From positions 1 through 64,000 of the forward strand of contig JAPKYJ010000021.1 of NCBI GenBank assembly GCA_026394375.1: a stretch of DNA of 64,000 nt, read 5' to 3'. Positions 1 through 64,000 of this stretch are shown here, one piece after another. The translations under genes were made by a program, and so were the position numbers. Below the pieces are notes generated by a model. It saw only the letters and a program-made list of their open reading frames with translations. It did no database searches and had not been told where the DNA came from. Position 1 is the stretch's first letter. Every line of letters begins with the position of its first letter. This DNA comes from Methanomassiliicoccales archaeon (GTDB taxonomy: Archaea > Thermoplasmatota > Thermoplasmata > Methanomassiliicoccales > UBA472).

Positions 1-542
1 CACAGGCATGAGGAGACTTCCTTCACGCTATTCTCCCCGTTCGACTTACGCTTTCATGACATCATTAACACTTAAGGTACTCCATGGCTGGACAATACTT
101 CCAATTGGATGGTCAGTCCATCCTATCGACGCCGAGAACCACCCCATCACTCTTGCCCCTGAGATTGATGGTCATCATTGACAGGCAGACCGTCAGGTCA
201 CCAAACCTTCCTGGTGGGTTTCACCTCCATAAATGCATACTTGACTTGGGGACGAATGTTCATGATGCGGAAGATTAGGGGAGGTCGATTACCCTGCAAC
301 TCCAAGTCTTCTCGGGATAATAAGGAACAGAATCAGTCGTCCTATCCGAGAGAAGAACTTAGTCATACAGCAAGTGGTTGGCTTCCCCTCTATGCCGTTT
401 TGGAAGTGAGACGATCAATACCAGACCCCGTCTCAAGGTGGCTGATGAGTCTCCGTCGAGGAGACAATTTCCAGTCAATCTACGGACATTCCGCGCTGCA
501 AAGTTCAAAGAAACGACCTGCAAGCGGTGAGAGCTGCAGCAG
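1..542. other. Stretch without a supportable gene
   Basis: Short open frames occur on both strands, but none has a credible ribosome binding site, a recognisable protein family or archaeal-looking composition. The one structured element is the palindrome at 107-123. Base composition looks less GC-rich than in the housekeeping blocks further right. The stretch may be the upstream region of a gene beyond the left edge, or degraded sequence. Confidence 0.5.
107..123. promoter_or_regulatory. Operator-like palindrome, orphan copy
   Basis: GGATGG, five bases, CCATCC: a perfect 6-bp inverted repeat with a 5-nt spacer. Two near-identical copies lie at 27060-27076 and 27083-27099, sharing the preceding TT and a spacer that starts and ends in T. 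A site of this size and symmetry is typical of a dimeric DNA-binding regulator. No gene clearly follows it on the plus strand here. It may serve a divergent gene to the left of the window. Confidence 0.45.
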
Positions 543-1559
543 CTATTGGATTGAAACCGAATCAGGGGTTTTATATTGGATTTGAAGTCCATCTCTCTTA
601 ATTCTCCCCATCAGGTCATGGATGGAGAGTTTCGTCAAATCAACCAGTCCTATCACTAAGACCGCTTTCCCCTTCCTCTGTATTGGGACGCAGATAACTG
701 GCACGCCCGTGTACAGTCCGATTTTGGGAACAGTCCTAAGTGTCTTGCCTGTCCTTAAGGCCTCTTCCAGGTAGGGTCCTGTGTACCTATCGCTGACTAT
801 CAATCCTTCTTCGCAGAGGACCCCAAGCTGGTTCTTCGTCCTTATCGCAACGGGCATATACCCTACGAGCTCATGAATGGCAATGGCAAGGCATTTTACG
901 TCTTCTGGGTCCATAAACTCCGACAGTAGGCCGTTCTCCTTCCCGCATCTGAATGAAGGGGCGTGGAGTCTGAGCGCTGCTGTCACGGCGCCCTTCTCGG
1001 CCACATCGTACGAATTGGCGGTGCCAATTATCAAGGCGTCCCCGTCGCGGATTCGAAATAGCTGATTAAGCTTGTCAGAAGTCGACTGGTCGGGGTACTT
1101 CTCATCGCCCGGGAATACCATTCTTCCGCCTAGTGCTATGAGCGTGGTTGCGCCGATCGCACCTGCTTTCACTGCGTCATCTCTCTGTTCGCAGCCATCT
1201 TTCACCAGAGGTGCCACGCATCTTGCGAGGACGGCGCAGTCAATTTCACCGAGTGTTATGTTCTCGATCTCAATTGGCCGTATTTCGATGCCGAGGCTGC
1301 TCAGTCTCCTTTGGCCCTGGTCAGTAATAGAGGCTCCCCGCCTTGACAACTCTATGGACCCATCTTCCTTCATCTTCTCCATTATAGTCCTCACTGTGCC
1401 CTCGCCCAGGTCAAGGATCTCGGCCAGCTCTTTCCTGCCAACGGATCCTCTTTCAACAATGATAGAGTACATCTTCCAGATATGGTAGATCGTGTACCTC
1501 TGCGACGGATTGTCCATGAAGTATGCGAAAAGGGAAGCTACCATCGAAACCGAATACAT
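543..1559 (-). CDS. Winged-helix regulator with DUF4443/DUF2111-like domains
   Basis: This 338-aa protein has an N-terminal winged helix (about residues 20-80, with the helix-turn-helix segment VGRKELAEILDLGEGTVRTI). A middle domain (about 90-215) contains a GAIGATTLIALGG stretch. A C-terminal domain (about 225-325) contains AIHELVGYMPVAIRTKNQLG and resembles archaeal DUF2111. No catalytic motif is visible. It sits downstream of ramA on the same strand, 300 bp away, so a role in sensing or controlling corrinoid-dependent methyl transfer is a contextual guess. Other in-frame ATGs lie at 1544 and 1517, and the true start is uncertain. The domain names are from memory. Confidence 0.6.
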   Translation of the reverse strand: MYSVSMVASLFAYFMDNPSQRYTIYHIWKMYSIIVERGSVGRKELAEILDLGEGTVRTIMEKMKEDGSIELSRRGASITDQGQRRLSSLGIEIRPIEIENITLGEIDCAVLARCVAPLVKDGCEQRDDAVKAGAIGATTLIALGGRMVFPGDEKYPDQSTSDKLNQLFRIRDGDALIIGTANSYDVAEKGAVTAALRLHAPSFRCGKENGLLSEFMDPEDVKCLAIAIHELVGYMPVAIRTKNQLGVLCEEGLIVSDRYTGPYLEEALRTGKTLRTVPKIGLYTGVPVICVPIQRKGKAVLVIGLVDLTKLSIHDLMGRIKRDGLQIQYKTPDSVSIQ

Positions 1560-1862
1560 CTCTCAGCAATAATGCTTTTCCCTACATTCTTGCCAGATCG
1601 TCTGGCCACAGAAGATTGCGTTTGTGCAGCAAGAATCATCCGTTCTCTGCAATCTTCAACGATCCACCGGATCCACCACCCGGTCAGCGCAGAGGGGAAG
1701 TGACAAGGATTCTTGACATAGGCTTTGAAATCGTTGTTTCTCCTTGCAGTCAGTGCCAATTGAACTCCTGGATGCCACTTTGGCACGCCCAAGATCCACA
1801 TCATGTCGCGCGATGCGGTCGAAATTGGCCCAATAGCTACCACAACGCATTTCTGGGAGGAC
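1560..1862. other. Gap between ramA and the regulator gene
   Basis: About 300 bp between two same-strand genes. Overlapping open frames of up to 126 codons on either strand show no recognisable family and no ribosome binding site. I see no clear TATA box, hairpin or repeat. Confidence 0.4.
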
Positions 1863-3512
1863 TCATTGGCTATCTGTTCTCTTCACTATTTCGAGATCGC
1901 TGAATTTGAAAACGTTTTCGGGGCAGATGGACTCGCATTTCTTGCAAGCTGTGCCGAGGCAGAACTCGGTGGCGATACGTACTCTGAAATGGCCCTCCCC
2001 GGTCTTCTCAACCCGGAGGGCACGTTCTAGGCACGCTCCCATGCACTTCTTGCAGCCGTGGCAGCCTTGGAACTCCTTCAGCAGGTACACTCCTATGTCT
2101 TCCAACGTCTTGAGGCCTAGATGACCGATTACAGGTATGTCTCGATTCACGACTCTCAATGTCGCCTTCGGCCGTCTGATTTCTGGCATCGGCTGATAAC
2201 CGTTCTTCTTGAGTAGCGAGTTGAATCTGTCCATGGGCATCCCTTCGAGCCAATAGCCGATCTCGTTCACATACAGGTCTTCAAAGATTCTGGATGTCGC
2301 GAACATGATGTGCTTCGATGCGATTGAGTCAGCCGTCGCCTGCATTCTATCCATTCCATCGTCCTGCGTGAGCAAATCGTAGGCCATCATCAGTGAAGTG
2401 TTGCCGATCTGAACCGTCTTCCCGATGATTCGTGGCACTAGCCCAACCGTCTGCGCCTTGATCGGATCGACATAGGTGCCTGACGCACCTGCCAAGTACA
2501 TTGTCTGTACATCCTGATCGCTAATACCCACCTCTTCAATCAGCGTCTTATGCCCTGCGCGGATAGCTCCCATGGCTTTGCCAGCTTCCATTATGTCGTG
2601 CTCGGATATCATCACTCGGTCCTGAAGGTGTATCTTCTTGTCTGGACTGATGATATGTGGCAACTTGATGATTCCAGTCTCTAGGCCGCTCGCGACCACC
2701 GCCACCACCCCAGTTCCGGTGATTCCTCTTGCCTTGACTCCGCTGCGGAACTTCACCTCCCCGCCTATTGGGTCTACAACATCTCCCATCCTGGCGTCCA
2801 GGCCTTGATCCAAGACCTTGTTGGTCCATGAACCGTCTGGTTCGACAACAACATCGGATATCGCTTGGGGGGCCGCAAGCATCCCGAAATCGATAGACTG
2901 ACCTTCCATCGCTGGTCCAGCAGCGGCCGAGCCCGTGTAGAGTTCACCATCGTGAAAAAGCCCCATCTCGGCGTTCGTCCCATAGTCGGTCACCATACAG
3001 GTTTCTTTATTGTCCAACAAATGAGATTTCATGATCATGGCCAGGGCGTCTGCGCCAATTTCGTGCCTGATTGATGGTGGTATGCGTACCTCCGCATCGG
3101 GGCGCACGGACTTAATGTCCAATTCCTCAGCTGACACGGTGTGTGCCCGCCGTGAGGGCACATCGACGTTCAGACGCTTGAGCAGAGACTGTCCAGCATA
3201 GGCCAGGTCACGCACTTCCACGTTCTCGAACATCGAGAGCTGTGCCGGGTTTCCGCATATGCCCATCCGTTCAATCTCGTTTGGGCTGACATTATGCAGC
3301 GATATCAGTCTATCCACGGTCCCGGCGATGATACCATGGCCAACTTCCGATCCGTTCTCGAGCCAGAAATGAAGATGGTCCATGATATTGGCTCCCGGCA
3401 AAGGATGTCGCATAGTGATTGCGGTTGAGATGATTCTGCCATTCTGCTTGAGGTCAACCAGATGTGTTCGATATCCGGAAGTGCCGAGGTCGAGCGCTAT
3501 CCCATACCCCAT
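1863..3512 (-). CDS. ramA: Corrinoid-protein reductive activase (RamA-type)
   Basis: The 549-aa product matches RamA in length (about 540 aa) and layout. RamA performs ATP-dependent reduction of the inactive Co(II) corrinoid protein in methylamine and related methyltransfer. The N-terminus has the actin/Hsp70-like phosphate loop DLGTSGYR. A second conserved patch, AGASGTYVDP, lies near residue 345. The C-terminal 80 residues form a two-cluster ferredoxin domain with CHGCKKCMGAC and CLGTACKKCESICP. A TATA-like element at 3543-3551 lies about 30 bp upstream, so the message is probably near-leaderless. No methyltransferase gene is visible in the window, so the target corrinoid protein is unknown. 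A RACE-type activator for another methyltransferase is the main alternative. Confidence 0.85.
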   Translation of the reverse strand: MGYGIALDLGTSGYRTHLVDLKQNGRIISTAITMRHPLPGANIMDHLHFWLENGSEVGHGIIAGTVDRLISLHNVSPNEIERMGICGNPAQLSMFENVEVRDLAYAGQSLLKRLNVDVPSRRAHTVSAEELDIKSVRPDAEVRIPPSIRHEIGADALAMIMKSHLLDNKETCMVTDYGTNAEMGLFHDGELYTGSAAAGPAMEGQSIDFGMLAAPQAISDVVVEPDGSWTNKVLDQGLDARMGDVVDPIGGEVKFRSGVKARGITGTGVVAVVASGLETGIIKLPHIISPDKKIHLQDRVMISEHDIMEAGKAMGAIRAGHKTLIEEVGISDQDVQTMYLAGASGTYVDPIKAQTVGLVPRIIGKTVQIGNTSLMMAYDLLTQDDGMDRMQATADSIASKHIMFATSRIFEDLYVNEIGYWLEGMPMDRFNSLLKKNGYQPMPEIRRPKATLRVVNRDIPVIGHLGLKTLEDIGVYLLKEFQGCHGCKKCMGACLERALRVEKTGEGHFRVRIATEFCLGTACKKCESICPENVFKFSDLEIVKRTDSQ

Positions 3513-3542
3513 CTTGAGCCCCGGGTATGATGAATTTATTTC

Positions 3543-3551
3543 GTATTTAAG
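3543..3551 (-). promoter_or_regulatory. TATA box for ramA
   Basis: Read on the minus strand it is CTTAAATAC, centred about 35 bp before the ramA ATG at 3512. That places transcription within about 10 nt of the start codon. Confidence 0.5.
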
Positions 3552-4164
3552 TGGGTAGCATGCCCGGACCTACGAGGGTGAATTAGGAGACGCGGAGTGT
3601 TCCGCTGGCACCTTGACTCGCAGTCGTAGCCGTCACGCGTCTCATGCACTGATCAGCTCTGGGAGGTCGGATGCAATGCGTTCGTTTCCGTGGCGAATCC
3701 GAATGTCCCGAACTCACCGATTATGGTAGTCCCGGAAAAGCGTTCTTCTCTGCCCGCTTCGCTTGTGGGACCTGAAGGCCCGGGACCTTGGGCAGTTGGC
3801 GTCGATTGTGGTTCTCGAAAGAACTCAAAAACGGCCATTCCTATACCCGCGGACTGCCAGGTCAAGCGGTCTAATGGTCAATAATGAGCATTTGGAGTGA
3901 TTGCTATTCTGACAGTATTCTCAGCCATTATCATTTTGGCAAGAGCGAGGGCTAAAAAGTAGTCTCGACAGGAATATGAGTCGATCTATCCGGATTTTGA
4001 TTGAAACGCTCGCACTCCAATTCGAACCTCATTCTGGATGATCCAATGAAACCCGGGATCTTGGAACTGGATGGCGACGAATGAAACCTGATCGTCCTCC
4101 AACACCCTTAGTATGCCTTCTTACGCAGTGTTTGTCGACGAACCATTAAGACCACAACCATGCT

Positions 4165-4174
4165 AAGTATATTT
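4165..4174 (+). promoter_or_regulatory. TATA box for the LRR surface protein
   Basis: AAGTATATTT lies about 60 bp before the ATG at 4229, predicting transcription from about 4195. It supports that ATG over the earlier in-frame ATG at 4160, which would lie upstream of the transcript. Confidence 0.5.
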
Positions 4175-4228
4175 GGAATCAATCGTCATGAGAAGAAATG
4201 GGCATATGATGTCGGGGTGTGTAGGTCC

Positions 4229-5539
4229 ATGAGAAAGGAATTCTGCATACATGCGAATAGCGCGATTCTCGTATCGTTGGTGCTGTTAGGCGCGTTCTTC
4301 GTCGTTGCCACAGATACGGTGGCCGCAGACTCAGAGGGCGACTATACCTATACAGTGAGCGGCGGCGTTGCCACTATCACGGGATACACTGGCGCTGGCG
4401 GAGCGATCACGATCCCCTCCACATTGGGTGGGCATCCCGTGGTGGCCATCGGGGACTATGCGTTCTCCTCCTGCACCTCCCTGACCTCCGTGACCATCCC
4501 CGACAGCGTCACGTCCATCGGGAACTATACGTTCGCCGACTGCACCTCCCTTACCTCCATCACCATCCCCAGCAGCGTCACGTCCATCGGGGGCTCTGCG
4601 TTCTACTACTGCATCTCCCTGACCTCCGTGACCATCCCCGACAGCGTCACGTCCATCGGGGACTCTGCGTTCTCCCACTGCACCTCCCTGACCTCCGTGA
4701 CCATCCCCGACAGCGTCACGTCCATCGGGAACTCTGCGTTCGCCTCCTGCACCTCCCTGACCTGCGTGACCATAGGGAGCGGCGTCACCTCCATCGGGAA
4801 CTATGCGTTCTCCTACTGCACCTCCCTGACCTCTGTGACCATCCCCAACGGCGTCACATCCATTGGGAACGGGGCGTTCGCCTCCTGCACCTCCCTGACC
4901 TCCGTGACTTTAGGAAGCAGCGTCACCTCCATCGGGAACAATGCGTTCTCCGTCTGCACCTCCCTGACATCAATAGCATTCTTAGGACTCGTTGCGCCGA
5001 CCACGGTTGGTGCGAATTGGATCCTAAGTACGCCCGTGGGAATAACAGGCCATGCGTACGCCGCCTCGAACTTTCCCGCCCCAGGGGGCGTTTTCCATGG
5101 ATTGACGATGGGGGCGGTCATAGCCGTAGTCCCTGGTATTCCCAATGGATTTATCGCCATACCGGGCAACGCCCAGGTAGTCCTGGCATGGACCGCCCCC
5201 GCCGACAATGGCGGCAGCGCCATCACAAACTACAATGTCTACCGTTCCACTACCGAGACCGGAACCTACTCCCTGATCGCCTCGCCCGTTGGCCTGACCT
5301 ACACCGATACAGGCCTGACCAACGGCCAGACCTATTGGTACAAGGTCGGCGCAGTGAATGTAGTAGGCGAGGGCGCCCAGAGCCCTGCTGTCTCCGTCCT
5401 CGTGCCTCAGCCCGTCAGTCCGGCCAGCGATAGCACGATGTTGATATTGGTGGCAGTGATCGCGATCGCCTTGGTGTTGGTGGCGGTACTGTTGGTGGCG
5501 GTGCTGTTTGTCCTGCGCAAGCGCAAGGGCATGAAGTAG
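4229..5539 (+). CDS. BspA-like leucine-rich-repeat surface protein with FN3 domain
   Basis: From the ATG at 4229 this is a 436-aa secreted, membrane-anchored protein. It has a signal segment (about residues 10-34, ending VVATDTVAA). Eight tandem LRR_5/BspA-type repeats of 23 residues built on CTSLTSVTIPDSVTSIG follow (about 70-260). A fibronectin type III domain (about 310-405) contains WTAPADNGGSAITNYNVYRS. The C-terminus is a membrane helix ending LRKRKGMK. Family members mediate adhesion or binding to other cells and host surfaces. The repeats are nearly identical at DNA level. An upstream ATG at 4160 would add 23 residues but lies before the predicted transcript start. Confidence 0.85.
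   Translation: MRKEFCIHANSAILVSLVLLGAFFVVATDTVAADSEGDYTYTVSGGVATITGYTGAGGAITIPSTLGGHPVVAIGDYAFSSCTSLTSVTIPDSVTSIGNYTFADCTSLTSITIPSSVTSIGGSAFYYCISLTSVTIPDSVTSIGDSAFSHCTSLTSVTIPDSVTSIGNSAFASCTSLTCVTIGSGVTSIGNYAFSYCTSLTSVTIPNGVTSIGNGAFASCTSLTSVTLGSSVTSIGNNAFSVCTSLTSIAFLGLVAPTTVGANWILSTPVGITGHAYAASNFPAPGGVFHGLTMGAVIAVVPGIPNGFIAIPGNAQVVLAWTAPADNGGSAITNYNVYRSTTETGTYSLIASPVGLTYTDTGLTNGQTYWYKVGAVNVVGEGAQSPAVSVLVPQPVSPASDSTMLILVAVIAIALVLVAVLLVAVLFVLRKRKGMK
4460..5011 (+). repeat. 69-bp tandem repeats in the LRR gene, eight units
   Basis: Units begin near GCGTTC at 4460, 4529 (ACGTTC), 4598, 4667, 4736, 4805, 4874 and 4943, exactly 69 bp apart. Each encodes one 23-residue repeat. Units are mostly identical, with changes clustered at the codons for the exposed residues. 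The second half of the last unit is degenerate. The array lies inside the coding frame. Confidence 0.9.
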
Positions 5540-5854
5540 GCAGCGGACGAACCTCTTTGCATCTCAATCTCTTTCATTGACTGCCGCTTCAATGATCTAG
5601 GCGGGCTTCGTCCGATCCTCTCCAAATCATGCGGAGGAAGAGGTAAGGCAAGCCCTTTCCGTTCTATTCCATTTCGAAGGGCGGGTGGATCCATTGACAA
5701 CTGGAGGGTGGTCCGAACGGAATGACGCCTATTGCCACTATCAGATGCCATTTTTCTTGAACGGGCAGGATATTCTGCTATTCCCACCTCTAAGCCGCTC
5801 GGGAAAGACCAAATATCCGAATTGGGTTTGAAGCTGGGAGAAAGGGGATCGGAT
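5540..5854. other. Intergenic region, nothing recognised
   Basis: About 315 bp between the surface-protein gene and the small gene at 5855. An AT-rich patch, CCAAATATCC, near 5808 could be part of the promoter of the downstream gene. No RNA gene or repeat is visible. Confidence 0.4.
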
Positions 5855-6133
5855 ATGACAGAGAAGAAGCGTTTCTCGACGGAAGAAGCCAGTCGGATCG
5901 GAAAGAAACTAGGTGTCACGTGGATCGATTACGACGTCGAGCAGTTCAGGATGGGGTTGGACGTGGAGCTTGAACACGGCAAGATCAGTCCAGCGACCAA
6001 CGTCACCGATGATGATCCGATCATGACGGGCAAGATCGCCCTGGCACATCTGAACGAGTTCCCAGATTACTACACCAGGCTGGAAGAGCTCGAAGAAGAA
6101 GCGGACAAGGCGCTGAAGAAGAAAGGGAAATGA
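5855..6133 (+). CDS. Small DUF5661-like protein
   Basis: A 92-aa acidic, probably soluble helical protein beginning MTEKKRFSTEEASRIGKKLG. It has a conserved-looking centre (ISPATNVTDDDPIMTGKIAL) followed by HLNEFPDYYTRL. This pattern matches the small family DUF5661 as I remember it; the function is unknown. The ATG at 5855 is chosen because AAAGGGGA lies just upstream and family members begin near the SxxEA(S/x)xIG motif. The longer in-frame start at 5732 adds residues without homologous character. Confidence 0.65.
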   Translation: MTEKKRFSTEEASRIGKKLGVTWIDYDVEQFRMGLDVELEHGKISPATNVTDDDPIMTGKIALAHLNEFPDYYTRLEELEEEADKALKKKGK

Positions 6134-6362
6134 CATCGTCCAGGCCGCGGTCCATGATCCGTTGAAGGAAGGTTGGCAATGGAAAATGACCAGAATGATG
6201 TGAACGCCTGGTCCCAGATGCAAAGCGATTGGCGGCTCGGAGGCGTTCTTCTTCAACCCTCAGAGATACAACGAATCGAGCGGCTACTTTGAGGGTAGCA
6301 AGGGAGTCCGGGAGATCGAGGGATACTGCTACGCGGCGCAGAGACGTGCTGATTTTTCTGGA

Positions 6363-7289
6363 TCAAGGGATCTTCACCCAGTTTGCCGGCAAGACGCCGT
6401 TCTCTTCCATTCCACTGCCTGGCGTCGTCCATCTCTCCGGGGCGATGACCACTTTGGAGGGATCTCGGTTCAGGTACGCCCCCCACCAGCCGAAGGTGCT
6501 GTTGGATATGATGTTGTGCTGGCATGAGCTCATTAGGAGCAGCTCATGATGATCTTGCAGCTCCTGCGTCTCAACTAGCGTGAACGGAGAGTGCAGCTTC
6601 AGATTGTCCTTCGCCCAGGCCAGATCATCGGAGAAGACGAAGAAGTGAGGTGATTTGACACGCTCCAAGATAGCCTTCTCCGCTGCGCGATAGTAGCGCT
6701 CGTCGCAGACCCCGTATATCTCGCCGGTGCCAGGTTGAGCATAGTCTCCCCGCCGGACGTGCAACGCCACCGAACCCTCCATATGCATCTTCTCGATCCA
6801 GTTCATCATCTCCTTCGGAGGTTCGGCGGCAAGTCTGAGCTCATCAAGAATGCGATCACGGCTCTTCTCGAACCACTTCTCGCTCTGCCAAAAACCGTCC
6901 AGGTAGATATCGCCCCCAGAGGTGAGGATGGAATTGGCGGCCTGCTCATCGTAGCCGATGAATCTCGTTCTCTCTCTGATGTAAGCCCTCTTGGAGAACC
7001 GTGGAACGGAACGGGTGGCTTTCGCATCAAGGCGTTCCATCGCTCCGTCTGCAGACATCCTTCCCGCGGCCCGGACCAGATGGCTGGTCAGGACCGGGCA
7101 GCTGATATCGCTCAGCGAGGCCAATCTGAGATTGGTCTTGAAGGCCGGTAATCGGCACTCATATCCCTCGAACAGGAAGTGGGTGAGGTCGAGCCTGAGC
7201 TCCGTCTCCCGTTCCCAGGCCAAGCTTCTCGCCATGGCGTACTGGAAGAGCTGATTGCCCAATCTTCCTCGGATACGAGCGATTATCAT
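6363..7289 (-). CDS. Glycosyltransferase family 11 (alpha-1,2-fucosyltransferase-like)
   Basis: The 308-aa product starts MIIARIRGRLGNQLFQYAMA, the hallmark GT11 N-terminus. It contains the donor-binding motif HVRRGDY near residue 178, then FSDDLAWAKDNL and SNSTFGWWGAYL, all in GT11 order and spacing. GT11 enzymes transfer fucose or a related deoxysugar from a GDP-sugar to a galactose-type acceptor on surface glycans. It stands alone between a small gene and nikR, so its acceptor cannot be told from context. It probably decorates S-layer glycans or a capsule. Confidence 0.9.
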   Translation of the reverse strand: MIIARIRGRLGNQLFQYAMARSLAWERETELRLDLTHFLFEGYECRLPAFKTNLRLASLSDISCPVLTSHLVRAAGRMSADGAMERLDAKATRSVPRFSKRAYIRERTRFIGYDEQAANSILTSGGDIYLDGFWQSEKWFEKSRDRILDELRLAAEPPKEMMNWIEKMHMEGSVALHVRRGDYAQPGTGEIYGVCDERYYRAAEKAILERVKSPHFFVFSDDLAWAKDNLKLHSPFTLVETQELQDHHELLLMSSCQHNIISNSTFGWWGAYLNRDPSKVVIAPERWTTPGSGMEENGVLPANWVKIP

Positions 7290-7316
7290 GCCTTCCTCGC
7301 CAAATCATCCTCGCGT

Positions 7317-7328
7317 TAGTTATAATCT
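7317..7328. promoter_or_regulatory. TATA-like element between the GT11 gene and nikR
   Basis: TAGTTATAATCT lies 28-40 bp upstream of the GT11 start on the minus strand and about 75 bp upstream of the nikR ATG on the plus strand. Spacing fits the GT11 gene better, but the symmetric core could serve either. Confidence 0.4.
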
Positions 7329-7398
7329 ATGCCAGGGGCGGGACCGGTGTTGCCACGTCCTAGCAAATGACTTACGCTGGAAAGCTCATTCCTTTTTG

Positions 7399-7782
7399 AT
7401 GCCCGTCGTTTCCATATCCCTGGACGAGGAGAGCCTCAGACTGCTGGACCGGGTGCAGAAGGCGAACGGTCTCTCGGGAAGGAGCGAGGCGGTGCGCGTC
7501 TGCCTGCGTTCCGCGGAGGCAGAGGTCCGCGATCGGGAGGGCTTGAAGGACGATGTGGAAGGCGTTCTGGTCGTCGTGCACGGCAGCCACAACGAGCCCG
7601 GCCTGGATGATCTGAAACACAACTACCAGGACGTGGTCGCCACGCAGATCCATTCCCACCTCAAGGACCAGAAGTGCCTGGAGGTCTTCATCGTCCGCGG
7701 ACCTTCACAGGTGGTGCAGAAGATGCTCCTCAGCTTCCAGAGGGATGACAAGATCGACTACGTCAAGTTCGTGCAATCCTAG
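7399..7782 (+). CDS. nikR: Nickel-responsive regulator NikR
   Basis: A 127-aa NikR. It has an N-terminal ribbon-helix-helix domain (PVVSISLDEESLRLLDRVQK, residues 2-45) and a C-terminal ACT-like nickel domain. The high-affinity nickel ligands are all present in NikR spacing: H in LKHNYQ, then H-S-H and, six residues after the second His, C in IHSHLKDQKCLEV. The protein should bind operators when nickel is plentiful. The ATG at 7399 gives the standard length; the longer frame from 7255 adds residues with no counterpart in the family. It is followed by an ABC-2 exporter 73 bp downstream, possibly co-transcribed. Confidence 0.93.
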   Translation: MPVVSISLDEESLRLLDRVQKANGLSGRSEAVRVCLRSAEAEVRDREGLKDDVEGVLVVVHGSHNEPGLDDLKHNYQDVVATQIHSHLKDQKCLEVFIVRGPSQVVQKMLLSFQRDDKIDYVKFVQS

Positions 7783-7855
7783 TTCGGCTTTCTTTCATTC
7801 CCCCGTGAGAAAGCTTCTTAAGTTGCCAAGCTTTCGGCGGATTTGGGAGGATAGC

Positions 7856-8836
7856 GTGGCGGACGAAAACGTCATCGAGGTCAAGGATCTCGTCCGGGTG
7901 TACAAGAGCAGCGCTGGCCTCCTGGGCAAGAAGAAGAAAGAGACGCTGGCCATCGATCACATCTCGTTCTCGGTCGGACGGGGAGAGCTCTTCGGCCTTC
8001 TCGGTCCAAACGGGGCGGGAAAGACCACCACCATCAAAGTGCTCACCACCCTGCTGTTGCCAACCTCCGGCGAGGCCAAGGTGCTCGGCTACGACGTCTC
8101 CAAGCAATCCTTGGAAGTGCGCAAGCGCATCGGCCTCATTCTCGGAGGAGAACGTGGGCTCTACTACCGCATCACCGGCCGCCAGAACCTAAGGTACTTC
8201 GCGGACTTGTATGGGGTGCCGATGAGCATTCGGGACAAGCACATCAAGGAGGTCCTGGAACAGGTGGGGCTGGAGGACCGCGCCGATGAGAGGGTGGAAG
8301 ATTATTCGCGAGGCATGAAGCAGCGCCTGCACATCGCCAAAGGCCTGGTCCATGACCCGGAGCTCATTTTCATGGACGAGCCGACCATAGGCTTGGACCC
8401 GCAGGCGGCTCGAGACACCCGCAACATGATACGGGACCTCAAGGCCAAAGGGAAGACGATACTGCTCACCACCCACTACATGTTCGAGGCGGACGAGCTC
8501 TGCGACCGGGTGGGAGTGATCGCCAAAGGCCGCATCGTCGCCCTCGACACCCCTCGGGGATTGAAGTCGCTCATCAAGGACACCTCGGTCATCGAGGTGG
8601 AGGCGTTCGGCATCACCGAGGTCGAGCTGGAGGCCATGCGGGCGCTCCCCGGAGTGAAAGCCGTGAGCGCGGTCATGAGCGAGGGGAAGCAGATCATGCG
8701 CCTGCAGGTCTCCGACCCCGGTGAGATGCTGGCCAAAGTGGCCGGTTCATTGCCGGGTCTGAACATCATCGGGGTCAAGGTCAAGGAGCCGACGCTCGAG
8801 GATGCCTATCTCTGGCTGGTGGAAGGTCATGCCTAG
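7856..8836 (+). CDS. ABC-2 exporter, ATP-binding protein
   Basis: A 326-aa ABC ATPase with Walker A GPNGAGKTT, a signature-region SRGMKQRLHIAKGL, Walker B LIFMDEPTIGLDP and the switch histidine in LLTTHYM. A C-terminal extension of about 80 residues resembles the DrrA/CcmA exporter type. The start is the GTG at 7856, preceded by GGGAGG. It overlaps the following permease gene, and two permeases follow, so the complex is probably one ATPase dimer with a permease heterodimer. The substrate is unknown. Proximity to nikR hints at metal stress, but that is inference. Confidence 0.88.
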   Translation: MADENVIEVKDLVRVYKSSAGLLGKKKKETLAIDHISFSVGRGELFGLLGPNGAGKTTTIKVLTTLLLPTSGEAKVLGYDVSKQSLEVRKRIGLILGGERGLYYRITGRQNLRYFADLYGVPMSIRDKHIKEVLEQVGLEDRADERVEDYSRGMKQRLHIAKGLVHDPELIFMDEPTIGLDPQAARDTRNMIRDLKAKGKTILLTTHYMFEADELCDRVGVIAKGRIVALDTPRGLKSLIKDTSVIEVEAFGITEVELEAMRALPGVKAVSAVMSEGKQIMRLQVSDPGEMLAKVAGSLPGLNIIGVKVKEPTLEDAYLWLVEGHA

Positions 8837-9617
8837 GCTGCGAGCTACTTATGCGTCTTTCAAGCATCAGGCGCTCATCTTCTTCGCTGAACCCCAGTGG
8901 CTCATCCCCAACATCATCGCGCCTTTCGTGCTCACGTTGGTGGCGCTGCTCATGTTCAAGGATGCGGATGGGCCGGTGGTGCTCTATGCCGTCCTGGGAG
9001 GGGGGATGATGGGCATGTGGGGCAACACCCTCTACTCCTCAGGGTTTTCCATTCAGTCGGAACGGTGGTGGGGCACCCTGGAGAGCGTGTTCGCCGCGCC
9101 CTCCAACCTGGTATGGATCATCGCCGGGCGAGCGCTCTGGAACTCTCTCATCGGGGTGGTGAACGGACTGCTGGTGTTCGTTTTCGCAGAGTTCATGTTC
9201 CAGGCGCCGGTGCAGCTGCAAGATGCCGGTCTGTTCGTGCTCGCGTTCACCCTTACCCTGCTCTCCTTGGCCTGCCTGGGGCTGGTGTTCAGCTCCGCCT
9301 TCGTGCTCACCCGGAGCGCCAGCGTTCTGACGAACGGCCTGGAATATCCTATCTACGTGGGAACGGGAAGCATGTTCCCCATCGCTCTCTTGCCCTATTG
9401 GACCGGCCCGCTCAGCCTTTCCCTCGGCCCCACCTGGGGCATAGATGCCATCAGATACTCCGCCCTCGGCTCCACGCCCTACAGCTTCACCCAAGGATAC
9501 TGGGGAGACCTGGCGTTCATGGCCATGCTCTCTCTGTTCTACCTAGCCATAGCCGTCGTGCTCTTCCGGCAGGTCGACCTTGTGGCCAGAAGGGACGCCA
9601 ACCTGGGGAGGTTCTGA
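8829..9617 (+). CDS. ABC-2 exporter, permease 1
   Basis: The product is 262 aa with about six membrane helices. It has the ABC-2 family layout: a short amphipathic N-terminus, a helix around residues 25-45, then paired helices ending near residue 250. The start ATG at 8829 lies inside the last codons of the ATPase gene, an 8-bp overlap that suggests translational coupling. The next permease begins 2 bp after its stop. Confidence 0.85.
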   Translation: MPRLRATYASFKHQALIFFAEPQWLIPNIIAPFVLTLVALLMFKDADGPVVLYAVLGGGMMGMWGNTLYSSGFSIQSERWWGTLESVFAAPSNLVWIIAGRALWNSLIGVVNGLLVFVFAEFMFQAPVQLQDAGLFVLAFTLTLLSLACLGLVFSSAFVLTRSASVLTNGLEYPIYVGTGSMFPIALLPYWTGPLSLSLGPTWGIDAIRYSALGSTPYSFTQGYWGDLAFMAMLSLFYLAIAVVLFRQVDLVARRDANLGRF

Positions 9618-9618
9618 G

Positions 9619-10425
9619 ATGGTCGAATACACGAGCGATCCACTGCGGGTGTTCTGGAGCTCGGCCGTGCTGGCAAAGAAGGCGTTGTTCTCTTGGCTCA
9701 GTCCTCCTTTGTGGATCATGCAGCTCTTCTTCATGTCCCTCTTCCAAATAGCCTTCTTCGCCTACGTCGCCACCTACGTCAAGAATCCGGAGGTGGGGGT
9801 GAGCTATGTGGTAGTGGGCAACGCCCTGCAGAGCATCGCCGCCGTGAGCGTCTTCGCGGTCTGCAACATCACAGGCGAGGAGAAGAACCAGGGCACCCTG
9901 CAAGGCATCCTGGTCTCTCCGGGCAACCGCTTTTCCATCTTCGTAGGCCGGGCGATGTTCCAGATCGTGAACGGCCTGGCCACGGTGGTCATCGCCTTCT
10001 TCTATGCCGCGTTCCTATTCAACGTGGACTTCTCCCACGCGGACCTCCTCGCTCTGGCGTTGGTTTGTCTCGTCACCACATTCGCCATGACCGGCCTAGG
10101 GCTGCTTCTCAGCTCGGTTGGCCTCTACCTGCGGACGTCGATGATCATCGCCAACATCTTCCTCTTCATCGGACTGCTTCTCTGTGGAGTGAACTTTCCA
10201 ATCTCGTACCTACCTGGCTGGATACAGCCGATGTCATACATCATACCGATGACCTACGGGACGGACGCCGCGCGCATGGCCATCTCCGGCTCGAACACCC
10301 TGGACATAGGAGGTCTGCTGCTGCTGGAGCTGCTCGTCGGCTTTGCGTTGATCGTCATCGGCTACCTCATGTTCCTGGGGTTCGAGAGGCTCTCTCGTTC
10401 CCGAGGCACATCGGACAAATTCTGA
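9619..10425 (+). CDS. ABC-2 exporter, permease 2
   Basis: A 268-aa ABC-2 type membrane protein with six predicted helices, including the family-typical last-third segment NFPISYLPGWIQPMSYIIPM. Start ATG 9619 is preceded by GGGGAGG (9606-9612). It shares overall architecture with permease 1, and both belong to the exporter opened by the ATPase at 7856. The downstream gene is on the opposite strand, so this ends the operon. Confidence 0.85.
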   Translation: MVEYTSDPLRVFWSSAVLAKKALFSWLSPPLWIMQLFFMSLFQIAFFAYVATYVKNPEVGVSYVVVGNALQSIAAVSVFAVCNITGEEKNQGTLQGILVSPGNRFSIFVGRAMFQIVNGLATVVIAFFYAAFLFNVDFSHADLLALALVCLVTTFAMTGLGLLLSSVGLYLRTSMIIANIFLFIGLLLCGVNFPISYLPGWIQPMSYIIPMTYGTDAARMAISGSNTLDIGGLLLLELLVGFALIVIGYLMFLGFERLSRSRGTSDKF

Positions 10426-10447
10426 GGTCAGGACGCGCGAACATCGA

Positions 10448-10984
10448 TCACTTGTAGCCGAACTTGTTCCGGAACAGGCTGAGGGCGTAGTCGATCTCCT
10501 TGAGCGCCTCCTGCTTGCCCGCCCAGCCTTGAACGTCAGTGTGCTTGCCCTCTTCCAGCTTCTTGTAGGTCTTGAAGAACTCCACTATCTCATCCAGGTA
10601 GTGCTGGGGGACATCCTCCAGCTCCAAATACTCGCTCAGGCGGGGGTCGGTGGTCGCGACTGCCAGGATCTTATCGTCCTTCCCCTTCTCGTCGTTGATG
10701 CGCAGAACGCCTATCGGTCTGGCTTCGACCACGCAGCCCGGGAACGTTGGCTCGCTGAGCATGACCATGGCGTCCATGGGATCGTCATCGTCAAAGTAGG
10801 TGCGAGGGATCAGGCCATAAGCGTGGGGAAAGACCACGCTGGAATGCAGCACCCTGTCCAGCAATATGCAGTCGTACTCCTTGGAGACCTCGTACTTGTT
10901 CTTGCTGCCCTTGGGGGTCTCGACTATGACGTTTATGATCTCCGGCGGGCTCCGCCCGGATGGAACTTTCTTCCACAGCGACAT
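10448..10984 (-). CDS. ppa: Inorganic pyrophosphatase, class I
   Basis: A 178-aa soluble family I pyrophosphatase, which hydrolyses PPi to phosphate to pull biosynthetic reactions. The metal-binding signature DDDDPMDAMV corresponds to the canonical DGDPxDxxV with Asp in place of Gly at position 2. The flanking YGLIPRTY and VVEARPIGVLRINDEKGKDD are family-typical. It converges with the exporter genes and diverges from the antiporter gene. Confidence 0.95.
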   Translation of the reverse strand: MSLWKKVPSGRSPPEIINVIVETPKGSKNKYEVSKEYDCILLDRVLHSSVVFPHAYGLIPRTYFDDDDPMDAMVMLSEPTFPGCVVEARPIGVLRINDEKGKDDKILAVATTDPRLSEYLELEDVPQHYLDEIVEFFKTYKKLEEGKHTDVQGWAGKQEALKEIDYALSLFRNKFGYK

Positions 10985-11094
10985 CTATCTCACTCGCACT
11001 TGCCATCCCGGCCGGGTATTAATTACTTTTGCGCCGACAATCTTTGAGGTGCAATCCCCGGAAAACGAGCCATTGGATTGTTTCTACTGGTAAG

Positions 11095-11104
11095 AATATA
11101 AATA
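11095..11104 (+). promoter_or_regulatory. TATA box for the antiporter gene
   Basis: AATATAAATA is a near-ideal archaeal TATA box. It predicts transcription from about 11125, just upstream of the TTG at 11137 and downstream of the longer in-frame start at 11029. Confidence 0.6.
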
Positions 11105-11136
11105 CCCCAGGATGGATTATCGTCCGGGATGCGCTC

Positions 11137-12378
11137 TTGGTCGAGCTGATACTAGTACAGCTGTTCTTCCTGATCCTGCTAGCCCAGGTCGCCGCCTACG
11201 TCTGCAAGAAGATCAAAGTGCCGCCGGTGGTGGGCGAGATCCTCATGGGCATCATCATCGCCAATCTGTTCATCAGCGGCTACAGCCTCTTCACCATTCT
11301 GGACCTCAGCAATACAAACAGCATCCCGGTTTTCAACGTGTTCTCGGAGCTAGGAGTGATCTTCCTTCTCTTCACCGTGGGCTTGGTGACACCATTCCAT
11401 GAGCTGAGACAGGTGGGGAGGACGGCCAGCCTGGTGGCCGTGCTGGGCGTCATCATCCCCTTCTTCAGCGGCTTGGCGCTCATGTTCCTGTTCGGCAGGA
11501 CCACGCTCGAGGCGCTGTTCATAGGCGCGGCGATGGTTGCCACGAGCGTAGGCATCACCGCCCGGGTGCTCAAGGACCTGGGTGTTATGGAGTCCATAGA
11601 GGGACGGGTGATCATCGGGGCGGCGGTCATCGACGATGTGCTGGGGTTGATCGTCTTGGCTATGATCAGCGGCATCGCTCAAGGTGGCACGCTGAACCTG
11701 GCGGACATAGCGGTGGTGGCTGCGTTGGCCGTGGCCTTCGTGTTGGTCGTCATCTACATCTCCGCCCTTCTGCCCAAAGTGCGCACTTCTTCGCCGGTGA
11801 TGAACGTGCTCAAAAAGCGCAAGCCGCGCAAGGCCTGGAGTCCCTTGCCTTTAGCGCTGTTGGTCTGCTTCGGCCTTTCCGCATTAGCATCCTACCTCAA
11901 CCTGGCGGCCATCGTCGGGGCATTCCTGGCGGGCATGCTCTTCGCCGAGTTCCGGGACGTCTGGCAGTCCGAAGAGAAGTTCGGGCCGATCAATGAGTTG
12001 TTCGTGCCCTTCTTCTTCCTATTCATCGGCATCCAGGTCAAACTGGGAGAGTTCGCCAACACGGCCATCATCGTCCTCATGCTGGCTGTCATCCTGGTCG
12101 CCATCATCACCAAGTTCGTGGGTTGTGGTCTGGGAGCAAGGAAGCTCGGCGCCCGGTCAGCGGCGGTGGTTGGGGTGGGCATGATCCCCAGGGGCGAGGT
12201 GGGCATCATCGTGGCGTCCATCGGACTGAGCAGCGGGGTCATCGGGAACGACCTGTTCACCGTGGTGGTGGCCATGTCCTTGGTTACCACGCTGCTAGCG
12301 CCCTGGCTCGTCACCTACGCTTTCAATCGCAAGAACCGGCCGAAGAAGATGAAGGGCGTCGACCTGCGTCAGCTATGA
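11137..12378 (+). CDS. Cation/proton antiporter, CPA2 (KefB/NapA) family
   Basis: About 413 aa with 12-13 membrane helices and no cytosolic TrkA-N domain. Family features include the early segment KVPPVVGEILMGI, the helix pair GAAMVATSVGITARVLKDLG and AAVIDDVLGL, and PRGEVGIIVASIGL near residue 350. The double-Asp in VIDDVLGL is the ion-exchange site of electrogenic Na+/H+ antiporters, so Na+/H+ exchange is more likely than K+ efflux. The TTG at 11137 is favoured by the TATA box at 11095-11104. The first residues before it would be untranslated. Confidence 0.85.
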   Translation: MVELILVQLFFLILLAQVAAYVCKKIKVPPVVGEILMGIIIANLFISGYSLFTILDLSNTNSIPVFNVFSELGVIFLLFTVGLVTPFHELRQVGRTASLVAVLGVIIPFFSGLALMFLFGRTTLEALFIGAAMVATSVGITARVLKDLGVMESIEGRVIIGAAVIDDVLGLIVLAMISGIAQGGTLNLADIAVVAALAVAFVLVVIYISALLPKVRTSSPVMNVLKKRKPRKAWSPLPLALLVCFGLSALASYLNLAAIVGAFLAGMLFAEFRDVWQSEEKFGPINELFVPFFFLFIGIQVKLGEFANTAIIVLMLAVILVAIITKFVGCGLGARKLGARSAAVVGVGMIPRGEVGIIVASIGLSSGVIGNDLFTVVVAMSLVTTLLAPWLVTYAFNRKNRPKKMKGVDLRQL

Positions 12379-12437
12379 GCAGAGTGGCATATCGCGGCCG
12401 TAGTAGGAAATAAGGTAGCGCGGACATCGAATAGAGC

Positions 12438-12608
12438 TCAAGTGGGCCAGATGACCCTGCATAGCTCAACGATGACCACTAATGTCGCGGCTCCGACAAG
12501 AATGAGATAGGGGTTGATCTTGAAGGCCTTCTCGTCCTCTGAGTCGAAGTAGCGTATCAGACCAGCCGCCGACTGGAAACCGGTGTTCTTCTTATTCTCC
12601 TTAGGCAT
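12438..12608 (-). CDS. secG: Preprotein translocase subunit Sec61-beta
   Basis: A 56-aa protein beginning MPKENKKNTGFQSAAGLIRY, followed by FDSED and a single membrane helix. This is the classic archaeal Sec61-beta: a polar N-terminus with the FQSAAGLIRYF motif and a tail anchor. It forms the SecYE-beta protein-conducting channel. The gene is very short and lies between two larger genes. A TATA element at 12638-12650 gives a nearly leaderless transcript. Confidence 0.93.
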   Translation of the reverse strand: MPKENKKNTGFQSAAGLIRYFDSEDEKAFKINPYLILVGAATLVVIVELCRVIWPT

Positions 12609-12637
12609 CTTGATTCCAGCTTCGCATCGTCAGTTTC

Positions 12638-12650
12638 GGTATTTATGCTT
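12638..12650 (-). promoter_or_regulatory. TATA box for Sec61-beta
   Basis: On the minus strand this reads AAGCATAAATACC, centred about 35 bp before the ATG at 12608. It sits against the stop codon of the upstream metallopeptidase-like gene, so Sec61-beta probably has its own promoter. Confidence 0.5.
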
Positions 12651-12667
12651 TTTGAACAGCGTACGCT

Positions 12668-13183
12668 TCAGGATATGTATGAGTCGGTGCTCGAGCGGTC
12701 GAAGTCCTTCACCAGCTCTAGGCCCGGATCGGAAGGAGGCTGCCAGCCATAGACCGGGTACACCAGGTTGGGCATGAACTTGGATAGGTCCTTGGCTATC
12801 TCCGTCGCCGGGTGCTCCGTCCCGAAGGTCTGCTCGCTAATCTCCTGCGCCTTGACGCGCACTTGCGTCTCATCCAATATTCCGAGCGTGTGCAGGTACT
12901 CGTGCAACAGGATGTGGAACACGTATGGCTTGTAGAGGTGCGGGGCCGTCTCCTTCACCCGTCTCAGCGGCAGGGTGTTCATGACGATGATGTTCGTGGC
13001 CACTGGATAGTATGCGCCCACGAACCCCGCCAATCCACCGCCCAGGTTGGTAAGTCCGAGCATCAGACCCGAACGTTCCATGCCCGTGGTCCGGCTTACC
13101 GCCTTCTTCACTAACTCGAATATCTCTGGTAAGTCCCTCGCGGCTTCCAGTCTCCGCGCGAAATCCGCCTTTCCGGCTTCCAC
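12668..13183 (-). CDS. HExxH-motif metallopeptidase-like protein
   Basis: About 171 aa. The central HILLHEYLHTLG carries an HExxH zinc-binding, peptidase-type motif, with downstream acidic and histidine residues (FGTEHPATEIAK) that could supply a third ligand. I do not recognise a named family; archaeal uncharacterised relatives are likely. A small-residue stretch, GLTNLGGGLAGFVGAYYPVA, precedes the motif and may pack against the active site. The GTG at 13183 is preferred because the TATA box at 13208-13218 overlaps the longer start at 13207. Confidence 0.6.
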   Translation of the reverse strand: MEAGKADFARRLEAARDLPEIFELVKKAVSRTTGMERSGLMLGLTNLGGGLAGFVGAYYPVATNIIVMNTLPLRRVKETAPHLYKPYVFHILLHEYLHTLGILDETQVRVKAQEISEQTFGTEHPATEIAKDLSKFMPNLVYPVYGWQPPSDPGLELVKDFDRSSTDSYIS

Positions 13184-13207
13184 ATTCCGCTCATTGTCGC
13201 GAACCAC

Positions 13208-13218
13208 TATTTAAATAA
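13208..13218. promoter_or_regulatory. Symmetric TATA box, best placed for the peptidase-like gene
   Basis: TATTTAAATAA is a strong palindromic TATA element. On the minus strand it predicts transcription from about 13187, which makes the GTG at 13183 almost leaderless. On the plus strand it is too far from lysS, which has its own CATTAATATCC at 13364-13374. Confidence 0.5.
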
Positions 13219-13402
13219 TGGTTACCGGAGACCGAAGGTGCTGATGGATATCTCGCCGGCAAGAACATGTCTCCGGTAGGCTGGGTAATCTTTCTAAAGA
13301 CCGTCTACGGACAGATCTCCTTGCACCGTATCCCTGGCCATCGCTCCCACGTCTGGGCAGCAACATTAATATCCGCGCGTCTGCTTTGCGCGGAAGGTTA
13401 CT

Positions 13403-14953
13403 ATGCATTGGGCGGACGTCGTCGCAAAGGAGCTGATGGACCGAGGTCAGAAGCAGCTGATCTCGACGGGCATAACTCCCTCGGGCTTCATACACGTGGG
13501 CAGCTTGCGCGAGGCCATCACCGCCCAGGCGGTCTTCAAGGCCCTGAAGCAACAGAACGCTGACGCCAAGCTCATCTACCTGGTCGACTCCTTCGACCCG
13601 CTGCGCAAACGCTATCCTTTCCTGCCGGAGAGCTACGAGTCCGAGGTCGGAAAACCGATAGCTCTCATTCCATGCCCGTGCGGCCAGCACAAGAGTTACG
13701 CCGAGCACTTCATCATGCCATTCCTACAGTCCATCGAGGAGCTGGGCATCAAGCCGGAGATCCATTGGACGCACCAGCACTATGAGATAGGCGATTTCGC
13801 TTCCGCCACGGACACGATAATCCAGAAGAAGGAGATCGTGGCGAGCATCCTGCGAGAGGTGACGGGGCGAGACGTGCCTCCGGACTTCTTCCCCTACTCG
13901 CCGCTCTGTCCGAAGTGTGGAAGGCTCTCGAACGGCAAGATCCTCGGCTACGAGTATCCGTATGTGAGGTACACCTGCCACTGCGGAGAAGAGGGCAAGG
14001 CCGACATCCGAAAGGCGGAAGGCAAGCTGCCATGGAGGCTGGAGTGGGCGGCCAAGTGGAAGATACTGGGCGTCACATGCGAACCGTTCGGCAAGGACCA
14101 TGCCGCGGCCGGAGGCTCGTACGACACCGGAGTCAGATTCGCCAAGGAGGTGCTCATCAATGAACCTCCCTACCCTATCCCATACGAGTTCGTGCAGCTC
14201 AAGGGCAAGGGCCAGATGCACAAATCCACCGGCGTGGCTGTGACGGGAGTGGATGCATTGCGCATGACCCCCGCTCCAGTGCTGAACTATAACTTCCTGC
14301 GCTACAACCCCGACAGGCACATCGACTACGACTCCGGGCTGGGCATCCTGGACGTGGTGGATGAGTACGACCGGGTGGAGAAGATGTACTACGAGGGCGG
14401 GGTGGACGAGAAGGAGAAAGACCTCCTCCGGGCGTACGAGATTGGCCAGCCAGACGGTCCAAGAGAGCATATTCCATTGCAGATCCCTTACCGGCATCTG
14501 GTGTCCATAGTGCAGATCGCGGATTCCTTCGACGGAGTGCTCGCGCTGCTGAAGCGCACCGAGCATCTGGCGGAGGTGGAGCAGAAGGATGTGGAGCTCC
14601 TGAGGCAGAGGGTGGAATGCGTGCGCTTCTGGCTCGCCAATTTCGCCCCGGACGAGGTCAAGTGCACCATCTGCCAGGAGATGCCTAAGGTCGAGCTGAC
14701 GGACGCCGACCTCAACTTCCTGCGCTGCGCCCTAACGTCGCTCCAGAGCCTCGATTGGAGCGGGGACAAGATCCACGACTCGGTCTATGAGAGCGCCAAG
14801 TCCTGCGCCATCGGAGCGAAGGGCGGCTTCCAGGTGCTGTATCGCATCTTCATCGACCGCAAGCAAGGGCCGCGCCTGGGCTATTTCCTTTCCACCTTGG
14901 ACAAGGAGTTCGTGCTGGAGCGCATTCGCCAGGCCATCGATTCCGCGAGCTGA
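13403..14953 (+). CDS. lysS: Lysyl-tRNA synthetase, class I
   Basis: A 516-aa class I LysRS, the archaeal type unrelated to the class II bacterial enzyme. The HIGH-equivalent lies in ITPSGFIHVGSLREA (residues 27-41). The KMSKS-equivalent lies in GQMHKSTG near residue 275. A CPKCG...CHCGEEG zinc-ribbon-like pair sits around residues 170-200, and the C-terminus is the helical anticodon-binding region. The enzyme charges tRNA-Lys in the cytosol. The ATG at 13403 follows a TATA element at 13364-13374 by a normal distance. Confidence 0.96.
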   Translation: MHWADVVAKELMDRGQKQLISTGITPSGFIHVGSLREAITAQAVFKALKQQNADAKLIYLVDSFDPLRKRYPFLPESYESEVGKPIALIPCPCGQHKSYAEHFIMPFLQSIEELGIKPEIHWTHQHYEIGDFASATDTIIQKKEIVASILREVTGRDVPPDFFPYSPLCPKCGRLSNGKILGYEYPYVRYTCHCGEEGKADIRKAEGKLPWRLEWAAKWKILGVTCEPFGKDHAAAGGSYDTGVRFAKEVLINEPPYPIPYEFVQLKGKGQMHKSTGVAVTGVDALRMTPAPVLNYNFLRYNPDRHIDYDSGLGILDVVDEYDRVEKMYYEGGVDEKEKDLLRAYEIGQPDGPREHIPLQIPYRHLVSIVQIADSFDGVLALLKRTEHLAEVEQKDVELLRQRVECVRFWLANFAPDEVKCTICQEMPKVELTDADLNFLRCALTSLQSLDWSGDKIHDSVYESAKSCAIGAKGGFQVLYRIFIDRKQGPRLGYFLSTLDKEFVLERIRQAIDSAS

Positions 14954-14956
14954 GCC

Positions 14957-16117
14957 TCAGCCTCTCCTTTTAAGGCTCAAGGCGCTGAGCAGCAGCATCG
15001 CCACCGCGAAGGCGGCCAGTATCAGCAATTGCACCCAGACCTGTTCCGGCCCCCATCCGCGGATCATGACCGAACGGCTCGCGTCCACGGCATAGGTCAG
15101 GGGGATGAAGCCCGAGACCGGTCGCAGCACCTCCGGGACCGCCTCCAGCGGCCAGAAGACCCCGGCCAGGAGGATGGAGGGGAAGAGGATCAGAGGCAGG
15201 AACTGGATCGCCTGGAACTCGGTCCGGGCCAGGGTGGAGAGGAGGAACCCTAATCCCTGTACCCCAACGGCCAGAAGGAAGATGATGAACAGGACCGCCA
15301 ACGGCGAGCCGACGATCTCGATGTTGAAAAGCAGCATCGCCGCCCCCAATATCACGCTCGATTGCACAAGGCCCACCAGGCCGAAGGCCAAGGCATAGCC
15401 GGCAACGAACTCACCCTCCGTGATCGGAGAGGTCTGGACGCGCTCCAATGTGAAGGCGGAGCGCTCGTGCACGAAGGAGATGATGGACAGCATGAAGGTC
15501 ACCATCATCGCCGCCAGACCCATAACGCCGGGGGCGAAGAAATCGATGAACCGGGCGTCCTGGCCATAGACCTTGCTCATCTCGATTCCTATCGGAGGCA
15601 CGAAGCCGTACCTCTCGGTCAGGACCCTCTGGACCGCCTTCTGCACCTCCGCCACGATCGCGGTGGCGATGTTGGGATTGGTCGAATCAACATCGATTCG
15701 GACTTTGGCCGGGACCACAGGCAGCCCATGGCTCATGTTGAAGACGCCCTTGAGCACCTCGACGGTGAAGTTTTGGTCGATGACGACGCAGGCCCATATC
15801 TCGGCCCTCTTCACCTTCTCCAACGACGATGACACCGCGGATGCGTTCTGGACTCCCGGGCCACAGTAATCGACCACCTTCAGTACGCTGGTGTTCCTAA
15901 GCTCGAGCGAGATGTCGTTTCCCAGCGCGTGGCCGAGTACCCCCTGGTCCAGGTTCACGATGTCCACCTTGACATCCTTCAGGTCGCCTCCGAAGGTGTA
16001 CCCGAACAGTGCGATCATCAGGAGGGGGACGAGTACCAGGAAGGCGACGGTGCGGCGGTCATGGCGCAGCGAGCGCAGCGTCTTCCTGGAAACGGTCAAG
16101 ATGCGCTGCAGGTTCAT
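14957..16117 (-). CDS. ABC-2 exporter permease (large type)
   Basis: This 386-aa protein belongs to the YhhJ/DrrB-like ABC-2 family. It has one N-terminal helix (about residues 22-42), a large extracellular domain (about 45-180), then five helices to the end. The stretch FFAPGVMGLAAMMVTFMLS opens the membrane block. Its ATG overlaps the stop of the ATPase gene by 4 bp (16114-16117), showing a two-gene operon. The substrate is unknown; drug or lipid export is usual for the family. Confidence 0.88.
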   Translation of the reverse strand: MNLQRILTVSRKTLRSLRHDRRTVAFLVLVPLLMIALFGYTFGGDLKDVKVDIVNLDQGVLGHALGNDISLELRNTSVLKVVDYCGPGVQNASAVSSSLEKVKRAEIWACVVIDQNFTVEVLKGVFNMSHGLPVVPAKVRIDVDSTNPNIATAIVAEVQKAVQRVLTERYGFVPPIGIEMSKVYGQDARFIDFFAPGVMGLAAMMVTFMLSIISFVHERSAFTLERVQTSPITEGEFVAGYALAFGLVGLVQSSVILGAAMLLFNIEIVGSPLAVLFIIFLLAVGVQGLGFLLSTLARTEFQAIQFLPLILFPSILLAGVFWPLEAVPEVLRPVSGFIPLTYAVDASRSVMIRGWGPEQVWVQLLILAAFAVAMLLLSALSLKRRG

Positions 16118-16842
16118 TTCCTCGACCTCCTGGCGATCGTGAGGAAGGCATCCTCAAGATTTGACACCGATGTCTTTTCCATGAGGTCGTGGGGCGTCCC
16201 TTCGGCGATCAGCTCGCCCTGGCGCATCATGCCAACAACATCGCAGCGCACCGCCTCGTCCATGTAGTGCGTCGTGAGCACTATCGTCTTCCCCTGCGCC
16301 TTGAGCTCTGCGAAATACTTCCAGAAGCCGACCCTCAGTTCCGGGTCGACACCCACTGTTGGCTCGTCCAGGAAAATGACGAAGGGATCGTGCATCAGGG
16401 CGCAAGCCAGGGACACCCGGTGCCGCATCCCCCCGCTGAGATGCGACACCAGACGATCCCTGCTCTGTTCCAGGTCCACCACCCGCAGCACCTCTTCCTC
16501 CCTGCGGCGCGATGCCTCGCCAATAACAGAGTAGAGGCCGGCGAAGAACTCCAGGTTCTCGTGCACGGTGAGGTCCTGATATATGGCCATCTCTTGCGGC
16601 ATGTAGCCGACCTTACTGCGGTTCGTTTTCACCGGGACTGGTTCGCCCAATATCTTGGCATGGCCCGCCGTCGGTTTCAAGAGACCGACCAGCATCTTGA
16701 TGGCCGTGGTCTTGCCCGACCCGTTCGGACCGATCAGCCCGTAGAGCGTTCCCTTGGGGATCCTCAGGTCCAGGGACTCGACCGCCACCAGTTCGTCGAA
16801 CTGCTTCCTAAGGCCTTTGGTCTCGATCACTCCGTCGTCCAT
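16114..16842 (-). CDS. ABC-2 exporter ATP-binding protein
   Basis: A 242-aa ABC ATPase with Walker A GPNGSGKTT, signature HLSGGMRHRVSLACAL, Walker B VIFLDEPTVGVDP and LTTHYMDEA. It pairs with the permease that overlaps its end. Its own ATG overlaps by one base the stop of a short upstream frame (16842-16946), so translation may be coupled to it. Confidence 0.9.
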   Translation of the reverse strand: MDDGVIETKGLRKQFDELVAVESLDLRIPKGTLYGLIGPNGSGKTTAIKMLVGLLKPTAGHAKILGEPVPVKTNRSKVGYMPQEMAIYQDLTVHENLEFFAGLYSVIGEASRRREEEVLRVVDLEQSRDRLVSHLSGGMRHRVSLACALMHDPFVIFLDEPTVGVDPELRVGFWKYFAELKAQGKTIVLTTHYMDEAVRCDVVGMMRQGELIAEGTPHDLMEKTSVSNLEDAFLTIARRSRK

Positions 16843-16946
16843 CAGCCTTCCTCCGCCCTCAGATCGTCCAGGAAAAGATAGACGAAGTCCCGGAGCATGC
16901 TCTTATCTCCCCGGATACGGCCTATTCTCTCCCGTTCTCCCTGCAT
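16842..16946 (-). CDS. Possible 34-aa leader or small protein
   Basis: A short frame starting MQGERERIGRIRGDKSMLRD and ending LFLDDLRAEEG. Its TGA shares one base with the ATG of the ABC ATPase gene, an arrangement typical of coupled genes. It is charged, possibly helical, and matches no family I know. It could be a regulatory leader peptide or the remnant of a longer gene. It is short enough to be chance. Confidence 0.3.
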   Translation of the reverse strand: MQGERERIGRIRGDKSMLRDFVYLFLDDLRAEEG

Positions 16947-17015
16947 TTCTCTCACTGGCGGACGATAGGATTCGTGCCCGGGGATATGCAACTTTGGTTA
17001 GTGGATCCAGCGATC

Positions 17016-18110
17016 CTACTTGGCGATTCCAAGCTCGCCCAGCTTCTCCGGGAGATACTTGTCGGTGACGTAGTCCAGGCCGTACTTCGCCAGGGCCTGC
17101 TGCTCCGCCTTCTTGTTCAGCTTGAGCATGAGGTCGATCTCGTTGCGCCAGAATTCGTCCGCGAAGCGCGGGTCCTTGAGCTCCGCTTCCAGCGCCTTGG
17201 TGTCCCGCTCCGTCAGCTTGTCCGTCGGCAGCTTGTAGTTCTCTATGTCCGAGGCGGTGATGCCGATGAACTCGGCCGTCGGCGTTGCCAGATACTCTGA
17301 GATATGGGCGGTCTTGATCGCTCCGTACGCCACGGAGGCGAAGATGCGGAAGGACCAGGGATCTCCATCGGTGAATACCACGACCGGCAAATGCATCTCC
17401 TCGTGCAGGCGCTTGATGAACCTTCTGGTTGATCTAGCCGGCTGACCTTTCAAGTGCACCAGCACCGAATTATAATCCTCGGCGAAGCCGTTCTCCACCA
17501 ACCGGTCGAACATACCGCCGGTCTCGATGGCGATGATGAAATCCGCTCCGGCCTCGAGGATCTGCACCTTGTCCTTCTCCACGTTATAGGGGATGCCGTA
17601 ACCGGAGTCCCCGACATCGTCCAAGCAGTTGATCCTCTTCTTCTTCCCTTTGCGGTCCATCTCCTCGATGGTGATGTTTCCGATGACGCTGGCGCCGTTC
17701 TCCTCCGGCCGGAGCTTGAAATCCTCTCTCATCAGGCCGGTGACGATCTCCAAATCCTCGGCCAGAAGATTGGATTCGTCCTGGGAATGGAACTTGCCCT
17801 TGCCCCAGCCCTCGGAGATGTAGTACATCTCCCTCAGAGTGGAGGATTTGCTCCCTTTGATCATATCCTCGATCAGGTCCATGACGCACATCGTCCGCAG
17901 GAGCATGAGCGCGCCCTTGGTCTTCTTGGCCGTGCGGGCGCCTTTGGCGTTGCCGTACTTCCAAACGCTGTGCTTCGGATCGAAGCGGATGTTGGACTTG
18001 GTACGCAGAGGGATGACCATCTTGGGTATCTTGCCGCCGTCTATCTGCTCGTAGATCGATTCCGCCAGCTCGTACAGCTTCTGGACCGCGATCTTGCCTT
18101 CCTCAGTCAT
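17016..18110 (-). CDS. top6A: DNA topoisomerase VI subunit A
   Basis: A 364-aa Spo11/Top6A family protein that cuts duplex DNA. The catalytic tyrosine lies in STLREMYYISEGW near residue 100. The Toprim metal site is visible as IAIETGG and VVFTDGDPW. Its first codons overlap the end of subunit B by 8 bp, so both subunits come from one message. The pair relaxes and decatenates DNA as an A2B2 tetramer. Confidence 0.96.
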   Translation of the reverse strand: MTEEGKIAVQKLYELAESIYEQIDGGKIPKMVIPLRTKSNIRFDPKHSVWKYGNAKGARTAKKTKGALMLLRTMCVMDLIEDMIKGSKSSTLREMYYISEGWGKGKFHSQDESNLLAEDLEIVTGLMREDFKLRPEENGASVIGNITIEEMDRKGKKKRINCLDDVGDSGYGIPYNVEKDKVQILEAGADFIIAIETGGMFDRLVENGFAEDYNSVLVHLKGQPARSTRRFIKRLHEEMHLPVVVFTDGDPWSFRIFASVAYGAIKTAHISEYLATPTAEFIGITASDIENYKLPTDKLTERDTKALEAELKDPRFADEFWRNEIDLMLKLNKKAEQQALAKYGLDYVTDKYLPEKLGELGIAK

Positions 18111-20100
18111 CGCTCAAGGCCTCCGTCTGCTCGTCGTAGTCCACTTCTTCCTCTTCGGCCTCTTCTTCTTTGAGGGCGGGAATCTCAGCAGGTACCTCGG
18201 TCACCTTGAGCCCGGCGACATCCCAATCGCCTGGCAATGGGTCAGCGCCGATGATCATGGTCGGGTCGATCCCGCTGGAATAGATCTCGTTCTCGTCGTA
18301 GAGATCAGGATCGAGCCCGGTCAGCACCAAACGTACGGTCTGCTTCTCGGTCGAACGGATATGCCTCAACTCCCAGGTGACCTTGCCGTCCTCCTTGACC
18401 TCCATTGGTTTGGGGTCGGTGGCCTCCATGTCCAATGAGCCCGCTGGTACCACGGCATGAAGGTTGAAGCGCACCTGCCTGGGAGTGTAGTTGTAGATGT
18501 CGATCTTGGCCACGTGCCGCTTCTTCTCGTAGACCACCGAGTCGTCGATCCAGACCACGTTCATGATCTTGGTGATGGTGCCGCTCAGGGAAGGCACGGG
18601 CCGGTGAACGATCTTGGCCGACTTCTCTGCGATGAGAGGGAGGATCTCCTGCACGATCTCAAACTTGGCCTTGGTCTTGGTCTTCGTCTCCTTCTTGTTC
18701 AGGTGGACCTTGAGCCTTCGTCCGCATTCCCTCAGCGCCAGCTCGATCTCCGTCTGGATCTCGGGGATGCTGGCCACGGCCTCCTTCGCTTCCGAGGTGA
18801 AAGGCACCTTGGTACACGCGATGTGCACCAGGATGATCGCTGGACCAAATGGAATCCCGCTCCCACCCCTCTGCTCCAGGCCGTAGCGGCGCCAGTCGAC
18901 CGCCTCCACCGACTTGGTGAGCACGCATCCTCCCTGCTGATAGAGCAAAGGCACGCGGTTCGCGAATCTCAGGATGGTGACCTGCTGGTCCGCGGTCAGA
19001 TTTCCGCCGTAGACGATGCCCACCTCCACCTGGAAGGGATTGCCAGAGTAGACCCGGGGGCTCCTGGAGACCGGGGGAGTGTAGAACTCCGGCTTCGCCT
19101 CGTCCAGGACGTTCTTCAGGCCCTTGCGGATGAGCGCTTCTCCGATGGGCGAAAGGCAGTCCATCTGCGGAGGAAGGTACTTCACCGACTGCATCGCTCC
19201 TAGCAAAGCCTTGTACTTGTCCAGGTCCAGCTGGGTGGTCTTGGTCGTCTCGGGCAGTCCCGCTCGCTCCGCGATCTCCTTTGCCAGGCGGTCGGACACC
19301 CGGCAGAAATCGTTCTTCAGGAAGTCGCGCAGGTTCCTCGTGCGGGAAGCGCGGCCCATGTTCATGAGCGTGCCAAGCTCCACCCCCTCGGGATGAGGCT
19401 TGATCTCTATCGTGGCGGGGGGCAGCTTGTCCGCCGCCCGGGGATAGATGTAGGTCTTCCCTTCCGGATCGGTGAAGGAGAATGAGGCGTGAGGATTGAC
19501 GATGGCCGTTTGCTTCAGATACTCGAGCACGGACTGCTTGCCGCCAACATAGCGGCCGTTGACGTTGATCTCCACCTTCGTTCCATGTTCTTTCTCATCC
19601 CACATGATGAAATCAGAGGAGACCACCAAAGGCGAGTTGGTCTTGGTGTTGAGCATGATCTGCTTGACCGCCGCGGGCTTCTCCTTCTCCGTCTTGGAAG
19701 TGACCTTGGTCGGCTTGCCAGTGGTGATCTGGCCATACATGACCGTGGCCGAGATGCCTATGCCCTGTTGCCCCCGGGACTGCCGGATGGCGTGGAATCT
19801 GGAACCGAAGAGAAGGCGACCGAAGACATTGGGGATCATGTCCGGCACGATGCCCGGGCCGTTGTCCTCCACGGTCATGCGGAACTCTTTCTCGTCGATC
19901 CTTTCCAGCTTGACCACGATGTCCGGCAGAAAACCCGCTTCCTCGCACGCATCCAGGCTGTTGTCCACCGCCTCCTTAACCGCAATGATGATGGCCTTGG
20001 TGGCCGAGTCGAAGCCCAATATCTGGCGGTTGCGTTCGAAGAACTCGGAGACGGAGATCTCCTTCTGCTTCTTAGCCAATTGATCGGCGATGGAGGTCAT
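18103..20100 (-). CDS. top6B: DNA topoisomerase VI subunit B
   Basis: A 665-aa GHKL ATPase subunit. The Bergerat ATP site is seen in EAVDNSLDACEEAG, VEDNGPGI and SRGQQGIGISATVMYG. The transducer domain and a long C-terminal immunoglobulin-like region ending in an acidic tail follow. The length exceeds the roughly 530 aa of short archaeal forms and matches those with the C-terminal extension. It is first in the operon with top6A. Confidence 0.96.
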   Translation of the reverse strand: MTSIADQLAKKQKEISVSEFFERNRQILGFDSATKAIIIAVKEAVDNSLDACEEAGFLPDIVVKLERIDEKEFRMTVEDNGPGIVPDMIPNVFGRLLFGSRFHAIRQSRGQQGIGISATVMYGQITTGKPTKVTSKTEKEKPAAVKQIMLNTKTNSPLVVSSDFIMWDEKEHGTKVEINVNGRYVGGKQSVLEYLKQTAIVNPHASFSFTDPEGKTYIYPRAADKLPPATIEIKPHPEGVELGTLMNMGRASRTRNLRDFLKNDFCRVSDRLAKEIAERAGLPETTKTTQLDLDKYKALLGAMQSVKYLPPQMDCLSPIGEALIRKGLKNVLDEAKPEFYTPPVSRSPRVYSGNPFQVEVGIVYGGNLTADQQVTILRFANRVPLLYQQGGCVLTKSVEAVDWRRYGLEQRGGSGIPFGPAIILVHIACTKVPFTSEAKEAVASIPEIQTEIELALRECGRRLKVHLNKKETKTKTKAKFEIVQEILPLIAEKSAKIVHRPVPSLSGTITKIMNVVWIDDSVVYEKKRHVAKIDIYNYTPRQVRFNLHAVVPAGSLDMEATDPKPMEVKEDGKVTWELRHIRSTEKQTVRLVLTGLDPDLYDENEIYSSGIDPTMIIGADPLPGDWDVAGLKVTEVPAEIPALKEEEAEEEEVDYDEQTEALSDD

Positions 20101-20194
20101 TTCAGAACCTCAGCTGGACGGAATGTGAAATGTGCATCCCGGGACAGGGTATGAGGGATGCGGTAATAAATGTGTTGCGCTGCAGCCAGCTTAC

Positions 20195-21175
20195 TCAGTT
20201 CTCGAACTCCTTGCCGCAGTTCCAGCACTTCTTGTCCGAATCCTTGACGGTCTTGCCGCACTCGGAGCAGATGAGCTCGTCGTCCGCCTTGGGCACTGGA
20301 CCTTTGCCCTTCTTCTCCTCATCATCGAACTTCTCTCCGCACTGCGGGCATTGCTTCGCTTCGTCAGGGACCTCGGTGCCGCATTCCGAGCAGACGAACT
20401 TCTCCGGTTTCCCGCCCTGCTTCTCCGTCTTCTTCTGTTGCAACGTCTCGTAGCGCTTCTTGGAGGAGTCCATCCACCAGGTGAGGAGCACGAGCATGAA
20501 GAACAGTAATCCCACGGTGTAGAACACCGCCACGACCCAGATCTGGAGGTTGTGGCTGAGGATGTCGCCGTCCTGGACGGTCACGGGGCCGTTGCCCCAG
20601 GTGCTCTGATACGTGGCTCCCACCGGGTCCGTGTAGACGAAGCTGTAGAAGTACACGCTGCCGACCAGGTTCCGGTTCGAAACGAACAGTTTACCTCCGT
20701 CGAAATTGCTGGAGAACGTCATGTTGTAGAGATTATCAGTGGCAGCCCAGAAATCCACCAGCCGGAGCTTGATGTAAGACGTGTTGTTGCCCGTGGTCAG
20801 GACCACGGAGAAGTTGTAGCTGCCCGCCCCGCCGCGGAACGGCAATACTTGGCCGCTGGTGAAGTGACCGTCCGCGATATTCGAAGGCTGCATGTCCTTC
20901 TCTGCGTAGTAGTTGGTGACGCCCAGCGCGACGCCCAAGACCAGCAGCAATACCACGCCCATGATGGCCAGTTTCTTCTTGTTCTTGAGCCCGAACCAGT
21001 TGGGCACGAAATACATGATTATGGCCACGAGGGCCGGTGCTAGACAAAGGAATAAGGATTGGAAGACCAGGATGAAGTAGGAGGCGATCAAGCTCAGGGC
21101 GATCGCCATGATGATGCCATTGCGAGTGTTGCGTAGCCCCGGAAACAAGCCCTTGGGCGCGCCAGTGGAAGCCAT
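20195..21175 (-). CDS. Membrane protein with two C-terminal zinc ribbons
   Basis: A 326-aa protein with three N-terminal membrane helices (about residues 20-105), a beta-rich extracellular domain (about 110-230) and another helix (about 235-258). The cytosolic tail has two double-CxxC ribbons: CSECGTEVPDEAKQCPQCG and CSECGKTVKDSDKKCWNCG. Such ribbon-bearing membrane proteins are common and uncharacterised in archaea. It is alone between topoisomerase VI and the carbamate kinase gene. Confidence 0.7.
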   Translation of the reverse strand: MASTGAPKGLFPGLRNTRNGIIMAIALSLIASYFILVFQSLFLCLAPALVAIIMYFVPNWFGLKNKKKLAIMGVVLLLVLGVALGVTNYYAEKDMQPSNIADGHFTSGQVLPFRGGAGSYNFSVVLTTGNNTSYIKLRLVDFWAATDNLYNMTFSSNFDGGKLFVSNRNLVGSVYFYSFVYTDPVGATYQSTWGNGPVTVQDGDILSHNLQIWVVAVFYTVGLLFFMLVLLTWWMDSSKKRYETLQQKKTEKQGGKPEKFVCSECGTEVPDEAKQCPQCGEKFDDEEKKGKGPVPKADDELICSECGKTVKDSDKKCWNCGKEFEN

Positions 21176-21296
21176 CGGTGGGGAATGAAGCCCCCCACTT
21201 TAAACCTTTTTATGGAGCATTGCTTCCTCCTATTTGGAGAGCCTGCACGCTGGCCTCCTTCCCGGTCCTCCGGACGACCGGTCGTCGTGGCAACAA

Positions 21297-21311
21297 GATT
21301 ATATATATGTA
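21297..21311 (+). promoter_or_regulatory. TATA box for carbamate kinase
   Basis: GATTATATATATGTA lies about 40 bp before the ATG at 21347, predicting transcription from about 21330. This excludes the longer in-frame start at 21185. Confidence 0.6.
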
Positions 21312-21346
21312 TTTTGTTCGAAAAAACCTGTTCTGGTGAGCGAAGA

Positions 21347-22297
21347 ATGAAGACCGCGGTCGTAGCCATCGGCGGAAACGCCATACTCAGGGCAGGCGAG
21401 GAGGCCACCCTGGAGAACCAGATGCGCAATCTCCGAGAGACGATGACGCACCTGGCCCGAATGATCAGATCCGGCTATGACATGGTGCTGACCCACGGGA
21501 ACGGACCTCAGGTGGGCAACATCCTCATCCAGAACGAGGTGGCCCGCGAGAACATTCCCTCCATGCCTCTGGACGTGTGCGTGGCGGAGTCGCAGGGTCA
21601 GATCGGCTACATGATCCAGCAGGCTTTGACCGAAGCTTGCGATAGATGCGGTGTGAGGAAGGTGGTGACCTGCGTCCTCACCCGGGTGGTGGTGGACCCA
21701 GAGGATCCCGCTTTCGAGAACCCCACCAAACCCGTCGGGCCGTACTACACGAAGGAAGAAGCGGACTACCTCAAACGCACCCAAAGGTGGGACTTCCATG
21801 AGGATCCGAAGAGAGGAGGCTACAGGCGCGTGGTCCCTTCCCCCCGTCCCATCGACATCATCGAGAAAGATGGCATCCGCCGTCTGGTCTTCGGTGGCGA
21901 GGACCAGGCAGAGGTCGTGGTTGCTTCGGGAGGGGGGGGCATCCCCGTGGTGAGGAAGGACGGCCACTACTTGGGCGTGGAGGCGGTGGTGGACAAGGAC
22001 CTAGCGGCCGCGGTGCTGGCTCTGAGCATTCAAGAGAAACTATTCATCATGCTCACGGACGTGGACAACATATTCTTGGACTACAAAGGAAACAACCAGA
22101 GAGCCCTGGAAAGGGTAACGGTCAAAGAACTGGAGGAATACCAAGCTCAGGGGCAGTTCCCCGAGGGGAGCATGGGACCGAAGGTTGAAGCTACGCTGCA
22201 GTTCTTGGCCGGAGGAGGGGAACGCGTCATCATCACCTCGCCGGAGAAGCTTGATGCGGCCCTGGAAGGCAAGGCGGGAACGTCGATAACGAGGTAG
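21347..22297 (+). CDS. arcC: Carbamate kinase
   Basis: A 316-aa amino-acid kinase fold protein. Family marks are VVAIGGNAI at the N-terminus, THGNGPQVGN near residue 50, VVASGGGGIPV near 190, DKDLAAAVLA near 215 and GSMGPKVEA near 270. It interconverts carbamoyl phosphate and ADP with carbamate and ATP. No arginine deiminase or ornithine carbamoyltransferase gene is adjacent, so the direction in vivo is unclear. The DRG GTPase starts 8 bp downstream and is probably co-transcribed. Confidence 0.93.
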   Translation: MKTAVVAIGGNAILRAGEEATLENQMRNLRETMTHLARMIRSGYDMVLTHGNGPQVGNILIQNEVARENIPSMPLDVCVAESQGQIGYMIQQALTEACDRCGVRKVVTCVLTRVVVDPEDPAFENPTKPVGPYYTKEEADYLKRTQRWDFHEDPKRGGYRRVVPSPRPIDIIEKDGIRRLVFGGEDQAEVVVASGGGGIPVVRKDGHYLGVEAVVDKDLAAAVLALSIQEKLFIMLTDVDNIFLDYKGNNQRALERVTVKELEEYQAQGQFPEGSMGPKVEATLQFLAGGGERVIITSPEKLDAALEGKAGTSITR

Positions 22298-22304
22298 GTG
22301 CAAG

Positions 22305-23420
22305 GTGTCTTCCACCATCGAGGAACAGATCAAGGCGATAGAAGATGAGATCTTCAAGACGCAGAAGAACAAGAATACGGAGTATCACCTCGGCAAGCTG
22401 AAGGCCAAGATTGCCCGCCTCCGGGAGGAGCAGGAGAAGAGGCGCTCAAGTGGCGGAAAAGCTGGCCTCACGTACGGCGTCAAGAAGTCCGGCAATGCCA
22501 CCGTGGCCCTGGTCGGCCTACCAAGCGTTGGCAAGTCCACCATCCTCAACCAGCTCACCGACGCCAACAGCGAGGTCGCTGCCTACGACTTCACGACGTT
22601 GGATGTTGTGCCGGGGGTGATGACCTACAAGTTCGCCAAGATCCAGATATTGGACCTTCCCGGTCTGATCAAGGACGCCTCCAAGGGCAAGGGACGAGGA
22701 CGAGAGGTCCTCTCCGTGGTCCGGGCGGCGGACCTCATCATATTCGTCATCGATGCCTGCGGCACCAACATCCAGGTGCTGATACGAGAGCTGGAGGCGG
22801 TGGGCATCCGCATCAACACCCATCCCGCCGACGTGGTCATCAGCAAGACCGAGAGCGGGGGCGTACAGGTGCGCACGACCTTGTCACTCACCAAGATGGA
22901 CGAGGAACTCGCCCGGAGTATTGTCAGCGAATACGGCTTCATCAACGCGGACGTCATCATCCGGGAGGACATCGACGAGGACGAGCTCATCGATGTGCTG
23001 GTCGGCAATCGCGTGTACGCGAAGGCCATGGTGGCGGTGAACAAGATCGATCTCGTCGCGGACAAGAGCTATATGCCGGGCCTGAAGCGCAAGTTCCGCG
23101 GCTACGACGTCGTTTTCATCTCGGCGGAGAAGGGCCAGGGGATCGGTGGGCTCAAGGAGACGATCTACCATAATCTGGACCTCATCCGCATCTACCTCAA
23201 GCCCCAAGGCCGGGAGGCGGACCTGAAAGAGCCGTTGGTGGTGCGCAAGGATGCCACCGTCGGAAATGTGGCCGATACCTTGCACCGGACCATCCGCCAG
23301 AACTTCCGCTATGCCGTGGTCTGGGGCAGGAGCGCCAAGTTCCCCGGCCAGACGGTGGGGATGGACCACGTGCTGAAAGATGGGGATGTTCTGTCCATCA
23401 TCAAGAGGCGCGGTGGCTGA
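22305..23420 (+). CDS. DRG-family GTPase
   Basis: A 371-aa translation-associated GTPase of the Obg/DRG superfamily. It has an N-terminal helical region (KNTEYHLGKLKAKIARLREE), G1 GLPSVGKST, G3 DLPG, G4 NKID and a C-terminal TGS domain (about residues 305-371, ending VLSIIKRRGG). An S5D2L-type insert follows the switch region. DRG proteins bind ribosomes and RNA. The start is the GTG at 22305. Confidence 0.94.
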   Translation: MSSTIEEQIKAIEDEIFKTQKNKNTEYHLGKLKAKIARLREEQEKRRSSGGKAGLTYGVKKSGNATVALVGLPSVGKSTILNQLTDANSEVAAYDFTTLDVVPGVMTYKFAKIQILDLPGLIKDASKGKGRGREVLSVVRAADLIIFVIDACGTNIQVLIRELEAVGIRINTHPADVVISKTESGGVQVRTTLSLTKMDEELARSIVSEYGFINADVIIREDIDEDELIDVLVGNRVYAKAMVAVNKIDLVADKSYMPGLKRKFRGYDVVFISAEKGQGIGGLKETIYHNLDLIRIYLKPQGREADLKEPLVVRKDATVGNVADTLHRTIRQNFRYAVVWGRSAKFPGQTVGMDHVLKDGDVLSIIKRRGG

Positions 23421-23474
23421 GGAAGAGGATTATCAATTGGGAACGGGATGCTCTAGTCGAGGAGCAGTGCTGAG

Positions 23475-24668
23475 ATGAGCGAGAAGAGAAGCGAGCGCCG
23501 CGGTCTGAGCACCAGAGCAGTGCACGCGGGCGAGATGCTGGATAACGAGCATGGATCGGTGAACACTCCCATCTATCAGACCTCCACCTTCTTCTTCCCT
23601 ACCGAGGAGAGGGAGAGCTGGGAGGGCAAGGTGCCCGAGGGCAGGTACATCTACACCCGCCATGGCAACCCCACCATTGCGGCGGCCGAGGAGAAGCTAG
23701 CTGCTTTGGAGGGCGGCGAGAGGGCCTTGGTCTTCTCGTCAGGCATGGCCGCCATCACCTCCACCATCCTTTCCCTCGTCGGCAAGGGCGATCACGTGGT
23801 CGCCATCGAAGACCTCTACGGCGGGACGTTCGCCTTCATGAGGCAAGAGCTTCCCCGGCTGGGAGTGGAGGTAAGCATGGTCAGCTCTTCGGACTTGACG
23901 CAGATGGAGAATACCATCAACTCCAAAACCAAGCTGATCTACATCGAATCGCCGACCAATCCCCTGCTGAAGCTGGTAGATATCAGAGCGGTGGCGAGGA
24001 TCGCCCGAAAGCACGATGTTGTTTCCATCATCGATTCCACCTTCGCCACGCCCATCAACCAGAACCCGCTGGACATGGGCCTAGACCTGGTGGTGCACTC
24101 CGGAACGAAGTACCTGAACGGGCACTCGGACCTCATCGCTGGGGCGGTGGTCGGGAGAAGGCAAATGCTGGACGAGATCTACAAGAAGAGGGTCCAGTAC
24201 GGCGGCTCCCTCGATCCCATAGGCGCCTTCCTCCTCTCCCGAGGCATGAAGACGCTCGAGGTACGAATGCAGCGGCACAACCAGAACGGCCTGAAGTTGG
24301 CCGAGTTCCTAGAATCACATCCGTTGGTAGATAGGGTGCACTATCCCGGATTGCGATCGCATCCGCAGCACTCGCTGGCCAAGGGACAGATGCGCGGGTT
24401 CTCGGGCATGGTATCGTTCGAAGTCAAAGGGGCGAGAAGGGAAGCGGAGGCGGTGCTATCCGCCTTCAAGCTGATCAAGAAGGCCACCAGCCTGGGCGGG
24501 GTGGATTCCCTGGCCTCGATGCCTTTGAACTCGTCGCATTCCTCGCTCTCTGCTGAGGAGAGAGCCAGGTTCGGGATCAGGGACTCATTGATAAGGCTCT
24601 CCGTCGGCATCGAGGACGTGGGGGACCTGAAGGCGGACCTGGATCAGGCGCTGGCAGCGAGTCGGTAG
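23475..24668 (+). CDS. Trans-sulfuration PLP enzyme (cystathionine gamma-lyase/synthase type)
   Basis: A 397-aa Cys/Met metabolism PLP enzyme. It shows YTRHGNPT near residue 61, the cofactor-stacking EDLYGGT, IESPTNPLL, and the PLP lysine in VVHSGTKYLNGHSD near residue 210. The SxSxGxE-like end is IRLSVGIEDVGDL. The family covers cystathionine gamma-lyase, gamma-synthase, O-acetylhomoserine sulfhydrylase and methionine gamma-lyase, and the sequence alone does not settle which. There is no sulfur-pathway gene beside it. Confidence 0.85.
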   Translation: MSEKRSERRGLSTRAVHAGEMLDNEHGSVNTPIYQTSTFFFPTEERESWEGKVPEGRYIYTRHGNPTIAAAEEKLAALEGGERALVFSSGMAAITSTILSLVGKGDHVVAIEDLYGGTFAFMRQELPRLGVEVSMVSSSDLTQMENTINSKTKLIYIESPTNPLLKLVDIRAVARIARKHDVVSIIDSTFATPINQNPLDMGLDLVVHSGTKYLNGHSDLIAGAVVGRRQMLDEIYKKRVQYGGSLDPIGAFLLSRGMKTLEVRMQRHNQNGLKLAEFLESHPLVDRVHYPGLRSHPQHSLAKGQMRGFSGMVSFEVKGARREAEAVLSAFKLIKKATSLGGVDSLASMPLNSSHSSLSAEERARFGIRDSLIRLSVGIEDVGDLKADLDQALAASR

Positions 24669-24710
24669 GCTTCAACAAGAATTAATAATGCGCAAGCGAT
24701 TGCGAACCAG

Positions 24711-26000
24711 ATGATTCAGCGGCCTCGAGGGACCAGAGACTTCACCCCGAAGGAGATGGAGATGCGCCGGCACCTGGAGGGCGCTTTCAGAACGGTCGCG
24801 GAGACGCATGGCTTTCGTGAGATCTGCACCCCCATATTCGAGCACGCTGAGCTTTTCACCCTCAAGTCCGGCCCGAGCATCATCGAGGAGATGTACGCCT
24901 TCGAGGACAAGGGAGGAAGACCGATAGCTCTCAGGCCAGAGCTCACGGCCCCGGCCATGCGTTTCTTCGTGAACGACCTCACCAACTACCCTCGGCCGCT
25001 GAAGCTCTTCTATTTTGGGCAGTGCTTCCGTTACGAGAGGCCGCAGAGCGGACGCTTCAGAGAGTTCTTCCAGTTCGGGGCGGAGCTCATCGGTGCGTCG
25101 GCTCCGGAATCGGACGCGGAGGTCATCGGTCTGGCCGCGGCCTTGATCGCCAAGAGCGGTCTGGGCGAGTACCAGATCCGCGTCGGCCACATCGGCGTCC
25201 TGCGTTCAATGCTTCGCGATGCTGGAGTCCCGCAAGAAAAGGTGTCTGGCATACTGCAGAAGCTGGACAAGAAGATGTATGACGAGGCGAGGCCGCTGAT
25301 GCGCGATGCCGGAATGACCGAGGAGATATCCGAGAAAGTGATCAAGGTCACCGAGACCACTGGCCCGGTGGACGTGCTGAAGGACTTCCCAGGTGAGGCC
25401 AGTTCATATCTCGTCGAGGTGTTCCGCATCCTCGAGGCCTATGGGTTCACCGATGTCAAAGTGGACCTCGGGGTGGTTCGTGGCCTCGACTACTATACCG
25501 GTGTGGTCTTCGAGGTCGACGCTCCGAAGCTCGGAGCGGAGAAGCAGGTGTGCGGTGGAGGTTCGTACTCGCTCACAGAGCTCTTCGGAGGCGAGAAGGT
25601 CTTCTCCACCGGTTTCGCCATCGGGTTCGACCGCATCCTCATGGCATTGGAGCGCGAGGGCACGATCGTCCAGGAGCACAAGGTCGAGGCGTATGTCATA
25701 CCGGTCTCGGACAAGATGCGCCTGGAGGCGCATGCCATCACCGCCGACCTTCGTAATAATGGAATAGCGGCCGACGTCGATCTTATGAGGAGGAACCTGG
25801 CCAAGAACTTCAAGTACGCTGACGCCATCGGCGCACGCTTCGCCATCATCGTGGGCGAGAAGGAGATGGCCGAAGGTTCTGTCGCCCTAAGGGACCTTGC
25901 CAGCGGCGAGCAGAGCTTGGTCAAGAAGGATGAATTGGTGGACAAGCTCCGAAAAAAAGGTGAGTCTGGTGTCCGTGGTCGATGTGGTGGGGAAAACTAG
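24711..26000 (+). CDS. hisS: Histidyl-tRNA synthetase
   Basis: A 429-aa class II synthetase. The N-terminus is MIQRPRGTRDFTPKEME; motif 2 is YFGQCFRYERPQSGRFREF. The histidine-binding signatures are LGVVRGLDYYTGVVFEV and AIGFDRILMALE. The C-terminal 100 residues are the anticodon-binding domain. It charges tRNA-His. Its stop is followed by a convergent region with an orphan TATA box and hairpin. Confidence 0.96.
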   Translation: MIQRPRGTRDFTPKEMEMRRHLEGAFRTVAETHGFREICTPIFEHAELFTLKSGPSIIEEMYAFEDKGGRPIALRPELTAPAMRFFVNDLTNYPRPLKLFYFGQCFRYERPQSGRFREFFQFGAELIGASAPESDAEVIGLAAALIAKSGLGEYQIRVGHIGVLRSMLRDAGVPQEKVSGILQKLDKKMYDEARPLMRDAGMTEEISEKVIKVTETTGPVDVLKDFPGEASSYLVEVFRILEAYGFTDVKVDLGVVRGLDYYTGVVFEVDAPKLGAEKQVCGGGSYSLTELFGGEKVFSTGFAIGFDRILMALEREGTIVQEHKVEAYVIPVSDKMRLEAHAITADLRNNGIAADVDLMRRNLAKNFKYADAIGARFAIIVGEKEMAEGSVALRDLASGEQSLVKKDELVDKLRKKGESGVRGRCGGEN

Positions 26001-26071
26001 GAATCAACTGGCTCAGGAGGAGAGTTGAGTCACCGACCCCGGACACCGAGTATTACATCTTGAGCAGGTAC

Positions 26072-26083
26072 TATTTAAATATT
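26072..26083. promoter_or_regulatory. Orphan TATA-like element in a convergent intergenic region
   Basis: TATTTAAATATT stands between the stop of hisS and the stop of the RNase HI gene, where no promoter is expected. Read rightward it would start an RNA near 26105, antisense to the RNase HI gene. Read leftward it would run antisense to hisS. Confidence 0.35.
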
Positions 26084-26091
26084 GACGAAAG

Positions 26092-26141
26092 AAGCTTCGC
26101 CGGAGAGAATAACATGCTCTCCAAGGTCACTTCCGAAGCTT
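26092..26141. terminator. Nested inverted repeat at the RNase HI 3' end
   Basis: Outer arms AAGCTTCG (26092-26099) and CGAAGCTT (26134-26141), and inner arms GGAGAG (26102-26107) and CTCTCC (26117-26122), are perfect complements in nested order. The right outer arm covers the last codons of the RNase HI gene. It may be a transcription or processing barrier between convergent genes. Confidence 0.4.
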
Positions 26142-26555
26142 GCGGGCGAATGCCATGATGTCCAGTTCCTCATTGACCAGTTCGTCCGCCCGGGTGGTCA
26201 TAGGGTTGTCCCTTCCTTTCTGGAGCACCTTCGCCGATCTGAACCGGCTGAGAAGGGACTTCGCTTCCTCATGCAATGGTAGCAGATGAGCCGCCTTCAC
26301 CCGGTAGCGGCCGTCGATCTGGAATGCCACCAGCTCACTGTCCATCACCACCTCTACTTCGTCCGCACCCAGCTCCTTCGCCATCTTCAGTCCGGCGATG
26401 AGACCGTAGTACTCAGCCTCATTGTTCGTTCTTTCGCCAAGATATTGAGAGCGCTGCTTCAGCACCTTGCCTTCATCCGAGACCACTACCACGCCGTACG
26501 CAGAGGGGCCTGGGTTCCCTCGGGAACCGCCGTCCGTGTAGACCGTAAGCTTCAA
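26127..26555 (-). CDS. rnhA: Ribonuclease HI
   Basis: A 142-aa type 1 RNase H that cleaves RNA in RNA-DNA hybrids. The four carboxylates are visible in YTDGGSRGNPG (Asp), ERTNNEAEYYGL (Glu), VVMDSEL (Asp) and TTRADELVNEELD (Asp). The start is the TTG at 26555, giving LKLTVYTDGG as usual for the family. The longer frame to 26627 adds a hydrophobic stretch from AT-rich promoter-like sequence. The panD stop overlaps that longer frame. Confidence 0.93.
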   Translation of the reverse strand: MKLTVYTDGGSRGNPGPSAYGVVVVSDEGKVLKQRSQYLGERTNNEAEYYGLIAGLKMAKELGADEVEVVMDSELVAFQIDGRYRVKAAHLLPLHEEAKSLLSRFRSAKVLQKGRDNPMTTRADELVNEELDIMAFARKLRK

Positions 26556-26623
26556 TCCTATTCCCGGTAAGCGAACGACGAGCTCAATAATAAAACAGAC
26601 GAGGGCCAGATGAACTAAACATA

Positions 26624-26965
26624 TCACATCGATCGAACGTAGCGATTTTGCTCATCGACGAGCACGACCTTCGGCGTGATCGGGGAGTCGGTGTATTCGA
26701 AGGCCATGATGATGACCTTGTCGCCTTTCTTCACCAATCTTGCGGCGCTGCCATTGACGCAGACCGTGCCGCTGCCCGCCTTCCCGCTGACCGCATAGGT
26801 CTCGAATCGAGCGCCGTTGTCGACGTCGGCCACCAGAACCTTCTCCCCTGGCCAGATGTCAGCCCTGTGAAGGAGGTCCTCGTCCACAGTGATGCTCCCT
26901 ACGTATTCGGGGTTGGCGTCAGTGACAACCGCCCTGTGGATCTTGGTCCGGAGCAGGCAACGCAT
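26624..26965 (-). CDS. panD: Aspartate 1-decarboxylase, pyruvoyl type
   Basis: A 113-aa PanD proenzyme. The self-cleavage Gly-Ser lies in PEYVGSITVDEDLL (Ser near residue 24), and the lysine and arginine of LRTKIHRAVVT match the family N-terminus. Ser-derived pyruvoyl decarboxylates aspartate to beta-alanine for coenzyme A. The length is close to bacterial PanD (about 126). The ATG at 26965 is chosen over the GTG at 26974. Archaea more often use a PLP-dependent decarboxylase, so a bacterial origin is likely. Confidence 0.92.
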   Translation of the reverse strand: MRCLLRTKIHRAVVTDANPEYVGSITVDEDLLHRADIWPGEKVLVADVDNGARFETYAVSGKAGSGTVCVNGSAARLVKKGDKVIIMAFEYTDSPITPKVVLVDEQNRYVRSM

Positions 26966-27059
26966 GAATCTCACTCATTGGTGAAGAGTTCAAGAATCTT
27001 TCCCTGGTTCTAGCGCAAGAGTATCGGGAATCGTCGAAGAGCATGAGGACGGAATTATT

Positions 27060-27076
27060 GGATGGTACATCCATCC
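27060..27076 (+). promoter_or_regulatory. Operator-like palindrome A of the uptake operon
   Basis: GGATGG, TACAT, CCATCC. The arms extend by one further complementary pair (T...A). Its centre is 23 bp from palindrome B, about two helical turns, so two dimers could bind side by side. It lies about 160 bp before the first gene of the operon. Confidence 0.55.
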
Positions 27077-27082
27077 ATAATT

Positions 27083-27099
27083 GGATGGTTTATCCATCC
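27083..27099 (+). promoter_or_regulatory. Operator-like palindrome B of the uptake operon
   Basis: GGATGG, TTTAT, CCATCC, preceded by TT as in the other two copies. Together with palindrome A it forms a tandem site upstream of the substrate-binding-protein gene. The likely regulator is a metal- or cofactor-sensing dimer. It does not resemble the known NikR site. Confidence 0.55.
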
Positions 27100-27230
27100 G
27101 TAGCACTTCCACTGGAAGTCTGGCTAGTCTTCGAAGGGTTGATAAACACCTTTGACGATAGGCCGCGTGCGAAGAGGCAAGGGAGGGGCGTTAACGCCGT
27201 TATCCCGCGTCTTTCATCGGAGGAACGGAC

Positions 27231-28679
27231 ATGGCAAGCAAGGTCGTCATAGCGTTGACGGTGCTGGTCTTGGTCTCAGCCGGGGTGCTCGGTGCCCTGG
27301 TGCTGATAAACCCCGAACCAGAAGACACAAAGGTGAGTGCGAAGTTCGATAGCCCTTTGGACGGGTCCACGGTGAGCGGTGTGATAGGGATCAACGCTAA
27401 CGTGACCAGCAAGAAGGCCATATCCTACGTCGTCCTCAGGCTCGATGACCAGACCATCGGCAACAAGACCATAGCCCCCTTCAGCTGGGAACTGAACACA
27501 ACGCAACACGCCGAAGGACAGCACAACCTCAACCTTACCGCCGTCAACAGTGCCGGAGGGAGGGGCCAGTCGCAGGTCACGGTCACGATCAACAACGGCG
27601 GGACCACAGTTGGAATCACCTCCCCCAACAACATGTCGCACGTGAGCGGCGATGTCTTGGTGATGGCACAGGTGGTCAGCCCTCGCACCGTGAAGTACGT
27701 AAGCTTCGAGCTCGACGGAGATGAGGTCGCCAATCTATCCGCCGCCCCGTACGCGCTTCAGTGGAACACGAGCACCGCCTACAATGGGGAGCACGCCATA
27801 CAAGTCAAGGCGGTCGACATCCTCAACATGTCTTGCCACGCCACGATAATCTTGATCGCCGACAACCCTTTCACATATAGGGACGCAAGAGGGATCGATG
27901 TCTCATTCCCCCGGATACCGCAGAGGATCGTGACCCTGGGCAACTCTTTCACTGAGGTGGTGTTCGCCGTCGGTGCGGGAGGGCAGCTCGTGGGCCGGGA
28001 TAGCAAGAGCGTCTATCCGTCCGAAGCGCTCGCGGTGACGGATGTGGGCGGGACCTACGGGACTTCGATAAACAAAGAAGCGATCATTGCCACCATCCCC
28101 GATCTGATAATCGCCTGGAAGTACGCGACCACCGCCTCTGCCATCACTACGCTGGAGGCGGATGGCTACAAGGTCGTGGCATTGTCTCCTTCCAGCATCG
28201 ATACGGTAAAATTGGAGATTCAGGACATCGGAATAATAGCCGGGCACAAGGTGGAAGCGCAGAAGATCGTGCAAAACATGACCGAGCGCATCAACAGAGT
28301 GATCGAGAAGGTGCCGGTCATTCCGGACAGCCAGAGGCCCAAGGTCTACTTCGAGCTGCGGAACGGCAACACCGTCAACAACACCACTATGAGCGGGGAG
28401 ATCATCCGCCTGGCGGGAGGGCTCAACATCTACGGCAACGCCACCAAGACCAACCCCATTCCGAGCAGCGAGGTGACCATCAGCCGCCTGCCCGCCTTTA
28501 TTGTGATAGAAGATCAGAGCATAGTGACCAATGCAGACATCGAAGCGCGGTCCGGGTGGAGCATCATCCCTGCGGTCCAACTGCACCAGATATACCGCAT
28601 CAACGGCGAATGGATGACTGCGACTCCCCGGCTGGTGAACGCCATTGAGCAGATGCTGCAATGGTTTTATCCCAGCTGA
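27231..28679 (+). CDS. ABC substrate-binding protein with two Ig-like domains
   Basis: A 482-aa surface lipoprotein-like or membrane-tethered binding protein. It has an N-terminal hydrophobic anchor (residues 5-27). Two bacterial Ig-like domains follow (about 33-120 and 121-212; SPLDGSTVSGVIGINANVTS opens the first). The rest is a BtuF/FhuD-type periplasmic-binding fold (about 215-482; PQRIVTLGNSFTEVVFAVGA, then IPDLIIAWKY). This fold binds cobalamin, haem or ferric chelates. GGAGG precedes the ATG. It is first in an operon with a radical SAM gene and the matching permease and ATPase. Confidence 0.88.
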   Translation: MASKVVIALTVLVLVSAGVLGALVLINPEPEDTKVSAKFDSPLDGSTVSGVIGINANVTSKKAISYVVLRLDDQTIGNKTIAPFSWELNTTQHAEGQHNLNLTAVNSAGGRGQSQVTVTINNGGTTVGITSPNNMSHVSGDVLVMAQVVSPRTVKYVSFELDGDEVANLSAAPYALQWNTSTAYNGEHAIQVKAVDILNMSCHATIILIADNPFTYRDARGIDVSFPRIPQRIVTLGNSFTEVVFAVGAGGQLVGRDSKSVYPSEALAVTDVGGTYGTSINKEAIIATIPDLIIAWKYATTASAITTLEADGYKVVALSPSSIDTVKLEIQDIGIIAGHKVEAQKIVQNMTERINRVIEKVPVIPDSQRPKVYFELRNGNTVNNTTMSGEIIRLAGGLNIYGNATKTNPIPSSEVTISRLPAFIVIEDQSIVTNADIEARSGWSIIPAVQLHQIYRINGEWMTATPRLVNAIEQMLQWFYPS

Positions 28680-28708
28680 GCAGTGGGGGTAGGGAAGGAA
28701 GATACCCA

Positions 28709-29416
28709 ATGGCCGTCTACCGGGTCGGGTACCAGGAGGAGCTGTGCCAGGCCATCCTCTACAACCATGGGTGCAACTGGACCTGCAGCATATGCTCCTA
28801 CAAGCTTAGAGAGGGATTCGCTCCCTCGCGTTTCCTTTCCACCGATGAAGTGCTCGAGTGCCTTTCCTCCTTCAGACTGGAGAGGCTCCTCATCCTCGGC
28901 GGGGAGCCGCTCACCTGCGCTGACCTTGATGTCATGGTCTCGGAGGCGAAGGCCCGCGGAGCCTGGGTCAAGATCGCGCACTCCAACGCCTCCTTCATGC
29001 CGCCGGAGGGAGTCGACGAGATGGGCATCAGCTTGAGGGCGATCAGCAAGAGGAAGCATCAGCAGCTCACCGGGGCACCGAACACCAAGGTCCTGGGCAA
29101 TTTGTACGCCATTAGGGACCGGGGCGTGGAGCTGGAAGTGAGCACTATCCTCATCCCCGAGGTTGTGGACGCCGACGAGATAGGCAAGATCGCGGAATTC
29201 CTTGCCGAGGTGGACGAGGAGATACCTCTGCACATCACTGCATTCCTTCCCGTTCCAGGAATAACCTGGCGCGGACCTACGGATGGAGAGATGGCGATGG
29301 CCATGCAGGCTGCGAGAGCGCACCTGAAGAACGTCTCCGGGTCCAGTCTCAGCGCTCGCGAGTATTTCGCTCCAAGCGCAAAGGACACGATGCAGCACCG
29401 CGACGGGGTGCACTGA
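28709..29416 (+). CDS. Radical SAM protein within an ABC uptake operon
   Basis: A 235-aa minimal radical SAM enzyme. The cluster motif is HGCNWTCSICSYKL (CxxxCxxC, near residue 22). The glycine-rich SAM patch is LLILGGEPLTCADLD. VSTILIPEVVDADEIGKIAE lies on the late barrel strands, as in the pyruvate-formate-lyase-activase type. No SPASM or other auxiliary cluster domain is visible. The ATG at 28709 follows GGGAAGGAAG. It lies between the substrate-binding protein and permease genes, with the permease start 2 bp after its stop. Its substrate is unknown; modification of the imported cofactor or of a transporter part is conjecture. Confidence 0.85.
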   Translation: MAVYRVGYQEELCQAILYNHGCNWTCSICSYKLREGFAPSRFLSTDEVLECLSSFRLERLLILGGEPLTCADLDVMVSEAKARGAWVKIAHSNASFMPPEGVDEMGISLRAISKRKHQQLTGAPNTKVLGNLYAIRDRGVELEVSTILIPEVVDADEIGKIAEFLAEVDEEIPLHITAFLPVPGITWRGPTDGEMAMAMQAARAHLKNVSGSSLSAREYFAPSAKDTMQHRDGVH

Positions 29417-29417
29417 C

Positions 29418-30461
29418 TTGGTGCCGAGCATCGAGGAGTTGCACCAGAAGAAGCTCGCCTTGTGGACCCTGGTCCTGGTAGTGCTGATCGGCGGCCTAGT
29501 GGTCGCTTCCATCATCGGCATCTGCGTGGGGGCGATAAGCATCTCGCCGGGAAAGGTCTTCGCGATCCTAACCGGACAGATAACGGATCCTTCGGACCCA
29601 GACGTTACAATAATCAGAATGGTCCGATTGCCAAGGGTATTGCTCGGTGCGGTCGTGGGCGCAGCCCTGTCGATCGCAGGGGTGGCCATGCAGGGCGTGT
29701 TCCGCAATCCGATGGCCTCGCCATCAGTGTTGGGCATTTCATCGGGGGCGGCGTTCGGGGCGTCCCTGGCCATCGTTTTGGGGTTCAGCTTCGTCAGCGG
29801 CCAGTTCGCCATACCCGTGATGGCCTTCGTTTTCTGCATGGCCACCATGTTCCTGGTCTATGGCATCTCCCGCACCGGGGGAATAGTACCGGTGGAAACG
29901 CTCCTGCTCGCCGGGATCGCGGTGGGCTCGCTATTCGCCGCCCTGGTCTCCTTCATGCAATTCATCGCTGAGGAGAAGCTCAGCTCAGTCGTCTTCTGGC
30001 TCATGGGCGGTCTCAACCAGGCGACGTGGGGTCAGCTCATGGTCGTCACTCCCCTCATCGCTCTCGGTTCCCTGATAATATTCTGGCATGCCAGAGATCT
30101 CAATCTCATGACCATCGGCGAGGACCACGCCTCCAGCCTTGGCGTGGAGACCCAGAAGGTGATCCTTAGGCTGATGGTCGCTACCTCCCTGGTAGTTGCT
30201 GCCGCCGTTTCCGTCTCGGGGGTCATCGGCTTCGTCGGGTTGATCATTCCGCACATGATCCGCCTGATGGTCGGCCCGGACCACCGCATACTCATGCCTG
30301 CCTCGATACTGGCAGGAGCCTCGTTCATGATCGTCACGGATGCCCTCGCGAGGATCCTCATGGCACCTTCAGAAATGCCGGTGGGCATACTCACAGCACT
30401 AATCGGCGCTCCCTTCTTCCTCTACCTCCTGAGGAGAAGGCGGCACATGATGGGGTGGTAG
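29418..30461 (+). CDS. FecCD/BtuC-type ABC permease
   Basis: A 347-aa permease with about ten membrane helices. FecCD marks include RMVRLPRVLLGAVVGAALSI, GVAMQGVFRNPMASPSVLGI and the ATPase-coupling loop region SVSGVIGFVGLIIPHMIRL near the C-terminus, followed by ARILMAPSEMPVGILTALIG. It forms the channel for the binding protein at 27231. The start is the TTG at 29418 (GTG at 29421 is an alternative), with GGGGTG upstream. It overlaps the ATPase gene by 7 bp. Confidence 0.92.
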   Translation: MVPSIEELHQKKLALWTLVLVVLIGGLVVASIIGICVGAISISPGKVFAILTGQITDPSDPDVTIIRMVRLPRVLLGAVVGAALSIAGVAMQGVFRNPMASPSVLGISSGAAFGASLAIVLGFSFVSGQFAIPVMAFVFCMATMFLVYGISRTGGIVPVETLLLAGIAVGSLFAALVSFMQFIAEEKLSSVVFWLMGGLNQATWGQLMVVTPLIALGSLIIFWHARDLNLMTIGEDHASSLGVETQKVILRLMVATSLVVAAAVSVSGVIGFVGLIIPHMIRLMVGPDHRILMPASILAGASFMIVTDALARILMAPSEMPVGILTALIGAPFFLYLLRRRRHMMGW

Positions 30462-31276
30462 CCACGCGCCTCAAGGTCCAAGGGGTGGAGTTCGGGTACA
30501 AGAGCGTTCGCGTTCTGGACGGAGTGGGTTTCGAGGCCGAGGCGGGCGAAGTGATCGGCGTCCTCGGTCCGAACGGTTCGGGCAAGACCACGCTTCTAAA
30601 GTGCATGAACAAGGCGCTCAAGCCGAAACTGGGCTCGGTACTGGTGGACGATCGGGAAGTATCTGACCTAACGAGGAAGGAGATCGCGAGGGAGATGGGC
30701 GTAGTGCCGCAGAACAGCGGCGTGAACTTCCCCTTCACCGCCCTGGAGATCGTGCTCATGGGAAGGGGTCCGAGCCTTGGGCGCTTCCAGACCGAGGGCG
30801 ATGAGGACCTGAGAATCGTTAAGAGGTCCATGAAGGCGACGGACGTGCTGGAGCTCGCCGCCCGGCCCATGACCGAGCTCAGTGGGGGCGAGAAGCAGCG
30901 GGTGATCATCGCCCGAGCGCTCGCGCAATGCCCGAAAATATTGCTGTTGGATGAGCCGACACTGCATCTGGATGTGAACCATCAACTGGAGATCATGGAC
31001 ATCGTCCGGCACCTGGCCAGGGAACAGCGCCTCACCGTGGTGATGGTCTCCCATGACCTGAACCTGGCGGCGCGCTATTGCGACAAGCTCATCCTTCTCC
31101 TAGAGGGAAAGGTCCTGGCGGCGGGGAAGGTGGAGGAGGTGCTCACCAGCGAGAACATGGAGCGCGTCTTCAAGATCCGCGGGTCGGTGCAGTACGACGG
31201 GAACGTCAATACCTGGACCGTGAGCATCCTCGGGGCGCTGCCCCGCCAAAATGAGATCGGCGGGGACAGTGATTAA
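30455..31276 (+). CDS. FecCD-associated ABC ATPase (FepC/BtuD type)
   Basis: A 273-aa ATPase with Walker A GPNGSGKTT, Q-loop VVPQNSGVNFPF, signature ELSGGEKQRVIIARAL, Walker B ILLLDEPTLHLD and switch VSHDLNLA. The FPFTALEIVLMGRGPSLGRF stretch is typical of iron-chelate and cobalamin importers. The start GTG 30455 lies within the end of the permease gene. With the permease and binding protein it forms a complete importer. Confidence 0.92.
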   Translation: MVATRLKVQGVEFGYKSVRVLDGVGFEAEAGEVIGVLGPNGSGKTTLLKCMNKALKPKLGSVLVDDREVSDLTRKEIAREMGVVPQNSGVNFPFTALEIVLMGRGPSLGRFQTEGDEDLRIVKRSMKATDVLELAARPMTELSGGEKQRVIIARALAQCPKILLLDEPTLHLDVNHQLEIMDIVRHLAREQRLTVVMVSHDLNLAARYCDKLILLLEGKVLAAGKVEEVLTSENMERVFKIRGSVQYDGNVNTWTVSILGALPRQNEIGGDSD

Positions 31277-31310
31277 AAGCGACCAGCCCCTTCCACCAAG
31301 TGGTGAGGTA

Positions 31311-31640
31311 TTGCCTTCTTCCGTCAGGGTGGACATGACCATCTGCTCGCATCAGACCGTCATCCGAGCGAAGGACCGGGGCGACGGTATCGTGGACATC
31401 GACATCGAGAGCGAGTGCGATTCGGTGAGGCATTACGCTTCAAAACTGAAGTTCGCCAGCATTCAAGACCTGACCGAGTGGGAAGGCTCGAAGGTGCTGG
31501 AGCTCGCGTCGAAATCCGGCTTGACCACCACCTGCCTCATCCCCACGGCGGTCTTCAACTGTTGCTGGGTCGAGCTGGGCATGATCTCCAGGAGCCTGGC
31601 CAAGGACAAGAGCCCGTTGTGCATGCATTTTGTGGACTAG
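31311..31640 (+). CDS. Small cysteine-rich protein after the uptake operon (DUF6951-like)
   Basis: A 109-aa protein with six cysteines (ICSH, ESECDS, TTCLIP, FNCCWVE, LCMHF). From memory it resembles the small methanogen family DUF6951, whose members start VxVDxxICxF; here the N-terminus is VRVDMTICSH. The TTG at 31311, three bases after GGTGAGG, includes that motif, unlike the ATG at 31335. It is 35 bp after the ATPase gene and probably part of the same unit. Metal or cluster binding is plausible but not shown. Confidence 0.6.
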   Translation: MPSSVRVDMTICSHQTVIRAKDRGDGIVDIDIESECDSVRHYASKLKFASIQDLTEWEGSKVLELASKSGLTTTCLIPTAVFNCCWVELGMISRSLAKDKSPLCMHFVD

Positions 31641-31666
31641 ATTCCATTCTTCGCAGGTCCAATCTA

Positions 31667-31676
31667 CTTATACAAA
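31667..31676 (+). promoter_or_regulatory. TATA box for the histone-deacetylase-fold gene
   Basis: CTTATACAAA ends 19 bp before the ATG at 31695, so the transcript would be leaderless or nearly so. Confidence 0.4.
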
Positions 31677-31694
31677 GTGCCATTAACACCGGTG

Positions 31695-32783
31695 ATGACC
31701 GGAGGGCGGACCGCGTTCCTGTGGAACGACGAATTCCTCAAGTACTCCTTCGGAGAGGAGCATCCATTCCAACCGGTGCGGTACAAGATGACCATGGACC
31801 TGCTCCAGGGTCTGGGGATCTTCGACGACACCGCTGTCAAGGTGATAGCGGATTCGGCCACCGAAGAGGATCTGTGCCTGGTGCATACGCGGGAGCACGT
31901 CGATTTCGTCAAGGAGATGAGCGAGCGCGGCGAAGGCGTCCTGGACAGGGGCGATACTCCGGCGACCAAGGAGCTGTTCAAAGGCAGCTTGGCGGCGGTC
32001 GGGGCCACCCTCAGGGGCATGGAAGGCATCGTTAAAGGGGAGTTCGAGCACGCCTTCAACTTGGCGGGGGGGCTGCATCACGCCGCTCCGAGAAGGTCCG
32101 CAGGCTTCTGCGTTTTCAACGACATGGCGGTGGCCGTACGCCGACTGCAGAAAGAGCATGGGGTGGAGCGGGTCGCCATCATCGACATCGACGGCCATCA
32201 TGGGGACGGAACCCAGGCCACGTTCTACGCCGAGAAGGTGCTTACCATCTCCCTGCACCGCCACGGTCGAGCCATATACCCTGGCACAGGGAGATTGGAG
32301 GAGGTGGGAGAGCGGGACGGAAGAGGATATTCTATCAACGTGCCTCTTCCCTGCGCCACGGGAGACCGCACCTACCTGGAGGCGTATCGCCGAGTGGTGG
32401 CGCCTGCATTGGAGAGCTACGAGCCGGAGTTCATCATCCATCAGTTCGGGGTGGACGGGCACTACACCGACCCTCTGGTCGGGCTGGGGCTGACGACTCA
32501 TGCCTATCAAGAGTTGGCCTCGATCACTCACGGCTTGGCGCATAAGCACTGCGACGGCCGCTACCTGGTGGTGGGCGGGGGAGGCTACAATCTGGATGCC
32601 GTTCCTCGCTGCTGGAGCGTCATGTTCTGCACCATCTCTGGCTGCTATCCCGCTGACATGAACAAGTTCGAGGCGCTGCATGATGCGCATGCTCCAGCGG
32701 AGCCGGACGACGTGGCGCAGATGGTACGCGAGAGAGTGGACCGGATCGTCTACGACGCGCTGCCGCTCATTCGCGGTCGATGA
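31695..32783 (+). CDS. Histone-deacetylase-fold amidohydrolase (AcuC-like)
   Basis: A 362-aa zinc amidohydrolase. Catalytic and zinc residues are visible in GGLHHAAPRRSAGFCVFND, IDIDGHHGDGTQATFY and HQFGVDGH, with VGGGGYNLDAV near the end. Relatives deacetylate lysines on proteins such as acetyl-CoA synthetase (AcuC), acetyl-polyamines or other amides. Natural targets here could include acetylated chromatin proteins. The ATG at 31695 is preferred because of the TATA box. It converges with the CARF gene pair. Confidence 0.9.
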   Translation: MTGGRTAFLWNDEFLKYSFGEEHPFQPVRYKMTMDLLQGLGIFDDTAVKVIADSATEEDLCLVHTREHVDFVKEMSERGEGVLDRGDTPATKELFKGSLAAVGATLRGMEGIVKGEFEHAFNLAGGLHHAAPRRSAGFCVFNDMAVAVRRLQKEHGVERVAIIDIDGHHGDGTQATFYAEKVLTISLHRHGRAIYPGTGRLEEVGERDGRGYSINVPLPCATGDRTYLEAYRRVVAPALESYEPEFIIHQFGVDGHYTDPLVGLGLTTHAYQELASITHGLAHKHCDGRYLVVGGGGYNLDAVPRCWSVMFCTISGCYPADMNKFEALHDAHAPAEPDDVAQMVRERVDRIVYDALPLIRGR

Positions 32784-32789
32784 TGTTCA

Positions 32790-33413
32790 TCAAGCGTTCC
32801 TGGCCTTGATCAGCCAGTCACGATAGTACCTACCCAGGTCGGTCAAGGAGATCTCGATGCCGTCCCGGACGGAGGTTCGCAGCAGTCCCAAGTTCTTTAG
32901 TTCAAGCAGAACTCCGACATCGAACCTGTCCTTTCGATCCATGGACCTTCCGTCCGGTCCCAAGCGCATGCCTTCCCTAAGCCTCAGGAGCACATCGACC
33001 TGTCTGGGATCGAGGCGCTCGCCCATTCCGGGCATCCTCAGCACCGGGAGGCGGACCACCCGGTCATCCACATGATAGGCTTCCACACCCGTCTGGAATG
33101 CGGCGAGCATGGCCGCGGAGGAGAGCAATCCGGTGCCTCCGCTGACATTGACAATCACTTCCTCCCTAGCCTTCTTCCTGCTTTCGATGCTGTCGGCGAT
33201 CTTCTGGAAAGCCTGCAACAGGTCGAACTTGTCCACGATGATCACCTCCATCGGCGTGGAAGCGATATCGCACACCCGCTCGATCTCCGAGAAATCGTCG
33301 CGAAAGGTGTTGTCCTCGCTGGTTATGAGCACAAGACGATCGTGGCCGAGGGCCCTCATCGCCCTTGTCACCTTCGCCTTGTCGAAGCCGAAGGTCGAGT
33401 AGAGCACTCTCAT
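32790..33413 (-). CDS. CARF-domain winged-helix regulator 2
   Basis: A 207-aa protein. The N-terminal Rossmann-like CARF domain (residues 1-130) starts MRVLYSTFGFDKAKVTRAM and carries the ligand-loop motif EEVIVNVSGGTGLLSSAAML. The C-terminal winged helix (about 140-207) includes DVGVLLELKNLGLLR. CARF domains sense cyclic oligonucleotides or related nucleotides, classically with CRISPR systems. It starts 5 bp after the stop of a similar gene at 33418-34056. No cas gene or CRISPR array is in the window. Confidence 0.78.
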   Translation of the reverse strand: MRVLYSTFGFDKAKVTRAMRALGHDRLVLITSEDNTFRDDFSEIERVCDIASTPMEVIIVDKFDLLQAFQKIADSIESRKKAREEVIVNVSGGTGLLSSAAMLAAFQTGVEAYHVDDRVVRLPVLRMPGMGERLDPRQVDVLLRLREGMRLGPDGRSMDRKDRFDVGVLLELKNLGLLRTSVRDGIEISLTDLGRYYRDWLIKARNA

Positions 33414-33417
33414 ACCC

Positions 33418-34056
33418 TCACCCCAGCAGAAGGCGCATCGACTCCTCCACCTTGATGATCTTGGTGCGTCGGTCGCCAGGTTTCGGTTCCAGATGGATAG
33501 CCCCCTTGTCCAGTAGCTCCTTGATGTGGTGGTTGATAGTGGCCTTGTGTAACCCCATCTTCTCCGCCAGCTCGCCCTGCGACATCCTCCCGTTCTCGCT
33601 CTGCAAGAGCATCTGGAGCAGGTTGCGTTGGGCGGGCGTGAGCACGGACGAGTACTCCATCTGCAGCAGCGGCAGGGGTATCTCCTTCAGAGTGTCATCG
33701 TGCACATAGGCCGAGTTCAGCCCTTGCACGATGCACACCAGCAGAGCGGCGGCGCTCATCAGCCTCGTTCCGCCTGCGATGTTGAAGACAGCGATCCTCT
33801 CGCCCTCGTTCTTGACCTTGCGCACCTCCGCCTTGATGATCTCGGCGATGTGCAACAGGTCGAAAGCGTCCTGAAGGGTGATGAGGCGGAAGCGGATGTC
33901 CAGGGTCTGGCAATACTCCTTGATCCTGGCCGCCGCCTTGGCGGAATCGGGATGCTCGCTAACGAACACCACCACCTCGCTCAGGTCATCGCAGGACTTC
34001 AGCGTGGGCATGAGCGATTCCGGGCGGAAACCGAGGGTACCGAGGACAGCTACCAT
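33418..34056 (-). CDS. CARF-domain winged-helix regulator 1
   Basis: A 212-aa protein. The CARF-like domain has MVAVLGTLGFRPESLMPTL at the start and FNIAGGTRLMSAAALL as ligand loop. The winged helix (about 140-205) contains GRMSQGELAEKMGLHKATIN and HHIKELLDKG. The ATG at 34056 is preceded by GGTGA and has a TATA box at 34112-34120. The longer frame runs back through the tRNA gene and is not real. It is first in a two-gene operon; the two proteins could form a heterodimeric sensor or regulate each other. Confidence 0.78.
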   Translation of the reverse strand: MVAVLGTLGFRPESLMPTLKSCDDLSEVVVFVSEHPDSAKAAARIKEYCQTLDIRFRLITLQDAFDLLHIAEIIKAEVRKVKNEGERIAVFNIAGGTRLMSAAALLVCIVQGLNSAYVHDDTLKEIPLPLLQMEYSSVLTPAQRNLLQMLLQSENGRMSQGELAEKMGLHKATINHHIKELLDKGAIHLEPKPGDRRTKIIKVEESMRLLLG

Positions 34057-34111
34057 TTCGTCACCACGCAGACAATCGGGTGCTTTGAGATGGTGATTGT
34101 CTAATACTGTC

Positions 34112-34120
34112 TTAATATTA
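34112..34120 (-). promoter_or_regulatory. TATA box for the CARF operon
   Basis: On the minus strand this reads TAATATTAA, about 55-65 bp before the ATG at 34056, predicting a leader of about 30 nt. Confidence 0.45.
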
Positions 34121-34195
34121 TTGATATCATTTCTCAGGATAAAAGGTTCGAGGGAAAGGAGTTGCGAAGAACGAGAAAGAAGAAGGGAGGGGTGG

Positions 34196-34268
34196 CGCCC
34201 CGGTCGGGATTCGGACCCGAGTCCCAAACTCGACAGGCTTGGATGATAGGCCGCTACACTACCGGGGC
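34196..34268 (-). tRNA. tRNA-Asp (anticodon GTC)
   Basis: It folds as a complete cloverleaf on the minus strand. The acceptor is GCCCCGG/CCGGGGC, the anticodon stem CAAGC/GTTTG with loop CTGTCGA, and the T stem TCGGG/CCCGA. The discriminator is G, and CCA is encoded (34193-34195). The D stem has the G10-T25 wobble usual in tRNA-Asp. T-loop position 55 reads C where T is nearly universal. Confidence 0.95.
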
Positions 34269-34393
34269 TTGTGCCTTTCTCCAGAATAGGTAAGTCCTAT
34301 TTATGGATTGAGGTTTACCAGCACTCGCGGGGAGGCTCAAGATAATGATGGTGCAAAGTCTTTATGCGCGTGGGGGATGCGGATGGTGAGAGC

Positions 34394-35197
34394 ATGGAGG
34401 AGCGCAAGCTGAGGGTCGCGGACTACATGATCCGCGAGGTGGTCTCTATCCCCGCCGATTTCACCGTGGAGCAGGCGGTCGACAATCTCATCCACACCGA
34501 GTTCCACGGCATGCCCGTCACGGAGAACGGCCGGTTGGTCGGGTTCGTGACCGCCAAGGAGCTGCTGCGCAACATCGACCGGCCGCAGGCGAAGGTGCGG
34601 GATATTATCCGCCGGGGCACCTATTCCGTCAATACCGAAATGGACCTGGACGACGCAGCCAGGGTACTGTTCCGCTACGGTCTGCGCAACGTGCCGGTCG
34701 TGAACGACAAAGATGAGCTCATCGGCATCATCTCCAATCTGGACATCGTCCGCTCCCACATCGAGCGGGCGACCCCGAACAAAGTGCTCATGATCAAGAC
34801 CTTCCTGGAGAAGAAGCACGGCATCCACATCGACGTGAAGCGGAGGGTCATACCGATCGAGGAGCTCCGCCCGACGCAGCACGAGGTCTTCGCCGATGAG
34901 CTGCTCGGTCGCAAGGAAGAGATTAAGCGCGGACTTGTGGAACCGCTCATTGTCATCCAGAGGAGAGATCACTACCTGTTGGTAGACGGTCATCATCGCG
35001 TCATGGCGGCGAGGCAGATGGGAGTGCGGCAGTTCTCCGCCGTCGTCTTAGAGCCGGAACGGGACGTGGACCTGGGCATGGAGAAGTCCGCGGACATCCG
35101 CGGGCTGCACACCATGGATGACGTCAAGATCATCGACGGCTCGCACCATCCTTTGGTGGAGATCACCACGCGGCTGCTGAAGGACGAAGGGCGCTGA
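34394..35197 (+). CDS. CBS-pair protein with ParB/SerK-like domain
   Basis: A 267-aa protein. Two CBS motifs occupy residues 1-125 (VADYMIREVVSIPADFTVEQ; RDIIRRGTYSVNTEMDLDDA), a module that usually senses adenosyl ligands. A ParB/sulfiredoxin-like domain follows (about 145-235; IPIEELRPTQHEVF, then LVDGHHRVMAARQMG). The DGHHR motif is shared with archaeal ADP-dependent serine kinase SerK, so small-molecule phosphorylation is as likely as DNA partitioning. Start ATG 34394 follows GGTGAG. Confidence 0.75.
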   Translation: MEERKLRVADYMIREVVSIPADFTVEQAVDNLIHTEFHGMPVTENGRLVGFVTAKELLRNIDRPQAKVRDIIRRGTYSVNTEMDLDDAARVLFRYGLRNVPVVNDKDELIGIISNLDIVRSHIERATPNKVLMIKTFLEKKHGIHIDVKRRVIPIEELRPTQHEVFADELLGRKEEIKRGLVEPLIVIQRRDHYLLVDGHHRVMAARQMGVRQFSAVVLEPERDVDLGMEKSADIRGLHTMDDVKIIDGSHHPLVEITTRLLKDEGR

Positions 35198-35242
35198 CGC
35201 TTTCTATTGAATAAACGGAAAGAAGGAGGATGGCCTCGGTCC

Positions 35243-37561
35243 TCATTGCTTTCTTATCGACTCGAGGATGATCCTCTGCTCCGTGGACGCCACCATGGGG
35301 ATGGTGTTGATGACCGTGTCCGGGTTGAGGCTGATGCTGTCAATGCCCGCCCGAACCAGGAACTCGGTGAACTCCGGGTACACGGACGGAGCTTGGCCGC
35401 AGATGCCGACCGGTACGCCTTTCTTGTGTGCCGCGTCGATGAGCATCTTGATGGCGCGTTTGATGGCGTCGTAGCGCTCGTCGAAGTACCCCATCTTGCC
35501 CAGGATCTCGGAGTCCCGGTCCGCGCCCATAATCAGCTGCGTTAGGTCATTGGAGCCGATCGAGAAGCCGTCGCAGACGTCGCAGAACTCCTCGGCCATG
35601 AAGATGATGACCGGCACCTCGGCCATGAGGTAGAGCTTGAAGTCCGGTCCCCGGCGGAGGCCGATCTCGTCCATCATGCAGTTGATGTCCTTGACCTCCT
35701 GGATGGTGCGCACGAAGGGCAGCATGACCCAGATGTTCTTCAGGTTCATCTCCTCGCGCGCCTTCTTCACCGCCTGCAGCTCCAGCTTGAACGCTTCCCG
35801 GTATTGAGGCGAGACGTAGCGGGAGCAGCCCCGCCATCCGATCATGGGGTTGGCCTCCTGCGGCTCGAATTTCTCACCGCCAGGCATGGAGCGGTACTCG
35901 TTGGTCTTGAAGTCCGATAGGCGCAATATGATCGGGCGGGGGAAGAACGCCTTTCCCACGATTCCGATGCCCTCCGCCAACTTGTCCACCAGTTCTTGTG
36001 ATCGGCCTTTCTCCATCATGGCCTGGGGGTGCTCCTGCACGAAGGAGGTGAAGAGGAACTCGATGCGCATCAGCCCTACCCCGGAGACAGGAAGCTTGGA
36101 GTATTCCTCCGCCTTGTGGGGGATGCCCACGTTGAGCATGATCTTGGTGCCGGTGACTGGGACGCTCGCTGCCGCCATCATCATAGGGGCGTTCTCAGCC
36201 GTCTTCTCCTCCGCTCCCTCGAACACCAGGCCGCGAGTTCCGTCGACGGTGATGAGCATGCCGTCGCTCAATTTCTCGGTCGCCTCCCTGGTCCCGACAA
36301 TGCAGGGAGTGCCTAGCTCGCGCGCCACGATAGCCGCGTGGCAGGTCATGCCTCCCTCGTCGGTGACGATGGCCGCGGCTCTGGTCATGGCGGGCACCAT
36401 GTCCGGCGAGGTCATGACCGTCACCAGCACATCGCCCTTCTTGACCACATCCAGGCTCTCATCCTCCTTCAGTACGCGGACCGGTCCGGAGACCACTCCC
36501 GGGCTGGCCGCCAATCCCTTCAGTAGGACTTTGATCGCCTGCTTCTCCTCTGGCTTCGCTTCCTTGCCCTTCATGCCGTTCGCCTTCCCTGCCTTTCCGT
36601 TCGCGCTGAGGGTCGTCACAGGCCTTGCCTGCACGACGTAGAAATTTCCATCCTCCAGGCACCATTCGATGTCCATCGGCTTGTTGTAATGTAGTTCGAT
36701 CTGGTTCCCCACGTCCGCGATCTCCAGAATTTGCTCGTCGCTGAGCTTCTGCGCCTCCGCGATATTGGCGGGGACGTTCTGCTTGATCGTTTCTCCGGTC
36801 TTCCCGCGGACCAGTTTCCAGGTCTGCTTCGAGATCCTCTTGCTGATGATCTTGGTGTGGAACTTGTCCACCACATAGGTGTCAGGGGTGACCTTGCCGC
36901 CCACGATGGACTCGCCCAATCCATAGCCAGCCTCCACGATGATGTGCGGAAGCTCGGAGTTTGGATCTACGGTGAACATGATGCCGGCGACCTCTGAATT
37001 GATCATCTTCTGCACCACCACTGCCAGCTTCACCACCGAGTGCTCGAAGCCCTTGGAGTGGCGGTAGGCGATGGCCCGGGGCGTATAGAGCGAGGACCAG
37101 CACTTCCTTACCTTGTCGATGAGGTCGTCTGGGTCCCCGATGTTGAGGAAAGTGTCCTGTTGGCCCGCGAAGCTCGCCGTCGGCAGGTCCTCGGCGGTGG
37201 CGCTCGACCTCACTGCCACCAGGCCAAGCTTCTTCTTGCTTTCGAACATGGAGTGGAATTCCTTCAGGACCTCGAAGCGGAGGTCGTCCGGGACCTTGGC
37301 ATCCTCGAAGGCCTTGCGGATCTTGATCGAGGTCTCCTGCAACGAGCTCTCCGAGGTGACGTCCACTTTCTGCATCAAAGCCTCGATCTCGCTGGTCAGC
37401 CCGTTCTTCTCCAGGAAGTAGTCATAGGCTACGGTGGTGAGCACGAATCCGCTCGGGACGTCGAATCCCGCAGAAGTAAGCTCCCCCAGGTTCGCGGCCT
37501 TTCCACCGGCAATGGGAATATCATTGACTCCCAGTTCTGCGATGCTCATTATCCTCTTCAT
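35243..37561 (-). CDS. ppsA: Phosphoenolpyruvate synthase
   Basis: A 772-aa enzyme converting pyruvate, ATP and water to PEP, AMP and phosphate. The N-terminal ATP-grasp domain has GGKAANLGELTSAGFDVPSG. The phosphohistidine is in TDEGGMTCHAAIVARELG near residue 415. The C-terminal barrel has SIGSNDLTQL and GICGQAPS with the catalytic Cys. The ATG at 37561 follows GAGGTGA. Facing porCDAB, it completes a route from acetyl-CoA through pyruvate to PEP. Confidence 0.96.
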   Translation of the reverse strand: MKRIMSIAELGVNDIPIAGGKAANLGELTSAGFDVPSGFVLTTVAYDYFLEKNGLTSEIEALMQKVDVTSESSLQETSIKIRKAFEDAKVPDDLRFEVLKEFHSMFESKKKLGLVAVRSSATAEDLPTASFAGQQDTFLNIGDPDDLIDKVRKCWSSLYTPRAIAYRHSKGFEHSVVKLAVVVQKMINSEVAGIMFTVDPNSELPHIIVEAGYGLGESIVGGKVTPDTYVVDKFHTKIISKRISKQTWKLVRGKTGETIKQNVPANIAEAQKLSDEQILEIADVGNQIELHYNKPMDIEWCLEDGNFYVVQARPVTTLSANGKAGKANGMKGKEAKPEEKQAIKVLLKGLAASPGVVSGPVRVLKEDESLDVVKKGDVLVTVMTSPDMVPAMTRAAAIVTDEGGMTCHAAIVARELGTPCIVGTREATEKLSDGMLITVDGTRGLVFEGAEEKTAENAPMMMAAASVPVTGTKIMLNVGIPHKAEEYSKLPVSGVGLMRIEFLFTSFVQEHPQAMMEKGRSQELVDKLAEGIGIVGKAFFPRPIILRLSDFKTNEYRSMPGGEKFEPQEANPMIGWRGCSRYVSPQYREAFKLELQAVKKAREEMNLKNIWVMLPFVRTIQEVKDINCMMDEIGLRRGPDFKLYLMAEVPVIIFMAEEFCDVCDGFSIGSNDLTQLIMGADRDSEILGKMGYFDERYDAIKRAIKMLIDAAHKKGVPVGICGQAPSVYPEFTEFLVRAGIDSISLNPDTVINTIPMVASTEQRIILESIRKQ

Positions 37562-37976
37562 TGTCTCACCTCGGATCAAGAAGGGGTTTGACTCGCAGGG
37601 ACTGCGGGAAGCCGCATCCCAAGCTTGCGATAGCGGTTAGGTCGAATAAACTCATTGGTAGTAACCTTATTGCAGTAGCAGGGTAGGTCAGATATATTTA
37701 TATACAAACATGCTGAATAATTTACCAGCTAATATCCGCTATCGTCCGCAAAGACCCTGAACCGGCTTGGGTTCGTTTGGCGAGGGAAGGTCGGGCAAAG
37801 GAATCCGTTTCCTTCATCTTGGCTATTCTTTTCATCACTATCGAGGCAAAAACGAATCGTTAATCATTGTTTTATCTACGTTTTCAAGCGATTTAATGTG
37901 TGCATTCGTAGAGTAACCTGTGATACATTCAAATATCATCATCGATTTCAGGAATGACAGCGCGCGGGGGTTTGAC
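37562..37976. other. Divergent promoter region between ppsA and porCDAB
   Basis: About 415 bp. A strong AT-rich element, ATATATTTATATAC, lies at 37692-37705, and GATTTAATG lies at 37890-37898. The second would serve porC (transcription from about 37917). The first may serve ppsA with a leader of about 100 nt. No RNA gene is seen. Shared control of the two anabolic enzymes from this region is plausible. Confidence 0.45.
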
Positions 37977-38537
37977 TTGAGCACGGTCGAGATCCGATGG
38001 CACGGCAGGGGTGGCCAAGGTGTGGTGACTGCGAATGAGATCCTGGCGGGAGCGGCCTTGCGCGAAGGAAAATACATCAAGGCCTTCCCGGAGTTCGGGC
38101 CAGAAAGGATGGGAGCGCCCATCCGGGCGTTCGCGCGCATCTCCGACAGCCCCATCAACGTGCACAGCCAGGTGTACTATCCCGACTATGTGGTGGTCTT
38201 GGACCCGACCCTCCTGAGCAGCCCCATGATCAGAGAGGGGCTGAAGGATAAGGGGGCATTGATTGCCAACTATGGCGAAGGAAATGCCAAGTTGCACGCC
38301 CTTCTGGACAACGGCTTCTCCGTCCACTCGGTGAACGCCACCAAGATATCTATGGAGGAGATCGGCAAGCCCATGGCCAACACGGCCATGCTGGGCGCTT
38401 TCGTCCGCATCTCCAAGTTGGTAGACATCAAGACGGTGACCTCGGAGCTGGCGGCCAAGTTCGCTGGCAAGCTCAACCAAGAGGTCATCAACAAGAACGT
38501 GCGGGCGGTCGAGCGGGCGTATGAGGAGGTGCAGTGA
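37977..38537 (+). CDS. porC: Pyruvate:ferredoxin oxidoreductase, gamma subunit
   Basis: The 186-aa gamma chain opens STVEIRWHGRGGQGVVTANE, the family signature. The TTG at 37977 is chosen because homologues start just before VEIRxHGRGGQG; a GTG at 37920 would add 19 residues. POR makes acetyl-CoA and CO2 from pyruvate, or the reverse, with ferredoxin. It is first of four tightly packed genes. It could instead serve a 2-ketoisovalerate oxidoreductase, but the alpha and beta sequences favour pyruvate. Confidence 0.92.
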   Translation: MSTVEIRWHGRGGQGVVTANEILAGAALREGKYIKAFPEFGPERMGAPIRAFARISDSPINVHSQVYYPDYVVVLDPTLLSSPMIREGLKDKGALIANYGEGNAKLHALLDNGFSVHSVNATKISMEEIGKPMANTAMLGAFVRISKLVDIKTVTSELAAKFAGKLNQEVINKNVRAVERAYEEVQ

Positions 38538-38819
38538 ATGGTGAACGAGAAGGCCAGCGAGCTGACCGAGGGAGCGATGATCACCGAGCCCGGCAGCTCG
38601 CGCAAGTACAAGACGGGCGACTGGCGCTCCAAGAGGCCAGAGTGCGACGAGGACAAGTGCACCAATTGCCTCATCTGCTGGATATACTGTCCTGATAACA
38701 GCATAATCGTAGAGAAGGGAAAGAGGGTCGGTTTCAAGCTCACTCATTGCAAAGGCTGCGGCATCTGCGCGAACCAGTGTCCGGCCAAGGCGATCACCAT
38801 GAAGGAGGAGGTGGCATAG
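38538..38819 (+). CDS. porD: Pyruvate:ferredoxin oxidoreductase, delta subunit
   Basis: A 93-aa ferredoxin-like subunit with two 4Fe-4S motifs: CTNCLICWIYCPDN and CKGCGICANQCPAKAI. It relays electrons from the thiamine site to external ferredoxin. The ATG directly follows the porC stop, and its own stop abuts porA. Confidence 0.95.
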   Translation: MVNEKASELTEGAMITEPGSSRKYKTGDWRSKRPECDEDKCTNCLICWIYCPDNSIIVEKGKRVGFKLTHCKGCGICANQCPAKAITMKEEVA

Positions 38820-39980
38820 ATGCAGAACGTGGCCATGAACGGCGATCAGGCGATCGCACTGGCATGGAAGCAGATCGACCCGGACGTGGTGGCGGCGTAC
38901 CCCATCACCCCCCAGACCATCATAGTAGAGGCGTTCTCGGAGTTCGTTGCCGACGGTCTAGTGAACACCGAATACGTGTGCGCGGAGTCAGAGCACAGCG
39001 CCATGAGCCTGTGCATCGGTGCATCCGCTGCCGGAGCGAGGGTAGCCACTGCAACCGCATCCGCTGGTCTGGCGTTCATGTGGGAGACGCTCTACATCGC
39101 CTCGGGCATGAGACTCCCCATCGTAATGGCGGTGGCGAACCGTGCGCTCAGCGGACCGATCAACATCCATTGCGATCATAGCGATGCCATGGGTGCTCGG
39201 GATTCGGGCTGGATCCAGCTCTTCGGGGAGAACGTGCAGGAGGCCTACGACGACTCACTGATGGCGTTCCGCATCGCCGAGCATATGGACATCCGACTAC
39301 CGATCATGACCTGCCTGGACGGGTTCATCGTCACCCACTCGCTGGAGCGGCTCGAGGCGCTTCCCGATGACGTGGTCAAGAAGTTCGTGGGCGAGTTCAA
39401 ATGGAAACGCTCCCTGCTGGACATCAAGAACCCCACCACCATGGGTCCGTTCGACTGGACCGACTACTATTTCGAGCACAAGTACCAGCAGGCGGAGGCG
39501 ATGAAGCGCGTTCCCGCGGTGGTCAAGAGCGTGAGCGAGGAGTTCGCCCAGCTGAGCGGCAGGAAGTACGACCTCATCGAACCGTACAAGCTGGACGATG
39601 CCGACTACGCTTTGGTGGCCATGGGCTCGACCGCCGGCACCCTCAAGGAAGTGGTGGATGGGCTGCGGGCGGAGGGCAAGAAGGTAGGCAGCTTGAAACT
39701 GCGGCTGTTCCGGCCATTTCCCGCGGAGGAGTTGGCCAAGACCCTAGAAGGCCTGAAGGGAGTGGCGGTGCTGGACCGAGCGCTGAGCATCGGCGCGGCC
39801 GGTCCGATATTCCCCGAGCTCCGTTCAGCGTTGTTCGAGGCGCCCAAGAGGCCACGCATCACCAATTACATCTATGGATTGGGAGGGAGGGACATCAAGC
39901 CGGAGGAACTGCGCACGGTCTATAATCAGCTGATGCATAACCAGGGTGAGACGGTCAACTACCTGGGGGTGAGGGCGTGA
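38820..39980 (+). CDS. porA: Pyruvate:ferredoxin oxidoreductase, alpha subunit
   Basis: A 386-aa chain with the pyrimidine-binding region (AYPITPQTIIVEAFSEFVAD near residue 25) and the AESEHSAMSLCIGASAAGAR segment. The C-terminal transketolase-like domain has SLKLRLFRPFPAEEL. It combines with the beta subunit to form the TPP active site. Its end overlaps the porB start by 4 bp. Confidence 0.96.
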   Translation: MQNVAMNGDQAIALAWKQIDPDVVAAYPITPQTIIVEAFSEFVADGLVNTEYVCAESEHSAMSLCIGASAAGARVATATASAGLAFMWETLYIASGMRLPIVMAVANRALSGPINIHCDHSDAMGARDSGWIQLFGENVQEAYDDSLMAFRIAEHMDIRLPIMTCLDGFIVTHSLERLEALPDDVVKKFVGEFKWKRSLLDIKNPTTMGPFDWTDYYFEHKYQQAEAMKRVPAVVKSVSEEFAQLSGRKYDLIEPYKLDDADYALVAMGSTAGTLKEVVDGLRAEGKKVGSLKLRLFRPFPAEELAKTLEGLKGVAVLDRALSIGAAGPIFPELRSALFEAPKRPRITNYIYGLGGRDIKPEELRTVYNQLMHNQGETVNYLGVRA

Positions 39981-40924
39981 CCGTCACCAGCCTCAAGTTG
40001 CTCTCCGAGCGTGAGGACCGCTATGTGGAAGGCCACCGCCTATGCGCTGGCTGCGCAGAGCCGATCATCGCTCGGCAGATACTCATGGCCACGGACAAGC
40101 CCGTGGTGGTGTCGAACGCCACCGGTTGCTTCGAGGTCTCTTCCAGCATCTATCCCTACACCTCGTGGAACGTGCCCTGGATACACAGCGCCTTTGAGAA
40201 CGCCGCCCCGACCATCGGAGGGGTGGAAGCGGCATACAACGCCCTCAAGCGGAAGGGAAAGATCACCGAGGACATCCGCTTCCTATCCTTCGGCGGCGAT
40301 GGGGCGACCTACGACATAGGCTTCCAGGCGATCTCCGGAGCGATAGAGAGGGGTAGCCACTTCCTGTACGTATGCCTGAACAACGAGGCCTACATGAACA
40401 CCGGCATACAGAGGTCCGGCGCCACCATGAGGGGAGCGCAGACCACCACCAGTCCAGCCGGTAAGTGCGTTCCAGGGAAGAAGGAGTTCCCCAAGGACCT
40501 GACCAAGATCATCATCGCCCACGATCTTCCCTATGCTGCCCAAGCCTCGCCGCACAATTACAAGGACATGATCGAGAAGGCGGCCAAGGGCTTCGAGGCC
40601 AACGGACCGGCATTCATAAATGTGGTCGCACCCTGTCCGCGCGGCTGGCGCTTCGACTCCGCCAAGACCATCGAGATCTCTAAGCTGGCGGTGGAGACGT
40701 GCATCTGGCCGCTGTACGAGTTCGAGAACGGGACCTGGAGGCTGACGGGCGAGAGCAAGCGCATCGCCGGTGGGGACAGGAAGAAGCTGCCGGTGAGCGA
40801 TTGGCTCAAGTCCCAAGGAAGGTTCAGCCATTTGACCAAGGAGAAGTGGTCCTATGTGGCCGAAGAGATACAGGCCAACGTGGACAAGAAATGGGAAGAA
40901 CTCCTCAAGCTCTGCAAGCAGTGA
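39977..40924 (+). CDS. porB: Pyruvate:ferredoxin oxidoreductase, beta subunit
   Basis: A 315-aa TPP-binding chain. The cluster cysteines appear as GHRLCAGCAEPI and NATGCFEVSS. The TPP/Mg motif is GGDGATYDIGFQAISGAIER, then NNEAYMNTGIQRSGAT, and a later Cys in VAPCPRGW. With porCDA it completes the enzyme. It ends about 120 bp before the nitroreductase gene. Confidence 0.96.
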   Translation: MTVTSLKLLSEREDRYVEGHRLCAGCAEPIIARQILMATDKPVVVSNATGCFEVSSSIYPYTSWNVPWIHSAFENAAPTIGGVEAAYNALKRKGKITEDIRFLSFGGDGATYDIGFQAISGAIERGSHFLYVCLNNEAYMNTGIQRSGATMRGAQTTTSPAGKCVPGKKEFPKDLTKIIIAHDLPYAAQASPHNYKDMIEKAAKGFEANGPAFINVVAPCPRGWRFDSAKTIEISKLAVETCIWPLYEFENGTWRLTGESKRIAGGDRKKLPVSDWLKSQGRFSHLTKEKWSYVAEEIQANVDKKWEELLKLCKQ

Positions 40925-41041
40925 ACGCATCCTTTGGCGGGTGGTTTCCTACTCCGCCAGAGGACGTTCCGCTCTTTATCCATTCTCTGAGCAATCAATG
41001 AATACTCGGTGCTCCGTCTTGTCGACATTCGGTGAGAACCA

Positions 41042-41584
41042 ATGGATTTCATGGACCTAGTCAACACTCGGAAGAGCGTTCGAACATACACTGACCAGTC
41101 GGTGGAGGAGGAGAAGATCGCCACGATCTTGGAGGCGGCAAGATTGGCGCCCTCTGCTGTTAACTGCCAACCTTGGCAATACATCGTCGTCAAGGAGAAG
41201 GCGACCATCGAGAAGATCGCCGATGCCTCAATGATCAACTCCTGGCTCAAGAAGGCGCCTTGCGTCATAATCGCCTGCGCTGACCCGAACGTGGACCATA
41301 CGGTCAATGGCATGGACTACTATCTGGTCGACCTGGCCATCTCCATGGAACATCTCGTCCTTGCAGCCACGGAACTGGGTCTGGGCACATGCTGGCTCGC
41401 CGGCTACGATGAAGGCAAGGTCCGGTCGATACTGGGCATCCCGGAGAAGATGAGGGTGGTAGCCATGACCCCACTTGGTTATCCGGCAGAGAAGGAGAGC
41501 ATCGGGGGCGGCCTCCGGAAGACGTTGGCAGGGAGCAAGAAACGAAAACCGATGGAGGAGATGCTCCACCGCGAGAAGTGGTGA
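41042..41584 (+). CDS. Nitroreductase-family flavoprotein
   Basis: A 180-aa FMN-dependent oxidoreductase fold. VNTRKSVRTYTDQSVEEEKI is the FMN-phosphate-binding start. RLAPSAVNCQPWQYIVV, GLGTCWLAGYDEGKV and MTPLGYPAEK are typical. Substrates in the family range from nitroaromatics to quinones and flavins, and cannot be told here. ATG 41042 follows GGTGAG. It follows porB, but is probably transcribed separately. Confidence 0.9.
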   Translation: MDFMDLVNTRKSVRTYTDQSVEEEKIATILEAARLAPSAVNCQPWQYIVVKEKATIEKIADASMINSWLKKAPCVIIACADPNVDHTVNGMDYYLVDLAISMEHLVLAATELGLGTCWLAGYDEGKVRSILGIPEKMRVVAMTPLGYPAEKESIGGGLRKTLAGSKKRKPMEEMLHREKW

Positions 41585-41666
41585 GCCTTTCGGGCATTTC
41601 TCGCCCTGGCCCGCTTAAAAGGGAGACGATCCGATTCTTGGTCAGTTGAGAAGAAGTACTGCGTCC

Positions 41667-41891
41667 CTAGCCTTCTTGCTGCGATGCTAGGAGCTCCTCC
41701 CAGAGCTTGATGGTCTCTCGGGCGTCCTCTTCATCCACTGTCTGGATGGCGAAGCCCGCATGCAAGACTACATAGTCTCCCATCCTCGCCTCCACCAGCG
41801 AGACGTTCGTTTCGCGCTGCACGCCACCGAAGTCAACGACCGCTATATCGCCTTTGATGGAGACGATCTTACCCGGGATAGCAAGACACAT
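41667..41891 (-). CDS. hypC: Hydrogenase maturation chaperone HypC/HupF
   Basis: A 74-aa protein beginning MCLAIPGKIVSIKGDIAVVD. The N-terminal Met-Cys is the catalytic Cys that carries the Fe(CN)2CO unit with HypD. GDYVVLHAGFAIQTVDEEDA matches the family end. It implies a NiFe hydrogenase elsewhere in the genome, fitting the presence of nikR. No other hyp gene is in the window. Confidence 0.95.
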   Translation of the reverse strand: MCLAIPGKIVSIKGDIAVVDFGGVQRETNVSLVEARMGDYVVLHAGFAIQTVDEEDARETIKLWEELLASQQEG

Positions 41892-41900
41892 CGATCGACC

Positions 41901-42290
41901 TCACGAGGACATGATCTTCAATATGGCTTCCGCAAGCTGGCCGTCGCAGGCCAGGAGAGCTTCCATGGCCTTCTCCCGGCTCACCCCGGTCTGGTCCATG
42001 ACCAGTTTAATGTCCTCCTCAGGGACCGTCGGGCCGGAAGGAGCAGGGACGGCAGCGGTTTTCGATGGCGTTGCCGTCAGGGGCACGACCTCCACCTCTC
42101 CAACGATCTGGAAGGTCTTCTGGCCCTGCATCTCCACGATCGTGACGGACGCGTCCTTGATGATGTACTGCGTGGTCTTGGTGCGGACCACCACCTCGGA
42201 GACGTCCTCGAGCTCCTCCGTCTTTATCCCAAGCTTGCGCATCGCTTGCTTGACCTGACGGGGGTTCATTCGCCCCATACCTGGCATCAT
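41901..42290 (-). CDS. nac: Nascent polypeptide-associated complex protein (archaeal NAC)
   Basis: A 129-aa protein. Residues 1-75 form the NAC beta-barrel, starting with MNPRQVKQAMRKLGIKTEEL. A Pro/Ala-rich linker and a C-terminal UBA domain (KLVMDQTGVSREKAMEALLA) follow. It binds ribosomes as a homodimer and shields nascent chains. It lies 9 bp upstream of hypC on the same strand. Confidence 0.95.
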   Translation of the reverse strand: MMPGMGRMNPRQVKQAMRKLGIKTEELEDVSEVVVRTKTTQYIIKDASVTIVEMQGQKTFQIVGEVEVVPLTATPSKTAAVPAPSGPTVPEEDIKLVMDQTGVSREKAMEALLACDGQLAEAILKIMSS

Positions 42291-42383
42291 GCTATCGGCT
42301 AAGTGATTGAGGGACGGCTATTAAAGCCTTCTAAGATTCGTTGCGCGCCCTCTCTCAGGAAATGGAATGAAGAGATGGAAGGT

Positions 42384-42406
42384 GGTCCCCGAGAGGCTCG
42401 GGGATC
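42384..42406 (-). terminator. Strong hairpin after glnA
   Basis: A stem of ten pairs (one G-T) around CCCCGAG/CTCGGGG with a 3-nt loop, starting about 10 nt after the glnA stop. It is followed on the minus strand by a moderately pyrimidine-rich tract. It could act as terminator or 3'-end stabiliser. Confidence 0.55.
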
Positions 42407-42415
42407 CGTTCTCGT

Positions 42416-43768
42416 CTACAAGGTCCTAAGGTACTTCTGGTGCTCCCAGTCGGTGACCCAGGCACGGTACTGGTCCCACTCCTCAGTCTTGATATGCATG
42501 TAGTGGTTGAAGATGTGGTCGCCCAGAGTCTCTCTCATCAGCTTGCTCTGGGAGAAGACCTCCAAGGCATCGCCCAGGCTCTCAGGCAGGCTGTCGATCT
42601 TGAGCTTCTTGCGTTCCTCTCGGCTCATGTGGTAGATGTCGCGCTCCACAGGCTCCGGCGGAAAGAGGTCCCGCTCCATGCCGTCCAAACCGGAGGCGAG
42701 CATGACCGCGAACTGCAGATACGGATTGCCGGCGGGGTCCGGGTTGCGAAGCTCCACTCTCGCCCTTCCTCCCCTTCCGGCCGGGACCCGAATCAAGGCG
42801 CTCCGGTTCATGTTGGCCCAAGATATGTAGCACGGCGCCTCGTAGCCAGGCACCAACCGCTTGTAGGAGTTGACGTGCGAGGCCAGAATGACGCAGTTGT
42901 CTCGGGCATGGACCAGCAGGCCGCCCATGTACTTCAGGGCCATATCGCTCAATCCGTACTTGCCGCTCGGGTCGTCGAAGGCGTTGCGGCCGTCCACGGT
43001 CGCCATGCTCTGGTGCACATGCATGCCCGAACCATTGATCCCGAACAGCGGCTTGGGCATGAAGGTGGCGTACAACCCGTACTGAGCGGCGATAATCTTG
43101 ACGCCCAGTTTGAGGGTCATCATCCGGTCCGCCATGGTGAGGGCGTTCTGATAGCGCAGATCGACCTCCAGCTGTCCTGGCGCCACCTCGTGGTGCGAGG
43201 CTTCCATGTCGAAGTGCATGGCGTCAAAATTGAGCATGATGTCCTTGCGCACCATCTCGCCCGCGTCCAAGGGCATGAGGTCGAAATAACCGCCCGAATC
43301 GGCGGGCTGCAGGACGGGACAACCGTCATCGTCCATCTTGAAAAGGAAGAACTCGAACTCTGGGCCGACGTTGAAGGTGAACCCCCTCTCCTTCGCCTTG
43401 GCTATCATCTTCTCCAGAACCCAGCGCGGATCGCCTTTGAACCGGTTGCCCGAGTGGTCGGAGATGGTGCACATGAAGCGCGCCGTCTTCATCGGGCCGT
43501 CGCAAGTCCACGGGTAGATCTGGAACGATTCGAGGATGGGGTTCGCCCGCATGTCCGATTCCTCGATGGTGGCGTATCCCAAGATGGAAGAGCCATCGAT
43601 GAAAACGCCCTCGTCCATCGCCCGGTCCAGCTTGGTGATTGGAATGGACACGCTCTTCACGTTTCCGAGTATGTCGGAGAACTGCATCTCGATGAAGCGT
43701 ACTTCCTCGTCCTTGACCACCTTGAGGATGTGCTCCTTGGCCTCATTCAACGTTTTCGGCGAAGTCAT
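42416..43768 (-). CDS. glnA: Glutamine synthetase, type I
   Basis: A 450-aa enzyme forming glutamine from glutamate, ammonia and ATP. Signatures are DGSSILGYATIEESDMRANP at the N-terminus, VGPEFEFFLF, EASHHEVAPGQLEVDLRY, NGSGMHVHQS, and RNPDPAGNPYLQFAVMLA near the C-terminus. There is no obvious adenylylation loop tyrosine, consistent with the archaeal/Gram-positive GSI-alpha type. It stands alone without a PII gene. Confidence 0.96.
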   Translation of the reverse strand: MTSPKTLNEAKEHILKVVKDEEVRFIEMQFSDILGNVKSVSIPITKLDRAMDEGVFIDGSSILGYATIEESDMRANPILESFQIYPWTCDGPMKTARFMCTISDHSGNRFKGDPRWVLEKMIAKAKERGFTFNVGPEFEFFLFKMDDDGCPVLQPADSGGYFDLMPLDAGEMVRKDIMLNFDAMHFDMEASHHEVAPGQLEVDLRYQNALTMADRMMTLKLGVKIIAAQYGLYATFMPKPLFGINGSGMHVHQSMATVDGRNAFDDPSGKYGLSDMALKYMGGLLVHARDNCVILASHVNSYKRLVPGYEAPCYISWANMNRSALIRVPAGRGGRARVELRNPDPAGNPYLQFAVMLASGLDGMERDLFPPEPVERDIYHMSREERKKLKIDSLPESLGDALEVFSQSKLMRETLGDHIFNHYMHIKTEEWDQYRAWVTDWEHQKYLRTL

Positions 43769-43846
43769 GGAAAACGCCTATCTTGGAGAGAGTAGAAGAA
43801 CATTTCCATTCGCTCCCAGGCTCGCATGCATGCGATCGTGCTGAGG

Positions 43847-45037
43847 TCACGTCAACGGTAACCTAGCCTTGAGTGCCTCCAACGCCTTGGTCACGGCTTC
43901 CTCCCCCTTCTCTGGAGGCGCCCCGCCTCCTGAGGCGAAGCTCTTGCTTCCGCCGCCCTTTCCACCCACGGAACGCAGAGCGGCGTGCAGCACTTCCCGA
44001 CAGTCGACCTGGAGGTCAGGTGAGGCGGCTACCACCAGCAGCACCCGCTCATCCATCGAGGCCAGGACCACCGCGGTCAGAGGTTGCTTGGCGTGCTCGT
44101 TGGCAGCATCCATCAGCGTGCGTTTGTCGATATCCTGGAAAGCGCCGTGGAGGATGCGGACCTGGCCATGGATCTCGGGCTTGAGCTCGGCCAGTACCTG
44201 TTTGGTATAGCCTTTGAGCGCGATGCGCATCTTCTCTGCCTCCGTCGCCAGGTTGTCGAGGGCGTGGATCAGGTCCTCGGGAACCGCCCCCAGGATATCC
44301 GCTCCCTGCAAAGCCAAGGTGGAGAAGCGAAGTGCGCTCTCCATCGCCTGCTTTCCGGTCTCGAACTCTATCTCAACGTCCCCTGATGGCTTTGCGGACG
44401 TGAGCCTCGTGACCAAGAGCATGCGCAGCTCCCGCGTGTTCTGGAGGTGCACACCGGCGCAAGCGGCTTTGTCGATCTCCCCGATGGAAACGATGCGCAC
44501 CTTCTCCCCGTGGATGCGGTCGACTTTGATGCGGATCTCTCTGAGCACCTCGCTGTCCTTGGCCACCCATGTCTCGGTCACCGGGAGCTGGGCGGCGATG
44601 GCTGCGTTTGCCTCCTCCTGAACTCGGGAAAGAAGACTCCAGTTCACATCCCCATTGACCACGAAGCACTTCTTCTTGGGCGTGATGGCGATCTTCACCA
44701 GCTCGATCTCCGGGTTGATCTTGCTCAGGGCACTGAAGAGCAGATGCTCCCCGGTATGGCCGCGCATCAGATCGTGACGTCGCTCCCAATCGATCTCGCA
44801 CTCTACTCTCTGTCCAATGGTGAAGGCATGGTCCGGCACCTTGTGCCTGACCTCTTCGCCACCCTTGACCTCTTCCACATCCAGGTCCTCGATCCATCCC
44901 CGGTCCGTGTCCTGTCCTCCCCCTCCTGGGAAGAAGGCGGTGCGGTCCAGAACGATCCAGTCACCTTCCACCCTTAGTACGGTGGCATCGAAGCGCGTGA
45001 GATACGGGTCGGATTCGTAGAGGAGACGGGTGCTCAT
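43847..45037 (-). CDS. alaX: Alanyl-tRNA editing protein, long AlaX with DHHA1 domain
   Basis: The 396-aa product clears Ser- and Gly-tRNA-Ala. The N-terminal beta barrel has TAFFPGGGGQDTDRG. The zinc ligands lie in LMRGHTGEHLLFSAL and, later, KAACAGVHLQNT. A C-terminal DHHA1-like domain (about 290-396) ends in the glycine-rich GGKGGGSKSFASGGG. This is the long AlaX-L type. The ATG at 45037 is preferred over a longer frame reaching 45115, which has no homologous character. Confidence 0.92.
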   Translation of the reverse strand: MSTRLLYESDPYLTRFDATVLRVEGDWIVLDRTAFFPGGGGQDTDRGWIEDLDVEEVKGGEEVRHKVPDHAFTIGQRVECEIDWERRHDLMRGHTGEHLLFSALSKINPEIELVKIAITPKKKCFVVNGDVNWSLLSRVQEEANAAIAAQLPVTETWVAKDSEVLREIRIKVDRIHGEKVRIVSIGEIDKAACAGVHLQNTRELRMLLVTRLTSAKPSGDVEIEFETGKQAMESALRFSTLALQGADILGAVPEDLIHALDNLATEAEKMRIALKGYTKQVLAELKPEIHGQVRILHGAFQDIDKRTLMDAANEHAKQPLTAVVLASMDERVLLVVAASPDLQVDCREVLHAALRSVGGKGGGSKSFASGGGAPPEKGEEAVTKALEALKARLPLT

Positions 45038-45111
45038 GCTAGCCTGAAGGTCGTTTCCACAGAAAAGGGTTTTAGTTGGATGATCCAAGCGGAAGCCTTG
45101 CTGGGAAACTG

Positions 45112-45119
45112 ACATATAT
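45112..45119 (+). promoter_or_regulatory. TATA box for the Lrp-family regulator
   Basis: ACATATAT lies about 45 bp before the ATG at 45161, which is itself preceded by GAGGTGGGGG. Confidence 0.45.
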
Positions 45120-45160
45120 CGAGGTGCTCATCTCACAACCGGCCCCGAGGTGGGGGTGCC

Positions 45161-45649
45161 ATGTGCCCATCATCTTCCCTCGATGAGTTGGATCAGCGTA
45201 TCATCCAGGAGCTATGCGTGTCCAGTCAAGGCTCTTACAGGCAGATCGCCAAGCGGCTGGGGGTCCATCCCACCACCCTGATCCAGAGGGTGAAGAATCT
45301 TGAAGAGCTGGGCATCATCCACTGCTACCGGGCGCATGTGGACTATCTGAAGCTAGGCTACGAGTTCATGGCCATCGTCCACATCTACGTGGAGGGCGAC
45401 CTCATGGAGGTGGAGCAAAAGGTGAAGGCGCTCAAGAACGTGGTGGCGGTCTTCGATGTCACAGGGGAATGTGACTCAATAGCCTGGGTGGCGTGCAAGA
45501 GCCGGGAGGAGTTCAGCGCCGTGGTCAAGTCCATGCTGCAGATAAAAGGGGTCAAGAAGACCAACACCTATGTGGTGCTGAACATCATCAAGGATCCGTT
45601 CCAGTTCCATCCGGAGTTCGAGCCGTTCGAGGACGATCTGCGGCGATGA
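45161..45649 (+). CDS. Lrp/AsnC-family transcription regulator
   Basis: A 162-aa regulator. The helix-turn-helix (residues 8-60) contains DELDQRIIQELCVSSQGSYR and IAKRLGVHPTTLIQRVKNLE. The RAM effector domain (about 75-145) includes VVAVFDVTGECDSIAWVACK. Such proteins sense amino acids or related metabolites. It lies divergent from alaX and upstream of aspS, both linked to aminoacyl-tRNA supply, though direct control of either is inference. Confidence 0.9.
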   Translation: MCPSSSLDELDQRIIQELCVSSQGSYRQIAKRLGVHPTTLIQRVKNLEELGIIHCYRAHVDYLKLGYEFMAIVHIYVEGDLMEVEQKVKALKNVVAVFDVTGECDSIAWVACKSREEFSAVVKSMLQIKGVKKTNTYVVLNIIKDPFQFHPEFEPFEDDLRR

Positions 45650-45771
45650 TGCCTTTTTCCAGATGTTGACCGTGCACATCCCTAGCGTGGCACGAAGTAG
45701 CGAAGTGTTTAATAGAGTCCTGCCCTTAAGGGCGATGGCTTAGCAAGCATGAGTTCCAGAGGCCTGTGGAC

Positions 45772-47616
45772 ATGATGCGCACACACGATTGTGGGATGCT
45801 GAAACCGGAGGACCTCGGGAAGCGAGTCACTTTGGCGGGTTGGGTGCGCTTCCGCCGTGATCATGGCGGAGTGCTCTTCTTCGACCTGGCCGATAGTCAT
45901 GGGACCACCCAGCTGGTCTTCGACCCCGAGGCGCTGAGCGAGAAGATCGACAAGCGAAGCCTCTCGGCGGAACTCAATACCTTCGGTCGCGAGTGCGTGA
46001 TCCAGGTCACGGGCGTCGTGAGGAAGAGGGTCCCGGGGACGGAGGACCCCAGGAATCCCACTGGCACGGTGGAAGTGCTCATCGAGCAGGCGAAGCTCCT
46101 AAACAAGGCCAGACCTATCCCGTTCGAGGTGGCAGAGCAGAAGAACTCCCAACTGCCGAACGAGGACCTGAGGATCAGATATCGTTACCTGGACCTGAGG
46201 CGGCCGCAGATGATCTCTAATCTGCGCTTCCGCCACCAGCTCATCTCCGGTGCCCGTGAGTACTTGGACAAGAGCGGTTTCATCGAGGTGGAGACACCGA
46301 TGCTCACCCGGAGCACCGCCGAGGGTGCCCGGGATTTCCTCGTGCCTTCGCGCATCCAGCCCGGGCATTTCTACGCTCTGCCGCAATCGCCGCAACTGTT
46401 CAAACAGATGCTGATGGTCGGAGGGGTGGAACGCTACTACCAGGTGGCCCGCTGCTTCCGGGACGAGGATTCTCGCGCTGATAGGCAGCCGGAGTTCACC
46501 CAGTTGGACGTGGAGCTCTCCTTCGTCGAGGAAAAGGACGTCCATGCGGTCATAGAGAACATCCTGGTGCACGTTTGGCGCCGGCTGTTCGAGAAGGAAC
46601 TCATCACCCCCTTCCCTAGGCTTGGCTACCATGACGCCATGGCCCGCTTCGGCACCGATGCGCCGGACGTGCGCTTCGGGCTGGAGTTGAACGACGTCAC
46701 CGACATCGTCAAGCAGGCGAAATACGAGGTCTTCCGCAACATCTTGAAGAAGGGAGGGGTCGTGGTCTGCCTGAACCTCAAGCGGTCCCTGGTTCGCGAG
46801 AAGGACGCGGACTGGGGCGGCGTTGGACGGAAGGAAGTGGACCGTCTCATCGACTGGGCCAAGCAGCAAGGCATGGGCGGCCTCACGTGGATGAGGGCGA
46901 CCCCAGACGGCCTGGAATCGAACATCGTGAAGTATTTCGCGGAAGAGGTCCGTGAGGCTCTGGCCCAGAAGATGGACGCGGAGCCGGGGGACCTGCTGCT
47001 GTTCCTGGCCGGTCCCCGCATGCAGACCCTGAAGGCCGGCGGAGCGCTGCGCATGAAGCTGGCCCGAGACAACGGACTGCTGGAAGGGAAGGACCATCAG
47101 TTCGTTTGGATCGTGGATTGCCCCATGTTCCAGGTCGACCCGGTCACCGGAAGACTGTCATCTTTCCACCATCCTTTCGTTCGACCGGTGCAGGGCGACA
47201 TCCCGCCCTCCGGGGACATGGCCAATGTCATAGGCATGTCCTATGACCTTGTCCTGGACGGGAGCGAGATCGGCAGCGGCTCCATCCGCAACCATGACGC
47301 CGAGGTACAGCGCCAGGTGTTCCGCCTGCTGGGCATGAGCGAGGAGGGCATGCAACGGGAGTTCGGCTTCTTCCTGGAGGCGCTGGAGTACGGAGCGCCC
47401 CCGCACGGCGGCATCGCCCTGGGCTTGGACCGACTGGTATCGATCTTGCTAGGCTGCGAATCGATACGCGACGTCATCGCCTTCCCCAAGAACAAGCGCT
47501 TCCAGTCGCTGGTCGATGGCGCCCCGGCCAAAGTGGACCAGGCGAAGCTCTCCGAGCTCATGCTGCTCTCCCTGGCCGAGGAAGAGGAGAAGAAGGAAAG
47601 GATCGAGGACGATTAG
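45772..47616 (+). CDS. aspS: Aspartyl-tRNA synthetase, bacterial type
   Basis: About 614 aa, far longer than archaeal AspRS (about 430-440) because of the bacterial GAD insert (about residues 290-420; KYEVFRNILKKGGVVVCLNL). The N-terminal OB fold has VTLAGWVRFRRDHGGVLFFD. Motif 2 is RYYQVARCFRDEDSRADRQP, followed by EFTQLDVELSF; motif 3 is GIALGLDRLVSILLG. The ATG at 45772 lies 9 bases after AGAGG. Directly downstream, convergent, is gatB of a gatCAB operon, so the enzyme may be non-discriminating and also form Asp-tRNA-Asn. Confidence 0.95.
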   Translation: MMRTHDCGMLKPEDLGKRVTLAGWVRFRRDHGGVLFFDLADSHGTTQLVFDPEALSEKIDKRSLSAELNTFGRECVIQVTGVVRKRVPGTEDPRNPTGTVEVLIEQAKLLNKARPIPFEVAEQKNSQLPNEDLRIRYRYLDLRRPQMISNLRFRHQLISGAREYLDKSGFIEVETPMLTRSTAEGARDFLVPSRIQPGHFYALPQSPQLFKQMLMVGGVERYYQVARCFRDEDSRADRQPEFTQLDVELSFVEEKDVHAVIENILVHVWRRLFEKELITPFPRLGYHDAMARFGTDAPDVRFGLELNDVTDIVKQAKYEVFRNILKKGGVVVCLNLKRSLVREKDADWGGVGRKEVDRLIDWAKQQGMGGLTWMRATPDGLESNIVKYFAEEVREALAQKMDAEPGDLLLFLAGPRMQTLKAGGALRMKLARDNGLLEGKDHQFVWIVDCPMFQVDPVTGRLSSFHHPFVRPVQGDIPPSGDMANVIGMSYDLVLDGSEIGSGSIRNHDAEVQRQVFRLLGMSEEGMQREFGFFLEALEYGAPPHGGIALGLDRLVSILLGCESIRDVIAFPKNKRFQSLVDGAPAKVDQAKLSELMLLSLAEEEEKKERIEDD

Positions 47617-47625
47617 GGCGGAAGG

Positions 47626-48978
47626 TCAGAGCCGTCTCTCTATCTCCTTCCTCACCGCTTCCACGATCTCCTGGGAGTTGTACTTGCCCTTGGAGGCCTT
47701 CATCACGTGTCCGATCACGGCGTTGGAGGCCTTGGGGTTCGAGGCGTAGTCCTTGACCACGTTCGGGCGTTCGTCCAGATACTGGGAGATGAGCGAATCC
47801 AGGAGCGTGTCCTCTACCGCGCAGGAGATGTCCTCCGGGCACTCGCCCGCTGCGATGGCGGATATCCTCCTCCGGCCCTCGGAATCGGTAATCTCCCGGT
47901 CGGCGACCTGAGACACCACCCGCACCACATCCCCGATCACCTTCTCGGTCAAGCGTGGCTCGATGGAGCTCCAATGGGATGAGATGGGTCCGAGGGTCCA
48001 GGTCATCGCCAGTTCCGGGTCCACCTTCTCCGCCAGGCGCTCGAACAGCTCCGCCATGGCCATGGAGGTGATGACGATCTGCTTGGCCTTGTCGAAATCC
48101 ACCACGTAGTGGCCGGCGAGGCGCTGCGCCATTCTCAAAGGGGTCTCGGAGGTGGTGAGGACGGAGGCCACCTTCAGCAGGTCGAAGGTGCCCAGGTCCG
48201 GCTCGCCGATGTAGCCGTAGTCCTCCTCCGTCTCCTTCTCCCGGGCGGAGAGGGTCACCTTGCGCTCCTCGTCGTAGCGACGGGTCTCGCGCACTACCTT
48301 CACGCCCGCCTCGAGCATCTTCGCCTGGCGACTGGCTTCGAACTTCAAGGCTCGTTCCAGATGGCGCATCCCTTGGATGTTCTTGACCTCCACCCTCTCC
48401 TCGCCTACAGAGATGTTCGCGTCCACCCGCACCGTCTGCTCGTCGCTGGCCGTCGTTCCGATGATGTGCCTCAGCTCCACCAGAATCTCGGTGATGAACG
48501 TTCTTGCTTCGTCTGGTGAGGACATGTCCGGGGCGGTCACGATCTCCACCAACGGGATGCCGCTCCGGTTGTAGTCGATGAGCGAGACCTCCTCTCCGGA
48601 CTTGCCCACCCGCTTGATGCGGCCCGGGTCCTCCTCCAGATGCACACGCCAGATGCCGATCCGCTTGCCCCTGGAATGGAAGTGCCCGTCAGTGCCCAGT
48701 GGAGAATCGTACTGAGTGATCTGGAAGTTCTTGGGCAGGTCGGGATAGAAGTAGGTCTTACGGGAGAACCAGATGGTCGGAGTGATCTGGCAGTTGAGGT
48801 ACTGGGCGATCTGCACCCCCATCTCGAGCGCCCTCCGGTTCAACGCCGGCCTCGAGCCTGGGAAGCCTAGGCAGGTGGGACAGATGGATGAGTTGGGTTC
48901 CTCGGCGGAGGTGGCGCAGGAGCAGAAGAGCTTGGACCGGGTGGGCAGTTGCACATGGATCTCCAGCCCTATCTTCAC
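47626..48978 (-). CDS. gatB: Asp/Glu-tRNA amidotransferase subunit B
   Basis: A 450-aa subunit that binds and phosphorylates the misacylated tRNA. Signatures include KIGLEIHVQLPTRSKLFCSC, ICPTCLGFPGSRPALNRRAL, FSRKTYFYPDLPKNFQITQY and EIVTAPDMSSPDEA. The two Cys pairs near the N-terminus form a zinc site. The C-terminal YqeY-like tail contains NPKASNAVIGHVMK. The start is the GTG at 48978, overlapping the gatA stop (GTGA) with GGAGGT upstream; the longer frame to 49056 runs into gatA. Confidence 0.95.
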   Translation of the reverse strand: MKIGLEIHVQLPTRSKLFCSCATSAEEPNSSICPTCLGFPGSRPALNRRALEMGVQIAQYLNCQITPTIWFSRKTYFYPDLPKNFQITQYDSPLGTDGHFHSRGKRIGIWRVHLEEDPGRIKRVGKSGEEVSLIDYNRSGIPLVEIVTAPDMSSPDEARTFITEILVELRHIIGTTASDEQTVRVDANISVGEERVEVKNIQGMRHLERALKFEASRQAKMLEAGVKVVRETRRYDEERKVTLSAREKETEEDYGYIGEPDLGTFDLLKVASVLTTSETPLRMAQRLAGHYVVDFDKAKQIVITSMAMAELFERLAEKVDPELAMTWTLGPISSHWSSIEPRLTEKVIGDVVRVVSQVADREITDSEGRRRISAIAAGECPEDISCAVEDTLLDSLISQYLDERPNVVKDYASNPKASNAVIGHVMKASKGKYNSQEIVEAVRKEIERRL

Positions 48979-50309
48979 CGACACACCTCCGGGAACCTGA
49001 ACTGGAAGCCCTTCGACCAGGACTCCGCCATATCGAGGAGTCTGCCTTCTTCCCAATGAGGGGCGACGAACTGCATGCCCATCGGCAAAGCGTCAGCATA
49101 CCCACAGGGCAGCGAAAGATGAGGCAACCCCGCCAGGTTCGGCGGCACGGTGAGGAAGTCCGCCTGATACGCTTCGAGGGGTCGCATCTTCTCTATCTCG
49201 TTGAAACGAGGTGCCACGAAAGGCATGGTGGGGGTGAGCACCAGATCCGAACGTCCGAAGACGTTCTGGTACTCAGAGATGACCAGCTGCCTTACGGAAA
49301 GCGCTTTCATGTAGTAGCGATCACGATATCCGACCATTCGTGCATAGGTGCCCAGCAGGATCCTCCGCTTGGCCTCTCGGCCGAAATGCTCTGAGCGGAC
49401 CTCGGTGAAGAAGTCGTTGTAATGCTGCGAGATGGAACCGCCCCGCACGCCGAAACGCATGCCACAATAGCGGGCGAGGTTGGTGGAGGCCTCCGAGGTC
49501 GCGAGCACATAATAGGCGGAGAGGGCGAACCGCAGCGACGGCATGTCCACCTGCATGATATCGATGCCCTGTTCTTCCAGGTGCCCAAGGGCGTACTTGA
49601 ATCCCTCTTCCACTTCCGGGCTGAGGTTCTGCAGGGCCTGCTTCGGCACCGCCACCGTGCGGATGCTCTTTCGCTCCAGTCGAAGAGGAGGTTGCGCACA
49701 GGACGTGGGGTCCTTGGGATCGGCACCTGAGATCATGGGAAGGAAGCGCCTGAGGTCCTCCGACCGACGCACCAGCAATCCAACTTTGTCCAGTGAGTTG
49801 CCGTAGTCGATCAGGCCGTAACGCGAGACCCGTCCATAGGTGGGAGTAAGGCCGAAGACCCCGCAGAAGGATGCGGGACAGGAAATGGAACCGCCGGTGG
49901 AGACGCCGAGAGCGATGTGCCCGTCAAGCATACAAGCGGCCGCTGCCGCTCCGCCGCTGGAGCCGCCGCACGCCCGCTCGAGGTCGAAAGGGTTCCGAGG
50001 AATGCCGTAGCCGGAGTTGGTGCAGAACGTGCCGAACCCGAACTCGTCCATGTTCGTCTTTCCCAGGAGCACGCCTCCCGCGGCTCTCAGCTTCGCAACT
50101 GGCGTGGCGTCGAAGGGAGGGCGGTATCCTTCTAGGATGCGCGAACCCGCCCGGGCCTGGAAGCCTTTCGCGCACAGATTGTCCTTGGCTGAGAAATGAA
50201 AGGGCGGCGGATAGCCCTGAGCCTCCTCCAAGCTGGGAGATATCTCTGAGAACGCTAGGTATCGTTCGTTGAGGTCTCGCAGTTCGTCCAATGTAGGCAG
50301 GCAGCTCAT
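48975..50309 (-). CDS. gatA: Asp/Glu-tRNA amidotransferase subunit A
   Basis: A 444-aa amidase-signature glutaminase. The Lys-Ser-Ser triad lies in FSAKDNLCAKG, CGGSSGGAAAACMLDG and VSTGGSISCPASFCG. It is somewhat shorter than the usual 470-490. It releases ammonia from glutamine for the GatB kinase site. It overlaps gatC by 4 bp and gatB by 4 bp. Confidence 0.95.
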   Translation of the reverse strand: MSCLPTLDELRDLNERYLAFSEISPSLEEAQGYPPPFHFSAKDNLCAKGFQARAGSRILEGYRPPFDATPVAKLRAAGGVLLGKTNMDEFGFGTFCTNSGYGIPRNPFDLERACGGSSGGAAAAACMLDGHIALGVSTGGSISCPASFCGVFGLTPTYGRVSRYGLIDYGNSLDKVGLLVRRSEDLRRFLPMISGADPKDPTSCAQPPLRLERKSIRTVAVPKQALQNLSPEVEEGFKYALGHLEEQGIDIMQVDMPSLRFALSAYYVLATSEASTNLARYCGMRFGVRGGSISQHYNDFFTEVRSEHFGREAKRRILLGTYARMVGYRDRYYMKALSVRQLVISEYQNVFGRSDLVLTPTMPFVAPRFNEIEKMRPLEAYQADFLTVPPNLAGLPHLSLPCGYADALPMGMQFVAPHWEEGRLLDMAESWSKGFQFRFPEVCR

Positions 50310-50587
50310 GAAAGGCGCGGCCCCCTCACCAGGTCCTGATAGATGTCCATGGAGTCACGGAGGCCATCGGCGTCCACGTCCCTTGCTACGACGTCCTCGC
50401 GCAGCACATCGTGCACGGGCACGGGATTGAAGTCGTGCTCGCCCCCGCTCGGTGCCTCATCCAGCACTGCCATGTATGCCAGCACCTCCTCCAGGTCCTG
50501 GGCGAACTGCCTCTCTTCCTCAGGAGACAGCCTCAGCCGGGCGATCCTGGCGACGTTCCTCACCGTGTCGACGTCCATACGACTCAA
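50306..50587 (-). CDS. gatC: Asp/Glu-tRNA amidotransferase subunit C
   Basis: A 93-aa clamp subunit. The N-terminus VRNVARIARLRLSPEEERQF is the family signature, then VLAYMAVLDEAPSGG and NPVPVHDVLREDV. It stabilises the GatA-GatB interface. First gene of gatCAB; a TATA-like TTTAATA on the minus strand lies about 65 bp upstream (near 50653). Confidence 0.95.
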   Translation of the reverse strand: MSRMDVDTVRNVARIARLRLSPEEERQFAQDLEEVLAYMAVLDEAPSGGEHDFNPVPVHDVLREDVVARDVDADGLRDSMDIYQDLVRGPRLS

Positions 50588-50833
50588 TCCTCTTCCCTTG
50601 CCATGCGGTCATGGCCGAGGAGGTTGAGATGATTATTGCGACTCCCTATTAAACCCTTGTCAGAGCGTGGCACAGATGGCCAACCCCCTTCTCTCGATCG
50701 TCCTTCGTCAGTTGACAACAGAAGATAGATTTGAACTAGTGCGATTCGATCCCCGAACAGGTCAGCATCAAACAGGTCGGTTCGGATGAATACGTTTATG
50801 AGGAAAAAATCCGTTCATTGGTCTGGTGCCAAG

Positions 50834-51322
50834 ATGGAAGAGTCTATGAAGCTCATCGAGCAAGCTCACCAGCTTATGAACAACGGGGAGTATCAGCAAT
50901 CTTTCTCCAAGTTCGAGAAGGCGATCAAGACCAACCCGAACAACCCCGAGGCCTACTACGGCAAAGCGGAAGCTGGGGCTCTTCTTTCCAAGGTCAGCGT
51001 GGAGGAGGTCATCGTCCTCTACAAGAAGGCCATATCGCTGGACCCAGGGAATCCTTTCTACTACTCATCGCTGGGCGCCTTCTGCATCGACGCCGGGCAG
51101 TTCAACGAGGCCGAGGCCGCCTACAACAAGGCAGCGGAGGTCGACCCGGACAACGCTCATCACTACTACAGCGAGTTCGGGGTCGAGTATCATCGCCGGG
51201 CACCGGAGGTCATGGAACAGTTCCTGGACGATTCCACCCGGGCCATGATCGCCAAGAAGTCCCTCAAGTACCTGCTCAAGTCCATCGGCCTTGATGAAGA
51301 GAAGGCGAAAGCGCTGCTCTGA
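50834..51322 (+). CDS. TPR-repeat protein
   Basis: A 162-aa soluble protein with about three tetratricopeptide repeats (residues 5-115). NNGEYQQSFSKFEKAIKTNP, KKAISLDPGNPFYYSSLGAF and FNEAEAAYNKAAEVDPDNA show the TPR pattern. A C-terminal helical tail follows. TPR proteins are protein-binding scaffolds; the partner is unknown. The ATG at 50834 is preferred over 50786 because the intervening codons overlap an AT-rich promoter-like stretch. Confidence 0.75.
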   Translation: MEESMKLIEQAHQLMNNGEYQQSFSKFEKAIKTNPNNPEAYYGKAEAGALLSKVSVEEVIVLYKKAISLDPGNPFYYSSLGAFCIDAGQFNEAEAAYNKAAEVDPDNAHHYYSEFGVEYHRRAPEVMEQFLDDSTRAMIAKKSLKYLLKSIGLDEEKAKALL

Positions 51323-51348
51323 CGGCTTCGGCCAGAGGTCAACTTCCG

Positions 51349-51531
51349 TCAATGAAGGAGCTCGGGAGAGCCCTTTCTATGCTCGCCGTTCCGACGTTCC
51401 TGTGCCGGGATGCAATACGAGCACACCTTGGCCTGTGGATAGTAGTGATCCTGGCAGACCAGCCTCCCGCACAAGGAACAGGTGTTCTGGGCAGGCTTGC
51501 CACAAATCATACAAAGCCCAACCGTCTCCAT
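51349..51531 (-). CDS. Small zinc-finger protein
   Basis: A 60-aa protein with a treble-clef-like cysteine array: LCMICGKPAQNTCSLCGRLV, followed by CQDHYYPQAKVCSYC. That gives three CxxC pairs plus a Cys-Asp-His, enough for two zinc ions, as in small HIT- or B-box-like fingers. Function unknown. It lies 61 bp upstream of nothing else on its strand and converges with the TPR gene. Confidence 0.6.
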   Translation of the reverse strand: METVGLCMICGKPAQNTCSLCGRLVCQDHYYPQAKVCSYCIPAQERRNGEHRKGSPELLH

Positions 51532-51592
51532 GCCTGAAATCCTACGCCGGGCGAGGGTATCAAGGTTTCTGCCCTGCACGTCTCTCTTGCTT

Positions 51593-52399
51593 CTAGAGTG
51601 ATAGCAGCAGAGAGATCGCGCATACCAGCAGGATCTGGTGTAGGAAGTAGATGATCAAGGCGTGCCGACCCAGCCAGGTCATTGCCCGCAGCGGTGGTGA
51701 ACGAACATCCTCTCGCAGTTGAAAGCGTCGCGTGCCATCAGGATACGCCCAGCGGCCAATCGCGATGCCCAGGAGAACCACGCCCAACCAGGGGAGCAAG
51801 GGGAAATAATCCACGGAGACGAAATCAATGGGCTCCAAGCCGAGCCAGATGAACCAAGGGGAATGGAATACCTGTCCTGCCAGGACAGCTCCTGCGCCGA
51901 CCATCAGCGCCCCGGCGGCTGCCGCGAGCCAGGACCTTCTCAAGAATGGATAGGAGAGGATGACGCTGAGGCCGATGCAGTGCAGCACTCCGAAGATCAC
52001 GTAGCCATTTCCCAGGATCAGGTAGGTGGCCAAGGTGACGCCCATTCCCATGAGGAAGATGCCCGTGCCCCGGAGAGCAAGCTTGCGCAATAGCGCTCGC
52101 TCGTCCATCGTTCTTCTGGCGACGGTGGAGCTCAGGTGCAAGGAGATCCCTACCAGAAGAAGGAAAATGGTGCCGATGGAGTAGGCGAAAGCACCGAGTA
52201 GGCCGCTGTAGAGCGGTAGGTCAAGCACTCCGAAGAAATCCAGGTCGTATAGGAGATGGAAGGCGATCATCATGAGCACCGCCAATCCCCGGGCTAGGTC
52301 GATCTCCCAGAACCGCCCTTGGGGACCGCGACCCTTGAGCCAACCGATAATCAACGATCTCCTGGTCCGCCCTCCATCAGAGATCAATGAAGAGCTCAT
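51593..52399 (-). CDS. DUF1624/HGSNAT-like membrane protein
   Basis: About 268 aa with seven or eight membrane helices. The start of the core, FWEIDLARGLAVLMMIAFHL followed by LYDLDFFG, is the signature of the DUF1624 (heparan-alpha-glucosaminide N-acetyltransferase-like) family, which moves acyl groups across membranes. ATG 52399 is preceded by GGAAGGGG and overlaps the end of the Rieske gene by 23 bp, indicating co-transcription. Confidence 0.78.
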   Translation of the reverse strand: MSSSLISDGGRTRRSLIIGWLKGRGPQGRFWEIDLARGLAVLMMIAFHLLYDLDFFGVLDLPLYSGLLGAFAYSIGTIFLLLVGISLHLSSTVARRTMDERALLRKLALRGTGIFLMGMGVTLATYLILGNGYVIFGVLHCIGLSVILSYPFLRRSWLAAAAGALMVGAGAVLAGQVFHSPWFIWLGLEPIDFVSVDYFPLLPWLGVVLLGIAIGRWAYPDGTRRFQLREDVRSPPLRAMTWLGRHALIIYFLHQILLVCAISLLLSL

Positions 52400-52598
52400 C
52401 CCCTTCCTGGATGATAGGATAGGAGCGTATGTCACGGGCCTGGAGATTGCGGAGCACTTTACCACTGGCCAGGTCGAAGACCGCTCCGTGAGCGGGGCAT
52501 CTTATGGTGCCTTCGAAGACGATGCCCCGTTCCAGGGGAATGCCCATGTGAGAGCAGCGGCCATCGATGTCGCAGACCACGGCCCGGATCAGGAGCAC
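52377..52598 (-). CDS. Mini Rieske [2Fe-2S] protein
   Basis: A 73-aa protein with both Rieske ligand loops, GRCSHMGIPLERG and TIRCPAHGAVFDLASGKVL, spaced 16 residues apart as in Rieske ferredoxins. About 20-30 residues of the usual N-terminal strands are missing. An in-frame TGA precedes the GTG at 52598, so no longer version is possible without a frameshift. It overlaps the end of mptA by 10 bp. It may be a compact electron carrier or a truncated gene. Confidence 0.7.
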   Translation of the reverse strand: MLLIRAVVCDIDGRCSHMGIPLERGIVFEGTIRCPAHGAVFDLASGKVLRNLQARDIRSYPIIQEGDELFIDL

Positions 52599-53494
52599 CC
52601 ACTCCTCTCACCCAAGGACACGCCTTCGGAGGAGCTCTTGTCCCTCAGCTCCCCCAGGGTGGTCACCCGCTCCGCGAAAGCGTTGTGCTTGTGGATCGAT
52701 TCCTCGCTCTCGCTGCGAGCGGTCACCAGCACCTCGTCCGGCAGCTGTGGGTATTTGTCCAGCACACGAGAAAGGATATCACGCACCACATCCTCCACGA
52801 ACTTGGGGTTGCTGTGGGCGTTGATGACCACCTGCGCCTCGTCCGAACGCTTGAGGAGTTCGAAAGTGGGCGAGGAGAAGGAAAGCTCCAGGATCTCGAT
52901 GAGGTCGTTCGCCTCCACTTCGTACTGTTCTGGTACCTCCACCAGGAGGGTGGAAATGTTGCGCTGGTTGTGCGAGATGACCGGGAGCGAGCCTTCGATG
53001 ACCACATTTCCCTTGACCAGATCGCGGACGGTCTCCATGGCGCAGGGGCAGGCGGTCATCCCGATGGCCTGGGCGCCGATCATCTTGCGCATTCCATCCC
53101 CTCTTTTTCCGTAGGCCTGGGCCGTGAGCTTGAACGCCTCGCGCGAGATGCGTCCGCTCGGTCCCGCCCGGTCCAGGAAGTAGTCGGCGAGCACATTGAC
53201 CTCGGCGTAGGACGCGTAGTCGTGCTTCTCCAGAAGATCGCGACAAATGTCCTGGCACAGGCTTTCCAGCCCAGAGACCGGCTGTCCTACGCTCGACTCC
53301 ACCGCTTCGGAGATGACCTCCAAGTTGCGGGAGAGGTGCGATCCGCGTTGCGTCGGGGGCAGGTCGACGAATACATCGATGACACAGTTCAGGCATCCTT
53401 GGGTGCCTTTTCTTTGGACCGTGACCTGTTTCTTCACGCCAGTGACGCCGACCCTCGTGAGCTTGAAGCCATTCAGCAGGCGCCTTCCCTGCAC
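52589..53494 (-). CDS. mptA: GTP cyclohydrolase MptA/FolE2 (type IB)
   Basis: A 301-aa metal-dependent GTP cyclohydrolase starting archaeal methanopterin and related pterin synthesis. Marks are LTRVGVTGVKKQVTVQRKG, GSHLSRNLEVISEAVE, the metal-site Cys in QAIGMTACPCAMETVRDLVK, ISHNQRN and the C-terminal ESIHKHNAFAE. The tail beyond HKHNAFAE is about 25 residues and overlaps the Rieske gene. The GTG at 53494 fits homologues that begin near DVQ; an ATG at 53566 is possible. Confidence 0.92.
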   Translation of the reverse strand: MQGRRLLNGFKLTRVGVTGVKKQVTVQRKGTQGCLNCVIDVFVDLPPTQRGSHLSRNLEVISEAVESSVGQPVSGLESLCQDICRDLLEKHDYASYAEVNVLADYFLDRAGPSGRISREAFKLTAQAYGKRGDGMRKMIGAQAIGMTACPCAMETVRDLVKGNVVIEGSLPVISHNQRNISTLLVEVPEQYEVEANDLIEILELSFSSPTFELLKRSDEAQVVINAHSNPKFVEDVVRDILSRVLDKYPQLPDEVLVTARSESEESIHKHNAFAERVTTLGELRDKSSSEGVSLGERSGCS

Positions 53495-53608
53495 GTCCGC
53501 TAAAGAGATGAAATCACCGACAGGGTGGATTGGGAGGGCTATTATAAACACTAGCCAATTGACCATGTTCTTGGTAGATTACCGTGCTGTTGGTAAGTTA
53601 GACGGGCA

Positions 53609-54712
53609 TCAGACCTTGATTAGTTCGTACCTTCTCCTGCCCAGTCCGAGCTCCTCCGCATACTTGAGCTGCACCGTCCAGTCGACGTCGTACAAGGCCC
53701 TCAGTTTGTCCGAGCCGGCCTCTAGTCCCTTCTTCAAGGCTGAGCCCTCCAGCCCCACCTGAGCGTTGACCATGTCGATGGCCGCCTGATCTATGGCCAC
53801 GATGTCCCTCGAGGCCAGGATGCCGATGTCCGGCACAATCGGCAGGTCGCTCCAGGAGAAGCAGTCGCAATGGGGTGTGAAATCGACGAGGAAGCTGATG
53901 TAACCCAGCTTTTCGCCCTTGTCCTTGGTGATGCCGTAGCAGTACTCCACCATCCTTTCTTGCAGGGCATCGTTCGAGGTCCACTCCCCCGGCGAGATGG
54001 CCTTGTTGAAGCAGGCGGCGTAGCATTCACCACAGCCGAAGCACTTCTTCTGGTCGATCTTCGCCTTCCTCGAACGCAGGGTGATGGCCCCGGCCGGACA
54101 ATGCTTGGCGCATTCCCCGCATCCCTTGCATAAGGGCGTCTTGATCGCCGGTCGAATGTCGTTGTGCATCTCTAGCTTGCCTGCTCTGGAGCCGAATCCC
54201 ATGCCCAGGTTCTTGATCGCTCCCCCGAACCCACTGAGCATGTGCCCCTTGACGTGCGACACGCACAATATGGCATCCGCCCGATGCGCGGCCATGCCAA
54301 CTTTCACGGTCTTGCAGTGCTTCAATCCGACCGGTATCTCAAACTGGTCCTGGCCGGTAAGGCCATCGGCGATGACCAGTGGAGCGTTCACCACCGGAGG
54401 AAAGAAGCCATGCCTGGCAGCGGTCATGAGGTGATCGACCGCGTTCGTCCTCCCTCCCAAGTAGAGGGTGTTGCAGTCGGTGAGGAACGGTTTTCCGCCC
54501 TTGGCCGCCACCAGGTCCACCACCTTGGCCACGAACTGTGGCCGGAGGAATGACGAACTTCCAGCCTCCCCAAAATGGGACTTGATAGCTACGAGGTCTC
54601 CTTTTTCGAAAACCTGGTCCATACCGGAAGCGCGAAAAAGACGAGCGATCTTGCTGGGAACGCTCTTGGACTTCCTGTCAGCTCTCAGGTCGGTGAAATA
54701 GACTTCGGACAT
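53609..54712 (-). CDS. DUF362 protein with two ferredoxin clusters
   Basis: About 367 aa. The DUF362 fold (residues 1-190 and 250-330) contains GDLVAIKSHFGEAG and CVSHVKGHMLSGFGGAIKNL. Inserted between them are two 4Fe-4S motifs, CKGCGECAKHCPAGAI and CFGCGECYAACFNKAI. Members are widespread in anaerobes and uncharacterised; an electron-transfer role is likely. The ATG at 54712 (MSEVYFTDLRADRK) is chosen as in homologues. Confidence 0.82.
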   Translation of the reverse strand: MSEVYFTDLRADRKSKSVPSKIARLFRASGMDQVFEKGDLVAIKSHFGEAGSSSFLRPQFVAKVVDLVAAKGGKPFLTDCNTLYLGGRTNAVDHLMTAARHGFFPPVVNAPLVIADGLTGQDQFEIPVGLKHCKTVKVGMAAHRADAILCVSHVKGHMLSGFGGAIKNLGMGFGSRAGKLEMHNDIRPAIKTPLCKGCGECAKHCPAGAITLRSRKAKIDQKKCFGCGECYAACFNKAISPGEWTSNDALQERMVEYCYGITKDKGEKLGYISFLVDFTPHCDCFSWSDLPIVPDIGILASRDIVAIDQAAIDMVNAQVGLEGSALKKGLEAGSDKLRALYDVDWTVQLKYAEELGLGRRRYELIKV

Positions 54713-54843
54713 CTTGCACTGGACTAGGTTGCTTGACACATATCAACCTTGTGCGCCGAGTGGTATCATTCGCTTGTGCCCGCCAGGTCCGAGATCGTGA
54801 CCGGGCGATGATGACATATCGCTCTGCGTCCATTCCCTGTCCG

Positions 54844-55488
54844 ATGATGTGTGGGGTGGACGAAGCAGGTCGGGGCCCGGTACTGGGACCTCTGGTGGTG
54901 GCCGCCGTCATGCTCGAGAACGACGCCCCACTTCGGGAGCTGGGGGTCAGGGATTCGAAGAAGCTCACTGCTAGAAGGCGGGAGGAGCTCGCCCCGCGGA
55001 TCAAGGAACTGGCAAGGGTAGAAATCGAGGTGGTCCCGGTCGAGGTCATCGACGAGAAGACGAACGACCATCTCTTGAACGAGCTCGAGGCGGAGGTGTT
55101 CGCCAGACTGATCGACAAGCTTGGCCCTGAATGCGCCTACATCGACGCGTGCGACCCCAACGAGCGGCGCTTCTCTTCCATGGTCAGCGGTCGCCTCGTT
55201 TGCCGGCCCAGGCTCGTCTGCGAGCACAAGGCCGATGTTCGGTATCCGGTCGTCTCGGCCGCTTCCATCATCGCCAAGACGGTCCGAGATGCGCAGGTGA
55301 GAGAGCTGGAGGCATTGGTAGGGGAACCGATCGGCACGGGCTATGCCCATGACCCGACCACGAGAGCATTCCTGGAAAAGTGGATAAACAAGAACGGGAT
55401 TCCTCCGCCACAGACCCGCAGGTCCTGGGCCACGACAAAGAGGGCCGAGAGCTTGGCCAGGAACTCGCGGTTGACTGATTGGGATTGA
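54844..55488 (+). CDS. rnhB: Ribonuclease HII
   Basis: About 214 aa. The metal-binding motifs are MMCGVDEAGRGPVLGPLVVA (Asp-Glu), RDSKKLTARRREEL-like VRDSKKL, AYIDACDPN and the KADVRYPVVSAASIIAKTVR segment. The GSGYP-type motif is GTGYAHDPTT. It removes ribonucleotides and hybrid RNA. The ATG at 54844 fits homologues that start just before GVDEAGRG; ATGs at 54808-54811 would add 11-12 residues. Confidence 0.93.
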   Translation: MMCGVDEAGRGPVLGPLVVAAVMLENDAPLRELGVRDSKKLTARRREELAPRIKELARVEIEVVPVEVIDEKTNDHLLNELEAEVFARLIDKLGPECAYIDACDPNERRFSSMVSGRLVCRPRLVCEHKADVRYPVVSAASIIAKTVRDAQVRELEALVGEPIGTGYAHDPTTRAFLEKWINKNGIPPPQTRRSWATTKRAESLARNSRLTDWD

Positions 55489-55504
55489 AGTGAAGGTGCG
55501 AGAC

Positions 55505-55840
55505 ATGAGCGTCAGACCGGTCATCGAGAGCGTGGTGGTGCGCTTCAACGAACGTGTATCCAAGGATCCCAAGCTAAGGAAAGAGCTCGCCGGCTTGACC
55601 AAGAAGGTGCAGCTTGACCTTGGGCAAGAGAAGTACTACTTTGTCCTCAAGGAATGCTGCGTACCCTGTGTATGCGACGGGGTCATGACCGAGACCCCCG
55701 ATATTACGTTGTTTTCTGACCCAGAGACGATCACCAAGATCGTCAGCGGGGAGATGAAGATGATGAAGGCCTGGGCGCTGAAGAAGGTGCGCCTGAAAGG
55801 CTCGATCGAGGACCTGATGCGTTTTCGCAAGTTCCTCTAG
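55505..55840 (+). CDS. SCP2-like sterol-carrier-fold protein
   Basis: About 111 aa. The sequence pattern VQLDLGQEKYYFVLKE, then ITLFSDPETITKIVSGEMKM and ALKKVRLKGSIEDLMRF follows the SCP2 lipid-binding domain. Unusual for the family, it has a cysteine cluster, KECCVPCVCDG, in the central strand. ATG 55505 follows AAGGTG by seven bases. It is 17 bp after the RNase HII gene and probably co-transcribed. Confidence 0.75.
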   Translation: MSVRPVIESVVVRFNERVSKDPKLRKELAGLTKKVQLDLGQEKYYFVLKECCVPCVCDGVMTETPDITLFSDPETITKIVSGEMKMMKAWALKKVRLKGSIEDLMRFRKFL

Positions 55841-55898
55841 GCCACTCCGCAAAAGAGCAAAGCTTATTAAAGAGGTGTCTGTTAGGAGTCCTCCACAC

Positions 55899-55973
55899 AG
55901 CGGGGTGGGGTAGCCAGGATATCCCGTCGGGCTCATAACCCGGAGATCGGTCGTTCAAATCGACCCCCCGCTA
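55899..55973 (+). tRNA. Initiator tRNA-Met (anticodon CAT)
   Basis: It folds as a cloverleaf: acceptor AGCGGGG/CCCCGCT, anticodon loop CTCATAA, T loop TTCAAAT. The A1-T72 pair and three successive G-C pairs at the base of the anticodon loop are archaeal initiator marks. CCA is not encoded. A TATA-like TTATTAAA lies at 55864-55871. Confidence 0.95.
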
Positions 55974-56081
55974 CTCGTTCCCTTTTCTTGGACGTTTTGC
56001 GGCCTCCACGGCGGTGTTCTTCGATAGCATCATAAGCATCTGGGATTGTCAGGCTACTCACAAAGAGACGGAGAATCGGAA

Positions 56082-57662
56082 TTGCCCAGGATAGAGGTCC
56101 TAGTCATCGGCGGAGGCGCCACGGGAGTGGGCGTGGCCAGAGATTTGGCATTGCGCGGCGTGCGCACCATGCTCCTGGAGCGGAGCGATTTCTGTTCTGG
56201 CTCCTCGGGGGCCAATCACGGCATGCTTCACTCCGGAGCCCGCTACGCTCTAAGCGACGCACAATCTGCCAGGGATTGTGCTTCCGAGAACGAGATCCTG
56301 AGGAAGGTGGCAGGGTTCTGCATTCAGGATTGCGGAGGCGTCTTCGTGCGTACCGCCCTGACGCCTGAAGGTCACAAGGAATCCTTCCTCAAGGCTCTGA
56401 AAGACCTGGGGATTGCCAATCAGCCCCTTTCTGGTAGTGAACTTAGAGCTCGGGAGCCGAGACTCGCCCCCGAGATAGATGAAGGGATCGCGGTCCGAGA
56501 TGCCTCCATCGACCCTTTCGCGCTTGTGCTGGCGAACGTGCGCTCCGCTCGACAAGCGGGTGCTGAGATCAGGAACTACGCCGAGGTGAGGTCGTTCAAG
56601 CTGGGCCGAGGGGGAGTGGAGGAGGTGCTGGCGAGAGATGCGACAAAGGGTGAGACCATCCGCATCAAGCCGGAATTGGTGGTGAACGCTTCTGGAGCCT
56701 CCGCGGGACACATATCATCCATGGCTGGTCTGTCGCTGCCTTTGCTGGTGGACAAGGGCTCGATGCTGGTGTTCGACGGTCGCTTGGTGAACGGGCTGGT
56801 GAATCACTTGAGGCCGGCCGCGGACGGGGACGTCCTCGTGCCCAGTCACTCTGCCACCATCGCGGGCACCACCTCCGCGCAGCATATGAGACCGGGAAAG
56901 GCGACGGCGACCAAAGAGGAATCGAAACGGTTGTTGCATGAGGCCGCCCTGCTCGTGCCAGCGGTGAAGGAGGCCAGAATGGTGCGTGCCTTCGCCGGAT
57001 TGCGTCACCTGCGGTCCGATTCAGGGCTGGGAAGGGGGGCAAGCCGCTCCCACCAGGTCATCGACCACCGCGATCAGGGGATCGACAACATGGTGAGCCT
57101 AACAGGGGGTAAGCTCACCACCTATCGCCTGATGGCGGAGAGATGCGCCGACCTGGTATGCCAGAAGCTTGGAGTGCGGTCCAGGGGCATCACCGCGAGA
57201 GAGCCGCTGGGGCCGTCCCCCGACCTTAGACAATTCCCCAGGCTTTCGAGCTGGAGCCGCTTGCGTATGTCCAGTAGGTACGGGCCCTTGGCGACCGAGG
57301 TGGCCAAACATTGCCTCCGCAGCGAGCGCGGCCTGGAGGTGGCTTGCAGCTGCGAATACGTGCTTCGTGGTGAGCTGGATTTCTTTGCGAAGGACGAGGA
57401 CGTGAGGGGCCTTGACGATTTGATGCGTAGGACGAGGGCGGGAATGGGATACTGTCAAGGCGGGCTCTGCGTCATGAAGCTCGCCTCGGTCCTGCATGAG
57501 AGGAAGAAATGTGACGCCAGAGAGGTGATTGGCACATTCTTGGAGGAGAGGGCAAAGGGCATCGAGACGGTACTGGAAGGCCCCCAGCTCCGCCAGGAGG
57601 TGCTGAAGATGTACCTGCTTGCAGGGACCTATGGCCTTAGAAAGCAAGGAGGTGAGGGATGA
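56082..57662 (+). CDS. glpA: Anaerobic glycerol-3-phosphate dehydrogenase, subunit A
   Basis: A 526-aa FAD enzyme oxidising glycerol-3-phosphate to dihydroxyacetone phosphate. The FAD loop is VLVIGGGATGVGVARDLALR at the N-terminus, then LLERSDFCSGSSGANHGMLH. GLRHLRSDSGLGRGASRSHQ and LTGGKLTTYRLMAERCADLV are typical. The C-terminal BFD-like [2Fe-2S] domain has CSCEYV and GMGYCQGGLC. The TTG at 56082 follows GGAGA; a longer TTG start at 56046 is possible. Overlaps glpB by 4 bp. Confidence 0.93.
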   Translation: MPRIEVLVIGGGATGVGVARDLALRGVRTMLLERSDFCSGSSGANHGMLHSGARYALSDAQSARDCASENEILRKVAGFCIQDCGGVFVRTALTPEGHKESFLKALKDLGIANQPLSGSELRAREPRLAPEIDEGIAVRDASIDPFALVLANVRSARQAGAEIRNYAEVRSFKLGRGGVEEVLARDATKGETIRIKPELVVNASGASAGHISSMAGLSLPLLVDKGSMLVFDGRLVNGLVNHLRPAADGDVLVPSHSATIAGTTSAQHMRPGKATATKEESKRLLHEAALLVPAVKEARMVRAFAGLRHLRSDSGLGRGASRSHQVIDHRDQGIDNMVSLTGGKLTTYRLMAERCADLVCQKLGVRSRGITAREPLGPSPDLRQFPRLSSWSRLRMSSRYGPLATEVAKHCLRSERGLEVACSCEYVLRGELDFFAKDEDVRGLDDLMRRTRAGMGYCQGGLCVMKLASVLHERKKCDAREVIGTFLEERAKGIETVLEGPQLRQEVLKMYLLAGTYGLRKQGGEG

Positions 57663-58933
57663 GGGAACTGGACCCGCTCGAGATCGACGTCCTGGTTCTG
57701 GGCGGAGGGGCAGCTGGGCTCATGGCCGCCTCTGTGCTTGCCGACGAGGGCAAGAGCGTGGCCGTGGTCAGCCGCTCCGCCACCGCCACCGCGCTGTCCA
57801 CCGGCTGCATCTCCTTCGTTCGCTCGGACGTGTTCCGAGAAAGGGGTGCGAAGGTGGACCTGGAGACCCTCGCCCATTCCGTTCATCCATTCTCAGACCT
57901 TTTCGACGGAGCAAGTTCCACCTTGGAAGAGATCATCCTCGACATGAGCGCCTTCTTGGTGAGGGCGCTCGTAGACGAGGGCCTGGAGATGTCCGCCGAC
58001 GTTTTCACCTACCACCGTCTGCTCACCAACCTGGGAACGAGCTACAACTGCTCCCTGGCTCCCCTGCACACGGCCGCAGGTGAGCTGGACGAATTGGAGC
58101 GCAGCGGTCTGGTCTTCCTTGGCTTCCGAGGGCATCCAGATCTGGACCCCGACCTGGCAGCGCACATCGTGTCTTCGGATCGGCGGCTGAAGTCGCCGTC
58201 CTCACATTGGGCCAAACTGAAGACGTTCAAAGGCCGGACCGAGCTGACGGTCACCGAGGCGGCGGAGATCCTGCGTTCGGAGGCAGCGAAGGAGGAGGTG
58301 GCCAAGGTCATCTCTGATCTGTCGGAGGAGAATGTGGCCGTTCCCCCGCTTTTCCGTTTGGCGCATTTCGAGAAAGGCATGCGCTGGCTGCGAAAGGCCA
58401 CAGGCCGCAACGTCTTCGAGCTCGTCACCCCCCTGTCCCTACCGGGGCAACGACTCCAAGAGGGTCTGGAGAAGCACGCTGCCTCGGAAGGCTGCATCCT
58501 GCTCCAAGACCGAGAGCTCACTGGATTGAGGTTCGAAGGCAACCGGGTCGTGGAGGCAACGGTGGTGAGCCGCACACGTGAACAGAGAATGCGCTTCAAC
58601 GCTCTAATCGTCGCCTCCGGGGACGTGATCGGCGGAGGATTGTCCTTGGAAGGCCTCGAGGTCCGCGATCCGCTTTCCGCCTTCAAAGTAGGTAAGGTGA
58701 AGAAAAGCCGCGTCGGTGTCAGGGGCATCGAGCTGAAGGCATTGGAGACCGTGGAGACGGGGCTCCTGGCCGGCAACGACACCCGACTGATCTCCAAAGA
58801 AGGCGTCCATATGCAGAACGCCTTCGGGGCCGGGTCTGTACTGGCGGGTTTCTCCTATCCTACGGGCGTCGGTCTGGGAGGTAGCCTGATCACTGCATGG
58901 GTGGCGGCACGCACGGCAAAGGAGGTGGCCTAG
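57659..58933 (+). CDS. glpB: Anaerobic glycerol-3-phosphate dehydrogenase, subunit B
   Basis: A 424-aa flavoprotein of the GlpB family. It has the FAD loop VLVLGGGAAGLMAASVLADE, SRSATATALSTGCISFVRSD, and a C-terminal VHMQNAFGAGSVLAGFSYPT and GVGLGGSLITAW. It links the catalytic GlpA to the iron-sulfur subunit. Its ATG overlaps the glpA stop, and glpC starts directly after its stop. Confidence 0.92.
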   Translation: MRELDPLEIDVLVLGGGAAGLMAASVLADEGKSVAVVSRSATATALSTGCISFVRSDVFRERGAKVDLETLAHSVHPFSDLFDGASSTLEEIILDMSAFLVRALVDEGLEMSADVFTYHRLLTNLGTSYNCSLAPLHTAAGELDELERSGLVFLGFRGHPDLDPDLAAHIVSSDRRLKSPSSHWAKLKTFKGRTELTVTEAAEILRSEAAKEEVAKVISDLSEENVAVPPLFRLAHFEKGMRWLRKATGRNVFELVTPLSLPGQRLQEGLEKHAASEGCILLQDRELTGLRFEGNRVVEATVVSRTREQRMRFNALIVASGDVIGGGLSLEGLEVRDPLSAFKVGKVKKSRVGVRGIELKALETVETGLLAGNDTRLISKEGVHMQNAFGAGSVLAGFSYPTGVGLGGSLITAWVAARTAKEVA

Positions 58934-59980
58934 GTGCTCACCACGAGCCCTGGCTGCATAGAATGCGGGAGATGCGCCAGAGCTTGCCCGGTGACCACGC
59001 TTCGCGGCTTCGAGGATTTCCCCGGCCCCCGGACCCTGGCGGTGGATGCCCCGCGCTTCGGCAAGGAACTCTCTTCCCTCCGGTCCGACTTGGAGAAATG
59101 CACCACCTGCTGGAGATGCGAGGACGTATGCCCATCGCGTATTCCCCTGGTCGACCTCATTTTGGATGCCAGGAGGGAGCTGTACTCCCTGGAAGGATTG
59201 CCTTCAGGGCACAGGCGGATACTGGAGAACATCGACGCGTATCGGAGGGCGGTGACTCCTGCCAAAGAGAGGGGACCGATCGTCAAGGCATCCGCCGCAA
59301 AGCTCCTCTATTTCCCTGGCTGCATCGCAGAGGAGTGCCTTCCTGCGATCAGATCATCCACCACCGCCATGCTCAGTTTTTCAGGACACGAGTTCCGCTT
59401 CGCCGAGGGGTGGTCCTGCTGCGGCGCACCGTTGGAGAAGATCGGCGATCAGAGGAGGCTGCAGAAGGTCAAGGAGGAGAACTTGAAGGCATTCGACGGA
59501 TACGAGACCCTAGTCACCTCCTGCCCTGGGTGTCTGACCCAGTTCGTGCGTAGCTACAAGATCGACGCGTTGCATACACTGGAGTTCCTCAAGGAATCCG
59601 TCAGCCCGGTCAAGCTGCAGTTCCGCTCATCGAAGACCAGGCTGCGCGTTGCATTGCAGCAGCCATGCCATCTGGCCCGGACGATCGGGCCGCATGCCAT
59701 CGACTACTCGTATCAGCTGCTGCAGCGCGTTCCCGGGCTGAAGCTGGTGGAGATCGACGAGCCATCACGATGTTGCGGCGGCGGGGGAGGAGTGGTGGCC
59801 GGGCATCCGGACATCGCGCTTTCCCTGGCCCAGGCCAAGGTGCGCTCCGCCCTAGACGCCAAGGCGGACATCATCGTGGCTCCCTGTCCGTTCTGCGTGA
59901 CCAATCTGGGCCGGGTGGGCGGCCTCCCGGTGCAGGACCTGGTGGAATTTCTGGCCTCGCATGTGTCGGACAGGAAATGA
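58934..59980 (+). CDS. glpC: Anaerobic glycerol-3-phosphate dehydrogenase, subunit C
   Basis: A 348-aa iron-sulfur subunit with two 4Fe-4S motifs (GCIECGRCARACPVTTL; CTTCWRCEDVCPSRIPL). Two CCG (heterodisulfide-reductase-like) domains have WSCCGAPLEK and SRCCGGGGGVVAGHPD, as in HdrB. It passes electrons to a quinone or other membrane acceptor. No membrane subunit is visible, so the acceptor is uncertain; in a methanogen-like host it could be a heterodisulfide-type partner. Confidence 0.9.
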   Translation: MLTTSPGCIECGRCARACPVTTLRGFEDFPGPRTLAVDAPRFGKELSSLRSDLEKCTTCWRCEDVCPSRIPLVDLILDARRELYSLEGLPSGHRRILENIDAYRRAVTPAKERGPIVKASAAKLLYFPGCIAEECLPAIRSSTTAMLSFSGHEFRFAEGWSCCGAPLEKIGDQRRLQKVKEENLKAFDGYETLVTSCPGCLTQFVRSYKIDALHTLEFLKESVSPVKLQFRSSKTRLRVALQQPCHLARTIGPHAIDYSYQLLQRVPGLKLVEIDEPSRCCGGGGGVVAGHPDIALSLAQAKVRSALDAKADIIVAPCPFCVTNLGRVGGLPVQDLVEFLASHVSDRK

Positions 59981-60015
59981 AGAAGACACAAATACGGGTT
60001 CTTCGATGACTGCGC

Positions 60016-60231
60016 GTGAACACGAAGGAAAAGGCGCTCTGTTTCTCCTGTCTCTACCGGGATTCTAGACCAGAGACCGGGATGGGAGACGGCTTGATCT
60101 ACTGCATCAAGAAGGAGCGGGTGGTCGGTCCGAAATCCTCCTGCGAACTCTACGTCAAATCCACGGACCTATCAAGAGAGAACCTGAAGAGTTCGATGTA
60201 TGGTTCCTATTCGGAAGAAGAGGATGGTTGA
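60016..60231 (+). CDS. Small cysteine-containing protein after glpABC
   Basis: A 71-aa protein with four cysteines: LCFSCLYRDSRPETG, LIYCIKKE and SSCELYVK. A knuckle of CxxC plus two later Cys suggests a single zinc or iron-sulfur site. No family recognised. It begins with a GTG 35 bp after glpC, same strand, and may belong to the operon. The acidic tail ends SYSEEEDG. Confidence 0.6.
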   Translation: MNTKEKALCFSCLYRDSRPETGMGDGLIYCIKKERVVGPKSSCELYVKSTDLSRENLKSSMYGSYSEEEDG

Positions 60232-60234
60232 GCC

Positions 60235-60918
60235 CTATCTCCATTCCAGCAGCTTGGTCTTGCTGGACTTCCCTGCGTTGACGATATCGAACGGTATCCA
60301 TTGCGGCGTGCTTGGATAACCGCGCATGTGCCGGATGCGCATCATCTTGTTGAGCTCATCATCGAATTTCAGCTCCACCACGCCGTCCGCGATGGCCATC
60401 AGGTGGTTCACCGTCCTCTCGTCGTGGACGCCGTCATGCAGGGAGACGATGATCGAACCGAACTCGGAGCGGACGCGTGAACTGGATATCTGGAAGAACT
60501 TGAGCACCACGTTCGGCTGGTTGTAGAGGAACAAGGTGGAGAGGGTGTAGAGGAAGATGCGGATCCTCTTGCCGGTATCGTTGGCGATGGCGGCGATGTT
60601 GAACATTATGCCTTCTAGGTCGGAGATGGGTATGATGCCGCTCCCCTTGCCAGGTCGTTCGTCGGTGTAGCCGAGCAGAGTGGAATGATAGTCGAGCAGG
60701 AAAAGACGCTTGCCCAGCACCTCTGAGGTCGCGAGGCCGAAGGATTCCATGAGGTCGAGAACATCGCGCGCGCCGCAGTCCACGGCCACGAAGACCACTG
60801 CCTCTCCACGCTCAAGATAGTCCTTCGCCAGATAGACGTTGAACTCCAACAGTCCGATGCCTGGGCTGCCTATCATGAGCATCGAGCATTGATCGGGCAA
60901 GGTGGCATGGAGCATCAT
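60235..60918 (-). CDS. RecA/KaiC-like protein with degenerate Walker A
   Basis: A 227-aa single RecA-fold domain. The expected P-loop is SMLMIGSPGIGLLEFNVYLA, which keeps GxPGxG but has Leu-Leu where GK[ST] should be, so ATP hydrolysis is unlikely. A Walker-B-like strand is RIRIFLYTLSTLFLYN, and SIIVSLHDGVHDERTVNHLM and ADGVVELKFDDELNKMMRIR match the KaiC/Rad55 late part. It lies 6 bp downstream of a two-domain ATPase gene. A pseudo-ATPase partner role is inference. Confidence 0.72.
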   Translation of the reverse strand: MMLHATLPDQCSMLMIGSPGIGLLEFNVYLAKDYLERGEAVVFVAVDCGARDVLDLMESFGLATSEVLGKRLFLLDYHSTLLGYTDERPGKGSGIIPISDLEGIMFNIAAIANDTGKRIRIFLYTLSTLFLYNQPNVVLKFFQISSSRVRSEFGSIIVSLHDGVHDERTVNHLMAIADGVVELKFDDELNKMMRIRHMRGYPSTPQWIPFDIVNAGKSSKTKLLEWR

Positions 60919-60924
60919 TTCACC

Positions 60925-62382
60925 TCAGACGATGGGGGTCAGGGCGATCTGCCCTCCCTGGTCGTTTTCCCGGAAGGTGATGGCATAGCATTCCGTGTAC
61001 GGCTCTTCGCCGTAGAGCAGCACCGTCCCTCCCACCCGGTCCAGCTTCAAGTGCGTGGTGGCCAGGTCTTTCAACCGTTCGATGGATGCGTTGGATTGCG
61101 AGGTGATGCCGATGAATAGGGAACGATTGCGCTTCACCGCCGCCAGAAGGTCGGTCAGTTGGTCCATGACCTGCGCCCCATAGACCGATTCCGCGCTATC
61201 GAAGCCGATGAGCGTGAGATAGGGCTGTTCCGCCCCTTGTAGGTGATAGGATATGTTCTGCCACTTCAGGTCCGCCGCCGCGCTGGACCCCTCTACTGGC
61301 AGAACGAACTGACCGCCGGTGATGTCCATGGCCGACGCCAGCTCCGGTACCCGCACCTGCCTATCGAACCGATCCTTCGGCAGCGCATCCGCCAGACGGG
61401 AGCGCACACCCTCCGCACTCGCCTTGCGCAGGGGCATCCAAATCACGCCTCGGCTTAAGCTCACGAAGTTCGCCACCAGGGCGTCCTCGAAGATGTTGGC
61501 GACCGGTGTAGGCACGCCCCTGCCCATCTCGATGAGCACGATCGAACCCCTACCCAATCCTCCGCCAAGAAGCTGGTCCAGGTCCTTGATGCCAGTGGAC
61601 AGCATCTCTTCTGAATCCGGTATATGCCTCCATTGTCCGTTCGATCCAGCGGCTCGTTCCCAACGATACTCGAAGCTCTGTATCCTTCCTCCTTTCAAGG
61701 TATAGAGGTACTTGGGCTGACGGATCTCGCAGCCTCTCAGTTTGAGGATCTCGATCACCCTGGTCCTCCTTCCTTGGTGCTCGTCCGAGGTCAGGCGGAT
61801 CACTCCATCGCCGAGGTAATCGAGCATCTGTTCTGGGCTCTCCAGGACATAGACCATATTGGCGCCGAACCCTTCCACCACGTCCTTCTGCAGAGTGTTG
61901 ATGAGCTTGATGCAAGCGAGTCCGTATCTTTCCGCCAGCGCATCGATGCTATCGACGACCACCAGCGTCCTCTCGGGTGCGCGTTTCTCCACCGCAGTGT
62001 ACATATCCTCTATCTCGCCCAGGTCCTTACCGATCGACACTGAGACCAGGCCCTTGCCCGAGGGCCTGAGTGCGGTGTTGATGCCCTTGAGAGCGCTCAG
62101 TCCCTGGCGGGCATCCTCTGCCTTCTGTCCATCGATCCGGGAAGTGACCTCGGAGGCCAGCTTATCCCTGAGCCAAGGGAATTGAAGTAGAAGCGATTCG
62201 TCAGAGACCCGGGTGGAGAAATAGAAGCTGCTCTCCACCGCCACCAGGTCCTCAATGATCTGAAGGGCGAAGGTGGTCTTGCCAGCGCCTGCCATCCCCC
62301 TCAAGATCAGAGAATGCCCTCCCGGGTTGGTGAAGAACGAATGGACCTCTTGAGGGATTCCTGCGGCGCTGGATTGGGACAA
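60925..62382 (-). CDS. Two-domain RecA/KaiC-like ATPase (GvpD-like)
   Basis: A 485-aa protein. The N-terminal domain (residues 1-230) has intact Walker A LRGMAGAGKTTFALQ, Walker B TLVVVDSIDAL, and RTRVIEILKLRGCEIRQPKY as in KaiC/GvpD proteins. The second domain (about 255-485) starts STGIKDLDQLLGGGLGRGSI and has IEMGRGVPTP in place of a P-loop, so it is probably inactive. Archaeal GvpD and Rad55-type ATPases regulate or scaffold. Start ATG 62382 lies 150 bp from the divergent nucleotidylyltransferase gene. Confidence 0.75.
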   Translation of the reverse strand: MSQSSAAGIPQEVHSFFTNPGGHSLILRGMAGAGKTTFALQIIEDLVAVESSFYFSTRVSDESLLLQFPWLRDKLASEVTSRIDGQKAEDARQGLSALKGINTALRPSGKGLVSVSIGKDLGEIEDMYTAVEKRAPERTLVVVDSIDALAERYGLACIKLINTLQKDVVEGFGANMVYVLESPEQMLDYLGDGVIRLTSDEHQGRRTRVIEILKLRGCEIRQPKYLYTLKGGRIQSFEYRWERAAGSNGQWRHIPDSEEMLSTGIKDLDQLLGGGLGRGSIVLIEMGRGVPTPVANIFEDALVANFVSLSRGVIWMPLRKASAEGVRSRLADALPKDRFDRQVRVPELASAMDITGGQFVLPVEGSSAAADLKWQNISYHLQGAEQPYLTLIGFDSAESVYGAQVMDQLTDLLAAVKRNRSLFIGITSQSNASIERLKDLATTHLKLDRVGGTVLLYGEEPYTECYAITFRENDQGGQIALTPIV

Positions 62383-62537
62383 TACCCCTACCTCCTTTCC
62401 ACTGCCAGATAATTACGTAGAGCCGTGCCTTTAATATCTTTTGGTTGGTTATCATCGCTGATAGCTTTGGCCTGCCCTTGTCTCCGGCCAACATTTAATA
62501 CCGCCAAACGGGATTGGCGAACTGAAGGGTGAGGGTT

Positions 62538-63728
62538 TTGAAAGCGGTGGTCCTGGCTGCGGGTGAAGGGACTAGGTTGCGTCCGTTCACCAACTCCCGT
62601 CCAAAGGTCATGATACCAGTAGCGAATCGGCCCATCCTGAGTTATGTTGTTCAGGCACTGGTGGACAATGGTATTCGTGAGATCGTGTTCGTCGTCGGTT
62701 ACAAACGCGAGAGAATCATGTCCTACTTCGGCGACGGCCAGGTGTTCAGGGCCAAAATCGAGTATGTGGTTCAGGAGAAGCAGCTGGGCACGGCACACGC
62801 GCTTCTAGCCGCCAAGGACAAGGTGCAAGAGGAGTTCCTGGTGCTGGCCGGGGACAACATCATTGACGCCCGCATAGTCTCAGAGCTTCTCCAGGCGAAG
62901 GAGGGACCGGCAATGGCGGTCGCCGCCAGTGAGATGCCTTCGAAGTATGGAGTGGTCGGCCAGGAGGCCGGTCGAGTGGTGAGCATCGTGGAAAAGCCCA
63001 CTACGACCTCTGAGAAGGTGGTCTCTACTGGCATGTACCGTCTGACCCCGGAGACGTTCGTGATACTTGAGGAAGCAGCCTCCAAAGGCATTATGGCCAT
63101 CACGCACGCCCTAGGAGCGAATCTCAAACGCATGCACCTGCGGGCGGTGCACACCACAGGAAAATGGATGGACGTGGTCTATCCCTGGGATATAATCAAG
63201 GTCAACAGCGCGGCCATGGAATGGGAGGGGCTCTCCGTCCAAGGAACGGTGGAGGACAATGTCGTGCTCAAAGGCCCGGTCTCGGTCGGTCCTGGCAGTC
63301 GCATCCGCTCAGGGTGCTACATCGAAGGTCCAGTGGTCATCGGTAAGGGCTGCGACATCGGCCCAAATGTGACGATACAGGCGGCCACCAGCATAGGCGA
63401 CGCGGTGGTCGTCGGCCCATACTCGCACATAACGGAATCGGTCATTATGAACCATGTCAACCTAGGATCGCAGGCCCATCTCTCCCACTGTGTCATCGAT
63501 GACGGTGTGCAGGCAGGCCCTGGTCTGATGTCCGCCGCGTCCGAGGCGAACCTCAGCGTCGAGCGGGAGATCTTCGCATTGAAACGAATCGGCATGCTGG
63601 TAGGGCAGAACACATCCTTCGGGTCGGGCGTTACCGTGGAGGCCGGTACGATCGTCGGCTCGGAATGCAGGATCGGCAACCATGGCCGGGTGAGAGGCAA
63701 TCTGGAGAACAGGAGCATCGTGATCTGA
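62538..63728 (+). CDS. Bifunctional sugar-1-phosphate nucleotidylyltransferase/acetyltransferase (GlmU-like)
   Basis: About 396 aa. The N-terminal Rossmann-like domain has VVLAAGEGTRLRPFTNSRPK, and LVLAGDNIIDARIV with the metal Asp. The C-terminal left-handed beta-helix starts near residue 235 and shows hexapeptide repeats (IRSGCYIEGPVVIGKGCDIG). Archaeal relatives make UDP-GlcNAc or dTDP-sugars. The TTG at 62538 fits the usual MKAVVLAAGEG start; a GTG at 62529 is the alternative. glmS follows with a one-base overlap, supporting UDP-GlcNAc synthesis. Confidence 0.88.
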   Translation: MKAVVLAAGEGTRLRPFTNSRPKVMIPVANRPILSYVVQALVDNGIREIVFVVGYKRERIMSYFGDGQVFRAKIEYVVQEKQLGTAHALLAAKDKVQEEFLVLAGDNIIDARIVSELLQAKEGPAMAVAASEMPSKYGVVGQEAGRVVSIVEKPTTTSEKVVSTGMYRLTPETFVILEEAASKGIMAITHALGANLKRMHLRAVHTTGKWMDVVYPWDIIKVNSAAMEWEGLSVQGTVEDNVVLKGPVSVGPGSRIRSGCYIEGPVVIGKGCDIGPNVTIQAATSIGDAVVVGPYSHITESVIMNHVNLGSQAHLSHCVIDDGVQAGPGLMSAASEANLSVEREIFALKRIGMLVGQNTSFGSGVTVEAGTIVGSECRIGNHGRVRGNLENRSIVI

Positions 63729-64000
63729 TGTGCGGCATCGTGGGATATACTGGCTCCCGTAATGCCACCGAGGTCCTCATCAGCTCGCTCAAGCGATTGG
63801 AGTACCGAGGTTACGACTCGGCCGGGATCGCAGTCATCGACGGGGGCGTGCGCATTCACAAGGACAAGGGAGAAATCGCCATTATGGAGAGGTCTCTGCC
63901 CGCCATGCGCGGGGGGGTCGGAATAGCCCACACCAGATGGGCCACTTGCGGCAAACCCTCGAAGGAGAACGCCCATCCGTTCCATGACTGCACCGGCAAG
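63728..64000 (+). CDS. glmS: Glutamine-fructose-6-phosphate aminotransferase, N-terminal part
   Basis: The first 91 codons run off the window. The protein opens MCGIVGYTGSRNATEVLISS, with Cys2 as the glutaminase nucleophile, then RLEYRGYDSAGIAVIDGG. HTRWATCGKPSKENAHPF follows, where the family has HTRWATHG: the His is replaced by Cys. GlmS makes glucosamine-6-phosphate, the first step to UDP-GlcNAc. It overlaps the preceding gene by one base. Confidence 0.93.
   Translation, partial: MCGIVGYTGSRNATEVLISSLKRLEYRGYDSAGIAVIDGGVRIHKDKGEIAIMERSLPAMRGGVGIAHTRWATCGKPSKENAHPFHDCTGK

Follow-up and report, generated by a model that had tools for sequence, protein, structure and literature searches.

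A five-gene operon in a Methanomassiliicoccales archaeon, spanning positions 27231-31640 of the 64-kb stretch of DNA analysed here (the window), is best read as taking up a transition metal in chelated form, most likely nickel and possibly both nickel and cobalt, through an importer that acts together with a cytosolic radical SAM enzyme; we assign this reading a probability of roughly one in two. Nickel as the imported metal is suggested by gene context, and the system probably represents a route of nickel acquisition not yet described. The statement of an earlier note on this DNA that no described system has this make-up is largely borne out, as no description was found in Pfam, NCBIfam, PDB or the open-access literature; the pair of importer and enzyme may be described elsewhere. 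The host genome encodes McrB (PF02241/PF02783), and the host is therefore a methanogen.

All five reading frames were confirmed, on one strand and with Pfam matches, in agreement with the importer operon containing a radical SAM gene that the earlier note had described (Table 1).

Table 1. Operon genes and promoter features, in positions of the window
Feature	Position	Strand	Evidence
Operator-like palindrome TGGATGG-TACAT-CCATCCA	27059..27077	.	Conserved across three genera (five genomes); genome-wide search
Second operator-like site TGGATGGTTTATCCATCC	27082..27099	.	Motif searches, promoter alignment
CGAAG-N5-ATAAA, BRE/TATA-like box	27132..27146	+	Invariant columns in promoter alignment
Extracellular binding protein, 482 aa: two Big_7 (Ig-like) domains and Peripla_BP_2	27231..28679	+	Pfam
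Minimal radical SAM enzyme, 235 aa, C22xxxC26xxC29	28709..29416	+	PF04055, alignments, AlphaFold
FecCD-family permease	29418..30461	+	PF01032, 324 bits; permease tree
ABC ATPase	30455..31276	+	PF00005 (ABC_tran)
DUF6951 protein, 109 aa, invariant C12, C36, C75 (start probable)	31311..31640	+	PF22263, alignment of homologues

Comparison with homologues places the start of the radical SAM gene at ATG 28709, 29 bases past the binding-protein stop, in a reading frame that itself opens at 28661. With the last base of its stop codon at 29416 and a permease start at either TTG 29418 or GTG 29421, the gap, earlier given as 2 bp, is 1 or 4 bases; the tight order noted then is retained. The ATPase and permease genes overlap by 7 bases. 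The DUF6951 reading frame opens at 31251, and the protein probably starts at TTG 31311, which sits behind GGTGAGGT. The nearest neighbours of the operon are genes for a histone-deacetylase-like amidohydrolase and panD/RNase H, and no nickel genes directly adjoin it.

The radical SAM protein of the window scores 43.6-43.9 bits against PF04055 (cut-off 29.5) and carries the CxxxCxxC motif claimed for it, as C22-x3-C26-x2-C29. In an alignment of 52 sequences, these three cysteines are invariant, as are Y31, L52, GGEP64-67, H91, G122, P150, H175, I176, P181, V182 and P183, and no auxiliary-cluster cysteines are conserved. The AlphaFold model (pLDDT 91.5) predicts a partial TIM-barrel fold, for which Foldseek gave PFL activase (3c8f, TM 0.70) as the nearest match, followed by NifB and MoaA. 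The family resembles PFL activase in its CxxxCxxC motif and in having no conserved auxiliary-cluster cysteines, but the window protein shares only 14% identity with 3c8f, has no glycyl radical enzyme alongside, and bears the family marks H91, H175 and PVP181-183. No NCBIfam equivalog cut-off was reached by the window protein, whose best scores were for NrdG2 (45 bits against a cut-off of 131), YjjW (39 against 250) and MoaA (37 against 284), and 14 members tested gave a good match solely to the general Pfam Radical_SAM model. Judged by these models, the enzyme belongs to no named subfamily; no NCBIfam family of known, unrelated role fits it. In the enzyme tree, the window protein groups with those of G005, G004 and G016 with full support. 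In-frame stops in the matches of G001, G004 and G009 were considered as recoding and rejected, the stop in G004 being that of the preceding binding-protein gene.

Relatives were sought by scanning a genome collection with a profile of 14 radical SAM sequences; the window protein as a single sequence retrieved no relatives from it. The profile yielded 62 loci, which include rows from one contig or from sister genomes and are not independent. Many are metagenome bins, and, apart from those checked, most neighbouring genes got their names by eye or from resemblance to a small set of query proteins. The loci are spread over archaea (Thermoplasmata and Methanosuratincola-type archaea) and bacteria (Lentisphaerae, Planctomycetes, Verrucomicrobia, Chloroflexi, Acetothermia and Deltaproteobacteria), and a phylum-wide scan found the enzyme in 21 of 390 genomes. 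The order binding protein-radical SAM enzyme-permease-ATPase is kept in most of the 62 loci. Since importer genes adjoin the enzyme gene in 45 of the 62, across several phyla, the adjacency is not due to chance, and the gene does not stand beside unrelated genes in most relatives. FecCD-type importer parts account for 33 of these loci, a binding protein alone for 4, an ECF transporter for 5 and a TauABC-like transporter for 3. The ECF form comprises a fused double ATPase, a CbiQ-type T component and a 212-aa membrane protein that matched no Pfam family. Among loci without an importer, nine have no recognised partner, five a PNPOx-like protein and three only a CobW-type GTPase. Six Methanomassiliicoccales loci, most from termite-gut bins, continue from the enzyme into a methyltransferase and a CobW-type GTPase. 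Feo iron genes adjoin the radical SAM locus in L258 and L278. Among cultured organisms, Victivallis vadensis DSM 14823 has genes for both the binding protein and the enzyme.

Gene order varies among closer relatives. In family f1, G004 has binding protein-radical SAM enzyme-permease-ATPase-DUF6951, with G008 and G012 alike as far as their contig fragments extend; G005 and G009 have binding protein-permease-ATPase-radical SAM enzyme(-DUF6951) with a binding protein of a different kind; and in G001 and G016 the enzyme gene is convergent with the importer genes. Family f5 (G025, G028) has the four genes in the order binding protein-radical SAM enzyme-permease-ATPase without DUF6951, and in f3 and f6 (G023, G026) DUF6951 follows an importer without the enzyme. 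The full five-gene order, with DUF6951 as its last member, is not found everywhere; what recurs in unrelated phyla is binding protein-radical SAM enzyme-permease-ATPase. In the permease tree, f1 permeases cluster with those of importers lacking the enzyme, and a second clade holds the radical SAM operons of f5, other Thermoplasmata and Chloroflexi. The tree indicates that the enzyme has come to be paired with permeases of at least two lineages and, together with the gene orders, that the enzyme and DUF6951 are separable partners. Distances in the enzyme and permease trees are correlated (r 0.43 for 36 gene pairs and 0.60 for 22 of them, mostly bacterial), a value reached in 0 of 2000 shuffles, for which shared descent alone could be a sufficient cause.

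Evidence for nickel comes from the neighbours of relatives. Genes hypF, hypE, hypD, hypA and nikR adjoin the operon in L260 (Euryarchaeota); HypA, HypF and HypD by Pfam, and HypE by similarity, are encoded upstream of it in L307 (Phycisphaerales); and [NiFe]-hydrogenase subunit genes adjoin it in L257. The flanks of L279, L280 and L282 (related Deltaproteobacteria), of L281 and L287 (related Planctomycetes), of L309 and of L365 (another Thermoplasmatota family) contain nikR, which amounts to about five independent cases, nikR or hyp genes standing near a minority of loci, several of them close relatives. In 50 control loci (472 kb), all from one order and so only a rough yardstick, there were no nikR and three hypF genes. 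The TonB receptor, ECF transporter and enzyme found together in L280, L282 and L290 suggest that a complex, not a bare ion, is taken up. A dyad, GTAACAC-N14-GTGTTAC, is perfect in one promoter of an importer without the enzyme (L099); it was rejected as a general archaeal NikR operator, since just 5 of the 61 genomes have it, a frequency that does not exceed that of its reversed control.

Upstream of the operon, the CGAAG-N5-ATAAA box, which may be a BRE/TATA element, follows the second operator-like site at a distance of about 35 bases. TGGATGG-N5-CCATCCA and the downstream box are common to all five f1 promoters compared. Of 61 genomes searched, 23 contain motif B (GGATGGNTNATCCATCC), and its reversed control gave 0. 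By reading of its 27 loci, for some of which the domains of the downstream genes were checked, it stands before mcrB in about 13, before corrinoid-protein/methyltransferase genes in 9, before the radical SAM importer operon in 3 and before cobamide genes in 1; the mcrBDGA genes that it precedes encode the nickel-F430 enzyme. The related motif TTGGATG-N3-CATCCAA precedes cobamide genes throughout the order. Another related site lies upstream of a DUF2111/DUF4443 HTH gene divergent from an atwA-mcrC-like pair, making its product a candidate, and only that, for the regulator of the operator-like sites; the literature on mcr regulators held nothing describing such a system. The transcobalamin-like (DUF4430) label given by eye to motif-A surface proteins was abandoned, the one tested (L217) having no DUF4430 match in Pfam.

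The small protein at the end of the operon matches DUF6951 (PF22263) at 67.4 bits (cut-off 27). It does contain the six cysteines reported earlier, of which only C12, C36 and C75 are invariant in 23 homologues. The best Foldseek matches of its predicted model (pLDDT 94) are IscU/SufU/SufE, at a weak E of 0.055 and TM of about 0.5, and no sequence match to IscU in PDB was obtained. Given the three invariant cysteines and the weakly IscU-like predicted fold, it could plausibly be a metal or cluster carrier. Its linkage to the radical SAM importer operon was seen only in Methanomassiliicoccales. The idea that DUF6951 belongs strictly to the system was rejected, since the protein is multicopy and also accompanies genes for arsenic, FeoB and corrinoid functions and mcr-linked genes. 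The literature on DUF6951 contained nothing describing a system of this type.

In the mechanism proposed here, a metal-ligand complex would be caught by the binding protein and imported by the FecCD permease and ATPase, after which the cytosolic radical SAM enzyme, using its 4Fe-4S cluster, SAM and the 5'-deoxyadenosyl radical, would attack or remodel the organic ligand and thereby release the metal. In Methanomassiliicoccales, the three-cysteine DUF6951 protein may receive or carry the released metal, and the imported metal would serve F430 of methyl-CoM reductase and hydrogenases. We advance only tentatively, as a possibility open to considerable doubt, that the enzyme, through radical chemistry on the ligand, liberates nickel from an organic complex brought into the cell, and that it does so alongside at least three transporter classes and in both archaea and bacteria. 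As the target, a small ligand taken up by the importer, or the metal complex of that ligand, is more plausible than a transporter protein, in view of the non-homologous transporters, the permeases of more than one lineage and the lack of a recurrent exporter. Modification of a transporter part, as suggested earlier, is unlikely: the enzyme stays constant while unrelated transporter classes change around it. Opening of the ligand to release the metal may be inferred by analogy with HutW-type radical SAM enzymes, which open heme anaerobically, freeing iron (PMC10035031), a precedent that makes it plausible as a step. On this reading, HutW/ChuW and the window protein are alike as radical SAM enzymes tied to anaerobic metal-chelate acquisition. 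The window family is smaller, about 235-265 aa as against about 445 aa for HutW/ChuW, is associated with several transporter classes, and matched no HutW/ChuW-type NCBIfam model.

The earlier note had leaned towards cobalamin, and one alternative, which we consider unlikely, is that the operon takes up a corrinoid (cobamide) and that the enzyme then remodels or salvages it for use by methyltransferases. Corrinoid models are among the NCBIfam models closest to the permease, ATPase and binding protein, but every corrinoid cut-off was missed (BtuF 79.5 of 234 bits, BtuC 331 of 461, corrinoid ATPase 280 of 537). In a scan of about 266 kb around 20 bacterial relatives, Rfam gave no match to a cobalamin riboswitch, which is common but not obligatory in bacterial BtuFCD members. 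The operons have no recurring cob/cbi gene, and the neighbours that do hint at a substrate belong to nickel metabolism, namely hyp, nikR and hydrogenase genes. Promoter evidence is more favourable: the half-site TGGATG...CATCCA also lies upstream of cobamide genes order-wide, motif B precedes corrinoid methyltransferase operons, and the window operator is as similar to the cobamide-gene motif as to the mcr motif, which leaves some probability for cobalt or a corrinoid as the substrate. Against this, the host genome has a second BtuFCD-like operon, with a cobamide-type motif in front and a CobD/HisC-type aminotransferase gene behind.

The persistence of the enzyme while the transporter class varies would also suit synthesis of a metallophore that is secreted and then re-imported by the adjacent transporter, and a chelator would be in keeping with the TonB receptors of Deltaproteobacteria. 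Such a route is improbable, as the enzyme is small and stands alone: the operons read have neither an exporter nor another biosynthetic gene that recurs. Slightly more improbable still is an enzyme that modifies or activates a protein, as a glycyl radical activase, NifB-like cluster builder or RiPP maturase, with its place in the operon reflecting shared regulation only. Here the fold matches, with PFL activase nearest and NifB next, and the sub-cut-off sequence matches to activases and MoaA speak for the idea, but neither a glycyl radical enzyme nor a precursor peptide was seen recurrently beside the gene, and the adjoining proteins vary between lineages.

Read as an importer for chelated nickel, the system would work like a NiuBDE-type importer plus an enzyme. 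NiuBDE of Helicobacter pylori is a FecD/FecE-type importer of nickel and cobalt whose promoter is a possible NikR target (PMC5140060). Both have a FecCD-type permease, an ATPase and a binding protein, and the FecCD, ABC ATPase and Peripla_BP_2 set of FecCD-type nickel importers is complete in the window by Pfam; NiuBDE has neither a radical SAM enzyme nor a DUF6951 protein, and its annotated operon in H. pylori consists of the permease and ATPase genes only. The archaeal nickel/cobalt transporter families reported in 2009 were only Nik/CbiMNQO, NikABCDE and NiCoT (PMC2667541), a set from which a FecCD-type importer with a radical SAM enzyme is absent; a likeness to Nik/CbiMNQO appears in Deltaproteobacteria, where the radical SAM gene comes after the CbiQ-type T component. 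BtuFCD belongs to the same transporter superfamily and gives some of the highest NCBIfam scores, all short of the cut-offs, and the window system differs from it in the embedded radical SAM enzyme, the nickel genes near several relatives and the lack of a riboswitch in the bacterial relatives scanned.

Nickel supply is limiting for methanogenesis and hydrogen metabolism. To our knowledge, almost no nickel-binding ligands of anaerobes, or enzymes handling them, have been identified, and we know of little on the transcriptional control of methane formation. With the conserved importer-enzyme pair, the search for such a ligand can start from defined genes, and the operator-like site common to mcr promoters in the order marks a candidate regulon for methane formation. 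If true, nickel release by the radical SAM enzyme would parallel, for nickel, the opening of heme without oxygen.

In one branch of Methanomassiliicoccales, a PNPOx-like protein of 135 aa is encoded ~35 bases 3′ of the radical SAM gene (loci L294, L300, L301, L303, and L306), and in Planctomycetes/Verrucomicrobia a DUF3344 protein lies upstream of the operon (L271, L281, L287, L302, L308, and L309), an assignment confirmed by Pfam for L287, along with a weak dockerin match. DUF6951 is multicopy, mostly with 2-5 copies per genome, and its neighbours include mcr-linked, Acr3 arsenic, permease/ArsR, FeoB, and corrinoid methyltransferase genes (e.g., L081, L082, L085-L087, L094, and L097); in several genomes of the Methanomassiliicoccales family f1, the PF00850 amidohydrolase gene directly follows it.

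The two HTH regulators are paralogues, and the copy on G000:C6 has a TGGATG...CATCCA-type site immediately 5′ and divergently oriented atwA-mcrC-like genes. An ABC ATPase gene lies downstream of the NikR-like gene, and one of the Csa3-type proteins contains a MarR-like HTH.

Locations of the regulators, motif sites, and other window genes
Feature	Location	Strand	Remark
HTH regulator, DUF4443 + DUF2111 domains	window 543-1559	minus	
HTH regulator, DUF4443 + DUF2111 domains	G000:C6 (L118:5009-5902)		
Divergent NikR-like protein	window 7402-7782		NikR_C match, 46.9 bits
Palindromic motif TGGATG...CATCCA	G000:C31:9993; G000:C6:10986; window 27059-27099		order-wide search
Histone-deacetylase-like amidohydrolase (PF00850)	window 31677-32783		
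Two CARF-domain proteins, Csa3 type, side by side	window 32790-34227	minus	

In the order-wide search, 59 of the 61 genomes carried the palindromic motif, against 0 or 1 for its reversed control. Across the order it precedes cobamide genes; its variant B precedes mcrBDGA and corrinoid methyltransferase operons. Together, the palindromic sites and variant B represent a candidate methanogenesis/cobamide regulon.
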